From contig JAHQIW010004413.1 of assembly GCA_019055375.1 (NCBI GenBank), positions 27,561-91,560 of the forward strand: a stretch of DNA of 64,000 nt. Reading direction: 5' to 3'. The stretch is from Parelaphostrongylus tenuis (lineage: Eukaryota > Nematoda > Chromadorea > Rhabditida > Metastrongylidae). Made by a program: the position numbers and the translations under genes. Shown piece by piece: positions 1 to 64,000 of this stretch (positions are counted from its first letter, which is position 1; every line of letters begins with the position of its first letter). Below the pieces are notes generated by a model that saw only the letters and a program-made list of their open reading frames with translations, had not been told where the DNA came from and ran no database searches.

Positions 1-2343
1 TGTCGAAGGTCTTTCTCACTTCGATAAAGAAGGAAATGGACTGATCAACGTCGCAGAGCTACGTCATCTACTCACAACTTTAGGTATGTCATTATAGAGG
101 TTTTTTTAGTATGGAATGAGGTGTACGGTTTTTATTCAAGAGCTTCTAACTTTTGATATTACTTCAAACCTTATCATTATCAATCAAGCATCAGCTAAAT
201 GCAATGCTATGTTTTCAACGTTCTGTATTAATGGAAATCTCGTCTACGTAGCGCTAGGGTTTGGGATAGAGGATGAGGTATTTAAATTTGAGTCTGTATT
301 CCTTTTGTTATGTTGTGAAACACGATCGGCGTCAAACAGATTTATTTCAAATACGATTGGAAAAGAGAGAGCTGGATGAATGTCGTTGAGCATAGCAAAG
401 ACTGTTGTGAAAGAAGTGGCTGAAGTGATTTGAAATAGGCTTATGTATGAGTGGAAGATTAAGAAATTCGTCTGGTGAAGCGCTATCTCGCTACAGCCGG
501 TCTGATTCAGCAAATGAAAATGCTCTCAGCTGTATGTTTTTGATTGAAATTCATAACACAGGAAGGCTACCAACTCTATGTTTTGATCGGCGCTACGACC
601 AGCATCATATCTCTCTGCATTCTGTCTAATAGTAAACATAAGGCTGTCAGCGTTGATCAATACGTGAGGGATGCGCCAGGCATTCAGCTTCTTCGAGCAT
701 CTTCAGAGGTGAATGAATGGATATCTGACCTCCACAATGACTCACAGTGTCACACAAATGTGCCAAATCAGTGCTGCTGCTCTCTTGGGACAAATCTTGC
801 ACCAATTCGCCAACTTCGAGAACTAGAAAGCTGAGTGAGCCTTAGGCGCGGCTTTGAACCGGCGACTATGTGTGAATCGCAGAGCATCTTCAGCCACTGC
901 GCTTACGCGCTGTGTGATCCAGTGTTGTGGCGGATTGTACTTTGAATGTTTTCAGCGAATGGTTTTACACGATGAGTTGTTTGAAGAGGTAGTCGTTTAC
1001 TGGTAGCTGGATGAGGAAGACCATGGAGCACCGAAATATTTCATAACCAGTTTACTTCAGTGACCCATGGGCGTGCCCAACGATTCCACTTCCTCTGTCC
1101 CGATTAGCCACCGTCTACAGCTACTTTTCGTTGCAGAATCCTTAGCTGTTTTGGAATAAATTGCTAAGGCCTTGCTTTTCATGCCGCAGTACTGGCTTCA
1201 TGATTGATCAAAAAATGACCTCGCCATGTTTCAAACAATTTGGCTGTTGCTGATGTTGTATAAACGTAGATTTGATCGTCATTGAAGTCATATGAAATCC
1301 ATTTTACAATCTTTTCGTATCCTCAAAGCAATCTAAAATATTAGGCACTTCTATGAACAGTCGAACTACATTTTGCTATTTGTTGAGAACAGATAGTTGA
1401 GGAGGTTGAATTCTTGGCCTTAAGTTTAGCGACAGAATGTTTATAAATGGAAAGGTGTGTTGATTAATTCACAGTTTTTCACTAATAAGCCTAACACTAG
1501 GGTCGTGTTTGGCCAATCAAGTGAAAAGTTGTGAATTATTGACCAGTGCGGAGCTTAATAGATAGTCGATCTTGGAATTTATAATGAGTAGATTACAAAC
1601 GAATCGCTTTTTCACAATAGACAACGGAACAAAATCATCTCATAAGATTTTGTGAGCTTTTAATGAGGTCTGTTATAGCACTTAAAGTACAAGACACGTG
1701 TTCGGCCTTCCAGCCTAATCAATACTACGTTGCCTCTTTGATTAGTCAGTTTCTCGAGGATATACCCCTTATATGGGCCTTATATGTAGGAATCGACGAC
1801 GAATTCCTTACAATCGACGTACACTTAAAGGATCACCGTGACGTTCCTCCGGAGTGACTGATGTCGATTGCATGGCTTGCGGCTTTCACAAAGCATATGT
1901 AACAATACCAATCAATCGACTGTCCTTCCACCGTATGTCGAGCGTAAAAATTTCGTGGTCGGTTCCTCTGTGCAGATGATATATATATCGCCGAGGAACT
2001 TACTGACTGAACGAAAAAGCATCGTGTTACTAATGAGGTTGGAATGTCGAGACACGTCTCTAGCTTTTTTGAAGTGCCATAACAGACATGAAAGGTTGAA
2101 ACTATGTTATCAGATTGTACTGTTTTCGAATGAGGTCTTAAAATAGTCAATTGAGAGATGGAACGAAATTTTTTCATACTAGTCCTTATATTTGGAAGCT
2201 TCAAATTACTAAAGAGATCCTGTTCTTTTGTTCTAGGTGAGCGTTTGTCGGATGAAGAAGTTGACCAGCTTTTGGCCGGACACAACGATTCTCACGGGAA
2301 TGTGAACATTGCCGACTTTGTTCGTAATGTGATGAATTCTTGA
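1..2343 (+). CDS. mlc-3: Myosin essential light chain, C-terminal part (mlc-3-like)
   Basis: This is the 3' end of a muscle myosin essential light chain, an EF-hand protein that wraps the myosin lever arm. Two exons are visible: 1-83, which enters from outside the window, and 2237-2343, which ends at TGA. They are separated by a 2.15-kb intron with GTATGT and TTCTAG borders. The first exon reads VEGLSHFDKEGNGLI and then an AELRHLLTTLG helix, the third EF-hand. The second reads GERLSDEEVDQLLAG and ends in the GNVNIADFVRNVM helix of the fourth EF-hand, the usual end of essential light chains. The splice phase (G|GT) joins them without a break. The calcium loops lack some acidic ligands, as is normal in essential light chains. 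The large intron holds a SINE (628-925). The mlc-3 symbol is by resemblance to the nematode essential light chain; the N-terminal part is missing. Confidence 0.9.
628..925 (-). mobile_element. tRNA-derived SINE (family 1), copy in mlc-3 intron
   Basis: Read on the minus strand, the right end (about 840-925) is tRNA-like. It has an A-box-like AAGCGCAGTGGCTG, a B-box-like CCGGTTCAAAG, and GCGCG/CGCGC ends that can pair. The body, down to about 628, matches the body of the SINE at 13205-13512, including CAATGACTC, CAGTGCTGCT and GGGACAAATCT blocks and a GCGTTGATCAAT tail block. Identity is moderate, so this is an older copy. Ends are approximate. Confidence 0.65.
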
Positions 2344-2733
2344 ATATTAACCATATTTAATTTGGATTGGTTTTTCCTTGTATATCAGCTGTTTATTCCT
2401 GGCTTCATTCTCCAATCGATGGGCATCACACTCCACTGAAGGCCACGTACTCACCAGTGTTTTTCGATTTTCCCTTTTTGCCTGACTGTTCTTGCTTATG
2501 CTTCACTGCTGTTATACTAAAACGCCTCACATAGCTAAGAAGGGCTTTCTTGCTTTGCAGACAGTTTAATGTTTAAGAACGTTTGATAAAAGGATTTTAG
2601 CCGTATTGCGTGGTATTGTCACCTCAAGGCTACTACCAGAACTGTTGTTTTGCTTCTTATAGCGCTTTTTGGAATAATTATGGTCAGATTACTTCATTAA
2701 GAACATCAGGTTCTTGACATATTCAGACTTAAG
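2344..2733 (+). other. Intergenic gap between mlc-3 and TAF9
   Basis: This 390-bp spacer separates two genes on the same strand. It should include the 3' UTR of the light-chain gene and the 5' region of TAF9. A pyrimidine/CAG at about 2721-2726 could be a cis or trans splice acceptor for TAF9. The spacing would allow a nematode operon or independent promoters; the sequence alone does not decide. Confidence 0.4.
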
Positions 2734-2801
2734 ATGTGTCCGGGCCAGGAGGTGCCGGTGGTAGTGGTGGTGACGCGTCTAATTACGGAGATGATTCTGA
2801 C

Positions 2802-5800
2802 ATGGGAGAAGGTGCTGCTATGGATGCGAGTCGGGATATCACGCATTTGAAGGCAATCATTGAGGAAGCCGGCATTGTCGACTATGACCCTCGTGTGGTA
2901 CATCTTCTTCTCGACGTGGGTTATCTTATTTTATCTATGGCTAAATGCCCTTTAATTAGTTTGGAGAGTGGGACTGCAAATTTTTCCATTCGACGATCAG
3001 TGCCTTAAAACGTTGGCAATAACGTTGAAATCCTTCGCGGCACGGGCTGCGATTATGACTTTGCAGTAGTTTTCTAATGAAATATGATTTTTTAAAGTTC
3101 CGTCATTAGTAAATGACTAAATTCAACGAGGGGGACGTTGATAAAACTATCTGTAGCTCTCTTCATTATTATTTGAGCCAGCATGTCATGTGGTGTGGTA
3201 ATGGGCTCTTGTACAGCTCGATACACGTGTTTCGATCTTACAGTCTTGTCAGTCTGGCAGAACCCGTCATCTTTCAACCTTTTTAGCCAATCCTCTCAGG
3301 AGCCCTCACTCTCCCTACAGAGAGGTATCTAAGGTCGAAATACTTGTATCGGGCTGTATAAAGCCCATTACCTCACCACATGACATGTTGGCTCAAATAA
3401 TAATGAAGAGATTTTTTGAATTTAAGCGTGAATTTAAGAAAGCACATGAAATAAAGCTGTTTGTAGCAGAAACAATGGTGATGCTTTCTCCTAGAACATC
3501 GCGGAAAAAGGCAGATACTCAATAAAACAAACTCTGCTTGAAACGTGGGCTTTTTTTTGTTAGCAGAAAGTAAAATGGAAGTTATTTCACAAATCAAACT
3601 TAGTGGTTAATAGGTATTTCCCAAGCTTTCAAATGACTACAAAAATATGAATAAAAAAGAAAGAAACGATGTTATATAACAGCTGGAAATATATTCCCTT
3701 TCACAACAATATGTTCTTGTTGAAACATAGATGACTTTTCGATACATGGGCTTTCTCTAAGCTATAAAATTTTTTGTAGCCTCTTCTGGTATATTTCTTC
3801 ATCTAATCACGGTAGTATCCCCGCAGTACCTTGAATTACCAAACGAATTCCCATATTTTTTACTGCAAGATGTGATAATAAAAACTCCCGCCGGCGCAGC
3901 CAGTCTAGGGAGAAGGATTAGAAGAAGGTCGATGAGGTTTTCCAGTTCTTGTCTATTATAGGGCAAGAAATGAAAAACCGATCTCATTCGCTGGGCAGGA
4001 ACTTTTCATTGGAGTGTTAGTAATCGTTCAAAATCCTAAACGCTGGCTATCGTTGTACGTGGCCTTTTTTTTTTCAAAAGGCCCTTTGATAACGCTGTAA
4101 AATTCCAAATGAAATTCCGTTTCACATCGGCTGCACAGTTGAATTGCTACTTCGCTGGAAGAACGTATGAACGTATAAAGAATGTCTTTCAGTATCAGTG
4201 TCATACGTTTGATCTGGAAATCCTTTTGAAGCGGAGATAAAATTTTAATCGAATGACAAAAATCGCACTTCTCCGAAGCACCCATCGATCGATCGTAGAC
4301 GGTCACCGCATGGAATCTGCAGTCATCAGACCCCTCGATCATGAATTAGCTTGTAAACAATCAAGCCGAATGTTTGAAACTCGATCTTACTTTTCCTGTT
4401 ACACTGCAGCGAGACGCTCTTTCCAGAAAATAAGCACGACATTTTAATCCTTAAGTTATACGCTTTCAAATGATTATTAACAGTTTGAAGAAAGAGCTCT
4501 GTCTCGTGAGAAAAATGCGTGTGGAAGCACATAGGTTGTCCCTCTGTAATAATGTAGAAAAAAGGCTTTTGGAAAAACGGCTACCTGGGGCTGTAGCCAG
4601 AGTATCAAGTTTTTGAATGAATACTGACACTCTTGAGGAAAGTTCCTCTTCAGCGAATGAGATCGCTATTTCATTTGTCACCATTAAAATGGACAAGTGC
4701 TGGTTTCTCTCTATATTCAGGCTTATAAAGTGATCTACAACTTTTCAGTTGCTCTACGCGACAACTTCTGGTTTGCTCATGAAGGCGAAAGCTATGTCGC
4801 AACATTGCGGGAAGATTGTGATCGATGAGACTGATGTACAAATGGCCGTGGATTTCTGTGGTGAGTAGCCGTGGATTCTTGGAACATCTCAGCAGAGTCC
4901 CTTTAGACCCCTTTTTTCTGCTATGTTTTTCACTGGCAGGCTATTCTTTTCTCACAGTCCACAATTAGAAAGACAGAGCAATATGCATTTGTTACCTAAA
5001 AACTTTGGTATCATAGCTTATCACGGAACGCTTTGCCTACGACACCTGATTTTTGGGTAGTGACGTAACGTCCAAAAGAGATGAACACTAATTTGTTTTT
5101 TTTTTGCCTTTAATGCTGGCTGCTTTGGTAGTTAAAATCGCAGAAAGAGTGGTAGCAAGGCGGCGATGTTGGTGGGATATTGGTAGCACGCACCCTCCGT
5201 ATAAGTGGAACGCTGGTTCAACTCCCGCCTTGGGTTGAATGTTTTGCATACCACTCAACATTTTTAGATGTTCGATGAAAGGTTGTGAGAACAGGAGATG
5301 GTAGTCTGCAAAATTTTCAGATGCCTGGTATGGTACTTTTTGGTTTGGTAGCACAGATTTTCAAACCTATCCTCCACGCAGGGCAAGAAGTTTTCATAAA
5401 TATTGTAAATAATCGTTCGAAAGCTTGAATCTCAAGCTAGCGTTTTACATGACCGGTTTTTTAAAAAGACTCCTTTATAACACAGAAGAATTCGATGTAA
5501 TATTATGTTTCACACGTGCATATTTCTCGCACTACAGCGCTTTTCTTTAGACTATTGGTAATCATTTGATAACGTAAGATTTACCGATTTCAACGCTGCG
5601 TTCAAATCCTGATAAGGCTGTTTCTCAGCTACGAGCTGGGAATATGAGATTGATTCACATGCACGAGCAAGTGTTCTTAAGCCAGTTCACGTGCGGTGGG
5701 GTGGGGAGCGTTGGGGTGTCGGCGCGAACATGGATCGATGGCATCTAAGAAAGGTGTATTTGATTCGGAGCTGTTTCTCCGCTTTCCAAATAATTTCGGA

Positions 5801-6962
5801 CCAAACGTCTGATTCTGATACTGCAAGATTTTTTCCACACGTCCATGTACTTCTCGTGCTTCCAGCGAAGTACGAGTTGTATTGCGCGGCTAATGTGAAA
5901 CATAATTAATTCTTAATTTCTCAGCGTTATAAAAGGTCTTCACAAAAACGATCTTCGTAAAACGCTAGCCTGAGATTCAAGGTTTTGAATGATTACTAGC
6001 ATTCTTTATGAAATTTCTTCTCCAGAGTAGGGGATAGGCTTGAAAATCTGTGCTGCCAAACGAAAAAGAAACCCTTACACGCATTGATGGATATGCACTC
6101 CGCTTCCATACTTCTTTTACAAACTATACTTACATCTGTACTTGCAACTGTACAAGTTTCTTGTTGATTTATCACCTTGCCGTAACCACAAGGTGTTCAT
6201 AAGGATGGAACTTCAATGTTCACAGTGGCTAGCACCAGCAGCAGGATTTCAATTCAATGCATAAACTCGGTCGGGAAAGACATTTCTCAACATAGATTCG
6301 TAAGCGGAAAAAGCGGCTGTTTACGGATTGTCTAACACAACATCCTTCTTGATTAAGCTACCTATTGAGTAGAAAAAGTGAAGCAAAAAACCTTCGTAGC
6401 AAAATAAACTAATGAATGCTCATGATTCCTTGAAACAAGTATTTATGTTAAATTTTGCTCCTATTTGTGCATTGAGATGAATTCATGCAATTGGAGATAG
6501 TTCAACAATCTGTACCAAATCTTAGTTCAGTTCTTCGCTTTAAACTATTTAGGTATTCTCTATGATACGAGACCAAGGCGTGCTGAAGTTCTTAAAATGG
6601 CCAGTGATCGAAATGGACAACCATTGCCGCAAGTCCGACATAACTTTGGTTTGAAACTGCCCAACGACAGGTAGTTCGCCAATCTTACTTTGTATCAGTA
6701 TCACCTAATATTTGAAGGGTGTACCGATGTGATGTGCGTAGTGAATTAGCAAATTACATTTAGGTTCTGTCTTCTGCAGCCTAACGTTGAATGGCGAGGC
6801 TCAGATCGAAACACAGCCGATTTACTGTCCAATAACAGGTCTGTAGGTGTTGGTCAACTATCAGGTACTGGACCGTACGTGGACGATAGTCTTCAGCAAC
6901 TTCGTCCTGAACATGTTACAAATCTGCTGAAAAGATCTACTGAAGAAGATTTCGATGTGTAA
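2802..6962 (+). CDS. taf-9: TAF9 homologue, TFIID/SAGA histone-fold subunit
   Basis: TAF9 pairs with TAF6 through a histone fold in TFIID and SAGA and acts in RNA polymerase II initiation in the nucleus. Exons are 2802-2915, 4749-4860, 6553-6670 and 6764-6962 (TAA). Donors are GTGGGT, GTGAGT and GTAGTT, acceptors all end in AG, and phases agree. The protein runs DASRDITHLKAIIEEAGIVD-YDPRVVHLLLD, then a histone-fold segment with SQHCGKIVIDETDVQMAV, then the TAF9-specific RPRRAEVLKMASDRNGQPLP and a LPNDRFCLLQPN block. It gives about 180 residues from ATG 2802 (another ATG at 2820). In the same frame, acidic Gly-rich coding-looking sequence (SGPGGAGGSGGDASNYGDD) extends upstream to 2736 but lacks an ATG; see findings. 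The first two introns are full of repeats. The TAF9 identity is firm; the start is not. Confidence 0.88.
3146..3470. mobile_element. Decayed hammerhead element, subfamily 1, in TAF9 intron 1
   Basis: This is an inverted pair of subfamily-1 arms. The left arm (minus orientation) keeps stem I and a ribozyme at 3203-3267 with core CUGACAA (G8 replaced by A) and GAAA. The right arm keeps only GAAA, stem III and the 3' half of stem I at about 3332-3366, then the GTCATGTGG-type flank in reverse (ACATGACATGTT) and a further piece of a second unit. It looks too decayed to be active. Confidence 0.6.
4018..4690 (-). repeat. Dispersed 600-bp repeat 'R' (reverse copy)
   Basis: This long AT-rich repeat is present in reverse orientation and matches 14470-15080 over most of its length. 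Shared blocks include CATTCGGCTTGATTGTT, GCAGATTCCATGC, ATCGATCGATGG and ACATTCTTTATACGTTCATA. Other copies lie at about 5410-6020 and 7030-7690. No coding capacity is conserved between copies. The class is unknown; length and partial internal symmetry suggest a non-autonomous DNA element. Confidence 0.6.
5110..5290 (+). mobile_element. tRNA-derived SINE fragment in TAF9 intron 2
   Basis: A tRNA-like core carries TTGGTAGCACGC, CCGTATAA and a B-box (CTGGTTCAACTCCCGCC). It is flanked on the left by an AGAGTGGTAGCAA block and on the right by a CATACCACTCAACAT block. The same order of blocks is found around the tRNA-like core at 18225-18296 and, more loosely, in the SINEs at 28775-29325, so this is a mobile repeat rather than a tRNA gene. 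Confidence 0.55.
5410..6020 (+). repeat. Repeat 'R', diverged copy in TAF9 intron 2
   Basis: Blocks such as GCATATTTCTCGCACTACAG, TAATCATTTGATAACGTA, ATGGATCGATGGCAT and CAGCGTTATAAAAGG match the other R copies in the same order. The middle (about 5640-5750) has diverged. Confidence 0.5.
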
Positions 6963-7029
6963 AACTGGCTTGTAAAGTGAATGTATAAATACTTATATGG
7001 GTCTTTTTTCAGCATTACTTGTTGAGACG

Positions 7030-7690
7030 TTCTGGCTACAGCTTCACGTGGCCGCTTTGGAAAATTCCTTTTTATGACGCTCTAAAGTCCAATATAAAAC
7101 TATGTCTCAGACGCGCATATTTCCCGCCGGATGGAGCTCTTTTTTTAGACTATTAATAATCATTCGATAGCGTAGGATTTAAGGACTCCAACACTGCGCT
7201 TATTTTTGCAAAGAGCGTTTTACCTCAGCAAAGCAGAAAAAATGGGATCAAGTTCCACATATTCGGCTTGCTTGTTTACACGCTAATCGAAGGTTGGAAG
7301 GTTTGGTGGCCGCAGATTCCATGCAGCAACCGTCCACGATTGATCGATGGACGCTTCGGTGATGTGCGATTTTTGTCATCCGATTAAGGACTTTTCCACT
7401 TTCGAGGGAACTGAAGATCAAACGTATGACTGTGGTACTGAAAGATTTTCTTTATACGTTCATATGCTTTTCGTGCTTCCAGCGAGGTAATCATTGAAAT
7501 GCACAGCTGACGTGAAGCATTATTTCATTTAGGATTTTTCAGCGTTATAGAAGGGTGTTTTGAGAAATTGACTACTTAAGGCTCTAGCCAGAGACTTGAG
7601 CTTTCGATTGATCATTTATACTCATTTGAGAAGTTCCTGCCCAGCCAATGAGATCGACATTTCATTAGTCGCCTAATAATGGACATGAAC
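7030..7690 (+). repeat. Repeat 'R', copy 3' of TAF9
   Basis: This starts about 70 bp after the TAF9 stop. It contains GCGCATATTTCCCGC, GATTCCATGCAGCAA, TTGATCGATGGACGC and TTTATACGTTCATATGC, and ends in GCCTAATAATGGACATGAA. These blocks are collinear with 14470-15080. Confidence 0.6.
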
Positions 7691-7785
7691 CAAATCTTTG
7701 CTATGATGAAATTTCCTTTGTATCAGTTGGGAATATCTTACTCTGATAATGATATAACATGTTCTAAGCCGCTCGTCAGGTCCAA

Positions 7786-7832
7786 GTCTAGACAGGCTCC
7801 TGTTTCGTTCCCAAGAACTCCTCAGTAGCATA
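7786..7832 (-). ncRNA. Hammerhead ribozyme, type I (subfamily 2)
   Basis: On the minus strand the core is CUGAGGA, stem II is GUUC-UUGG-GAAC (four perfect pairs), then GAAA, and stem III is CAGG-AG-CCUG closed by U16.1 with C17 at the cleavage site. Stem I is partly eroded (a base is missing from the UAGCAC side). All catalytic core bases are present; stem I is the weak point. Confidence 0.7.
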
Positions 7833-8017
7833 GTCCCTCGGTTCAGTCGATTCCTTGAGGCTATACTCCCTATGAAGGAATCTACGCCTAGTAATAAATC
7901 ACCGCAAGGCGGGTGATAGAATCTGCCGACATTGCAGAGACTAGCAGTTGAGTTTGCGGCTGTGAAAATAAATCATACCTTTCCACAGCCTCAACAGATC
8001 GACTAAAGCGAGGCACT

Positions 8018-8064
8018 GTGCTACTGAGAAGCCCATAAGGACGAAACAGGCGTCTTCCTAGCAC
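8018..8064 (+). ncRNA. Hammerhead ribozyme, decayed core (subfamily 2)
   Basis: Stem I is perfect (GUGCUA with UAGCAC) and GAAA is intact. The core reads CUGAGAA, so position 8 is A instead of the essential G, and stem III is damaged. It is probably inactive. Confidence 0.6.
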
Positions 8065-8459
8065 TTAGACCTGGCAAACAGCTCAAAACACGTTATGTTA
8101 CTATCAGAGTATTATCGTTTCGAGCGCGGTATATGAAAAGCGGTCAGTGGAGATCCATGTCTTACAGGAGAAAATCGCTCAATGGGATTTCGACATTTTC
8201 GTCAGTGGATGATGACAGCAGCATTCATCTTCCACTTTTTAAAAATCAGTGCGGCATACGTTGGATTAGATTTGAACTATAAAGCGCTTTTTGCTGACGG
8301 CTGCTCTCTAACAAGTGGAAGTTTTTCTAGAATACATCTCCATCACTATGGCACCTCACTTCAATAGCGAGAGACGTGTCTAGTGAAACAGAAATTTTCA
8401 CTAATTTTCAATATGCTCAAGAGAATTCTGTGAAATGAAAAGTGGAAAGTTCTCTTTTA

Positions 8460-8870
8460 TTCATCTGATAAACGACAAAATGAAAGCATCATCATTGCTG
8501 TATAATCATAGGCCGTGTTATGAATCTTTTACGAGCGGAACCACTTCCATACTGTAGCACTTTTGTGTTGAAAAAATTCCGCGGTTTAGCAGTTCCGTGT
8601 CGCGTTGCTTGAATTGCTAATTGCCCAACAATCTCCAGTCTCTTTACCATCGTGACCACAACCGTCTATAGGATAATCACAAATCCAAAAGTCCTATTCT
8701 GAGCGTAGACGTGTGAGTTTAGAAATGTAGAGTACGAATAGGAATAAAGTATTTTAGCACTTTCAATGCGTTGCCGACCTAGGCTCTGTTGCTGCAAAAT
8801 TCTAGACGGATGCTCCATCACCTGGGCTTATCAGTGGTCTATCATATTTCTGCAAATGCCCTGAAAAGAG
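8460..8870 (+). repeat. Repeat 'M' with internal minisatellite
   Basis: This repeat is recognised by TGTATAATCATAGGCCGTG, TTTTACGAGCG and a degenerate internal array of units like AGCAGTTCCGTGTTG. It is collinear with copies at 26060-26350 and 31230-31520 and, in reverse, 39790-40060. It is non-coding. The array has the fewest clean units in this copy. Confidence 0.55.
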
Positions 8871-9370
8871 CATCTCAAAAGTCCAAAGTGTACTTTTGTT
8901 AAAATAAGTGACAGATTTGACTCAATTAGTATCCTAGGTTAATAAGATAATTCGAAAATTTTTACTTAAAACATCACCCTAAACCAGATAATGCTACACC
9001 TTATGACGGGATAACTACGCATGTCTTTCGAAAGATTTTTCATTTGTTCAGTTCAAGATAAAGAGTCCTTCAAAATTCGAAACTTAATGCATCGTTCGCT
9101 ACACATAATCTTATGAACTGGAGGACGAGTGCTATTGTTATCCATAGACGAAACTGTTGGAAATGGAATGGTGTTAAGTCCAGTCTCCACTCTTGTAAGA
9201 CACAGTAAACTTTGTTTTAAACGTTGTTTTGCGTAAAATTTTGAATAACTACAAGAACTTAAGGTACTGAATTAGTCGAAATTATCATTTATAGTAAGGA
9301 AAATGCCCCTCGCAATTTTCAGATCAGCTTTTCGGTTCGCAGAAACTGGATAACCCTTCAGACAAGAGAG
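8870..9370. other. No recognisable feature
   Basis: This is AT-rich sequence with no open frame, RNA gene or repeat that I can tie to another part of the window. Confidence 0.4.
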
Positions 9371-10130
9371 TTAACTACACGAAATGTGCAACAACGAATT
9401 TTGCTTTGTCTCACGTCGTGAATGCGAGAAACTGAGGGCATTACATGAACATTAACATGATGGGAATCATGAAAACAAGCAAGGTGAGAAAGAAAACCTT
9501 CGCTCAGCGTCACCTCACTTTCGCTCTTAACAATGTCTATTGTACTTTCCCATTACGATACATTGGGAATTCCATTGAACTGTGGGATTCTTCTGTTCAC
9601 AACAAATTTAGTGCGTCATGCAATTGTTTATTCTACGATCAATTCTGACGCGATTTCCCCTTTTGTTTCCTGATATTGGTGGTTCCTCGTTGACATGCAA
9701 ATTTCCGCTTGTCTCTGAATGCTTCAAAGAAATGCTCCACAGTATCCTTCAGTTCTGGATATCATTCGGCCTTTCCAGCAATGAGAAATATTTCATAGGC
9801 GTACTGAAGGCAAGAGGTCAATAAGAATGCCAGTGCTCAGCATGCATAATGTCTGCCTCACAGTAAAATATGTTATCAAAAACATTTCACAACAAAACTT
9901 GTACTTCGTTTCTGTATGTCGCAATGTTCTTTCAGACTTTCCATAAAATTGCACTTGTGATTTCGGCAATTTTCTCATTGTGAATATAGCTTTTTTTTTA
10001 GGAAAGTCGTGATTTCTTCTTGCAGTATCATAAATTAGAAGGATTGAACTGAATTACGGTCACGCCACTTGAAGAATTGTTGCATTAATTGATATTTCTG
10101 AAGTGTTTCCATTTACGCAGCTCATTGTTA
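9370..10130 (+). promoter_or_regulatory. Conserved upstream block of secreted-family copy A
   Basis: This stretch has counterparts upstream of copies B, D, E and F, so it belongs to the duplicated unit. A shared start (ACGAAATGTGCAACAAC) is followed about 100 bp later by a possible splice donor (AGCAAG|GTGAGAAAG at 9484) and a CAGCGTCACC block. A short ATG frame (9445-9483) precedes that donor in copy A but not in the others. A spliced 5' non-coding exon plus promoter is the simplest reading. This is inference. Confidence 0.4.
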
Positions 10131-10234
10131 TTCATCAATTGACATCTCTTTCACACCACTAACCGATATCTCCCTGGTTTAGCAGAATCTATCATAAATG
10201 TACTTTGAAAGGTCTTGCTTTGAATTAAGCGACT

Positions 10235-10362
10235 TAGGACTGCTTGAATCACTTGATCTGGGTTTAAATCCCGGCTGACGCAAACGTTTTTGCGCCCCAC
10301 TCTACATCATTGGGTTTACTGAAAACATCATAACACCGCAATAGGCGGTCAAATAAAAATGA
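10235..10362 (+). mobile_element. tRNA-derived SINE fragment (family 2)
   Basis: A B-box (CTGGGTTTAAATCCCGG) is followed by GCAAACGTTTTTGCG, CCACTCTACATCATTGGG and a GGTCAAATAAAAATGA tail. This is the same order as the 3' half of the SINE at 29050-29325. It lies just upstream of gene A. Confidence 0.55.
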
Positions 10363-10534
10363 TTTCCGATTGAATAGTGCACTTGAGAAGTTCAAAAACT
10401 GGCCAAGGCGGTGTCACCCACGTATGAGTGCTGCTCTATCCCTGTCAGAGACCTGATGCAGAAAATAATAAACTTGCCTGCAGTTGGGTTTACAATATTC
10501 GCTCAGCTTTCAGGAAACAATAGTAGTTTCTCTA

Positions 10535-11950
10535 ATGAACATGGTGAGACATTCTAATCTCATCATATTTTCGCTGCTGGCCACAATCTCGACAGTTTTT
10601 GGATGCGGAGTGTTGCCTACAGGTCAAGATAATGATTAGAAGATTGTTATAGCATCACAGATATTCTCAGTCTTAGATAGAAATCGTGAACCCTAATCAG
10701 TATGATTGGGTCCAACATTTTATCAGTATTCTAGCTCTCACAACCGGGCCTCTTGATAGATTTTTTGAATTTTCGATAAAAAATAAGTAAGAACTCAAAA
10801 CACAGTATTTCAGTCCTTGATTATTTGCCATGAAAACTATGATATTTCACTGCAGGGAGCACTAGAAACTTTACTGTTACTGGCTTCACTTTGCCTGTTG
10901 CTATGGTTTACTCTACCGCACCTGATGTTCCGCCGCGAGTCCCTGGTATTGCAACAAGCGCGGAAGGAGCTAGGCGATTTGTGGACCGTCTTATAATGCA
11001 AACAGTAAGCTGCAACTCTTGAATTTCGAATGATATTATAGCAAAGAAAGCTCTAGGTGTCTGACAGTATGTGAGCTTCGATGTAAATATCCTTCGCATC
11101 GCTCCGTATGATCTGATTGAAGACGCTTCCAAGTAAACTCTCTGGAGTGATAGGGAGTTTGTTCTCCAGGTCTTTGACGTTCTCGAAAGCCAAGCTCGTA
11201 ATGCACTCCTACCTGATGCTGTCATATCGGCCATTTTGAGTCAACTGACTGTGACAGTCACTTACACACCATTGATGTGCTCTAATGTGCGTTTCGGTGT
11301 ACAGGATCCAGATCAGCGTAAGTATCCCATCTTTGATTCCGAGAGATTCAAAGCAGGAGCAGAGCAGATTTCAAAAAAGCACAGCTAACTTCTTTGTCCT
11401 CTGAAATACAAACAATTGGTAGAGTACAATTTTTTGTACCTCTTTTGAAGAATGGTACATTGCTCGATGTTTCGCGTGATGGTTCGAAAAACAACGATTG
11501 ATGAAAGATGATCCGTGTTCAAAACTGTTTTCACTTCTTTTATCTTGTCAAAGGAATATGTCTCCCTCAAGCTCAGAGTCTATTGCAGTCCAAATGAAGG
11601 AAAGTGCTTGCATCATCGTCGACAACACGGTGACGGCAATTTGCTCTAATGATGGAGCTGCGGCGGCATGTGCACCAGTACCAGCAGGAGGCCCCAATGG
11701 TCTGAAAATAACGCCTGTGCCCGATCCACACTTGACAATTTCGGGATCTTTCTCAGTATGAGTTTTAGTCCGCTAATTGGACAACTTTGTTTTGTGAGAA
11801 AAGATTTTTCTGCAGACCACAAATATTATCATGGCGAGTTGGTCGAGGGCAATGTGGCAAAGTGTAGTGAACCAAGCGATTCGTATGTTGGCATCTGGTC
11901 CATTCAGGCGGCACTTCTTTTCGGCGATTGCTACTGTCGGCAGAAATTGA
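10535..11950 (+). CDS. Secreted nematode-family protein, copy A (intact)
   Basis: I do not recognise a named family. Five exons are inferred from paralogues: 10535-10622, 10856-11004, 11170-11317, 11589-11755, 11816-11950 (TGA). They give about 228 residues. The N-terminus (MNMVRHSNLIIFSLLATIST-VFGCG) is a signal peptide, so secretion is likely. Conserved blocks follow: RNFTVTGFTLPVAMVY, VPGIAT, ESQARNALLPDAVISAILSQ, ACIIVDNTVTAIC, ITPVPDPHLTISGS, TTNIIMASWSRAMWQ and RMLASGPF. Paired cysteines fit an extracellular fold. All joins keep the frame, and exon 2-5 lengths equal those of copy B. One defect: the donor used by the paralogues is mutated here (GT to AT at 10629), so exon 1 must use the upstream GTCAAG at 10623 or splice poorly. 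Confidence 0.7.
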
Positions 11951-12019
11951 AAATGAATTGCGATTTATCTGAAGCAGACATTTTCATTTTTCTGTTATTT
12001 ACTGTCGCATTACCGCAGC

Positions 12020-12025
12020 AATAAA
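12020..12025 (+). terminator. Poly(A) signal AATAAA of copy A
   Basis: AATAAA lies 70 bp after the stop in a conserved TTACCGCAGCAATAAA context. The same hexamer sits in the same context after copies C and D. In copy B the site has changed to GCACTCT. Confidence 0.55.
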
Positions 12026-12378
12026 TAGGCTAATCATCTCAGTATTGATTACTCAGAGTAATGCATCAAATTGCATCGAAGTGTGTAATGTGATGAATTT
12101 GATTTTAGCGCTTTGTTTCAGAAACAGCTGAGATATTTGCAAAAGGAAAATTTACATTGAGGGAATCTCTTTCATCTATTTTTCAAGAAAATGTTACTGT
12201 TGTCGCCTCACTAATGGCCATAAAGAAACCAGTTTTAGAAGGATTACATGAACGAAAACATTGGAAAAATGTTATGAATAACAAGAATGAGAACAAAATG
12301 CGACAGCTTCGTAAAAATTTTAGTTGGAAATGTATTCATTCTACTTTCGAGAAATGCCCATGATAACTGATGTCAAGA

Positions 12379-13560
12379 TTAACCCTTTCGGGGCCGTGTG
12401 TACCATGAGTGGTACACGCGAATTTTCGTGATTTTCTCGTTAACTATAGACTTCTCTGTAGACTTGAGATGGCCATTCGATATCACAAAAAAAATTGCGG
12501 CTCTGATGGTGACGTTGGCTTTTGGGAACATTTTTTCATTGAGCTTTGACAACGAGGAAAAAATTGCGTTTTTTCTTCGGAATCTGCAGTGTGATTTGCA
12601 CTGGTGTTCACACTGACTTTTTACAAGGCAAAGGTTTTTCACCAGAGTTTCAGTAGTCGCTCGTTAGCTCGAGAAATGCTGATTCTAAATATACACTTAT
12701 TTTTTGAATTGAATAGCGAAGGTAGGTTTTTTGAGCGCTGTAAAAACTACAAATAAAAACTGCGTTTCGCTTCCGGAGTGCTTTGCGTGCTTCGCTATCG
12801 TTTATGCCTGGCCTTACAGTATTCTTTTGATAGTCGGATAGTTCAAAAAATGTGGATTTTAGAAATTAATTTGACTTTTCTGAACTAATTTTTTAGTGCC
12901 CTAAAGCAGGGAAATTAAGATTACATTTTATATTCTGAGTGAACATCTAGTCTCTTGATCTTCACAGTAGGTGTTTTGGTGATGGGTTTAGTGAAATTCG
13001 TACCCTAGAGAAAATTCATGATTAGAAAGAATAATATGTTATTAAAGGCCTTTTATAAAGCCTTTTTTGGTACAAGAGTATCATTAAGGAAAAAAAAACG
13101 TATCTCCATTTACTACTTATTATTTTTTGACGATATGCGACAGTGCAAAACTAAAACGGATTTTTTTCAATTTATGATCTTTTCAAGAAGCTTATGTGCT
13201 GTGAAGAGCGCATGTGGCGCAGTGGCTAGAGGTGCCCTGCGTCGCACACGAGGCCAATGGTTCGATCTCGCGCTCATGGCGCACCAAGCCATCCATCCCT
13301 CCGGGGTCGGTAAATTCGTACCAGGCAGGTCTCAGATTTGTCTGGGAGGATAAGCAGCACTGACTCGGTTCAGCGGGAGGCCACCGCGAGTCATTGTAAA
13401 GACCAGATATGCATTCAGTCACCTCAATCGAAGTTAGAAATTGAAGTCGAATGCATGGCGCATCCTTCAGGGATTGATCAACGCCGAGAGCTTTATCCTT
13501 CTATCCTTTTTATTATGTGCTGTGACTTCTGGTACGCAGTGGAATAAGCATCCACAGTCC
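12379..13560 (+). repeat. TTAA-bordered piggyBac-like non-autonomous repeat
   Basis: This begins with TTAACCCTTTCGGGGCC and a short hairpin (GTGTACCATGAGTGGTACAC). It is collinear with 20756-21600, including ATATGTTATT(A/G)AAGGCCTTTT and GGTACGCAGT(G/C)GAAT blocks. The TTAA target and CCCTTT terminus are typical of piggyBac-type elements; that class is inference, since the right terminus was not found. A SINE (13205-13512) is inserted near the right end. Confidence 0.5.
13205..13512 (+). mobile_element. tRNA-derived SINE (family 1), complete, with TSD
   Basis: The tRNA-like head has GAGCGC/GCGCTC ends, an A-box (TGGCGCAGTGGCTAGAGG) and a B-box (ATGGTTCGATCTC). A 230-bp body follows. The element is flanked by a perfect 13-bp direct repeat, TTATGTGCTGTGA (13192-13204 and 13513-13525). 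The paralogous host repeat near 21520-21545 lacks the insert, so it acts as an empty site. The SINE is non-autonomous and was transcribed by RNA polymerase III. Confidence 0.85.
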
Positions 13561-14470
13561 ACAATCATCAATTTCTAGATCCCTTCTTTGGAGAAATTTC
13601 ATATTCCCCACCCAAATTTTCAAGCTTTCCACTGATGTTGTTATTCTTTTGTTTGAAACATTTATTCAGCAAATGATAATTTATTAACAAGCGTCGATCA
13701 CTGGCAGTTAGCGAAAATGCTACAAAGTAATCAATGCAATTTTATAAACTTATCTTCGCGCACAAGCGCTATGAATTCTACGTATGTGCTTGATTTACTT
13801 GAGTACACATCTGGCAAAAGTTTGCAGCACGTCTTTGGAGGCAGTTTGTAAGATTTCAAGTTTCACTAGTGGAGAAGACCTTCTATTCAAAGTATTTATC
13901 TAGACATAACTTCTCTCACAATATCAGCAAGTAGCAGCTTTACAAAATTCTTCTCACATGCGGATCCAATTTCTCAAAGTAACTTAGAAAATAGACATAT
14001 TTATACGCGGTACAATTATATTACCCAGCATATGCAGTGGCTAGTATGGCTTGTAGTTGATGTAAAATCATCATGTTTTGTGAACTTGATAGAGCAGCCA
14101 ATTCAAGCATTGTCGAAACATCAGATATCGGTTGTCAGCAAAGAATCGATCTCTACACACCGAGAATACAAATATAGAATGCTATACTTACTGCTTCCCC
14201 TGAATACGATTGACCCTTCTTGCACAAAATTCTTCTGCAATCCATAAGTTTTAATCTTCCTCACGTGCATCACTATATAAATTATTAGAAATGAACGAAT
14301 CCTGGCTATAAAAATTTGGTTATAGTAAGAATTATCAATGACCTGGCATTCCATGCATTGCACAACAGCTCCTTTTGACATACTGCTTATTTTTCCAATT
14401 TCCAGTCACTATTATAACTCTCAAGTGTTATTTCCAGTAAAATATATCAAAACTGGTCCAACTTTTCCAA
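13560..14470. other. No recognisable feature
   Basis: AT-rich sequence with short chance frames only. No splice-supported coding exon or repeat copy is recognised. Confidence 0.4.
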
Positions 14471-15080
14471 AAAGCTTTTTTGACCTTGTTGCAGAAGGAA
14501 AACCTATTTGTTTCCACACGCATATTTCTCGCAAGACAGAGCTCTTTCTTCAGACTGTTGATAATCATTTGAAAGCGCACGACTTAAGGATTGCCGAACT
14601 CATTTTCTGGAAAGAGCGTTTCGTTGCAGTGTAGCAGGAAAGATAAAATCGAGTTTCACACATTCGGCTTGATTGTTGACAAGCTAATTCACGATCGGAG
14701 GGTCTGATGACTGCAGATTCCATGCAGTGGCCGCCCACGGTAGATCGATTTTCGCTTCAGAGAAGTGCGAATTTCATCATTCGATTAGAAATTTTTTCTC
14801 CGCTTCGAAAGCAAGTCAAGACCAAACGTATGATACTAATACTGAAAGACATTCTTTATACATTCATATGCTTTTCTTCCAGCAAAACAGCAACTGAATT
14901 GCGCAGCCGATGTGCAACGGAATTTTACATGGAATTTTACAGCGTTATCAAAGGCTCTTTAAAAAAAAGGTCACGTACAACAATAGCCAGGGTTCAAGAT
15001 TTTGAATGATTACTAAAACTCCCATGAAAAGTTCCTACCCAGCGAATGAGATCAGTTTTTCATTTGTCGCCTAATAATGG
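14470..15080 (+). repeat. Repeat 'R', best-preserved forward copy
   Basis: This aligns in reverse with 4018-4690 and forward with 7030-7690. It carries open frames of up to 100 codons (14707-15009), but these are interrupted in the other copies, so they are not treated as genes. Confidence 0.6.
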
Positions 15081-15417
15081 ACAAGAACTGTGACAACGTT
15101 CTGAGCTGTTATTAGCTGCGCCGGCGGGAGTCTTTATTATCACACCTTACAATGGAAACATGGGAATTTGTTTGGTCACTTGATGCATTGAGGGGATAAT
15201 ATCGAGACTGATTGACAGAATATAGCAGAAAAAATTTCTTTGAAAAGTTTTGAAGTTAAGAGAAGATCTTGTGCAGCCCGATGCACGTGTTTCGTCCTTA
15301 CAGACTCGTCACTTGGGCAGATCCCGTCGTCTTTCGATCTTTTTATAGTCAGTTCTCTCGGGAGCCCAGCTCCCCTACAGAGGCTAGAGAGAGACTATGA
15401 AAAGATCGAAAGACGAC

Positions 15418-15480
15418 GGGTTCTGCCCGACTGACGAGTCTGTAAAGACGAAACACGTGTATCGGGCTGTACAAGAGCCC
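15418..15480 (+). ncRNA. Hammerhead ribozyme, type I, intact (subfamily 1)
   Basis: This is the best-preserved copy. Outer stem I GGGUUCU pairs with AGAGCCC (15474-15480), with an internal UGUACA loop, and inner stem I GCCCGA pairs with UCGGGC. The core is CUGACGA (15431-15437), stem II is GUCU-GUAA-AGAC, then GAAA (15450-15453). Stem III is the self-complementary CACGUG closed by A15.1-U16.1. Cleavage is expected after A15461. Every invariant core base is present, and the stem I loop opposite loop II fits the tertiary contact of natural, fast hammerheads. The minimal stem III suggests activity as a dimer. Confidence 0.9.
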
Positions 15481-15735
15481 TTACCAGACCACATGACAAG
15501 TGGCTCAAATAATAATGAAAGGATCTATTGAAATTTGAGCGTGTTCTGAAAAAGCACTCGAAATAAAGGTATAATATGATAAAAAATATCAACCAAAGAG
15601 CAATCGAGTGCGCAACACTCCGTGTTAGGTGAAAGTTTCACTTGACATAGAGTATAAAACGTTCGTCTTCGACAACTCTCTGTACGGAGAGCAGGCTCCC
15701 GAGAGAACTGACCAATAAAAAGATCGAAAGACGAC

Positions 15736-15798
15736 GGGTTCTGCCCGACTGACAAGCCTGTAAGGACGAAACACGTGTATCGGGCTGTACAAGAGCCC
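15736..15798 (+). ncRNA. Hammerhead ribozyme, G8 mutant (subfamily 1)
   Basis: All stems match 15418-15480, but the core reads CUGACAA (G8 to A), and stem II has one mismatch (GCCU with GGAC). Loss of G8, the general acid, should abolish cleavage. Confidence 0.75.
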
Positions 15799-15859
15799 TT
15801 ACCAGATCAGATGACATGTTATCTCAGGAATATTTACATTAGAAACTTTCACAACAAGG

Positions 15860-18180
15860 CTAATAATAGTGCTTCAAACTCTAGTTTACTCTTACAATAA
15901 CAAATCATGACAGTGAACAAAATTGGGCTGGCCAGTTTCTATATGCTATTGCCAGAAGTGACAACTTTCGACAGGAGATGAAAGTGTGAAGGAGATCTGG
16001 ACTATAGAACGTAACAGAACTGTGAGCCATGTGACTGTAGCAAAGTGGTACAATGGAAAACGTCCTGCGTGAACGCCCTTTCGAGACATCTGACTAAATT
16101 AAAGAGGCATGTCATAAATTTTCTGAGTAAAAACCCAGTCAATGGCGATTTCAAGCAGATCCAGAAGGTTGCACATCATTAGCAGATTTCGTCAGTAATG
16201 ATTGTCTTCATCTTGAAGAATAATTAATGTTGTTTTCAACTGTATTTATGTACAAGCTTGAAAGTAAGCAGGTAGACTTCTTCTCAACCTAATATAGAGC
16301 TCGCCCTTTTCCGCCGACTATAATCGACGTGTTTAGAACACCAATCGTTGTACATTGTTCGGCTGAAATTTGACGAAGTGGTTCTATTGTTCTTATTCAG
16401 CAAGCAATAGAGCATAAATTCCCAAGCACCACTGAACGAAATTCGCGAATTTTTGCTCAACTTACGTAAACAAAGAAATATTACGATGCAGGTAATTGGA
16501 TAAAGTGTTACAAAATCCTGTAGAACACTAACTTCTTATGTCATTGGATCAGTTTGAATAGATTAAGTCTGCATTTATGATGCAGTTCTGTCACGATAAT
16601 TTTGCGTTAAATGGAAAAATATAATTGAAAACACATAGACCAAAAATTGTGGAAAAATTTCGTGCTTTAATGTTCAAACTAATTTCTCTTTTTGCAAAAT
16701 GTTATTTTTCAGGCAAAGCATCAATACTTGTGCGTTCATCAGGTGCTCTTGTTATCTCTGAAGAACATGAAATTGATCGACAACAGTGTCATTCCGCATC
16801 TTTAAAAAAAAATCGCGACCGATTATTCAGCTACAACACATGGATTTTAAGTTTGAGCGGTTATATAGTGCAATTTTCATATTTTCAATTGAACACAAAT
16901 CGTTCTCACGATTGACTGTGCGTGAACGAGCACTTCTTGAACTCTTTTCGTTTCCTCGCATTCATTCTCCACAAAGGTCTTCGAGCATTTCACATGTCGC
17001 TTCGGTTGCCGTTTGAAGATTTTGTCTTCCTCATGAACAAAGTACAGTTCTGGTCAAAATAATTCCCCATTCAATCTTCGCGATAGTCGAGCAGCCGCGT
17101 TTCCTAAAGAGATTTAATGATTGATTGCGAACGAATGTTACGGAGAGGATTTATGTAATGCCTAGCTTATCAGCTTGCCTGCCTTCTGATGGAGCGCATC
17201 ACAAGTCAGCGCTATCTAACGTTCATAAGAAGTTTTGAAATTTGTTAAACCTTCTTATATAAATACGTTACTCCATGCAAATATTACACTCAAACATAAA
17301 AATTCCACCAATTAAATGCTTTTTGAAAATCATCTTGTCTATCGCAACATCAAAGATTGACTGACGTTAAATCTTTAGCCTTTCTCGCGATCCATATTTT
17401 CGCTCTTCAAGACAAGATCTTTTCCGAATTTATCTGAGTTTTGTAATTAATCGACACCTCAAATCTCGGCGATTCAAGTGCTGTGCTTGACTCTTAAAAC
17501 AGCCTATTTTCCGCGCTGTAGCAGCGAAAATAAACTTGAGTAATCATTCGATGCTAAATCTCAGCACTTCCGAAACTGTGATTGTTTTTTTGAAATGATT
17601 TTTCCAATGTGTTGTGGAATGAAAGCTGAAATTGTCACAGTGAGTGTTATGGATCGATTAAGCGCCTTAACGAGCGCGCCATGAGATTCACATGTGGTGC
17701 ACGATTTTTGAAAAGAATCTTAGGTTTTAGCGTCTTTAGAAAAACTTCTAGCCATTTTATACTAGACGATTTTTTCTAAACATTCATATAATTTTCGCTC
17801 ACAGGCTTTGACTGCTTAGTTTTTGGCTTATTAGCTACTTTATCTGGCAATATAAAGTAAAACGAAAACCTAAACCGAGAATACGATAGAACAAAGATTT
17901 TTTCCAACAAGCGCAATACAAAAAACCGACGAATCTCTATAAGACGGAGAAAAATTTTTGAATGACGAAATTACGCGCGATCACACAAGCTGCGTTCATA
18001 ATCACATTCATTTCACTTTGGGTAAGCTTTCTTGAACTAATTACGTTTTCAAATTCATCGCTATTCAGGCTTTCGAATGATTATTATAAGTCCGATGGAA
18101 AATCGCTGTTCGGCAAAAGAGTTTTTGCAAATATATATGGAAATTTTAATATTTTACTACTTCTTTCGTTGTGCTATGAT
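15860..18180. other. Long gap without recognisable gene
   Basis: About 2.3 kb of AT-rich sequence. The longest open frames (16625-16915 and 16786-17016, about 90 codons) overlap in different frames, have no flanking splice consensus and match nothing I know. The part from about 17480 has scattered similarity to the AT-rich repeats at 38.0, 44.4 and 54 kb. Confidence 0.4.
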
Positions 18181-18189
18181 AATTCATAA

Positions 18190-18380
18190 ATTCCTAAGAG
18201 AACTGAGTGGTGAGAAAAAACGTGGCCTCGGGCGGGGATCGCACCTGCGTTTCATCCTATACGGGGACGCGTGCTCTACCACTATACCACCGAGGCATAT
18301 TTGCCCAAACACTCAATCTTCAACATCTTTTTGTTAGCTATCAGCCACCAACCTACAGCAGGTGAGGTCGGGTATGCGAT
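18190..18380 (-). mobile_element. tRNA-like sequence within SINE (family 3)
   Basis: On the minus strand 18296-18225 folds as a near-complete cloverleaf. It has a 7-bp acceptor stem (GCCTCGG/CCGAGGC), a weak D arm (TATAGTGGTAGAGC), an anticodon stem CGTCC/GGATG with loop CCGTATA, a 4-nt variable region and a T arm with one mismatch. C33 in place of U33, the weak D stem and the TGCGATC T-loop argue against a working tRNA. The flanks share block order with the repeat at 5110-5290, so a tRNA-derived SINE is preferred. A diverged tRNA gene is the alternative. Confidence 0.55.
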
Positions 18381-18573
18381 TTTGCTCTATAGACCCAGTT
18401 GAGCTAATAGCCATAGCCATTTTTTGCTTACCACTGAATTCTCTTAGAAATATACATAGGACCTCGAAAATGGAAAAGAATTGATTGCACCAATCAATAT
18501 ACAGTAAAGTACTCCTGAGATAACCACTATGTGAACCACTTTTCCTTGTGATTTTACTAATACTGAAGTTTTC

Positions 18574-18797
18574 TGATAAGGGTATGACTTGTTTTGAGCC
18601 AATAGGTCTAGTGCTATAAAGGAGCCTATTTCGTTCTATTGGGACTCATCAGTAGCACTCTTCCTCGGTGGCGTCGATCCGAGACTAAATAATCCTCCAA
18701 AGGAATCGACGCCGAGTAAAAAATAATCAGCCGTAGTAGGATGATGGTATTACCTAATGCTGTGGTGATCGATAGTCCAGCTTGTGGCTTTTCTGTA
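18574..18797 (-). mobile_element. Solo hammerhead element, subfamily 2, with 8-bp TSD
   Basis: This is one minus-oriented unit, truncated at the far end and bordered by AAGTTTTC (18566-18573 and 18798-18805). Its interior is collinear with the 55.2-kb copies: GGAATCGACGCCGAGTAAAA, GTAGGATGATGGTATTACCT and a final GTGGTGATCGATAGTCCAGC. Confidence 0.65.
18611..18658 (-). ncRNA. Hammerhead ribozyme, type I (subfamily 2)
   Basis: On the minus strand stem I is GUGCUA with UAGCAC (perfect), the core is CUGAUGA, stem II GUCC with GAAC has one mismatch, GAAA is intact, and stem III (UAGG-CUCC-UUUA) is slightly eroded. The cleavage site precedes UAGCAC. Activity is possible but reduced. Confidence 0.75.
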
Positions 18798-19158
18798 AAG
18801 TTTTCCTATTTATTTTCATTGTATACTGCCTTTATCTTCTCAATTTTTGCCGTCTCTGCTAGCGCTCTTGCTCAATTCATTCATTTCCAGCTACGATCGT
18901 TACAGTAATTCAAATGCAAGACGGGTCAGATAAATGAATGTTTTGAGTCACTCCTTCTACTTACATTATCAACAAATCTGACGCACAACTGTATATAATA
19001 GTATTTTCAAATCTACTGGGTGCTGATGTCAAATTGAACCATTTCAATGGTTCATAATATATGGACACTGTACAAAACATCAGAACATCCCTTTATTTCG
19101 AGTGCTTCATTAAGACCACGCTCCATTATTTGAGCCAACTTGTCATGTGGTCTGGTAA

Positions 19159-19220
19159 GGGCTCTTGTACAGCCCGGTGCACATGTTTCGTCCTTACGGA
19201 CTCGTCAGCCGGGCAGACCC
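19159..19220 (-). ncRNA. Hammerhead ribozyme with compensatory stem I change
   Basis: The core is CUGACGA, stem II GUCC-GUAA-GGAC is perfect, and GAAA is present. Inner stem I is GCCCGG with CCGGGC, where the other copies have GCCCGA with UCGGGC, so both sides changed together. The cleavage triplet is altered (U16.1 to C), which should slow cleavage. Confidence 0.8.
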
Positions 19221-19477
19221 GTCGTCTGTCGATCTTTTTATAGTCAGTTCTCTCGGGAGCCTTACACTCCTTATAGAGAGTTATCGACGACGTACGCTTT
19301 ACACTCTATGTCAAGTGAAACATTCACTTAGCACAGAATGTTGTGCACTCGATTGCTCATTGGCTGGTACTTTTATCATAATTATACCTTTATCTCGAGT
19401 GCTCTGTTTAGACCACGCTCAAATTTCAATAGATCCTTTCATCATTATTTGAGCCAAGTTGTCATGTGGTCTGGTAA

Positions 19478-19541
19478 GGGCTCTTGTACAGCGCGATACA
19501 CGTGTTTTCGTCCTTAGAGACTCGTCAGTCGGGCAGAACCC
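19478..19541 (-). ncRNA. Hammerhead ribozyme, slightly damaged (subfamily 1)
   Basis: CUGACGA, stem II and the CACGUGUA stem III are present. There is an extra A after GAAA and one mismatch in inner stem I (GCCCGA with UCGCGC). Confidence 0.7.
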
Positions 19542-19933
19542 GTTGTCTTTCGATATTTTTACAGTCAGTTCTCTCGGGAGCTTTGCTCTCTTACAGGGAG
19601 TTATCGAAGACGAACGTTTTACACTCTATGTCAAGCGAAACTTTCACCTAACACAGAATGTTTGCGCACTCGATTGCTCTTTGGCTGGTATTTTTATCAT
19701 ATTATACCTTTATTTTGAGTGCTCTATCTAGACCACACTCAAATTTCATAAAATCCTTTCATTGATTAGCTGACGCTAGGTTGGTAAATTAGTCGTAGAA
19801 GTTCTACATATGCCCAGGCTCTGAAGAAAATCCTTTCACTATTATTTGAGCCAACTTGTGATGTCTTCTGGTAACTCTCTGTAAGGGAGCAGAGCTCCCG
19901 AGAGAACTGTCTATAAAAATATCGAAAGACAAA

Positions 19934-19995
19934 GGGTTCTGCCCGACTGACGAGTCTGTAAGGACGAAGCACGTGTATCGGGCTGTACAAGAGCC
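19934..19995 (+). ncRNA. Hammerhead ribozyme (subfamily 1)
   Basis: Stem I GCCCGA/UCGGGC and the outer GGGUUCU half-helix are intact. The core is CUGACGA, stem II GUCU-GUAA-GGAC has one wobble pair, and the GAA triad is present with 15.1 changed from A to G. Cleavage site UA before UCGGGC is retained. Confidence 0.75.
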
Positions 19996-20049
19996 TTACC
20001 AGACCATATATCAAGTTGACTCAAATAATAATGAAAGCATCAGAACATC

Positions 20050-20755
20050 GTTTATTGATTACTACTGTGATATTTAGCTTTCGACATTGAATTCGCGAAT
20101 TTGTTATCAACTAATAGGAAAGGTCACTTAAAGTAATAACATTATGCTTTTTAAACAAACAGTTGTGAACATTATCACAGTATTCACGAACTAAAGTAAA
20201 AACACACGCAATATGAGGAAAATTTTCAAAGCAAAATATAAGAATAAGAAAAAACATAGAAAAATGGACATTCATTCAAATATTATAAGCTTTTGAATAG
20301 AACATGTGACTGCTGCAATCGAAATCTCAAACTGACTTTATCAAGTAGTTCGTTCACATAGGAGATAGTATCAACGACTGCATGTATAGAATGGTAGGCA
20401 TCTATCAATTGTTACTGATAGAGCTTTGGTTTATCGATTAGACAATATATTGGTAGAATATCTGAAGAGGAAAATATTTCTACAATTTGTACAAAGTCAT
20501 CATCACAACGAGCTGATTTCATTATAACATCAATTTATTGTGACGACTTGAGAAGTAAATAAATAATCAACGAGGTCCGTCATGCTATTTCAGAGTGTAG
20601 GCGCAAATCAAAAATAGTGAACTTGCACACATGCATCACAGTACTAATGCCTTGCTAATGCAATCCTCTGACGACCACTCACCTCATGAACAGCGATTTT
20701 AACTGAAATAGAATCATGAGATATATTGTGACGAACAGCTTTTGTGGAACAAAAA
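20050..20755. other. No recognisable feature
   Basis: Very AT-rich spacer; no coding frame or known repeat is recognised. Confidence 0.4.
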
Positions 20756-21600
20756 TTAACTTTTTCGGGACCACGTGTACCAGTGGTACACGCGCAATGT
20801 CACGGTTTTTTCTTCGAACTTCTCGTGATCTGTTGCAACGGAAAGAAAATCATGTTGTTTTCATCGGATTGTCTAGTGTGAATTGAATTCGTGACTGCTT
20901 TACTACTTTTTGCTGAAAAAAGTATTTTTACTGAAGCTTTAGCATTTATTCGATAGCTTGAAAGATGGCAATTCAAAAATCAACATCATTTTTGAATCAA
21001 TTCTTTATGGAAACTGTTTACAGCGCTGTGGTAACGACAAGCAGAAATTATGCTTCGCCTCTGAAATGCAATGCGTGTGCTCCGCTATCGCATATGCTTG
21101 ACTTTACAGTAGTTTTGATGATCTTTCAATAGCTCGAAAAGTTTGAATTTTTGAAGACTGATTTCGTTTATGAACTAATGTTGCATTGTGCTGTAGCAAG
21201 AGCATTGAGATCACGTTTCAGACTCTGAGTAATTAGCCCGTCGCTTGAGCTTTGCAGTTGGTATATTAGCACTTGTATACTAAAACTCGTCCGCTAGAGG
21301 CAATTTATGATCGGAAGAAATTATATGTTATTGAAGGCCTTTTAAGAAAGTATTTTTTTTTTGGTAGAAAGAACTCTCGTGTGTCCTAAAAATCCCCACT
21401 TCAAGTACGAATGTCACATTAATGAGTAAACACTCATCTTCGTTTCTTATTTTTTGACTATATGTAGAAGTGTAAAATTCAAAACGCATTCTCTTTAATG
21501 TGTAGGCTTTTCAAGAAACTGATGTGGTGTAACTTCTAGTACGCAGTCGAATCAAACCTTGTCAAAATCATCAATTTGTAGAAGAGTTCTTCGAAGAAAT
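20756..21600 (+). repeat. TTAA-bordered piggyBac-like repeat, second copy
   Basis: This starts TTAACTTTTTCGGGACC with the same GTGTACCAGTGGTACAC hairpin as 12379. Collinear blocks run to about 21600. It lacks the SINE present in the other copy and so supplies the empty site at about 21520-21545. Confidence 0.5.
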
Positions 21601-22430
21601 TGCATAATTCTGGCATAAAATTTTTCAAACCTTGTGCTGATGCTGCCAATCTCTTGCTTGAAATATTTATTTTGCATTCAGTAATCTATATAATAAGCAT
21701 AGGAAAAATACCGTTTTCTCCGCAATGATGAATGCGCGTCTTATTCATACTCACTCCAGCTACATATTGCAATCACCTCCACATGAAAACCTCTATCAGA
21801 GGTGTTCCATTGTAGAAGCTACGCTCTTGCAAGATAGGCGATGCAAATGCACAATATGGGTTGAAAGTTTGTTTATTTCGTTTGTAAATAAAAAATCTGA
21901 CGTATAAACTTTCCCAACAAACAGCAATAAACCACCCATGACGTCAAAGCGGCGAAGCAGTATTCTAAGCGAAATGCAATCTTCTGTTTACTCTTACAGC
22001 GTGATATGATGACAAACTAAGAAAAACCAATTGCATTAACAGAATCCTTGAGATCTGGGTATCCAATGATTAATGAAACCTTGGTGAAGGGCCATATCGA
22101 AACGCCAGCCGAGCAAGTGAAGCGAACTGAGTGTGAAACATAATTTTATTTTCGCTGCTACAACGTTATAGGAAGTCCTTTTGAAACTAAACGTATCGCT
22201 GAAGTAGCAGAGATTTGAGCTTTCGAATGATTAGCAAATATCTGAGAGGAAACTTTAACAAGAGAGAAGCGCCTTCAGAGACTAGTGTGCCATTTATGGT
22301 ACACGCCGTCTCTTAGAGGTTATTGAACTATATTTCAGTGTAAAAATTCATCGTTATATGTGAAAAGTATCCTGTACTGCTCAAAATTTTAGTGGGGAAT
22401 ATGTAATTTTGCAGCTCAATTTTCACATCA
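21600..22430. other. Mostly unassigned sequence
   Basis: No gene recognised. A short piece at about 22280-22310 (GTGCCATTTATGGTACAC) resembles the hairpin of the TTAA repeats. About 22140-22260 has weak similarity to repeat R. Confidence 0.35.
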
Positions 22431-22841
22431 TCTATCATGGGCACTTCTCTAAGACCGAATAAACACATTTGTCATTGAAAGTTTGATAAAGCTGTCTCAG
22501 TTGATCTCATTCTAGTTGTTCATAACAATCTTTCATTGTTATCGTCCACGTAATCCTTCTTCAAGTACTGTCATTGTGGCCACTAGTGCGACAACGACAG
22601 TAACATTTTCTTGAATTATAGATAGAACTCTCTAATGTAAATTTTCCCTTTGCAAATTTTTCAGCTGTTTTCAAAAGAACGAGCTAAATTCATATTTATC
22701 ACATTACACAATTTGATGTAATTTGATAGATTGCTCTGAGTAATCATCACTGAGATGATTTGTCCGTAGAGTGCTGCGGTAATGCTACAGTAAATGACAG
22801 CAAAATGAAAGTGTTTGCCTCAAATACATCGCACGACAAAC

Positions 22842-24537
22842 TTAGTTTCTGCTGACGGTAGCAGTCGCTGAAAAGAAATGCCGCCCGAATGGACCCGATG
22901 CCAACATACGAATCGCTCTGTTCACTACACTTTGCCACATTGCGTTTGACCAACTCACCATGATAATATTTGTGGTCTGAGGAGAAATCCTTCGTCACAG
23001 AACAAAGATGTCTATATAGAGGACTGAAACACATACTGAGAGAGATCGCGAAATTGTCAATGGATCGGGCACAGGCGTTATTTTCGGACCATTGGGACGT
23101 GGCACTGGCCCTGGTGCACATGGCCTCTCTTGTACATCCATATTAGTGCAAATTGCCGTCACCGTGCTGTCGACGATGATGCAAGCACTTTTGCCCATGC
23201 CGACTGCAATAAACTCTGAGCTCTAGGAAGGCATATTCCTTTGACAAGATAAAAGAACTGAAACCAGTTACACCTGCTGTGTTTCTGCTCAAATCCTTCA
23301 AAATTCAAAGATAAAATACTCACGGTTATCACCATCCAATACACCAAAACGCACATTCGAGCACATCAATGGTGTGTAAATGACTGTCACAGTAAGTTGA
23401 CTCAAAATGATCGAAATGGCAGCATCAGGTAGTAGTGCACTACGAGCTTGGCTGTCTAGAACGTCAAAGACCTGAATAGCAATTTTTTTCGCTATTTCAC
23501 AGAGTTTACTTGGAAGTGTCTTCACTATGTTTGTGTGAAATTATTCAAAACGCATACACAATGAGAGGCTGACATATCGTTAAAGGATTGGAGTCCATTT
23601 CTCATACCTTTTCCTATATCGTGTAGAGGAAGAGAACACATGATTTTCCAAAGTTACGCCTTACTGTTTGCTTTACAAGGCGTTCCACGAATCCTATAGC
23701 TCCTGCCTCGCTAATTGTAATACCCGGGACTCGAGCCAAAACATTAGATGCTCTGGAGTAAGCCATAGCGACAGGCAAAGTGAAACCATTGACTGTGAAG
23801 TTCCTAGTGCTCCCTCGAACAGATTTTGATAGCTTTTTTGGTGAATAATTAACTAGGAAATCATTATAATCCATAAGGATATAACACGTGCTGAGCCGCT
23901 GTCGGCTCCAGTGCTATACAGGCGCCTGTTTCATTTTGTCGGGGCTCATCAGTAGCACCGTTCTCGGATTAGCCGATTCTTTGAGGCTAAATTATCCTCT
24001 GTGAAGTTTTCGACGCCGTTTACACCACAAATTAGATGGTGGAAATACCTGGCATTGTCGATTCCTTCATAAAGAATTATTTAGCCTCAAAGAATCGGAA
24101 TCAAGGACGATGCAACTGATGAGTTCCGGAAGGGCGAAACAGGCGCCCTGTGTAGTACTGGAGCTGACAACGGCTCAGAACATGTTATTTCCTTATCAGA
24201 TCACTACCGCTCTAAGCCGTGGCTATAAAAAAAAACGGTCGAATGAAGAAACAAATCATTATGTCAAAAAATTTACCCTCGCTTTTACCCAAATTCAATT
24301 ACTTCATCAAAACTCTGATCCCAACATCTTCAGAGCATTGGTTAGTAATGAACGTTTTCATTCTTATAAGGCTCGCACGCTCTCCTAACGAATTTTTCGC
24401 AGTGCCAAAACAATTTTCCATTTAGTACCTTGACCTGCTGGCATCACTCCACATCCAAGCACTATGGAGATTGTGGCCAACAGCGGAAAGATAAAGGAGT
24501 TGGCCGGAATTCCTGCCATATTTGAAAGAATTTCCAT
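22842..24537 (-). CDS. Secreted nematode-family protein, copy B (intact)
   Basis: This paralogue of copy A is on the opposite strand. Exons in coding order are 24537-24429, 23813-23665, 23471-23324, 23203-23037, 22976-22842 (TAA), giving 235 residues. Exon lengths 2-5 are identical to copy A. The N-terminus starts MEILSNMAGIPANSF followed by a hydrophobic stretch to LGCGVMPAGQ, a signal peptide. The same blocks follow: FTVNGFTLPVAMAY, VPGI, SQARSALLPDA, ACIIVDSTVTAIC, ITPVPDPLTISRS, TTNIIMVSWS and RMLASGPF. Length changes against A in exon 4 are whole codons, which suggests selection on the protein. Intron 1 contains a hammerhead element (23868-24252), and its acceptor has changed from CAG to GAG. 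The downstream poly(A) hexamer is lost. The family function is unknown to me. Confidence 0.72.
23911..23958 (-). ncRNA. Hammerhead ribozyme, stem II decayed (subfamily 2)
   Basis: Stem I GUGCUA/UAGCAC and the palindromic stem III (ACAGGC/GCCUGU) with A17 are perfect, and CUGAUGA and GAAA are present. Stem II (GCCC...AAAU) no longer pairs well. Confidence 0.65.
24109..24159 (+). ncRNA. Hammerhead ribozyme, decayed (subfamily 2)
   Basis: CUGAUGA and GAAA are intact, stem II GUUC/GGGC pairs through wobbles, and stem III CAGG/CCUG is kept. Position 17 is G, which is not cleavable, and stem I has mismatches. This arm is read in the sense opposite to gene B. Confidence 0.6.
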
Positions 24538-24589
24538 TTCCGGTTCCTAAAAAACATCACAAATGTCATTGATCAGCTCTGAGCAAAAA

Positions 24590-25580
24590 GGGGAAGTTTA
24601 AGACTGTGTGCATGAGATCATTCATAAGACAACGACGAGTCTCTTGCTTAGAACTTATACGTAGGTCGGAATCTTCTTGGCAGCATTTTGAGTCTTCCAA
24701 GAGGTCCAAAGTTTCAGGTTGCTTGAAAACAAAGTCTTTCACGACACGTTATGCGATGATTCTTTTTGAAGCATGGGGTAAATCGGACAAGGAATTGAAA
24801 TGCTTGCCAAAATTCCAATGACAACAAGCTGCATGGAATAGACTATTGAAGAGAGATGTCAGTAAGTGCACCAGTTTCTTGAAAAAAGGGAAAAGAGAAG
24901 ATTAGCTTCAGGTTTCCGCCTTCTCATTTCAGATGCTACGACATGGAAGCAACACTTGAAAAAAATATTTGCTGTCGTCAGGAGGTCAATTCATATAATC
25001 ACTTTTGGGAAAAAGCTGTAAAAGAAGATATAGATTGACACCAGCATAGCTTTCTCTGCCAACCACTTGTGGCGATAGATCTTTACGAAACGGCAAGCTC
25101 TTCTTTAAGATTCAATGCGTTGACTACCTTCTCAAACAGTGTACACATAAGAAATCTTTTTACCTAACGGAGATGGAAGGAAGGGAGGGTCGACTAATAC
25201 TAAGGATTTCGAAGTACGAATTCTAAATTTTCAATGGAGAGATCAAAAAAAGAAGGTAGTGGCATACACCGAGAAAGATCATCAATGGAAAGCAAAATTG
25301 TAGCCGTGTCAAAAGTGATCGTAGGCGAAAAATTGCCCGAAAACATCAGATTTTATCGTAAAAGGGGAGAATCCTATACTTCAATATAATGTGCAATGAA
25401 CTGGGGTGGTGCAGTGGACGTTGTAGAAAACCAGTTGTGGTGACGCTTAGCAGAGGCTTCTTTGCTCACCATCTCATGCCCTTCAAGCTATTTGTCGAAG
25501 AGGATGTTTGTGAACGTCCTCGGCTTCTATACAATGTATACATGAAAGAAACTTTGCTGTCATGCATTTTACACGAAGTC
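24590..25580 (-). promoter_or_regulatory. Conserved upstream block of copy B
   Basis: The minus-strand counterpart of the block upstream of A and D. It includes GCAGCTTGTTGTCATTGGAA near 24830, GATG|GTGAGCAAAGAAG with CTAAGCGTCACC near 25450, and a GTGTAAAATGCATGACAGC start near 25560. Conservation across copies with no shared reading frame suggests promoter or untranslated sequence. Confidence 0.4.
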
Positions 25581-25599
25581 TCACTTTATTTGTATAACA

Positions 25600-26060
25600 G
25601 TCCAGTGATCTACATCATTTCTGAAATTTTTTGAAGGATTATCCAAAACTAAGGAAGATAGTAGTTTTTTTCATATTCAACAATCATTACTACTCAATCG
25701 TATCCTGCTTCTTGAAGAATCCCAAACATTTTACCTAAGACATCACTCTAACTAACGCTAATACTGTTGTGCTTTAAGGAGTGATAAATGCCCTTAATGT
25801 TATTACGACACTATTGCCAATGGAAAAGTGGCACTCCAGTTTAAATTGAAGCAGCGAAGCATACAATAGATCAGATTTCAAGCTATTGAGCTTTTTCTGC
25901 TAACGGTTGCATCTTCAACAGATTAGAAATCTTATAGAACACATTTTTCTCACAATGGGAGTCACATGTGTGCAAAGCAGAGAGCTCCAACCTTTTTTAC
26001 CATATTAATAAGAATTTTCCAACTTGAAACATAACTAATCCTGTGTTACCTATCTGACAA
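25600..26060. other. No recognisable feature
   Basis: AT-rich spacer beyond the duplicated unit. No coding or structural signal. Confidence 0.35.
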
Positions 26061-26350
26061 ATGACAAATCAAGATAGTCAAATAGTCAGTGGTGTATAAT
26101 CACAGACCGTGATTTAAGTCCTTTCACGAGCAATCGATGCTGAATGAGCGTTTCTTGTTGCCACAGTTTCGTGCTGTAGTAGTTCCGTGTTGGAGCAGTT
26201 CCGTGTTATAGCACTTTCGTGGTGTAAAAGTTTCGTATTCGAGCAGTCCTATGTTTTAGCAGTTTCGTATGGATTCCTTTGATTGTTAACCGACGAATAA
26301 AATTGTTATATAATGTTTACCCTGCATTCCCATACGATGCTATATTAAAG
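26060..26350 (+). repeat. Repeat 'M' with clear minisatellite array
   Basis: After a GTGTATAATCACAGACCGTG start, about 110 bp consist of degenerate 15-16-bp units (AGTAGTTCCGTGTTGG, AGCAGTTCCGTGTTAT, AGCACTTTCGTGGTG and so on), ending in TTTGATTGTTAACCGACG. The array is clearest in this copy. Confidence 0.6.
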
Positions 26351-26847
26351 TGACGATTTTGACCACTGTTGATACTAAATATTTTGTGTAAATCACTGAT
26401 CACACTTGTTTCAGAAAACAATTTTGTATGGCTTGCCATAACTTGTGTCACATGTTATCTCATTGAGCAGCTCGAGCGCATTTCAAACCTTCCATTTTCC
26501 GTTTCTCGTGAATGAGAACCCCAGTAGATTACTTCAGCTGTAAGCATTCGTTGGTCACCATTCTTTTCTTTTGAGCTCTTCGTAAATAATCGGTCGCCAT
26601 TGAACGCACTGCGTATCCTTTTCCATAATCTTCGACATCTTGAAGACCAGAACTGCTCCATTGATTTTGAATAGTTGACGCATTCGGAACTTCAGTTCTT
26701 TTTCTCTACATGAAAGCAGAAGGCGCCGTGGCCGAATGGGTGTAAAGGAGACAAGCCATGTACGGTGTTGCCTGGTGGGCCCCAAATAATGGGAGAATAC
26801 TAAATACTAAATAATGGGAGAATACTGATAAATACAAATAATGGGAT

Positions 26848-26962
26848 TGTCCGACCCACACTTAACGGTTTTGGGATCTCTCTCAGTATGAAATCCGTTC
26901 TTCTATTCATACAACTTTGCTTTATGGAGAAGGATATCTTTGCAGACCACAAACATTATCAC
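26848..26962 (+). pseudogene. Fragment of secreted-family gene (end of exon 4, intron 4, start of exon 5)
   Basis: CCGACCCACACTTAACGG, GATCTCTCTCA|GTATGA and TTTGCAG|ACCACAAACATTATCA match the exon 4/intron 4/exon 5 junction of the other copies. Both sides end abruptly. On the left is a local repetition of AAATAATGGGAGAATACT (26785-26845); on the right lies unrelated sequence. It is a non-functional remnant. Confidence 0.7.
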
Positions 26963-26964
26963 TC

Positions 26965-28140
26965 TACATCGAGCGCCCTATGGAGCGTCACCGCCAGACT
27001 ATCCTCAAGATTCTGAGGAGACACGCTCAGCCAGTATTCTACGACGTTCAAGAGGAAGACGAAAAACCTGAATTAAATGCCCGAAGTACTGGGATCTGCA
27101 CAATGAAAACACTATGAAAAAGGATCAATGAAATGTCTAAAAAGTGTCTACAAGACCATTGTCAAAATTTCTCCACCTTATTTTTATAGGGCAGACTCTC
27201 AAAATAATTTAAGGTGAATATTTGCAATTTTCGGCCAATAGTTCTCAATCTTATATGATATATATGATGTACCATCGCTAGTGTATGCACGGAACAGATG
27301 AATGTAGAAGATAAATATAGAACTCTCAAAGGGTTCTCAGCATATGTCACCACGTTTTCGTCATTTCACAAAAGGATTCCGCTCCAATCCCGCATCCAGT
27401 ACTTGAGAGCGAACCATGCGCTCTCGCTACCGACTGAATATAGATCACTTCATAAAAGAGGTTCGTCGAAGACTGATATATGTTTCAGAAGTGAAAATGT
27501 CTGATAAGTACTTTGGAAAAAAGATGGCATATGTATTTTATTGCGAAATCTTATACGAAAACCACAGAAAAATCTGAATAAAAGGCGAATGACACAATAA
27601 AAAGTTGCTTTCTCTCATTTACTTGTTATGTCGTTCAAAACGTGAACCGTCGTAATCAAAGCGTTTAGTGATAAGTCATAACTCCACAATTTTAGGTAGA
27701 GCTTTGCATTTCTCTGGACTGATAGCGGTGGATAGAGCTATAATACTCAGGACTTGGATGTCTGAATACGAGTTTCTGAGAAGTGACTTTTTTATTTGAT
27801 ATCATTCAGTAAAATTAGCTACAAAATATGGCCACATCTGATTGATGCATGAGTATATTTCTAATAAGACAAAGTGCTGTCGCAGTAGATCCCATTTTAA
27901 CTGACATTTTAGTCATTCACTGTAAATCTTTTATTGCTTCCAACTTCGAAATCCTTCTTCAGCTAATTGCTCTATCGACACCAGAATTTCGAGTTATAAA
28001 CGGAAAGATTTTTTACGTGAATTTTATTTATAAATTTCCCAATTTTTTGAAAAGCGCTAAGTCTGAGTTTATCACATTATACACTTCGATGCTGTTTATT
28101 GCATTACTCTGACTAATCAACACTGAGATGATGTCTCCGT
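26965..28140. other. No recognised gene; downstream part of copy C unit
   Basis: About 26965-27950 holds short frames only (for example 26917-27117) and no clear splice-supported exon. From about 28030 the sequence matches the conserved region downstream of the stop of copies A, D and E, for example the ATCACATTATACACTTCGATG block, in reverse. Confidence 0.4.
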
Positions 28141-28146
28141 TTATTG
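28141..28146 (-). terminator. Poly(A) signal AATAAA of copy C
   Basis: The hexamer is on the minus strand in the conserved ACATCAGCAATAAAC context, about 75 bp after the copy C stop. Confidence 0.45.
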
Positions 28147-28219
28147 CTGATGTAATGTTACAATAAATAACGGCCCAGTGGGAATGTTTTCTTCGAATAA
28201 ACACAGTTTGATTTCAGTT

Positions 28220-30253
28220 TCAGTCGACAGCAGCAAATGCCGAGAAGAAGTGCGATCCAATTGGACCCGATGCCAACATTCGAAGCGCTCGATTCACTGC
28301 ACTTTGCCACATGGTTTCAGACCAGTTCGCCATGATAATGTTTGTGGTCTGCGAAGAATTCTTTTATCACGAAACAAAAACTGTGCGAAAAAAATGAGAT
28401 TAATACCGAGAGAGAACCCGAAATTCTCAAGTGCGGGTCAGGCACAGGCGTTATCATCACACCCTGATTCGGGGGTGGCAGCGTACATCTGTGCATTCCA
28501 ACATCCATATTAGAGCAAATTGCCGTTACCGTGTTGTCGACAATGATGCAACTCATTTCCATCGGATTGACTACAATAAACTAGTAACGTCAAAAGGCAT
28601 GTTCCTTCAATACAGCAGAAGACTGAAAATACTTCAGGCTTCGATTATCTTTTATATTCGAAACACTTTGGTTCCTCACTTGAGACTCCAGTATTACACT
28701 ATTCTCCAAAAAAAGATATAGAAAAAGCATCAAAGTCAAGTGTTTACACCTTGTTGCCGTTATAATAGTCTTCCCCATATACCCATTGATGTAGAGTGAC
28801 GTGCAGAACTTTCGCGAATTCGGACTCGAATTCACATCACACTCTATCCGGGAGCGCTGCTCTGACTCATTGCACTGTTGACGCCTGTTTTGCTCACCAC
28901 TCTTTCTACTCTACGAAACACCTATCTGTCAGCGACCAGCCGCCAACGGCCTGACCCAGGTCATGTTGACAGATATTGGGTATTAAATGATCAAATAAAA
29001 TTCCTTTTTATTTATCCGCTTTTAACGGTGGTATGATGTTTCAGCTATACTGGGTTCAATGTCGATAAGCGACTAGCTGGGCCAGGCCGGACGGCTGATC
29101 GCTGGCAGATAAATGCGTTGTAGCGTAGGAAGAGTGGTGAGCAAATGGGTATCAAAGGTGTAATGGATTAGGGCACGTGCTCCCGGATAGAGTGAGATGT
29201 GGGTCTGAGTCCCAACTGATGCAAAGGTTTTACACATCACTCTACATCAACGGGTATACTTTAAACATCTTAAGATCGATAGAAGCGATTAAATAAAAAG
29301 GAATTATCATTTACCCATTACTAGGACGTTTTTGATAATTCTCTGACATTTGTTTACTATTCGGAGAATAAAAGAAATAGGCGAATTTTTTTTGAAACTT
29401 GTCGTAATTCAGCTTCAAATCTCTAAGAATTACGGATGATATATCCACGCTGATTTTGGTCCGTCTAACCGAAACTCACATTCGCACACATAAAGGGAGT
29501 GTATGAGACTGTCACGGTGAGTTGATGCAAAATAGCCGAAATGATGCATCAGGCAGAAGTGCACTACGAGCTTGGCTTTCTAGAACGTCAAAGACCTGAA
29601 GAGCGAATCTTTTCGTTATTTTAAAAAGCTTACTTGGAAGCACTTCCACTCAGTTCATGCACAGCTAGTCAAAACATGTTATCACTGAGAAGCTGACATA
29701 ATGTCAAATTAATGGAGCTCACTCCTTACGTCTCATTAGATTTCTCAAAAAACCTTCAAATTCGAGTAACTCACTGTTCGCAATACAAGGCGCTGAACAA
29801 ATCCCGCAGCTCCTGTCTCGCTAGTTGCCATGCCAGGGACCTGGGACTGCACACTGTGCGCAGTAGAGACCATGGCGACTGGCAAAGTAAAGCCAGTGAC
29901 AGCAAAGTTTCTAGTGCTCACTACAAAGAATTCGTGCTGACGATAAATCAAAACTAAATCACCATCTTGAAAAAAATTTTCACTTCTTCTATTCTTACAA
30001 AATCTAAACTCTTATATCAGAACGTTCGAAAATCTCTAGCTTTAGGCTATTGATGAATTCCTAAACAATTTCATCTTGATTAGGTTCATAAATTTTTTTT
30101 AGAATTGGGAAATCTTCAGTGTCATAACATCTTTTAATCATTACTTTGATCTGCAGGCATCACTCCACATCCAAACACTGCCGAGATTGTGGCCAACAGC
30201 GAAATCATGAAGCGATCGCTCGGAATTCTCGCCAAGTTAACAAGAACATTCAT
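28220..30253 (-). pseudogene. Secreted-family gene, copy C (broken in exon 3)
   Basis: Coding order: exon 1 30253-30145 (MNVLVNLARIPSDRF, then a signal-peptide core and GCGVMPADQ), exon 2 29920-29775, exon 3 about 29600-29450, exon 4 28570-28407, exon 5 28348-28220 (TGA). Exons 1, 2, 4 and 5 are open with good splice sites and codon-multiple length changes. Exon 3 has a 1-nt deletion inside the LLPDA-VISAIL block and, in the restored frame, a TAG just before the donor. Intron 3 is swollen by an inverted pair of SINEs. The damage is confined to one exon, so inactivation is recent. Exon 5 ends FFSAFAAVD as in copy D. Confidence 0.75.
28775..29325. mobile_element. Inverted pair of tRNA-derived SINEs (family 2) in intron 3 of copy C
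   Basis: The plus-oriented copy (about 29050-29325) has GGCTGATCGCTGGCAGATAA, AGAGTGGTGAGCAAAT, a tRNA-like part with A-box (TAATGGATTAGGGCACG) and B-box (GGGTCTGAGTCCC), then ATCACTCTACATCAACGGG and a GATTAAATAAAAAGGAATT tail. The minus-oriented copy (about 28775-28985) carries the same blocks reversed, and its tail region (28985-29045) also repeats the AAATAAAAAGGAATT motif. The pair can fold into a long hairpin. Confidence 0.65.
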
Positions 30254-30559
30254 TTTTCGTTCCTGAAAAGCGAAGCAACCTCAACTGTTTACAAATTTAC
30301 CATTTTTCACATTATATCACTAATAAGGCAATAACTGATTTGGCGTTCATCACTCGTACGTGGGTGATGTTTCGTTGGCGGCTCTTTAGAATTTCCAAGA
30401 GCTTCAGAGCATCGGAACTCGCTTGCTTCAAAACAAAACCTTTCAAAGCTCTTCTTGTGACAGATTTTTCGAAGCATGAGGGACTCGATCGATGAAGTGA
30501 AATGCATGTCAACTGAGTGGCAATAAGCTACGTGGCTATTAAAACAAAAAAGTAGTTAT

Positions 30560-31225
30560 TGTATTAAGTCCTTTGGTGACAATTTCCGTCAATTTCTTTC
30601 TGATGGTGCAACATAAGATCCTGCTTCTCTCGGAAATGAAATATTCGCAATCGACAAAACACTGCAATTAAACCTTGTTTTTTTCTTAGTCGCAAAATTC
30701 GAAAGTACATATATCGATCGGTAAAAGCGAAGCACAGTTTTCACTTCAAAAAGTTACTTCTGAGAAGTAGAAATCGCATTTGTTAAGTCATGATATTCTC
30801 ATTAACGTCTCAGACTTAGTAGCCCTAGAAATCTGCATCGTTATTGAAAAAATAACAACCCCAAAATGGAAAATTTTACAGAATTTTTTGACGTAAAAGT
30901 GACAAGCAAGGAAACAGCACTTTGCCAAGAATCCACCAAAATTATGAAACAAGAAAAAAACTATTTCAGGGTTGGTCGTGGAAGAAAGGACTCATAAAAG
31001 CAGTAGATTTTTTTTGAGGCAGAACAATCCACACTTTGATGAAATTGAAATACATCGATATAGGAAAATATAGAGGACATGCTAAGAATGTAACACAGGT
31101 GACGCAGAGCGGCGTGGTGTATGAAGCAGAAAATTTCATCCATTGTTAAAATGTTGTCGAGAATTCTCCGTCCCAAAATGCAATGAGATTTGTTTTGACC
31201 ATTTCGCTAATCACGAAGAAAACAC
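30560..31225. other. No recognised feature
   Basis: AT-rich sequence upstream of copy C. The matching upstream block seen in A, B, D, E and F is recognisable only up to about 30540 (GTGAAATGCATGTCAACTG...GGCAATAAGCTACG, plus-strand reading); beyond that no similarity is evident. Confidence 0.35.
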
Positions 31226-31229
31226 CTTG

Positions 31230-31520
31230 AGCTCTGTATAATCATAGGCTTTGTTATGATTTTTTTACGAGCGAACATCAATGCTGAATAAACATTTTCG
31301 CGTCTTAGAACTTCCGTGTTGAAGCTGTTAGATGTTTTAGCGATTCTTTGTCGTATTAGTTGAATTGTTAAACGTTGACCAGCTCACTGCAGTATAGTCT
31401 TTGCACTTTCAATATAATACTATGCTAAGTCGGCAAATTTCCACCACTACGCTGCAAGAGCACTTTATCAAACTTCGCATGACCACTTTTGCACAGCACT
31501 ACTTAGTTTAAATATTCAGA
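31230..31520 (+). repeat. Repeat 'M', diverged copy
   Basis: TGTATAATCATAGGCTTTG, TTTTTTACGAGCGAACATC and degenerate AACTTCCGTGTTGAAGC units align with the M copy at 26060-26350. Confidence 0.5.
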
Positions 31521-31534
31521 CGTGCGTCACCTAA

Positions 31535-31690
31535 CGTCCCACTGACTGCCGAGTAACTAGAGCGGGCAACAACGAACGTTCAAATTTCCACATCGCGTAA
31601 AAGTGTAGCCCAGGAGGTCAACTTAGTCGTAGAGATTTGTTAGGCATCATATAACTCTTCAAGTCTCTTGGTGAAAAAAATCTACCGGTA
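31535..31690 (-). mobile_element. RTE-type retrotransposon, 3'-end fragment
   Basis: GTCCCACTGACTGCCGAGTA, ACTAGAGCGGGCAAC and GCATCATATAACTC align at moderate identity with 34688-34830, the C-terminal coding end of the RTE element, in the same orientation. It is 5'-truncated and decayed, as expected for a dead non-LTR insertion. Confidence 0.6.
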
Positions 31691-32340
31691 TCACGTGGTG
31701 TTCTTTGTGTGTGAATAGTCGGAAGAATACCCATACCGAAGGTGCCTGTTACTACTACACACTGGAACTCCTCTTCTGTCACCACTGTTTAGTTTCGGAT
31801 GTGTTCTAATTGTGTGTAGGAGATGTGCATTATAAAGATTGTGTACTGTGATAATTACAAATGAGTATCTGATAAGGGTGATTGCAAGAAGTGTAGGTTG
31901 TAGTGCAGATGTTTACAAGCAAAGCATTTCGGATCAACGTTTCATGAAGGCTTGTGAGCATAGAGGCCGATAATGTGCAATGCCTCCAGAGAAGCCTTGT
32001 ACACATTGGTGTATGTGCACTCTGCACGCGAACTTCTTTTACATACTGCAATCACAGTTCATACAAGTTTCCATACTAATTAAGCATCTTTTCGTGTCAC
32101 TGAAGTGTCTTGAGTTCAAAAATTCAACATACAAACGCAGAACTAGGGCACTCGTGCTTCGATTAAACGATTGATTTGTAGAAAAGATCTTCCTCTTTGT
32201 AAATTTCAAGAGCGAAGCGTAGCAGTTCACAAGCCATTTGATATAACATTTTAAATGTTCAGGATATAAATTGAGTGAAAGATCTATGGCAAAAAAACAT
32301 TATTACAAATAGAAAATATTGAAAGCCAAATGTGCTAGAA

Positions 32341-32860
32341 GAAGTATTCACGGCAAACTTTGCTCCTATCTGGTGCTCTGAGATGAATGAATGCGACTAC
32401 GCTAGGTTAGTGAACCGTATCAGACCTTATTAAAATTCCTAACAAACAGCTCTCTATGTATTCTTCATAGTGTCAAACCAAAACGTGCTGACGTTCTCAG
32501 AATGACCACTCACTTCATTGGGCAAACTACTGCTGCGGGTTCGGCATGATTTTGGCTCAGAACTTCCCAACGACAGGTCTACGTTCTTGCTTTGTATCAG
32601 TACGCCTTAGCAACAGAATTTATGAACTGATGTGGTTGGTAAATTGACAGTTCTCTTCTGAGGTTCAGTCGTCTGCATCCTATTGTTGAGTGACGGATTT
32701 AACTAAATTCAACCGATTTACTACACAATAATAGGTCTCCAAGTGTTGACCAACTATCAGAGACTCTACCCTACATGCACGATAACCTAGAAGAATTTTT
32801 TTTTGAAAATATTACTAATTTGCTGATAAAATCCTCTGAGGAAGATTCCGAAGTATGGAA
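32341..32860 (+). pseudogene. Decayed partial duplicate of TAF9 (3' half)
   Basis: This aligns with 6441-6962: the end of intron 2 (TTTGCTCCTATCTG), exon 3 relic (32459-32576, with CAAACCAAAACGTGCTGACG and ending CCCAACGACAG), intron 3 relic (CTTTGTATCAGTA) and exon 4 relic (from 32663, ending TCTGAGGAAGATTCCGA). A 1-nt shift lies in the QPLPQVRH part of exon 3 and stops lie in exon 4. Introns are retained, so it arose by DNA duplication, not by reverse transcription. Confidence 0.85.
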
Positions 32861-32869
32861 GTGGCTTAT

Positions 32870-34150
32870 AAAGCATGTAATGATATCAAGTATGGGTATT
32901 TTTCTCATTACTTATTTTCGTTGTCATTCTGTTAATATTTTCTTGCCTATAATGGAGAATTCGTGTTTTGGGCGATGTAATAATAGCCGGGAAATAGTCA
33001 TATTGTCAACATATAATGCTTGTGCGTGATGACATCATAGGCAAATTGGGTGTCTCTCCTTCTTTAGTTTTCTTTTGGTGGATAGAGTTTTTTTCATGCT
33101 TGACTGTCTTCAGTCAATAAGTATTTTACCTATGCAGATATTGAACTCAAGTGTGAATTTTCTTGACCTCTATTCTGTGCAAAGTGTGTAGCACACCTGT
33201 TTACTCGTGTTTTCCTCTTGTTCAGAATAGCGACTGTTGCTAGTGAAGATGACAACAAGGTATACTCTGTTAGATAAACTGTTGATGGTAAGGGAGATCA
33301 AGAGAGTTAAGAAACAAAAAGGTAATAAGTCTATGAAAATAGTCCTTGATCCTCATAGCTAACTCCTCACCTATACTTCAAATGACTAGCTCAAAAAATT
33401 AAATTATGAACTTACAATTCTCCTGAATCACACGTTTTTTCTATCCAAACATATCCTTGCATGCAACGTAACTTTTTGCGATGAGCTTTTAGTCTTATAT
33501 TGAATTCCGAATATTAGATATATGCTAATGACATTTATTGTAAAACTCCTTACGAGATATCTGATTATATTCTGATAACTAATGCCAAACGCAAATTGGG
33601 CTCTCAATTTTTCGTTATACCACTGATCATCCTTCAGCTACAAAGCATCTACACGTAACCAAGTGGAGAAACAATTTACTGACTGGATTGAAGAAAAAAA
33701 TGCGTATTGACTCTTTTCCGACTCTTGCTTTCAGCTAGAGAGGAAGGCACACTTTTGTACAACTACCGCTCTATAGAGTGTTGTTTTATCGAACAGGCTG
33801 CTTATTACAACCCTGACCCTTACTGAGACGCATTGTTTCGGCACACGTGCGCGCTGCCTTTTGTGTCCTTTTATGCCAGACCGTGTCAACGGCAAGATTC
33901 TATAGACTTTCTTCGAAAACCCGCTGATTTTGCAACTGCATTTGTGTTGACTGTTATATTTAATTGGACTAGTGCAACATCTATTTGGATCTACCTATTT
34001 TACTACACTGGACGTAGAATGATTACCCACAGACTTCACTTCATTTACAGCAGTCTCAGAATCGCAAAACTCTAACAATGCCTCATTTGACTAAGTAATT
34101 CAAATTTAATTCGTTTCGAATGTTTGTTGAGATCACGGTCAAATTAAATA
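32870..34150. other. No recognised gene
   Basis: About 1.3 kb without a supported exon or repeat. The 80-codon frame at 33833-34075 is unsupported by splice sites or motif. Confidence 0.4.
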
Positions 34151-34159
34151 AGCCTGTTA

Positions 34160-34680
34160 ATTTTTTTGAGCCATATATATGGTTTGTTCTGGGGCGTATA
34201 CAGTGCAATACACGTGTTTGGCTTTCCAGACTCTCAATTGCACGTTACCTTACGGTCCAGTCAGTTGCGCGGGGAGATATCCCACGCTAAGAGAAACCAA
34301 CGCCGCACGATTTACACGCGCCAATGAGTGATATAATATAATAATATATGTACTATATGGGCAGTGATGCACACTCGATTGCTCATGACTGGTACTCGTG
34401 AAATATCATAGCATTCGTTTAGAATGTTTCTTGAGACCACACTTGAATTTCAATATGCCTCACAATTATTTTTGAGCCATGGATATGATATTTCACAATT
34501 AATAGCCAAGAACAATCGAGTGTACAATTCTGCCCGGTTACTGTTTTCTTCATTTGATCGCGCGTTCAAATCCTACGGAGTTGGTTTCTCTTAGCAGGAG
34601 ATATCTCCCGTGGAACTGACTGAACCGTAGGCACCGTGCAACTGGCGAGGTTGGAAAGAGGAAACACGTATACACCTGTA
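34160..34680. mobile_element. Decayed hammerhead-type element, subfamily 3, abutting an RTE end
   Basis: Two arms in opposite orientation start at TTTTTTGAGCCATATATATGG (minus sense) and TTTTTGAGCCATGGATATG. The blocks CAATCGAGTGTACAATTCTG and GGAGATATCTCCCGTGG resemble subfamily-1 blocks. The right arm still shows a degenerate ribozyme (ACTGGCGAGGTTGGAAAG then GAGGAAACACGTATACACC). Core bases are lost. It joins the RTE stop codon directly at 34681. Confidence 0.5.
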
Positions 34681-37262
34681 TCACCTGTCGTCCCGTTGAC
34701 CGTCGAGTGATTCGAGCGGGTACGAGCAACTCTTCCATTTTTCCCTGTCGTGTGCAAGAGTGGCCCATTGGGTCCTCCTCGCTCTAGGGATTCGCTGAGC
34801 ATCATATCTTTCTTCTATCGCTTTCGTGAAGAAATCGGACCACGGGCCGGTGGTCTTCGTTTAGAGCGCCTAACGCCCCGAGGAATCCATCCAGTCGGTA
34901 ATGGCTCTCGTCCATCGGTTGTCGTTGAAGAGCACCACTTGTCCGGCCCACCTCATTATCGATATCCTGGCGTGTAGAACGGCGCCTCTAATTTTCGATC
35001 GTTGACGTAGGTCGGAACTTCGGATCCTTTCTTTCATTTGCAAGATACGGGATACACCTTGCATCGACCTTTCGACTGCGCGTTCGATAACGCCAAGTGA
35101 TCTTTCATCCTGCTTACGTAGCGACCAGGTTTCTGCTGCATACGTTAGGGCAGGGATAATTGTCGAGTCGAAAAGGTGGGCACGGAGTCGGCTCAACTCT
35201 AGAGCTAGGTCGTTCATCATGTTGATTTCACGACCTAGATAGACGTAACTGCTTGAGAAAGCTGTTTTCAATACTATGCTGGGCATTCGGAGATTGTTGT
35301 TCCGTTGAGCGTGAATGGGGCATTCGAAACCCATCCGTTCCTCATGAACATCGTTTTCGTTAAATTTGGTCGAAGAGCAATCAATCCACAGGCGTTGTCG
35401 AAATCGGTCAACATTTCTTTCGCCTGGCTGATGCTTGGTGTTATGAGGCGATATCATCCATCAGCTAAGAGAAGATGGTTCATAGTCGACCATCAATTTT
35501 CACTCCCATGTCGTCCCATTCTGATGTTCGCGTGACGTTTTGTAGGGTGGCAGTTAAATTTTTGGCGAGATTGTATCGCCTTGTCGAACCCCTCTTCTTA
35601 GGTCAATAGTGATGTTGTTGTAGAATGGAGATAATTTGGTCGTGAAATCTTTATAAAGCTCACGAAGGATCATTATGTACCGAGTAGGGACGCCCTGGTT
35701 ATCCAGAGCCTCTATAACCGCTTCTGTTTCCACTGAATCAAAGGCTTTCTTCAGATCGATGAAAGTGAGACAGAGTGGTTGTTTGTGCTCTCGTGAAACA
35801 TCAGTGAGTCTTGTAATCGTGTGGATGTGGTCTATGGTACTAAATCCTTTTCGGAACCCTGCTTGTTCGAATGGCTGTCTTTCGTCCAGTGTTCTGTCAA
35901 TCCTGTTTGGGATGGCTCGAGTAAAGAGTTTATGAACAACAGACAGCAAGCAGATTGGGCGATAGTTGCCTATGTCGTGAAGGTCTCTTTTTGGACAATA
36001 ATACGTTCTTGCTGGTTTTCCATTGAATAGGGACCTTGCATTCTGACAGGTAGCGAGTGAAAAGCCGAGCCTGGTTTTGATGGGAAATGGCGACAGGTTC
36101 TTCATGTGTTCTAGTCTGATCCTGTCTGAGCCGGTGTTGTTCTGTTCTTCACCGACGATACAGCATGTCGGATTTAGGAAGGTAGGACCGGTGCAACGAC
36201 ATATTCGTCCTCTTTCAATTTACATTACGGTAAGAGGACATGGCTAGCAAAGAGATCCGAGTAGTATTGGTGGATGCTTTTCTCCATAGCCCTTCTCGAG
36301 GCTGTAATTGTCCCGTCAGGGTATCGTAGTGCAATCATCTTGGTTTTATAGTTGGCGAAGCCTCGCTAGGCTTTGCGAATGCTCTTCCCAGCTTTTGCAG
36401 TTTTTGCCATAACTACTGCTCTTCTCTCTTTGAGGTCTTCTTTTATCGCTTCCTGCAGCGTTTTCGCAAGTTCGGACAAAGGTTTCGGTTGCCCGTAGCT
36501 GGTGCGATTCCGCGTTGACGTATCAGCTCGAATGTCTGCGGAGGCATGCGTCTCTTCGTGACCTTAGGACTCTCGGCTTTCGTAGCGCTAACGCGAAGAT
36601 ATTCAACGAGTCGATCGTATTCTTCGTCGATGTTGTCGACAACGGTATCTTCCCAAGAGCCGACTAATGATTTGAATACATCCCAGTTTATGGTAGTTTA
36701 GGGACTTCGTTGTTTGAATTTAGCGGCTTTCTCTCCTCTCCTCGAAAAACGGAATGTGGGACGAAAGAGGTGATGGTCTGATCCTGTGTAGAACTTAGGA
36801 ACAACAGCGACACCGTTCAGGCAAAACCTTCGATTTACTAGGATGTGGTCTATTTCATTGTGGTGCTCTCCATTGGTAAACTCTCACGTCCATCGCTGAG
36901 AAAGAGGCTTTTGGAATTGCGAGTTACCATGGATGGTTTGGGTCGTCATGATAAACTTAGATAGCCTCTCACTCTGTTCATTCCATTCTAGTCCGTGGGT
37001 CCCTAGGTGACGTACTTTAGACGTTCTTCTAGGTCCAATTTTTGCGTTAAAATCTCCGACAATGACCTTGAAGAATGTATGATCTTCTCAGAAGAATTTT
37101 TGGAGGTCCATATAGAACGCTTCGACTTCGTCTTTGCCATAGCTTGATGTTGGTGCCTAAGCAACAAAGATGGTCAAAGCCGGCATAGAACCAGATCGTT
37201 TCAACCGCAATTGTCCGATACGTGTTGTGAGTCGTTCAAACGAATCGATGTTTATGGTCAAC
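34681..37262 (-). mobile_element. RTE-type non-LTR retrotransposon, degraded
   Basis: On the minus strand the element reads through an APE-type endonuclease and a reverse transcriptase. The endonuclease part (about 37262-36800) has APTSSYGKDEVEAFYMDL and then FKVIVGDFNAKIGPRRT, with a stop between. The RT has NYRPICLLSVVHKLFTRAI, QAGFRKGFSTIDHIHT, LTFIDLKKAFDSV and RGVRQGDTISPKI in a 183-codon frame (36105-35554). The catalytic FADD box has decayed to LMDD and sits among stops near 35465. A 195-codon frame (35457-34870) carries SYVYLGREINMMND and ALTYAAETWSLRK. The C-terminus (RWATLAHDREKWKS-like, near 34760) ends at 34681. Several stops and frameshifts make it inactive. No poly(A) tail is seen. 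Confidence 0.88.
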
Positions 37263-37269
37263 GTGTATT

Positions 37270-39780
37270 GCAGTGTATATGTGCCCATAACAGACCAACT
37301 TCATGGCTCAAAAATAATTCTCAAGCATATTTCTATTCACCCCATTTGTAGTCGTACTATTATAACTATATAACCGAGGATGTTGAGTTAAATTCATATT
37401 TGAAACCTGAAATGGAAGTTGGAACCTCTTCTTATCCATGCGCTTGCTGTGCGCTACCATCACTCCACAATACCTCGCTCCAATACCATTCTTTCTTTTT
37501 TTTCCATTCGAAGGAGGAACCGATATTTTTCATATTGCCAACGCTTGCCTATTCATGAAACTCCTTTGTCGCCTTATATATTGCTACTCTGTTGCTATCG
37601 TTGTTCCATAATTGGCTTCGAAGTATCATTAGAAATACCATTTCAAATTAATGATTGCGAACCAATTTGACCTTCCCAGGCTCCGAAGATGGCCACCCCA
37701 GTCGAAACTTAAGCCACCACAATTATTGTACTATTCATGCTGCATTACTTCACTGTATTGCTGTATTGCAGCACTCTTATTCAATAAATACTATATTTTG
37801 ACACATCGGAACTGCACAGCAGGAAGAACTAGTGATCTATATCCACTACGCCGAGGTTATTCGATGGCCCGTCTCGGGAATTACTAAAAATCTAAGCAAG
37901 TCACCCACACCTTTGATTGATTTTTCCATAAGAAAAACGTGTTTCTGCAACGTAACAGTAAGGTAAAATTAGGCTTTTCATTTGAGTATTTCTCGCTAAA
38001 CAAAGCTTTTCCTTTATACTTTCATCGACCATCGGCAGAAACTTTTTATTGCGCTGTAGCAGTTAAAAGAATGTTAAATTTCACGCAGTGCAACATTGAC
38101 ACCAAATCGCCGTACTCTGCCGGTATGTGAAAAGGGATTTCGCAATATGGCCGCTATGCCACCGTGCTTTTTTCGATGCAAAATTTGCAAAACCTGAAGT
38201 TTTTTGACCGTTACAGCGCATAAAGAAGTCTTTTTTCAAATTCAAATGCATCATTAGAGCCCCTGGGATTTGTTTATCGATTACTTAAGGAAAGTTCGAA
38301 GAAACTGCTTTGTTCAGCAAGAAATGTTCGAATGGGAAACAAAATTAAATTTTTTTCTGTTTCACATTAATAATGGAGCGATTTAGAAAATAAATTACTT
38401 TATTCCAAATCCTTTACTTTAAGCTATCATGCGATTACATAACCTTTAGCCAAAGAACGCGTTTTTTCAAGGGGTCAGAACAGGGTACAGTTGACGGAAA
38501 AGTGCTCTTTTCCTCTGTACTTTATTTTTGATATTCAACGTACAGCTTGCCAAGATCTAGACGTTGTGCTGTTCAGTGGGTACTTTAATAATCTCTACTA
38601 TAGACGAAGTAAGGAACTTATTTATTGGAGGTTTCTTGCAACCATTTTCGAGTGCAGTTTCCAGCCACTTGAGTATAGAGTTTGGCCAATTTTACTATTA
38701 CTTATAAGCGACTATCTGAAGTGTCATCATAGTGATACAATACTTCCATCGACCAAAAGAAGGAGAGGCTCAAAAAGGAGTCTGAATATGGCAAAATCTA
38801 TCACAGCCACATTACAGATCGCTTTGTAAACAACGGAAGAGAGAATGAAAGAGAAACTTAATTTTTGAGAATCATTTCATCCTCGCTTTGCCGATGGCAC
38901 AGTTTTGATAACGTCAGGTATCAATCAGGTAAGACGAATGTATACCAATTCTACCAACACATATGGAAGGATGCGTCTCTGTCTAAATAACACGAGAACG
39001 ATGTTAAAGATGGAAGGATTGGTTTTGATTTTCTATTCATTCTTTACGAAATGACTATCTCTGAGTGCTCAAGTTTTTGTTTTATGAGATAGTAAGTTAA
39101 TTTGATGAACTACCTCACGTCAGAGCTGACCAGTATGAAGCTAGTGGCTTGCCCGTCAATAGCATCAAGGAAAGCAATGAAAGGAATGAAGAACATCCAA
39201 CTTTGTGCCCACCTTTTCGTCTTCGCCATTATATTTATCTTAATGTATGCTTCGCGATCCTGCTCGCAGATGATCAGGATGAAAAAGCACTTCGCATTTT
39301 GAACGCTCAGTGAAAATATTCCGTATTTCTCAAATGGTAGGAAGATATCAAAGTTTTATACTACGTCAACGATTTGAAATCAAAGACGCTGTTCTATACG
39401 GCAGGTTCTCGATTATCGAGTGAGAAGGACCTGCAATACGTCTCAACGCCGATTTTTTCCGAACTAACTAAAAGAAGAAGTTGATGCCCAGCGAATGCTT
39501 GTAATCTGAAGAATATATTGTGGTTCTCTTACATGCAAAGCGGGAAATTAGGTGGTCTACTGAAGCGCGCTTAAGTCAGTTGACGGCAGTTGGGACAGCA
39601 TGTGACACAAGATGATAAGCCATACAAATAGTGTTGTGGAACAAATGTGATCATATGGTCTTCGATAAGAAGGTTTAGAGCCAGCAGTGTTCAAAATCGT
39701 TAACTTAGTGCACCATCGTATTAGATCGTACTGAAATTGTAGGGAGATTATTACAGCGATATTGTACGTCAATTAGCAAT
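37270..39780. other. Long gap without recognised gene
   Basis: About 2.5 kb. Open frames of up to 112 codons (38491-38829) lack motifs and splice context. About 38000-38480 shares loose AT-rich blocks (GCTGTAGCAG, CCGTTACAGCGCATAAAGAAG) with repeats at 54 and 60 kb. Confidence 0.4.
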
Positions 39781-39789
39781 CAAAGTAAA

Positions 39790-40060
39790 GCGACACGAAA
39801 CGGCCAAAATATAAATCTGCTTTCACACGGAACTGTTGCAATACGGAACTGCTATAACAGCGAACTGCTGCAGCACGATATTACAACAACACAAAATCGT
39901 AATAACGCGGAAGTGCTATAGAACGGGAACTGCTACCGCTTCAATCACTGGTAAAAAGCTCTTAGGTGGTCTATGATTATACAGCGCTAACAGTGCTGTC
40001 AATTGTCGCTCGTCAAAGAGATAGAACAAAATTTATTATGGTCCAGCAGAGAGTCCTTGC
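39790..40060 (-). repeat. Repeat 'M', reverse copy with minisatellite
   Basis: Reverse-oriented degenerate units (CGGAACTGCTATAACAG, CGGAACTGTTGCAATA, GCGGAAGTGCTATAGAA) are followed by CTATGATTATACAGC, the reverse of the M start motif. Confidence 0.55.
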
Positions 40061-40499
40061 TAACTTGTTGAAATCGAGTGGGATTTTCTGCTTCACATAC
40101 AAGAGATTTACATAGTGAAGAAAATGTGTTCTAGAATATTTCTCAATTTGTTGGAGGTACAACCGTCAGCAAAATGTGCTGCATAGTTCGAAATCCACTC
40201 CATTGTATACAGCACTGCTTTTATGTAATGAAAACTGGAGTGCTACTGTAATCCACTCACAAAAATGTCGCAGTCGCATTGAGTGCAGTTCTCTCTCTCT
40301 CTCTGAAGACACAGCAACACCTACTTTAGAGTAATGTTTTGTGTAAGAATTTTCGAATTACTTTGGAAACGTAGGATACGATTGAGTCGCATTGATCACT
40401 TATCATAAGAAAGCTATGCTGCGAACTTTCGAGATCATGTCTCAAAACGAATAAGCAAAAAAAGAAAATAGCCACTGAAGTGTTACACATATAAAATGA

Positions 40500-41330
40500 G
40501 ACCTCATACGAAATGCACAACAACAACTTCTGTTTTGTGCGCACATTATGGAAAACTTGAGGGAGGTTCATAAACATTCACCATGAGAAAAACGAAACGT
40601 TTGAGAAGGTGACAAAGAAGCCTTAGCTCAGTGTCTTTATACTTGATGGCTTAAGCGTCTGGTGTACCCATTTCGATAAACTGGTAGTTTCGTTAAAGTT
40701 ACGATACTCCTTTTTTCACGACAAGATCTGCTTATGAAATTTTTCTGCCTACGATCAATTTTGGCACGGCCACAATTTTTCTTCCTTCTACTGGTGTTTT
40801 TTGGAGATATGCCATCACCCACCTGTTTCTGGAGTTTTCAGCAAAACTTTGTAAAACTTCTTATTTTGGGTATCAGTAAACCTCTCCATTAGCAAAAGAT
40901 AGCTATACGATGTATGAGGATAGTGCATCAAAAGTTAACAAAGACTGTTTTTGCTTTACAGAAAATTGTAGCCAGAAATGTTTCGCAGCAAAGTTACGCT
41001 TGGTATCTGTTAATTACCTTTTTTGTGAAATTTCTTCAGAAGTGCTTATATAAGTCAGGTGTTCTGTCGATGGCAAATATTCTGTTTTTGAGAAAGTGGG
41101 GATTTTATGTCGCAGCATCTGAAATGAGAAGGCGGGTACCTCAAGCTACATCACTTCAGAAATTGCTGCTTTATTGAAAATTTTATTCAGTGATACACTA
41201 TGCAGCTTATTGTCATTGGAATTCTGACATGCACTTCAATTCACTATCCGATTGACTCCGTGCTTTGGCAGAATCTCTCACAAAGCTTTCTCGAAATAAT
41301 TTGCTCTAAATAAATTGAGCCTCTAAAACT
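40500..41330 (+). promoter_or_regulatory. Conserved upstream block of copy D
   Basis: Contains CATACGAAATGCACAACAAC, a possible donor (TTGAGAAG|GTGACAAAG near 40607), and TATGCAGCTTATTGTCATTG with GGAATTCTGACATGCACTTC near 41200. These match the blocks upstream of A, B and E in order and orientation relative to the gene. Confidence 0.4.
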
Positions 41331-41479
41331 CTAGGAAAGTTCGAAAAGGAGCCAAAGCGACAATATCCACGTCCAAGTGCTAAGCACCAAATTCGTTGTT
41401 GCCTTGTGAATTTTTGGTACGAGAATTATGAATTTGGTTGAGTTGAGCTCATGATTTACTTAGCTATTTAGGGACTAAA

Positions 41480-43017
41480 ATGAGTTTTCTTGTAAACAAA
41501 ACGGGAGTGCGGACCGACCACATCATGATTTTGTTTTTGGCCACAACTGCGGCAGTGTTTGGATGTGGTGTGATGCCGGCCGGTCAAGGTAGTAAGGAAT
41601 ATTGCTATGGCACTTCAGATACTTTCAGTCTTAAAAGTGTATGATTCTCAACGGAATGAAAACTTTAAACGTGGTCAGTGCTTTGAGACGTCGCAGTCCG
41701 AGTACTCCCATGAAAAAATTTGAACCCTGAGTAAAAAAGATGAGAAATAGTTTAATTGAGTGATTTCGCTCCGAACTATTCACCAAAAAGCTATAGAATT
41801 CTGTTTGCAGGGAGTACTAGAAGCTTCACTGTCACTGGCTTCACTTTGCCTGTCGCTATGGTTTACTCCACCGCACCTGCTGTCTCGGCCCAAGTTCCTG
41901 GTATTGCAACTACCGTGGCAGGAGCTAAAGGATTTGTTGAGCACCTTGTAAAGCAAACAGTGAGGGACAACTCTTAGAATTCAATGTCCTCTTGCTTTAT
42001 GCGATACTGAAACAGCGTAGGAAGTGAACTTCAACTGGATAACGATATTTCAGGCTCTCAATCTTGATACGATTTGCACCGTTTTGCACAAATTGATTTG
42101 AGACACTTCTAAATGAGCTTTTCGAAATTAGAAAAAATTGCTCTTCAGGTCTCTGATGTTCTAGAAAGCCAGGCTCGTAGTGCACTATTACCTGATGCTG
42201 TCATCTCGGCTATTTTGAGTCAGCTTACCGTGACAGTCAATTACACACCATTGGAGTGCCCGAATGTGCGTTTCGGTGAAGCAGACGTAAATCCGAGTGG
42301 GTATTCCATTTCTGATTTTTGAGAGATTTAAAGCAGAAATACAACGGGCACCATAAAGCCGCGGCTATTTTTCGTACTCTCTGACATGCAAACAATTGCT
42401 ATAGGATCACATAAAGGGTCTTAGAATAAAAGGAGAAATCCTATAACTCCAGCAAAATTCAAACCTTGTGACTTCGATGTTTTCAAACAAGATTTCATGT
42501 ATCTATTCCTTGAAAATGGCTCAACAATCAATATTTCAAGTGATGGTTTTAAGAGTTACAAATAATGGGAGCACAGTCAATGCTCGAAAATGCTCTCAGG
42601 TTTTTGCCGTATAAGGAGATAAGTCTTTTTGACGTTCAAGTTTATTGCAGTCAATGCGAAGGAAATGAGTTGCATCATTATTGACAACACGGTGACGGCA
42701 ATTTGCTCTAATATGGATGCGCAGTCAACATGAAAGCCGTGCACGCTGCTGCCACAGCGTCCCAGATCCGGATGTGAACATAACGCCCGTGTCCGGCCCA
42801 CCCTTGACAATTTCGGGGTCTCTCTCGGTATGAATTTGATACTTCTTATTTGAACAACTTTGTTTTGTGAAAAAAGAATTCACTGCAGACCACAAACATT
42901 ATCATGGCGAATTGGTCGAAAGCAATGTGGCAAAATGTACTTAATCGAGCGATTCGAATGCTGGCATCGGGTCCATTTAGATCGCACTTCCGCTCGGCAT
43001 TTGCTGCTGTCGACTGA
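41480..43017 (+). pseudogene. Secreted-family gene, copy D (single frameshift in exon 4)
   Basis: Exons are 41480-41588, 41811-41959, 42149-42296, 42651-42827 and 42889-43017 (TGA). Exon 1 encodes MSFLVNKTGVRTDHI, then a hydrophobic core and VFGCGVMPAGQ. Exons 1-3 have exactly the lengths of the copy B exons, with clean GTAGTA, GTGAGG and GTGGGT donors. Exon 4 is 177 nt, 1 nt more than a frame-preserving length, and a TGA follows MDAQST; the frame is regained downstream as NITPVSGPPLTISGSLS. Exon 5 (TTNIIMANWSKAMWQ, RMLASGPF) is open. Everything else looks functional, so this is either a very young pseudogene or a sequence error. Confidence 0.65.
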
Positions 43018-43093
43018 AAGCGAAATTTCAACTGTTGTGTATCTGAAGCAAGCAATTTTACTGAGCCGTTATTTATTGTAGCATTACTGCAAC

Positions 43094-43099
43094 AATAAA
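43094..43099 (+). terminator. Poly(A) signal AATAAA of copy D
   Basis: The hexamer lies 77 bp after the stop in the conserved CATTACTGCAACAATAAA context shared with copies A and C. Confidence 0.5.
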
Positions 43100-43319
43100 C
43101 GGAAAAATCATGTGAACGCTGATTATTCAGAGCAATAAATTGAAGTGTTCCATGTGATAGATGAATTTAGCGGTCTGTTGGAGAAGTACTACATGGGCGA
43201 AAGCAATGAAATATTTGATGTTAGGAACTAGAACGGGATCTACACGAACACCTCAAGGCCTTAACTAGAGATGTGTTCGTAGCCTATGAGAAGTGCCCAT
43301 ATTTGCTAGGTGATCTCAA

Positions 43320-45189
43320 GTGAATAAATTACCAAGAAGGAACATTTTTAGATCTACATTTCAGACATATAGATCTTAAGTAGCATAGATGGTTGACGGA
43401 AAATCTGTTTTCATGTAAAGGTGTTCTCTACGTTATTAAACAAATCGATTATTCATAAAAACGAAAATCTCGCATCTTGGAAACTGGCGATTTTTCTGCG
43501 GAGTTGTGGTGCTACCTCCTTTCCCTTGAAAAGAGCCCAGAGTGATAAACGAGACAATCGTAGTTTAGATAAATTTCAAATATTTCATTTCAATACCTAC
43601 AATTGTGAGGGCTGTAGTCGCACTTATACGAGAACGATGGAATGTTTCAAATTACGTACATTTTCACAAAGTTCCTCAAAACTATTGAAAATATCTATCA
43701 GGTTTCATTGAATTCATGACAGTAAAGTAATGGAAAGCTGCCAAAACTGAAATCATTCATAATGATTGGCACATTTTGTCTAAACTATAAACATTTTCTA
43801 ACACTTTCGGAACCGCGCGGGGTCTCAAGATCGTACTGCGATTCAGTGGCCATTTCTACCGAACAGAGTCGGTTCTCACTTTGAGTGATTACCATTGTTT
43901 TCAATTCAAGTTGAGCTTACTTTTGTCACTTTTAAATTTTAGCTTGAAGATCCATGCTTCCACAGTGGGGATTGCGTTACTTCTAACATTCAATTCGTCT
44001 CATTCTGCTTGACATGATTGAGAATTCGTCTATTTTATACACCTTGTAAAATACTATTTGTGCAGATGTCTTTGAATTCTCGAGGATAGCTAGGCTGAGG
44101 CGTTCTGAGGGTTGTCGGAATGTGCTGGAGGGTGATGAAACAGCTTGGCGTTGAGTTGAGCCGCGCTGAGTTTCATTGGTCACTAGGCCGCTGACTCCCT
44201 GCGACTGAAAGTTATTTCTCACAGAACGACTGAACAAAGTTTTTCTTACATTCTATGAAGGAATTCTAAAATATTCGGATAATCAAAAACTAGTTGAGAG
44301 TTTCTATGAACTGAAATAGCAAAGGGACGACAGTTGATCGCTCATTGTAGCGCGAAACGCTAGCGGTGAGCGATTTTCGTAATAAGATTAAAGTTTTTCT
44401 CGGTTTTGCAGAGAACTCAGGATTCCTTTGGGTCAGTTTGATGATCTACGATTTTTTATTTACTGTCCCATGTTTTCAGTCAAGATAGAGCTCTTATGTG
44501 CGTAGTAATTCAAGTGTAAAATGTAATCTTCTCTCAGTTTAGTAACGATATACATTGACCTTTCCATTAAAAAATCTAATTTTAGAATCACGGATTTTGA
44601 GCTGTCGAATGATTGCTACATGCTCAGTGAGAATCCAAGTGTAGACAAACCGTACGCAAAATGCAATAACGATTATACGTAATTTTCTCTTGGCTGCCAC
44701 AACGCACTACAAAAAACTTTTCTAAAACCGAGAACGGAATGACATAGCCGTTTTTCAACTAAATCTCGTAGAAGAATTGCAGTGAAAAAGGTCTCTTTGG
44801 AATAGCGCGTAAAAAAGGCTGCATATTGTTCTCAAAGGGACAGATTTAATTTCGTCTAAAGAGGTTTCAGACAAGAATCAACGTAGTAACCACTGAAACA
44901 CTGCACGAAGCGTTTACAGTGCTCAATCGTACTCAATAAGGGCGCGACCGATCAACAAATTCTAGTGGGGCGGGCACGAAATCTCAATCAAGACACTCGG
45001 ATAGAAGAACAGATAGAAGTGATGTTCAACACGTGTGTGGACCGATCATTCATCACAAAAGAATCGGCGCAACATCTCGAACTGCGGATTATCGATTTGG
45101 CGGAATAACACATAAGCACCTTCGGAGAACTTAAATACCTTAAACACACTTGCGGAATCCCAATATTGCAGCTTGTGGGTATTTACGGA
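43320..45189. other. No recognised gene
   Basis: After the copy D unit ends (GAGAAGTGCCCAT, about 43300) no exon is recognised. Frames at 43421-43711 and 43983-44237 lack support. About 44400-44900 has AT-rich blocks similar to the diffuse repeats near 54 kb. Confidence 0.4.
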
Positions 45190-48100
45190 GTGAGATAGAT
45201 CAGTTAAAAATAGAAAAGTAAAAAATAGTAATTCTTGAGTATTTATATGCAATGCTTTATTCCTTTGCACTGCTTTATCCATTCTCTTTTCAAGTCATTT
45301 TTATACAATTATTTTAGCACTCTAGTGGGAAATCCGTTCTCACATGGTCCAGCAAACGACTGAAAGATCCCTCCAACTGAGAACACCTATTTGGCCGTTC
45401 ATTGTTCTGACATGGAAGTAGTTGTATCCGAAAGAGATACTGGTACGACGAATCCCTATCACAATTCAGATATAAATTAGATGCATCCATTCGTTGTATT
45501 TACATATAAATCCAAGTTAGACGAAACATCCAATATCTAAAGTTTCTTTGAAGTGATATCTGCATGCCGTAGCAAAGCTCGATCATAATGAAGTCATTTC
45601 TACAACCTAATGGAAATTTGAAAATGTCCTTCCAGCTTATGAAAATGTGAAGAGCTTTTAGCCGAATTTGCTATTTTCTAACGCCAAGAGCTATGTGGGT
45701 TTTATAATTTCAAAAAATCTCCTCTAGAAAGCTTTTACAATTTTTAGTGAAACCTTGGTGCATAAAAAAATTTCAATGACACTATAAGCATCCTTGGAAG
45801 GAGTGAGCAGACAAAGTACAGCTTTGTCTCCTTGCATACTGGTTTAGTATGTAAACACTCTTCTGAGACTCTCTCCACCTTATGAAAATTTGATTGGCTG
45901 CCAAGAGCGCACGTTCGCAACCCTGCTTTCACCTACTTTCGCGGTTAAGGTGTCAGTTCAAATGTGCCTGCAATCAAGTTAATCTAGATTTAGAGTGAAA
46001 GAAACTGTAGTAAACGCTCTCTTAATTCTGGTGCAGTATGCTTCGTTGAGTGCTTAACCTATAACTTTGCCTGTGTTCTTCATCAAAACCGCTTGCTGGA
46101 CTCTGGGGCCTTCAAGGACTACGATGAATGAGTACTTTTTGTCTCTGGTGCTTTACTCAGTGTCTTCAACAAAAATCACTTTAGACTCCAGTGACGAATA
46201 GAGTCACCTTCGGATGATCATTCGAATTATAAAAAAAACTCCTCACATTGGATACCTTCATGACGGAATGAAACCGCGCTGTATATTAGTTATACAACAC
46301 AGAAAAAAAAACCACGGGTCAATACAACAATGGAGAGGAGAGCGTGCTTTGTGTTTCATGTGATATTTTTCATGTCCAAAATGCTGCTATGCCATATTTA
46401 TATGCTTCATTTTTTGGGTTTTTATTTCATATTTTTTTCCAATAAATATCACTACTGAAAGCAGGAAAGTTGCTTTCCACAAATAACGACGGAACGAGGT
46501 TGAGTACCGAATTATATTTCACACCTCTTTAGAATCCGCTCAATTCATCACCATCGACAAAATCAAGAATTCGGGCCATTTTCTCATGAACGAGGAAGAA
46601 AACTATTCAATTCTCAAACTATTCTTTTAGTTCCTCTTATTAAATGAGCTTGAAATTTTTAATTTCTTCTTATCAAATGGCTGACTCCGAGAATTCCTGC
46701 GTATATCGTTCCTAGTTCAAACGAATCCAACCCTTAGGTCGGGCATTATTCGTGATTGTAGTGGCTCACTTTGTGTGTCCGTTATTAGCCGCTCCATTCA
46801 AATATAGCCCATTTGAGGTTGGTGACCCATGACACCTTTGATGATGACTTGTCGACTGCTAGTCGTTCTATCGGGAACATTGACTGTTTGACCATTGCGT
46901 CCACTTCTAAACTTGAGTATATTCTCCAACGGCGATTGATTTGGTTGTGATGTACGAGAAAGTGTGGGCCAAAATAAGACATAGCAGGAACATAATTAGC
47001 GAGCGGACTAGAAGTTCACATGGTCAAACCTCCGGAATCGATCGACCTCAGCCAGGACCACACTTTCTCGTACATCACAACCAAATCAATCGCCGTTGGA
47101 GGAATATACTCAAATTTAGAAGTGGACGCAATGGTCAAGCAGTTAATGTTCCCGATAGAACGGCTAGCAGTCGACAAGTCATCATCAAAGGTGTCATGGG
47201 TCAACAACCTCAAATGGACGATATTCGAGTGGAGCGGCTAATAACGGACACACAAAGTGAGTCACTACAATCACGAATAATGCCCGACCTAAGGGGTGGA
47301 TTCGTTAAACTGGGAACGATATACGCAGGAATTCTCGGAGTCAGCCATTTGATAAGAAGAAATCAAAAAATTTCAAGCTCATTCAATAAGAGGAACTAAA
47401 AGAATAGTTTAAGAATTTAATAGTTTTCTTCCTCGTTCATGAGAAAAGGGCCGAATTTTTGATTTTGTCGATGGTGATAAATTGAGCGGATTCCAAAGAG
47501 GTGTGAAATATAATTCGGTATTCAACCTTGTTCCGTCGTTATTTGCAAAAGCAGCTTCCCTGCTTTCAATAGTGATATTTATTAAAAAAAAATCATGAAA
47601 TAAAAACCCGAAAAAATAAAGCATATAAATATGGCATAGCAGCATTTTGGACATGAAAAATATTATATGAAACACAAAGCACGCTCTCCTCTTTATTGTT
47701 GTATTGACCCGTGGTTTTTTTTTTCTGTGTTTATAACTAATATACAGCGCGGTTTCATTCCGTCATGAAGGTATCCAATGTGAGAGTTTTTTTTTTATAA
47801 TTCGAATGATCATCCGAAGGTGACTCTATTCGTCACTGGAGTCGTAAAGGTGGATTTCTTGTTGAAGACACTGAGTAAAGCACCTGAGACAAAAAGTACT
47901 CATTCATCGTAGTCCTTGAAGGCCCACAGTCCAGCAAGCGGTTTTGATGAAGAACACAGGCAAGGTTGTAGGTTAAGCACTCAACGAAGCATACTGCACC
48001 AGAATTAAGAGAGCGTTTTACTACAGTTTCTTTCCCTCTAAATCTAGATTAACTTGATTGCTGGCACATTTGGACTGACACCTTAACCGCGAAAGTAGGT

Positions 48101-48842
48101 GAAAGCAGGGTTGCGACGTGCGCGCTTGGCAGCCAATCAAATTTTCATAAGGTGGAAAGAGTCTCAGAAGAGTGTTTACATACTAAACCAGTATGCAAGG
48201 AGACAAGGCTGTACTTTGTCTGCTCACTCCTTCCAATGATGCTTATAGTGTCATTGAAATTTTTTTATGCACCGAAGGTTTCACTAAAAATTGTAAATGC
48301 TTTCTAGAGGAGATTTTTTGAAATTATAAAACCCACATAGCTCTTAGCGTTAGAAAATTAGCAAATTCGGCTAAAAGCTCTTCACATTTTCATAAGCTGG
48401 AAGGACATTTTCAAATTTCCATTAGGTTGTAGAAATGACTTCATTATGATCGAGCTTTGCTACGGCATGCAGGTATCACTTCAAAGAAACTTTAGATATT
48501 GGATGTTTCGTCTAACTTGGATTTATATGTAAATACAACGAATGGATGCATCTAATTTATATCTGAATTGTGATAGGGATTCGTCGTACCAGTATCTCTT
48601 CCGGATACAACTGCTTCCATGTCAGAACAATGAACGGCCAAATAGGTGTCCTCAGTTGGCGGGATCTTTAAGTCGTTTGCTGGACCATATGAGAAGGGAT
48701 TTTCCACTAGACTGCTAAAATAATTGTATAAAAATGACTTGAAAAGAGATTGGATAAAGCAGTGCAAGGGAATAAAGCATTGCATATAAATATTCGAGAA
48801 TTGCTATTTTTTATTTTTTTATATTGAACTGATCTATCTCAC
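45190..48842. repeat. 3.65-kb palindrome with 1.78-kb arms
   Basis: The left arm (about 45190-46968) and right arm (about 47058-48842) are near-identical in reverse complement, from GTGAGATAGATCAGTT at the outside to CACTTTCTCGTACATCACAA at the inside. The 90-bp centre is unique. Differences are scattered substitutions and small indels. Each arm contains the same short frame reading inward-to-outward (EVDAMVKQ, MFPIERLAVDKSSSKVSWV, FEWSG; 46785-46982 minus and 47020-47241 plus), but a 1-nt indel changes the frame upstream of it. I recognise no transposase. It may be a foldback-type element with very long inverted repeats, a recent inverted duplication, or an assembly artefact. Confidence 0.85.
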
Positions 48843-49305
48843 GCTTTTACACTATGCGAATTCCAGTACTTCTAGCATTTGATTGGTTTCTCATTTTTCA
48901 CGAAATTCGCATATTACTAGTTAGGTACGTCTCCTTGCAGCCATGAGAATAGTCAGACTGAGGCGTTGCGTAGCGCGTTCGTTATTGAATGTCAGAGAGT
49001 ATTGAGGTGTGCAAATCACCAGCCTCGGCCACGCGCCGTGAGTTTCATCCATCCCCGTATGGTTATGCCATGACCCCGTATTGCGTTGAAGCTATAAAAA
49101 CAGCATCTTTCTGATTTTTTCCTCTGGTAAGTGTGATGCATTGATGGACATTCTATATGGCCTGTTCCTTATTACAATACAAATTTTTGCATAACTTTCC
49201 ATCGTAATTCACCTCAGTGCTTCGACGGATCTATTTAGCAAGTCTCACAAAATTTAGGTGGAAATTGTAGTGGCTTTTTTTGAATAGACTCGATAAACCG
49301 CGGCT
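48843..49305. other. No recognised feature
   Basis: Spacer between the palindrome and the copy E unit. Nothing coding is evident. Confidence 0.35.
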
Positions 49306-49309
49306 TTAC

Positions 49310-50220
49310 TATGCGGAATGCACAACAACATTTTTGATTTGCCTACGCAGATGGAGATATTACAAGGAATTCATGGCGTTCATAAACATCCACATTGATG
49401 AAAAACCTAATACATCTGAGACGGTGAGAAAATTCTAATCTTACGTTTTCATTGTTCATAACAACGCCCACTAGAAATTCCAAATGTGGAAAGTATCACA
49501 ATGTTTCGCCTCACATGAAAGATTATTGTCACCATGCAACTGTCTTTTTTACAACCAACTCTGACACTGCTCTCCTTTTGCTCTTATAATAATGAACTGC
49601 TGATGGCATATTATTCTCTCGGCTGTCTCAAATCCTTTAGAATTTGCAAGAATTTCTCTATCTTGAGTGTCACTCAGTCTCCCATCAGCAAAGGTGATTT
49701 CGTTGGACAATAAATGAGAAAGGCTCAAAGAAAATACCAATGCTTGACAAATGCAATCTAACTTTTCTGCAAAAGTTGTGGCCAAAAACATTTTGCAGCA
49801 AAGATTATTCTTTGGTTTCGTCAATCGATAACTACAGTAGAATATTATTCTAGGAAGAATTGAGCTTTCATCTCACAGCATCAGAATTGCGAAGGCGGGA
49901 TGAATTCAGCTTGCCGCGCTAAGAAAATGAGTCATTTGCGAGAGTTCCGTGTCCGTGGTTTCTTCTACACAGCTCATTGTTACTTCTGTTACTTAACAGT
50001 TGGCATGCATTTCATTTAGCGACCAATCTCCTCTTATTTTAGCTGAAGTCGTCTAAGAGCATTCTCTGAAAGATTTTCTTTGAATCAAGCGAATTAGGAA
50101 CACCTGAAGGTCCTGGATTTAAAGAGCTGTCTTCAACGTGGTGACACCACGCTAAGTAAACATTCCGCTCTAGCTTTGCAAATGATCTGAGGTAGAAAAT
50201 TTTCAGTTTGGTTGCAGTTG
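49310..50220 (+). promoter_or_regulatory. Conserved upstream block of copy E
   Basis: GCGGAATGCACAACAACA, GTTCATAAACATCCACATTG with GACG|GTGAGAAAA near 49421, AAGTTGTGGCCAAAAACATT, and CAGCTCATTGTTACTTCTG near 49970 are collinear with the D block. Confidence 0.4.
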
Positions 50221-50257
50221 CGCACAAAATATTTGCTTCACTCTTTAGGATCCAAAA

Positions 50258-51472
50258 ATGAATGTTCTCACAAACATAGCGAGGTTACCAAGAGATCTCT
50301 TTATGATTTTGCTGGTGGCCACACTCTTGACAGCGTTTGGATGTGGAGTGATACCTGCAGGTCAAAGTAATGATTAGAATATTGTTGAGGCGCTTCTGAT
50401 ATTCCCAATCCTGAAATGAGAGCTTAGGAGTCCTGAGGAGATAGTATGTGTTTAACACATCATCAGCACTCTAGAACTGTAGTTAGGCGGGCTTCCTTAT
50501 GGAACGATTTATTTATGAATAAAGAAGAACTAAAACTTGTTTCAGAAAAGAACTCGATTAATAATGCAAGATGGCGGCCTTTCAATGTCAATGTGAATTG
50601 CATCCGTCTCACAAAGTCTGAATGAAAAACATTCTAAAGTAAGCTTATGAACAAGTCGAATTCTTTGCGCATTGAGTCATTGAAGTTACTGTGACAGTCA
50701 TTTACACACCCCTGAGGTGCCCGATGGTGCGTCCTCGGTGTAGAGACCCAGATCCACGTAAATATTCCATCTTTGATTCTTGAGAGATTTGAAGCAAAAT
50801 TACACTAGCATCAAAAAAAGCACGACAGTCTTCAATATTCTCTGAAGTACAGATATATGCTAGAAATTACTATAAAGAATCTTGGAGTGCGGGAAAAACT
50901 AATGTGGCTGCAACAGAATCTGAACCTGTAGATTTGATACTACTTGGACAAATTTTCTTAACGTATCTTTTACTGAGATTTATACATCACTCAGTGCTGT
51001 AGTTGACGCTAAGGAGTTTTAGCTAGTAAAAGAAAATCAGCACTCAAAGTCATTTTTAGTTTTTTGCACATTTTGACTCACAAAACGAATATATCACTTC
51101 AAGAATCCTAGTTTATCTGCAGTTATGCCGAACGAAAGTGCTTGCATAATCGTTGGCAACACGGTGACTCTTTTTTGCACTAGTATGAATCCAGCCAGGA
51201 TGCCATTCAGTGTGCCAATAGCCCAGAACGTAAATAGCGCCTGTGATCGGGCCACCATCGACAATCTCGGGATCACTCTCGGTTTGAATTGCACTCTTTT
51301 TTATTACACCTTTATGGTTAAGAAGAAATCTGTGTAGACCACGAACATTAACATGGCGAACTGACCGAGAGCGATATGGCAAAGTGTAGTAAATAGAGCA
51401 GTACGAATGTTGGCAACGGGCCCACTAGGATCGCACTTCTACTCCATAATTGTCACTGTCGATGGAAACTAG
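50258..51472 (+). pseudogene. Secreted-family gene, copy E (degraded)
   Basis: Exon 1 (50258-50366; MNVLTNIARLPRDLF then a signal-peptide core and FGCGVIPAGQ) is intact. Exon 2 is missing. Exon 3 survives only as a 3' piece (about 50670-50757, around GTGACAGTCATTTACACACC) with frame breaks. Exon 4 (about 51122-51292) keeps NESACIIVGNT but shifts frame before its end, and its donor is GTTTGA. Exon 5 (51338-51472) has W to stop (MAN-TGA-PRAIWQ). Clearly dead. Confidence 0.85.
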
Positions 51473-51599
51473 AAGTGTTTTAGGGTGTGCTTGAGGCAAT
51501 CATTTTCATTTAAACAAATGTAATGTAACATTACAGCAGTAATGAATTGGTAAATCATATGGTTGCTAACTAGTCAGAGTAGTGCAATATATCACATCG

Positions 51600-52165
51600 A
51601 AGTGCATAATGTGATAAATCTTGATTTAATGCTTTCTTGGGAAGCGACTAAGAATCCGCAAATAAGAATCACACTAAGGACTTCTCTTTATTTATAAATT
51701 CACAGGTTGTTCATGTCATTACCTTGTCTATCTTCATGAAAAAGCTAGTTGCAAGAATAGTGCAAGAAATCCCACGATAAAACGTCCACAATATATGACT
51801 GGAGATTAAATCTACTGCTACAAAACTTCAAAGCTTTAACAGAAAATGTACCTATCCTTCTGTTCCCGTGCTTGGTAACTGAAATCAACATGAATGACTT
51901 TGAAAAAATTTTTAAAACTGCTTTATTCACCGTTACCCACCTCTCTTATGGAATTCTACCAAAAATGAATTAGAAACATCTGGATTTTGTGAATTCGCGA
52001 ATTTTCTGTTAAGCCGTAGAGTTGCTTAGAGTGTATAGTTAACTTAAGATCTTCAAAATGATATAAAGTAATAAGGATGACGACGTTGTTTAGATTTTTT
52101 CAAACTTTTCCGCCTTAACTCCTGCAATCATAAATGTTGTAATTGCGTTTATTAGAGAATGATGA
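51600..52165. other. Downstream remnant of copy E unit, then unassigned
   Basis: 51530-51650 matches the region downstream of the stop of copy A (GTCAGAGTAGTGCAATATAT, CATAATGTGATAAAT). The remainder has no recognised feature. Confidence 0.4.
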
Positions 52166-52218
52166 AACATTTCAAATAATGATATGACATGTTTTGAGCC
52201 GTTTGTGAGGTATGATAA

Positions 52219-52265
52219 GTGTTAGACAGGAGCCTGTTTCGTCCCTCAGGATTCATCAGTGGCAC
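52219..52265 (-). ncRNA. Hammerhead ribozyme (subfamily 2)
   Basis: The core is CUGAUGA, stem II AUCC/GGAC retains three pairs, and GAAA is intact. Stem III CAGG-CU-CCUG is closed by U16.1, with C17 at the cleavage site before UAACAC. Stem I has one or two mismatches. Confidence 0.65.
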
Positions 52266-52614
52266 AATTGCCTTCGGTTTAGCCAATCCACTAAGATTAC
52301 AGTCCTCTACAACGGATTCGACGCCAAACAATAAATCACCGCAGCTCAGGTGAGATATTATTATATGTATATCATTATCACTATATCATTTGTATCATTT
52401 TTAAGGCGTTATCAGACTATCATGAATCTTAAGCGAGGTCTATAAAAGAGCTTCGAATGAAGAGGTATGATTCATTTTAGCAGTCACAAGCTCAACTGCT
52501 GGTCTTTGTAATGCCGTGGGACACTGTCGTCTGACTTGCGGCGATTTATTAATCGGCATCGATTTCTTTATGGAGGACTATAGCGTCAAGGAATCGGCCG
52601 AAGCGAAGGAAACT

Positions 52615-52661
52615 GTACTACTGACGAGTCCTGGAGGACGAAACAGGCACCTGTTTAGCAC
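52615..52661 (+). ncRNA. Hammerhead ribozyme (subfamily 2)
   Basis: The core is CUGACGA (52621-52627), stem II GUCC-UGGA-GGAC is perfect, GAAA is intact, stem III CAGG-CA-CCUG is closed by U16.1, and U17 precedes UAGCAC. One A-C mismatch lies in stem I (GUACUA). Likely active. Confidence 0.8.
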
Positions 52662-53289
52662 TCATCAGACCTCACAAACGGCTCAAAATATGTTATATCA
52701 TTATTGACTGTTTTCGAGCGATGTCTATAGAAAAGCGGTCGAATGAAGAAATTTACTTTGAATTATGTAAATATTTCAAACAGCTCCTCAGAACTAAGGC
52801 TAAAAATTAATTAATTTTCATTGCACTTATCACGGAAAACGGTTAGAAATTGCCAAAGCAAAGGCCACTGATAGTAATTCTGATGTTCGTTCCAGCAAAT
52901 ATAGCCGTTTTTAAAAACGATGGCCTAAATTTTTAAGAAGAGTTAATAATTCTACTCAAAGTTCAAGCATGGACTTTAATTTTTTGCAGGTGCTCCAAAA
53001 CGGTCTTTTCATCCTAATAGTACATCCAAGCCCTGGTAAAGTGAAATTGTCGAAATGTCAGTCATCGCTTTTAAGGCAACTGCAGGCACTTAAGGCATCT
53101 TCAAGCGAGTTTTCAAAAGGAACAATAGTGAGACGTTGGAATTCTTCATACACAACCTCTTTAACTATGCTGTGGTATGAAGTCACAAAAATGAATCCAT
53201 CAATATTAACGGCGAAGCAGAATTTTTAAACCCGGATGGGCGAGCCGTCAGTTACCGTTCAGTAGCGCGTGCTAATCAACTGCACTACT

Positions 53290-53470
53290 GACGACCGTGC
53301 TGGGTTCAGGTCCGATATGTCACTGCTAGGCCAAACCGTCGACCGTTGATCGTTGACAGATAGATGACTTATGTCGCAGGAAGAGTGATGGCGAAACATG
53401 AGCATCAATAGCACATTGATTAACACGCGCCTCCAGAAAGACTGAAATACGGATTCGCTTTTCGTCTGAC
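53290..53470 (+). mobile_element. tRNA-derived SINE fragment (family 2)
   Basis: TGGGTTCAGGTCCGATA, GTTGATCGTTGACAGATAGA, GGAAGAGTGATGGCGAAA and a GCGCCTCCAGAAAGACTGAA part correspond to the 5' half and tRNA-like start of the SINE at 29050-29325. The 3' part is lost. Confidence 0.5.
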
Positions 53471-53479
53471 GTTTGAAAA

Positions 53480-54140
53480 TTTGCAAATCACTGAATGTTA
53501 TTGTATGTAGGTTAGTAAGATAGCTTTGATCATAATCGCCGACGTTTATTAGGAGTCGGATATTCATATTTCCGAACGGGTTTCATCCAAACTCCATGGC
53601 ATGATGGGATGAGGGTAGGAAGAGTTTTTTGTAGTGATGTAGGTTCGTAAAAGTATGGTAGTGAGAGAATCGACAATGCGTCGTAAACCTGCACTAGTCA
53701 AAATTAGGTGGTAATCTGCTTCTGAGCAGGATTTGTCCTTTTGAATATGAAAGTATGCATCTGCTGTACCAAACGGAATTTTCCGCTGCACTGCGACAGT
53801 GAAGAAACAGACACCACCTAACGGAGCTGCTCGAAAGGGCTCTCCGTTCTTATGCTACTAATAGATATCTGTCGCAGGATCTATCAAACTAGCGCTTGTC
53901 ATTGTCGAGCTACTCAGATTGGGTAGCTCAGACTGCAACATTTAGGAAACGCTGGTTTCTTTTTTCACTACTCACAATTTTTTTCTCGGTTACTGCATTC
54001 ATCAAGGCTGACGTTGCAGAGCACTAAAGCAGTTAATGTTGTCTGCTATAAACTATAGGTTTATAATTGAAACGGTTTCTAATAATGGACCTGATACTAC
54101 GCTGCAAGAGTGAAAAGAAGATTGGGTTTCGCAAGAAATG
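53480..54140. other. No recognised feature
   Basis: Short frames only (53259-53567 minus overlaps the SINE fragment). No exon supported. Confidence 0.35.
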
Positions 54141-54149
54141 GACATCTTC

Positions 54150-55080
54150 AACTCATCATTTCGATTCATTGAAATATCGTATTTTTTGATCTGTTTTAAT
54201 GTTTAAGAGATCAATCGATAGGTTTAATAGCAAGAATTTGATCGTTGTATTTCGTTTTCTGAAAGACTTTGTTGTTGTGCTGAAAGAGCAAAAATAATAA
54301 TATGTTCCACATTCGAAGACTTCTCGCTGATCAGAGCTTCTCTCTTATAATTTCAAGAACCGAACGATAGATCTAGTCTGAAGAATTCCAAAAATGTTTC
54401 TGGTTTCTTGAACGGATATCTTAGTGCTTCATAAGAATCAAAAGAACATTGAGTTCGCACTCAATGCTTTTTCCAGTTTTGTGAAGCCCAATCTTCTCCT
54501 AGCTGTTACGGCATGATACGAAAACGATTTTCAAAGCCAAATAGATCATTGAAATTCTTAAGATGTAGTCTATCGAACAATTATTAGAAATGCAAAGGAA
54601 AACTCAAGTCAGCGAGATATCTTCAGAATGAGAAAGAAAAATTCATTCTTGCTCTACGAATCTACGAGCTCACTGCAAAGCCTTTCTAGAAACAAAATAC
54701 ACCGCAAAATTGTTATGATCTGAACTATTGAATGGTTACTGAAACATTGAAAACGGCAGAGAAATACATGTTTCCCAAAGCATCAAGGAGCGGAGCGGAT
54801 AAAAAAATCATCCAGTTTTTCGGAACCCAATCTTCTTTCGGTTGTTACGGCGTAATTCTTAGACCATTTCAAAATCAAATAAGTGATTCTAAACCTTAAG
54901 GTCTAATCTATCACCTGATCATTAAAACTGCGAAGAAAAAGCTTTGATCAGCGAGAAATCTATGAATGAGGAACAAAATATTATTTCTGTTCCTCTAGCG
55001 CAGTGACGAAATCTTTTTGAAGATGAATATACTGTTCAAATTTTATGATTTGAGCTAACGAATGATTATATTGCAAACTA
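54150..55080. repeat. Diverged tandem repeat, period about 340 bp
   Basis: CCCAATCTTCTCCTAGCTGTTACGG near 54485 (first 20 bases: CCCAATCTTCTCCTAGCTGT) recurs as CCCAATCTTCTTTCGGTTGT near 54825, followed in both by matching TCTATC...TCA(G)CGAGA(A)ATCT blocks. Related sequence at 60170-60370 suggests a dispersed family. Non-coding. Confidence 0.45.
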
Positions 55081-55316
55081 GCACAAGACAAGCTTTTTTT
55101 TGGAGGGTCCAAGTGGCGCTTGGCTAACGCAAGAGCGGGTTTGTAAAAAAGCAGTCGATAGCAGAAGTATAGTTCATTTTAAAAGCCGTAAGCTCGACTG
55201 CCGGTCACCACAAAGTCAGGTAATAACATCATCCTACTTTGGGTGCTTAATTTTACTCGGCGTCGGTTCCTTTGGAGGATTGTTTCACCTCAAGGAATCG
55301 GCGGAACCGAGGGAGG

Positions 55317-55364
55317 GTGCTACTGATGAGTCCCAATAGGACGAAATAGGCGCCTATATAGCAC
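55317..55364 (+). ncRNA. Hammerhead ribozyme, type I, intact (subfamily 2)
   Basis: Stem I is GUGCUA with UAGCAC (perfect), the core is CUGAUGA (55323-55329), stem II GUCC-CAAUA-GGAC is perfect, and GAAA lies at 55343-55346. Stem III UAGG-CG-CCUA is closed by A15.1-U16.1, and A55358 is position 17 at the cleavage site. All invariant bases are present. Stem III is self-complementary. Confidence 0.9.
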
Positions 55365-55598
55365 TAGACCTATGGCTCAAAATATGTCATATCCTTATCA
55401 GATTAAATCATTTTGAGCGGGTCTGTAAAAAAGCAGTCGATAGCAGAAGTATAGTTCATTTTAAAAGCCGTAAGCTCGACTGCCGGTCACCACAAAGTCA
55501 GGTAATAACATCATCCTACTTTGAGTGCTTAATTTTACTCGGCATCGGTTCCTTTAGAGGATTATTTCACCTCAAGGGATCGACGGAACCGAGGGAGG

Positions 55599-55646
55599 GT
55601 GCTACTGATGAGTCCCAATAGAACGAAAGAGGCGCCTATATAGCAC
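55599..55646 (+). ncRNA. Hammerhead ribozyme, mildly mutated (subfamily 2)
   Basis: This is the second monomer's ribozyme. Core and stem I are identical to 55317-55364; stem II has one mismatch (GUCC/GAAC) and stem III one (GAGG with CCUA). Confidence 0.8.
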
Positions 55647-55699
55647 TAGACCTATGGCTCAAAATATTTCATATCCTTAACGCAAGAGTACCAAAATGA

Positions 55700-57190
55700 C
55701 CTTCGCTTGCAAAACGTTAACTTTCTTGTAGTGGATAGGACGTGCCACAAAACAGAAGCCAAGGCAGTTTTGGTAAATTGCGACCGTAGTCCACTCGGTT
55801 CTTGATAAAAAGTGAGGGATTTGAAAAGCAGTTGACTATCTTTCTAATAAAAAACGTTTACAGAGGTTCATCCAGCAATAGTCTGTTATCTCAAAGCGAG
55901 AAAGTTTACATAACAACAAAAGTCTGCTACATAATATCCAAAAAATCCGCTGTGAAACTGGTACAGCGCATTTTGGGAGCAAAACATTTTCTTTTTTTTT
56001 CGTTAGGAGAATGTAATAAGAAGGTCCTTCAACAAGTTAAGAATGGCCTGGGGATCGGCATTTTTCAAGCACATTATGAGTATGGAAATATAGATCAATA
56101 AGAACGAGGTAAATGTTATATAACAGCATTGCAATAACATGGCTTTCTCACTAAAACATAGATAATTATTCTATACGTGAGAGGTTTCCACTTTTTCAGA
56201 ATTTTCTATTAAAGCTTCTACTGTAATATTTCGTCATTATATCAAAATTCGCTCAGTATCAAAAGCTCTCGTTATAATCCCAAGGATTCACTGTGGAGCT
56301 GGGACAATTCACTCCGGAGGCAAAACGTAATTCTCTCTTTTTTTCAGTTCGTACTCTTTAAAAGCTCTTTAAAAGCTAGTTTATAGTTAGATGTTCCGTT
56401 AATTTCTGGTAATCTAAAGAAAAAGCCCTTTTTGAGAAAAGAAAACATGAGCACTTTTCGGTACTCTTCTATTGGGGCGGCGCCATTTGTGGCCTTCGGT
56501 AAAAGCGTGTTCTTTGGTGTTTTATGACAAATTTATGATCATCTGATCACTTAAGTCAGGTGACTTTTAATGGTACATTTCATTCCTCACAATGCTTGTT
56601 TTAACATCGTAGCAGTCAAAATGAGATTTTGTTTCGCATTTAGAGATTAGCGCCTGATAAAAGCTTTTTATGACATAATCCTAAACGTTAGATAGAGCAA
56701 GCTTTTCTGATTAAGAAAATGTGTTTACTCTTTAGAGCATCTTAGAGGACTGCAATTCGCACATAAAGAGTGGGTCTCACACATTTGAAATATTGCTGGC
56801 TTCCGCACACCTTCAGAAGCAAGAATGTTTTTCAATTTTTTCCTAATCACTCCTTAGGTTAATCAATAGCTCAAATCCAGACAATCCAGCGGTAGACTTA
56901 GGTTCTAAAGAAAGCTTTCAGATCGCTGTATCAGCCAGGAAAAAGCAAGTTTCACACTTAGGGCGTTTTTCAACGCGTCTTTCATCGGGGAGAGCATTTA
57001 ACTCAGACTTTTAGTAGCCATTCGATAGTGTGAATTCCAGTAATGTATTTGGTTATTCGAAAAAAACTTCTTAGTGAGCGGTAATGAGTCAGAACGTGCA
57101 ATGCAGCGACAGCACCTGGCCATAACGCATTACTAGGTGTGTGGATGTGATTTCACAATACTGGCCTCTGTCTGACGAGCCATTTAGCAT
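55700..57190. other. No recognised gene
   Basis: A 99-codon frame (55802-56101) has a diverged counterpart in the DNA around 58160-58390 (CAGCGCACTTCGGGAGCCAA and AATTGGCATTTTTCAAGC blocks), where the frame is broken, so this is a repeat rather than a gene. Confidence 0.4.
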
Positions 57191-57332
57191 TCCCCACATT
57201 GACTAGCCATTACAAGTCACTTGCCTACAACTGTTTTTTTGATTCTCATCAATTTCCCTTATTCATGAGCATTTTCGCTCCGCCACCAAACACCGAAAAA
57301 GAAGCCGTCCTGCTCCTACAAGACACGGCGTT

Positions 57333-57648
57333 TTACATTCCAGACGTCTATGCAAGAAAGAACATCAGTGAAGCTGCACTCGATTCAAAAAATGGCTTGG
57401 CGATCTTACAAATGTAGATTCTGCGGTAAGGTCGGTATTATAGTATGAAATTGACTCGGGAACAGTCGTCTTGCTTTTATTACTGCTCTCCGTTTCTTCC
57501 ATGGTTGGAGTGAAGAGTAAACGTCGCTCAAATGGTGCGAGAAAAATCTTGGCATGAGCAGCGGCGGTCCCAGTTGTAATCTCCATTGTCGATTTAGGTG
57601 GCGATGCTTCTAAATCACTCATAGATGCGAACAAATTCTTCTGGCCTC
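57333..57648 (-). CDS. Candidate two-exon 3' end of an unknown gene
   Basis: On the minus strand an open exon (57648-57410) has a good acceptor (TTGTTCAG) and donor (GTAAGA). It reads GQKNLFASMSDLEASPPKST, then AAAHAKIFLAPFERRLLF and a Ser/Thr-rich part with EETESSNKSKTTVPESISYY. A 62-nt intron would join it in phase to a 15-nt terminal exon (57347-57333; TSGM then TAA). No family recognised and no upstream exon found. The plus strand of the same region also has an open frame (57199-57417), so strand assignment is uncertain. Confidence 0.3.
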
Positions 57649-57699
57649 CTGAACAATGATCGATATTTTATTGTGAGTGTTGTCTCATTCTTTCAAAAA

Positions 57700-59070
57700 C
57701 GATAAATAATTTTCAACGAATCTTCTTTTCTGAAAAGCACATGGACATGTATAAAAATTCTAAAGCGTGGAAAGATGTCTTTGATTTTCGTCAAAAAAAT
57801 TCACATGTGATCTATGCAGCGAATTGGTATTACAGCTGTACACGCACCCTAGCCGACTCGAAGTGTTCACTGAGTGTGAAACTCAGTATTCTTTCGGCTG
57901 TTACAAAGCTCGAAAAAAGTCCTTTCCGATAGCCCAAATATAATTTTTTCTACTTTTTTTTCTACTCAATAACGTTAGCAAAGACAAAAGGTTTTTTTTT
58001 TACCGAACGCCCCAAGTGGTGCCACCATAATGGAAACAATACACACTATTCATATAATGCCACCGCATTCCACGCAATTCGTGCTGGAAAAGTAAGAACT
58101 TTTAACATTGATTGAGCTTTCTTCTTACTGAAAATACGTTTATAAAAAGCCATCCAATGACAATTAATTTTCAATAGCGAGAAAGCTTGCTTAACTCCAA
58201 AGTTCTACTATACAGTGCCAGAAAATCCGTTGTGGAACTGGAGCAGCGCACTTCGGGAGCCAAAGCCTTGTCTTCTTTTTCTTAGTGAAGTGTAATATGA
58301 AAGTTCCCCAACAAATTAAGCTTGGTATGAGAATTGGCATTTTTCAAGCTACCATTGAGTACAAAAACATAGACCAAAACGAAAGAGGAAGTTAGTATCG
58401 TAAGTGGAAGCGAGTTCCTTTGGAAAAGATATGATTCTTTGTTGAAACCTAAAATGACCAACGCAGATGAACGTTTTCTTTACCAAAAAGCTCAGCAAAA
58501 ATCTTCATGATACTCCGTTGCTTTGCTGATTATGTGCTCTCAAAACTTTGATTAACAAATAAATTCTATTTTCAGTGATTACGAGCCAGTCTCAACGCGG
58601 CGCGAGCGCTTCGCACGCTTTGCACCGTTAAACGGTATACGTGATTGTCAAGGGTTGTATGTACAATTAATAGGTTCCCGACACTACTGCAAAATACGAT
58701 AAAAACAGGAGCCACCAATAATAATTTCATTGTATAACTATTTGCAAAATAATCTTAAAGTTGAAACCTGAATTATCCTGACACTCTCGTGACAGGTGAC
58801 CTCTTTAGAGTCTTTCTACTTGTCGGAAAAGCCGGAAAAGCCTTTGAGTGGGTTCCTCTTTCCCGTGGTTTGTTTTCAGAAATAAAACCTTCCTTTGCCC
58901 TTCTAAGACTTTCGACCGACGACTTTTCCCGAATAAAATAAGTTATGGTGCGTCATCTTCTTTGATTAGTAGACTCATGAATTGATTTTTGCAGCAAGAA
59001 AAACGAAATTGTCGCCACGTCGGTCATTGTCCTCCAAGAATATATATCAACCGCTGAGCAAAGGTAAAGG
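57700..59070. other. No recognised gene
   Basis: Contains the diverged copy of the 55.8-kb repeat (58160-58390). No coding exon or RNA gene supported. Confidence 0.4.
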
Positions 59071-59084
59071 ATGATTACATATTT

Positions 59085-59290
59085 TGAGCCTTTCATGAGG
59101 TGACTTATGGCACTTGTGTAGCGCTAAACGTACGCTTCCAGCCTTTCACATTCATCATCAGCTCGCTACCTCTCCGTTCGATCAGTTCTTTTAAGGACCG
59201 GCACCTCCTACTGAATTATTCATACTCATCGCAAGTTATAAGACCACCCGGTGTGTAGAGTTACTACAGTCGACTGGTGAAACGTATGCT
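59085..59290 (-). mobile_element. Hammerhead-type element, subfamily 3, relic
   Basis: ATATTTTGAGCCTTTCATGA and ATGGCACTTGTGTAGCGCTA resemble the unit start. On the minus strand GAGCTGATGATG and GAAAGG are all that remains of the ribozyme core. Too decayed to be functional. Confidence 0.4.
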
Positions 59291-59299
59291 GTGACATTC

Positions 59300-61800
59300 T
59301 TTTCCTACTGTTTTTTGACACCCTGCTTAAACGTATAATCGTTAATATGTAATTCGATATTTGCTCTTCATTAATATTCTCAAACTTTGATGAAAGTCGG
59401 ATTCTCCTCTTTATCAGTGATCAAATGTCAGCCTCTAAAAGCGGCGTTACAGCGTAAGCGGCGTTAACGGCGTAAAAACTGAATAACGCTCAAGCTGTAA
59501 AATCTATCCGAGATGAGGTCTCCTAAAATTTCTTACGTTTCTATCTAGTGTACTAACATGTCTTTATTGCTTGTCTTCAAAATGATTACTTTAAATGCAC
59601 TTCACAAAAGTTGTATTCAAATGCCCAAGATAGAGGCAAATTTCCTTCAGGATACTCTCGTATAATTTCGGTACACTCTGAGTGTTTAATCGAAAAGCTC
59701 TAAAGCTCTCGACGCTGTCCATTCCTTGAGGGATGCTCCATGCATGCGTCTTGAATTGCTAACTTCGTTTTCTCTCGATCTTTTCTCGGTGGAATTTCGC
59801 GACATTGGCCCCAAGTCACCTCGCTTTTGCAACATTTCGATCAACTGCGAAGCGCATACTTCTTTTGAGTATTACAGTGCAATGAGGAGTTTTTTCAAAA
59901 TAGTTACATGGGAATCGTCGAGATTTGAGCTATCGAAAAACTATCAAAAGCCCAGCGGGAAACTTTCTTATGCGAAAATTGTTTAAACAAGAAAGATATT
60001 TTCTTCAGTGCCAGAGCGCATTAAGGAAGTCATTCTGAAAGTAGTGCACTTGCAAAAATCTCGAGAATTCGGCTATCGAATGATAATGAAAGCACTGAAA
60101 AACAGTCCAAAAAACGCACTTTTTCTAAAGGGCCAAAACAGGATGTGGATGTGAAAGTGGTCCGAATTCGCGGAACCTAACCTTCTTTGACTGTTACAGC
60201 GCTCTTAGAAGTCCTTTATAGAAGCCAAGTACACAGCTGAAATTGCTTAGATTTATCTTACCTAATAATTACTGATTACTTGTGAAAGACTTCATCTGGT
60301 AAAATATACTTGAATGTGAATAAAATTTTATTTCGACTATTACAGTGCAAGAAATGGCCATTAAAAAATACAAACACATCGCTCAACCCTCAGAGGTAAA
60401 TAGTGCGTTGTGGCAAGCAGAAATTGTCTCCCATTTCGAGGCGCATTCTGCGCACGGCTTATGTCCGTGCTGAACTTCCACAAACCTTTCGGTAATCATT
60501 TGATAGCAAAAATTGCTTTGGTTTTGAAGCCGGATCTGATTTTTGGAAAGTTTTTAATAGAACTTTATTGGAGCCAAAAAAGGCCATTACGTTTTGCACT
60601 TGAGCTTACATGCACAAAAAGCATGGGAAGGTATATAAAGGGTCATGAAACATCAGAGTAACCCAAACAGGCTAAACTTTTTCGTATCAAAACGAAAAAA
60701 AAAACACAATCATATTGAGAATATTGCATGCCGCTTGCCAATAGCACTGCGCGCCAGCGAGGTCCTTTGTGATGCCAGTCAGAAGAAAATCTCAACAATT
60801 TTTCGATTATTTTAAAATTTACAATAGTTGCCACCTTCATGATATTGTAAAAGAGACTTTGTTCAGTCGTTTCATGAGCATTACTTCTTCAATATTATGT
60901 TAATTACCAAATAAGGCCGGTGGGGGCCAATGGGTGGTGATGCGCCGAGCAGTTCGAATCCTGGTTGATCACCCACCTTCCAGCTCCCTGCGGCAATAAA
61001 TAATAAGCGCTCCTCGAAACGTCCCATTCGAGATACCCTCGAGGCCTGCATGATGTACTCAGCTAGTATTTTATAACGTTTATGAAGAAGAGTAGTCTCA
61101 ATCATGAATGATAGAAGAACTCGAATCCTAACAGTGCAAAAAAGCAAATAAAGTGTTGAAGTAATGTAAAATAAGCTTGAGGAAATTGGCTCTGTTTGGC
61201 GAAAATGTTGTTGAGCAGTGAGATTTAGGCATCGCACTCGGTCTAAAAAGGGTTAGAAGTGGTTGAAGTTTATAGGAAAAAATTCTTATAATCGTTGTTA
61301 CTGTTTTTTGTTTTTACAAAATCTTATCTGTTTCTTGTCTTGAATACAATGAAATCCAATGATTATCTGCAACACTTTCGAGGAAAACGATGAATATGTA
61401 TGTAATTCAAAACGTTTTGTCATTCTCTACTAGACGAGACTACACCTCTCACACTGCATTCATAGAAATTGGAAAATTCAAAATGACTTGTCACGAGTAT
61501 CATGTTTATCATTTTGAAGGTCTCTCAAGAGACATGTGGTAACAGCACAGTTCGACAAAAAAATCCCAATTCGCAATTAGAGTCGTTTTTTCTTAATAAC
61601 TTTACTAATCAACTTCCATCGCTGATTTGGATAACATCATCACATGGAAATAGGTTTGCTTCCGAGAATTTTATGTTAATGAAGATATAACTCCTTGAAT
61701 ATGTGAATCTGAATTAATTTTTTCCTGATTTTTCTTGGACGCCTTGCATTTGACATCAGCTAACAAATGTGGGCTCTTCACAGTAGGGGCATAAATACAT
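59300..61800. other. Long gap without recognised gene
   Basis: About 2.5 kb. 60000-60700 carries AT-rich repeat blocks related to 54.1-55.1 kb (CTTTGACTGTTACAGCGC). At 60910-60970 a B-box-like GCAGTTCGAATCCTGG suggests another tRNA-derived repeat head, but no body could be matched. No splice-supported exon seen. Confidence 0.4.
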
Positions 61801-62079
61801 TTTTAGCCTTCAGTGGAGCGTAACTGACTCTTACAGTAAGTTGACTCAAAATGGCCGAGACGATAGCATCAGGTAGGAGTACACTACGAGCTGTGACTTT
61901 CAAGAACGTCAAAGACCTGAAAGCAAGTTCACCTCTAAGTTCAAAATTTTTGAAAATGCTCTCAGTAATGAGAAGCGATACAAATCATATCGATACTAAG
62001 CAAATGACTTATTGTCAAAACATTCAGGCTTCCTTCACACACGTTTTCGAAAATCGTAAAAATAAGACAACTGATAACA

Positions 62080-62440
62080 TGTTTTTGAGCCGTTCATGAG
62101 GTCGTTTATGGCACTTGATACAAGTGAATGACACGCGTTTTAGCATTACAGCCTAGTTGGTTGCACGGCGTCTTTGGTTCAGTCACTTGCGTCGGGAAAT
62201 TCTCCATCCAAAGTACTAAAGAAGTAAGTAAGTAAGTAAGTAAGCATCGAAATGCTTACACGCCGTAGAGTGGAAAACACTGGACGGACTGTCTTGTAAC
62301 AGTCGATTGATCGCGGTTGGCAAAACAAGTTTGTCACACCTTAGTTTTGAGTGTTTGCAAGACCGCGTTTATGCATATATAATTAATAACATGTTTTTGA
62401 ATTTTTATAAGGCTTGTTATGGCAACTGGCGGAAGCACGT
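62080..62440 (-). mobile_element. Hammerhead-type element, subfamily 3, partial tandem in intron 2 of copy F
   Basis: GATAACATGTTTTTGAGCCG at about 62077 recurs about 310 bp later as AATAACATGTTTTTGAATTT, each followed by TTATGGCA, so this is a head-to-tail partial dimer. The ribozyme region on the minus strand has lost core bases (GGCTGTAATGCTAAAACGCG). A short AAGT microsatellite (62222-62243) interrupts it. Confidence 0.5.
62222..62243 (+). repeat. (AAGT)n microsatellite
   Basis: Five and a half perfect AAGT repeats. Confidence 0.9.
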
Positions 62441-63099
62441 GTCTTGAAACTTGAGTGCCATAAGAAACCTCATGAAAAGCTGGAAAAACCTGTTATCAAA
62501 TTACATACTGTTTTAGGTGATCTCTTAGAAAAACTCGAGACGAAAAATCAGAAGACTTTTGTGTATAAGAGTTGCTGCTCACTGCTTGCATTATAAGGCG
62601 TTCAACAAATCGCTTAGCTTCCTGCCTCGGTAGTTGCAATACCAGCCACCTGGGCTGGAGCATCACTTGCGGTAGAGTAAACCATGGCAACAGGCAAAGT
62701 GAAGCCAGTGGCGGTGAAGCTTCTAGTGCTCTCTGAAGTGGAATCTCGTAGTTTATATGCGAATCAAGCAAAGATTAATTACTATATTTGGAGAGTTTTT
62801 TAGTCCTATTTTCGCCAACATTTTTCAAATAATCCGTTGTGAGACTTGGATCTGACAGCTCTAGGGAACTGATGATTTATCAGACATATTCACTCTAAAA
62901 TAGGTCATAACTCTCCGTCTAAGATTGAGAAGGTTGTAATTACATAGTCTATTCATTACCTTGGCCAGCAGGCAGCACTCCTCATCCAAACACAGTAGAG
63001 ATTGTGGTCATCAGCGAAATTATTATGGGATTGGAATATCTTACCATATTTGCGACATACACCACTTTTGCTCCCTAAAAACCTAAGCAGAAGATGTAA

Positions 63100-63960
63100 A
63101 TTCAGATGTAAGCAAGCTCACCATTATCTGCATCAGGAAATTTACAGGGTAAGAGCTAGTTACTTCAAGAATTCCCCATTTGCTTATTTCAGAGCAATAC
63201 TTTTCAGAGCATGTTTTATGATAGATTTTGCTGAATCTCGGGAAATTCGGTTAATGGTGTAAAAGCCGTGTCAGGTGATGAATAACAGGCTTCGTAAGAA
63301 CGGCCTTTTGAACAGAAATTCTAAAAAATGTGCTGATTTCGTAAGTGGGGCGGATGTGAATAAGGATCCACCTATTTATTTCCAAAGTTATAGTAATGTG
63401 GCATAAAACTGCGACTATTCCAGGAATCCAGAATTTCATGAAATCGGCAAAAAGGTCAGAATAACAAGCGCATTTATATGACAAAATTTGCAGAAGGTAT
63501 CGACTTTCAAGAACTGTGAGCAGGGATTTGAAGAGAAACGCTTGGCAGCAAATTTCTATGAAGCAGCAATCGCGTATATTGAGTTTTTATGCTCTCATTA
63601 CTCTTACATCTATTACACCTCCGCTACCTCTTTGTCGAGGGAGAGGGAAACTGATGCTTAAAATATTCTACACAGTATAACAGCATAAGTAAGCAAAAGA
63701 GGAGCCGTAAAAAAAATTGATTGTAGGTGAAACATTTGCATGATGACGTTAAATTTAGTTGTAAGAAAAGAGATCCTTCATTCTGATAAAATTTTCAGTG
63801 CATAGAATTGGGAATGTTCAGTGGACGTTGCTATTAAAGAAAGTGTGGGCGACGCCAACAGAAGCTTTTTCGTTTATCTTCTTGAACGTTCAATGTTCGT
63901 CAAAGTGGATGCTTTATAGAGCAGCGACAACTCCTCGCAATTTCTTCACGATGTGCGAGT
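63100..63960 (-). promoter_or_regulatory. Upstream block of copy F
   Basis: At about 63800-63960 the minus strand matches the far-upstream block of A and B (GCTTCTGTTGGCGTCGCCCA, AGCAACGTCCACTGAACATT). The nearer part (63100-63780) is diverged and holds only unsupported frames. Confidence 0.35.
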
Positions 63961-64000
63961 AAAACGAAGTTGTGAATTTTTTTAACTGTCTTAGTTCAGC

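Follow-up and report, generated by a model that had tools for sequence, protein, structure and literature searches.

What moves a retrozyme that encodes no protein of its own? A 542-bp direct dimer of ribozyme-bearing monomers raises this question in the window, by which we mean the whole 64-kb stretch of DNA that was analysed. For animal retrozymes, the enzyme has so far been argued from hammerheads in common, tandem copies and co-occurrence with Penelope-like elements (PLEs) (PMC7229834; PMC11722881). Cervera and de la Pena (2020) named PLEs as strong candidates, since they occur alongside retrozymes and, like them, have type I hammerheads and tandem copies (PMC7229834). The anatomy of the insertions described here points to PLEs as the mobilising machinery of retrozymes and would answer who moves them. 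We consider it probable, judging from sequence, that the dimer is a non-autonomous retrozyme that arose when a PLE protein, using a cut target strand as the primer, copied a 282-nt RNA, likely a circle, into cDNA over nearly two rounds. Since the genome contains hundreds of near-identical retrozyme units as well as PLE copies with open frames, both halves of this proposal can be tested together.

The original prediction described the element as two 282-bp head-to-tail monomers that encode no protein, each with one type I hammerhead which is intact in the first monomer, and with a perfect duplication at both ends. The head-to-tail orientation and the repeat spacing of 282 bp stand, but the second monomer (55418-55677) measures 260 bp, 22 bp less than a full unit such as monomer 1 (55136-55417). 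The two differ by 10 mismatches over 260 aligned positions. The duplication is indeed exact on both sides (Table 1), and the only two exact matches of TAACGCAAGAG in the window are those that flank the element. The junctions are uncertain by 2-3 nt, because GAG and TA can be assigned either to the element or to the duplication. Between the duplications lies the monomer repeat alone, without LTR, and its 3' end is found at +37 past the predicted cut. The absence of a protein was also borne out: the longest stop-free stretch is 93 aa, and none of the open reading frames of the window with at least 150 aa overlaps the element. It contains no RT or GIY-YIG ORF and is therefore not itself a PLE. 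The G+C content of the 282-bp monomer is 43.6%.

Both monomers match the Rfam Hammerhead_1 model, below the gathering score, with E-values of 0.0034 for monomer 1 and 0.063 for monomer 2 in a search of the whole window. As anticipated, the predicted ribozyme of monomer 1 has an unbroken core and unbroken stems, whereas that of monomer 2 is mismatched in two stems (C-A in stem II, G-A in stem III). Over the nine copies of this family's hammerhead in the window, the core is intact in eight, and stems II and III show compensatory changes, with 107 of 126 cells paired. The consensus ribozyme is moreover kept in 54 of 62 genomic units. Extra conservation of the hammerhead in young units was looked for and not found (13 changes in 48 nt compared to 47 in the remaining 234). 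A single-strand fold of the 282-nt monomer is better than that of shuffled sequences (z -2.73); the fold of the 96-nt ribozyme stretch is no better than shuffles (z -0.26). The combination of dimer, duplication and ribozyme is no chance assembly, since all three recur across the genome.

Table 1. Coordinates of retrozyme-related features in the window
Feature	Position	Strand	Remarks
Retrozyme family A insertion, direct dimer (282 + 260 bp)	55136..55677	+	repeat spacing 282
Target-site duplication, left copy TAACGCAAGAG (11 bp)	55125..55135		exact match
Target-site duplication, right copy TAACGCAAGAG (11 bp)	55678..55688		exact match
Type I hammerhead, monomer 1, predicted cut after 55358	55317..55364	+	Rfam RF00163 29.5 bits, below gathering score of 34; core and stems intact
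Type I hammerhead, monomer 2, predicted cut after 55640	55599..55646	+	RF00163 25.6 bits, below gathering score of 34; stems II and III weakened
Family A fragment, 5' truncated, short-end class	18574..18797	-	blastn 83% to 282-mer; end by alignment
Flanking repeat AAGTTTTC of the fragment at 18574..18797	18566-18573, 18798-18805
Diverged family A head-to-head pair, minus arm followed by tailed plus arm	52177..52772	.
Flanking repeat ATTTCAAA of the pair at 52177..52772	52169-52176, 52773-52780
Diverged family A head-to-head pair	7742..8159	.	flanks share just TCTTAC (6 bp, not significant)
Diverged family A head-to-head pair	23868..24252	.
Flanking repeat AAATCATTAT (10 bp) of the pair at 23868..24252	23858-23867, 24253-24262
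Family B (~320 bp) insertion, minus-strand tandem copies and inverted plus arm	19090..20037	.
Flanking repeat CATCAGAACATC (12 bp) of the insertion at 19090..20037	19078-19089, 20038-20049
Family B head-to-head copy	15267..15826	.	hammerhead 15425-15467, 31.0 bits, below gathering score
Family B head-to-head copy, ends +66 and +107	3158..3461	.	flanks share just TGTAGC (6 bp)
Family B relic	34114..34455	-	weak blastn match
Paralogous uninterrupted target of L045, beside RTE-type RT, one GTTTTCGTTA near 35353	35283..35470		aligned to joined L045 flanks

Self-comparison of the 64-kb window revealed nine loci that belong to two retrozyme-like families, termed A (282 bp) and B (~320 bp), and several of them are head-to-head inverted pairs (Table 1). 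We then searched the genome (481.5 Mb, 5105 contigs) with the family A 282-mer. This yielded 1458 candidates, of which 40 places were scored. From the places listed, 39 clusters were fetched, which together with the window element make up a sample of 40 elements. The left boundary of one of them (L017) was corrected by hand as a spurious 71% match had been included, and another (L035), which resembles more than one insertion, is counted by the script as direct-only. L039 and L047 are the same element with near-identical flanks on two contigs, representing either a duplicated region or separated alleles. Family A is abundant and young. Many units among the matches listed are 98-99% identical, and a 27-mer of the monomer occurs 401 times exactly and 58 times as a one-base variant, which amounts to 459 occurrences in the assembly. 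Such identity fits recent activity, in agreement with the earlier suggestion that the family may still be active. Twenty-eight of the 40 elements are head-to-head, and 12 are plain direct tandems.

A target duplication with a score of at least 7 flanks 31 of the 40 elements but only 6 of 493 controls, a random sample of combinations in which the left flank of one element was set beside the right flank of another. Its length is 12 bp in 15 elements, 11 bp in five, 13 bp in five, 14 bp in four, and 10 and 9 bp in one element each; a clear duplication is absent in nine of the 40. Further copies with target-site duplications, for which the original prediction had proposed a genome-wide search, thus exist with a mode of 12 bp. 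Together with type I hammerheads and tandem monomers across the genome, they support the predicted layout of a metazoan retrozyme. That the window feature arose instead by local tandem duplication, an objection which the prediction itself had raised, or is a satellite, its flanking 11-bp repeat being there by chance, would suit the two adjoining direct copies and the longer arrays that exist but is hardly credible, because family A inserts: besides the duplications in 31 of 40 elements, L045, another family A element, sits in a repeat whose uninterrupted paralogue in the window carries the target GTTTTCGTTA once.

The ends of the family A insertions are not arbitrary. Counting downstream of the predicted cut, 31 of the 68 outward 3' ends of the 40 elements lie at +30..60 (median +40) and 34 at +82..115 (median +91). 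Two places ~51 nt apart, delimited by class windows that were set after the data had been seen, therefore account for 65 of 68 ends, and the other three are found at -1, 1 and 260. Moreover, the two classes tend to be paired. In 22 of the 28 head-to-head elements one end belongs to each class, in two both ends are short, in one both are long and in three one end is outside the classes. Among the elements in which both ends are classified this corresponds to 22 of 25 (p ~8e-5 compared to random pairing); counting L039 and L047 as one element gives one-of-each in 21 of 27 head-to-head elements. The 5' or inner ends behave differently. They are scattered over the monomer, with 5 of 65 near the predicted cut (3.5 expected; L035 and L042 are left out), so that clustering at the ribozyme cut, as expected of linear cut RNA, was not found. 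The inner ends of paired arms are also unrelated to each other, as in 3 of 26 elements they lie within 15 nt (2.9 expected; L047, whose flanks are shared with L039, is additionally left out). Since the 3' ends are fixed and the 5' ends scattered, synthesis seems to have fixed starts and arbitrary stops, twice per head-to-head insertion. A small non-coding retrozyme in this way suggests a mode of Penelope insertion with fixed starts, random stops and two target strands.

Two kinds of unusual ends were of note. L014 and L031 each have one outer arm end not more than 1 nt from the predicted ribozyme cut, which suggests that priming now and then takes place at the 3' end of cut RNA. In L042, the left arm finishes (880-1013) in overlapping 25-30-nt repeats of monomer positions ~19-50, as if synthesis had restarted repeatedly at the near start site.

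The ends of family B, which is older (~90% identity), behave like those of family A, if less cleanly. Sixteen of the 18 sampled elements are head-to-head. In nine of these 16 the ends lie near +60 and near +110, in two both ends are at the near place and in five an end is outside, two of these five (L112, L121) being cut short by the fetched stretch. A duplication with a score of at least 7 was found in 8 of 18 elements, a figure that stands without control; it is doubtful in L109, whose 14-bp duplication matches poorly and at large offsets and whose uncorrected ends are used in the tally. In the window, the arms of the insertion at 19090..20037 end at +60 and, by alignment, at +108 after the predicted ribozyme cut; owing to a 20-nt gap the second corresponds to +88 in its own letters. 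For the copy at 15267..15826 a search for a duplication found none, and its ends fit neither class.

Are there resident elements that insert in the same way? Searching the genome with the GIY-YIG profile (PF01541) identified 1723 candidates. Among the 150 that were scored many have inverted neighbours, and their open frames reach 902 aa. One of the PLEs, L068, contains an 892-aa ORF with RVT_1 and GIY-YIG domains. Its arms are 100% complementary, the 12-bp repeat AGAGAGTATTGA is present at both ends, and a pattern search finds a minimal hammerhead core in its pLTR. Thus, a PLE reverse transcriptase with an accompanying ribozyme, which the original prediction had proposed to look for, is found in the same genome. 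The best named relatives of the PLE protein are from Necator, Ancylostoma and Haemonchus; like those of an RTE-like reverse transcriptase in the window (see below), they make a strongylid nematode the likely host. Several PLE-like matches have open frames of ~890-900 aa and near-identical pLTR starts, and some starts (C2880, C2909, C1932) recur at a spacing of 2985 bp, as in direct tandems.

We fetched 19 PLE pairs, which were picked as being inverted, the position of their ends not being a criterion. All 17 classified pairs have one arm that ends at ~+59 and another that ends at ~+106 after their own predicted hammerhead cut. Duplications are present in 16 of the 17 pairs, with lengths of 12 bp (nine pairs), 13 bp (three), 8 bp (two), 10 bp (one) and 14 bp (one). 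This count omits L097/L098, where the right stretch enters another copy, L101/L102, which belong to another subfamily and are unalignable, and the unpaired L107. A search with L068:2960-3200 returned read-through copies, 39 of 40 covering the whole query and one covering 1-237, and was uninformative on the ends. PLE mobilisation of the retrozymes is likely, because their end pattern and ~12-bp duplications match those of the resident PLEs. The case for it is one of geometry: in both kinds of element the ends lie ~50 nt apart, are usually paired one-of-each in head-to-head insertions and are flanked by duplications of usually 12 bp.

The sequences of the ends, in turn, appear alike at best weakly. 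In family A and the PLEs the spacing between cut and ends is not the same, the difference being 15-19 nt, and blastn of retrozymes A and B against the PLEs finds no homology (the best match has 11 nt and an E-value of 0.74). The idea that similar sequences would demonstrate a common recognition was not borne out, as the identity of the end regions in a fixed register does not exceed that of shuffles, being reached by 1353 of 3000 for PLE-B, 751 of 3000 for PLE-A and 482 of 3000 for A-B. The motif score of the end regions was reached by 12 of 3000 shuffles for PLE-A, which is notable, by 418 of 3000 for PLE-B and by 311 of 3000 for A-B. Finally, the 7-mer GCTCAAA, a motif picked post hoc, is found upstream of the near end in A, B and the PLEs (27 of 20000 shuffles). 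In one instance the two kinds of element are found together: the joined flanks of the retrozyme L028 match PLE coding stretches that are unbroken in several loci (~63-67% identity), and L028 seems to have landed within a copy of a PLE.

Resident LINEs, for example the RTE elements, might also move a retrozyme, through ordinary target-primed reverse transcription in which the 5' part is occasionally inverted (twin priming). LINE insertions also show duplications and 5' truncation, and an RTE-like reverse transcriptase (RVT_1) is encoded in the window at 35554-36219; among its 727 related proteins the best listed are from strongylids and the best named from Ancylostoma and Angiostrongylus. However, a LINE has one 3' end, whereas family A has two end classes, at which both inverted arms end and which are combined one-of-each in 22 of 28 head-to-head elements. 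The same combination is common to the GIY-YIG PLEs (17 of 17 classified pairs) and has been described for PLEs elsewhere. We therefore regard movement by a LINE as very unlikely.

If PLEs move the retrozymes, the process may be envisaged as follows. Transcripts of the repeats would cut themselves and subsequently close into circles. A PLE protein complex would introduce a staggered cut of ~12 bp into the target, and both exposed 3' ends would act as primers for copying the RNA, one of them using the near start site and the other the far one, while the enzyme travels round the circle for a random distance. Where the two cDNAs meet mid-insert the head-to-head form would result. A direct tandem like the one at 55136-55677 would be produced by extension of one strand alone or by a different resolution of the other.

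The head-to-head form might, on the other hand, not involve two target strands at all, but arise when one cDNA, or an antisense template, folds back and primes its own copying. Arkhipova and colleagues favour this explanation for PLEs whose inverted junction has palindromes (PMC3846280), and the two arms of one family A element are more alike than arms across elements. Fold-back predicts, however, that the arms are joined at a near-equal coordinate, which is found no more often than expected (3 of 26 elements within 15 nt compared to 2.9), and it is further at odds with outer ends that lie ~50 nt apart and with L010, whose arms carry different variants. Fold-back is thus an improbable source of the family A pairs, though not quite a negligible one.

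Priming of both strands at the target, as proposed above, raises the question of which RNA is copied. Among 65 family A arms, 63 are at least 110 nt long, 48 are at least as long as one full unit, and the longest has 3877 nt (~13.7 units). From the start sites a self-cut RNA gives just ~40 or 91 nt; for nearly all arms the template therefore seems to be longer than a cut monomer. In L021 the variant of the 27-mer is present in 17 of 17 sites, on both arms (13 + 4). It is not private to this element, as 41 of 442 exact units elsewhere carry it, but it is never seen more than three times at one place. Divergence between the arms of one element (1.38%) is moreover lower than divergence between elements (2.01%), a difference reached by 0 of 5000 permutations (25 elements; L035, L047, L014, L028 and the window element are left out). 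Not every element comes from one circle, because the arms of L010 differ by fixed variants and because the tandem units within a single arm of L017, L022 and L046 show 4-5 differences. Circles are likely the usual template, though neither proven nor the sole one.

Uncut multimeric transcripts of tandem arrays could serve as templates instead of circles. The 4-5 differences between units in arms of L017, L022 and L046 look as if array monomers had been copied serially, and an Anolis PLE used uncut RNA in vitro (PMC11167929). The L021 variant speaks against such transcripts, since it occupies 17 of 17 sites in L021 but elsewhere in the assembly never reaches more than three units at one place. 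So does the fact that many arms exceed one unit while 54 of 62 units keep a predicted ribozyme, which is expected to cut long transcripts. On balance, we consider uncut multimers unlikely as the general template, although they retain a reasonable chance.

Staying with circular templates, a more specific scheme is that a single PLE complex acts on a single RNA circle with two start sites ~50 nt apart, each of which is extended from one of the cut strands, so that the circle is rolled out both ways. We put this forward tentatively, rating it at somewhat less than an even chance. If true, it would cover the short and the tailed ends, the head-to-head form and the rare variants common to both arms, and it would apply to retrozymes and to the Penelope elements themselves.

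How does this compare to known systems? The purified protein of the Anolis PLE (PAc) cuts and extends both target strands, and it starts internally at two adjacent sites, which accounts for the tail (PMC11167929). According to the same study uncut RNA is the dominant substrate, ribozyme mutants are without effect on insertion in vitro, the Anolis ribozyme does not cut without the protein, and start sites are equal between the strands (PMC11167929). Unlike in Anolis, the genomic copies analysed here seem to use a different site for each strand. In the rotifer Adineta vaga, the pLTRs of PLEs stand head-to-head and one of them may carry a tail, an arrangement for which self-priming was the preferred explanation (PMC3846280). 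Retrozymes thus resemble GIY-YIG PLEs with minimal hammerheads in their head-to-head inserts, the tail on one arm and the short duplications (PMC11167929, PMC3846280). They also resemble them in having ends at two adjacent places, which in the PLE are starts of reverse transcription, with the hammerhead upstream of the ends. The tail is ~47-51 nt long here, compared to 31 nt in the rotifer and to 30-40 nt as given in PMC11167929. Unlike PLEs, the retrozymes lack RT and endonuclease, have a canonical hammerhead with stem III and share no blastn homology with them.

With the metazoan non-LTR retrozymes described in PMC7229834 the element shares one type I hammerhead per monomer, a monomer size within 170-400 nt, tandem dimers to multimers, a G+C content below 45%, duplications of more than 4 bp and the absence of an LTR. 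The groups named there are cnidarians, molluscs, rotifers, platyhelminths, annelids, crustaceans, insects and amphibians; the strings "nematod-" and "inverted" are absent from the main text of that paper. Unlike the retrozymes it describes, 28 of 40 elements here are head-to-head and the ends lie at two places. Plant LTR retrozymes are likewise non-autonomous ribozyme repeats with a proposed movement through RNA circles, but they differ in having 600-800-nt circles, LTRs, 4-bp duplications and a type III hammerhead (PMC7229834). The newt (~330 bp) and schistosome satellites are similar in being tandem repeats with type I hammerheads (PMC7229834). According to PMC8490949, one schistosome W element may have a duplication, whereas the end anatomy used here is absent from the text of that paper that was examined.

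Searches of the literature for retrozyme and nematode matched a human ribozyme study, and those for hammerhead ribozyme and Angiostrongylus a schistosome study; our literature searches turned up no description of PLE-type ends in retrozyme insertions. The novelty is anatomical and consists of the two end places and the one-of-each head-to-head pairing in retrozymes.

Finally, two other features of the window deserve mention. Positions 18224-18296 of the minus strand contain a mismatched tRNA-like match (37.1 bits). On the plus strand, a 160-aa stretch at 46917-47399 weakly matches a Monjiviricetes fusion glycoprotein profile, with a score under the curated cut-off, and is perhaps a viral relic.
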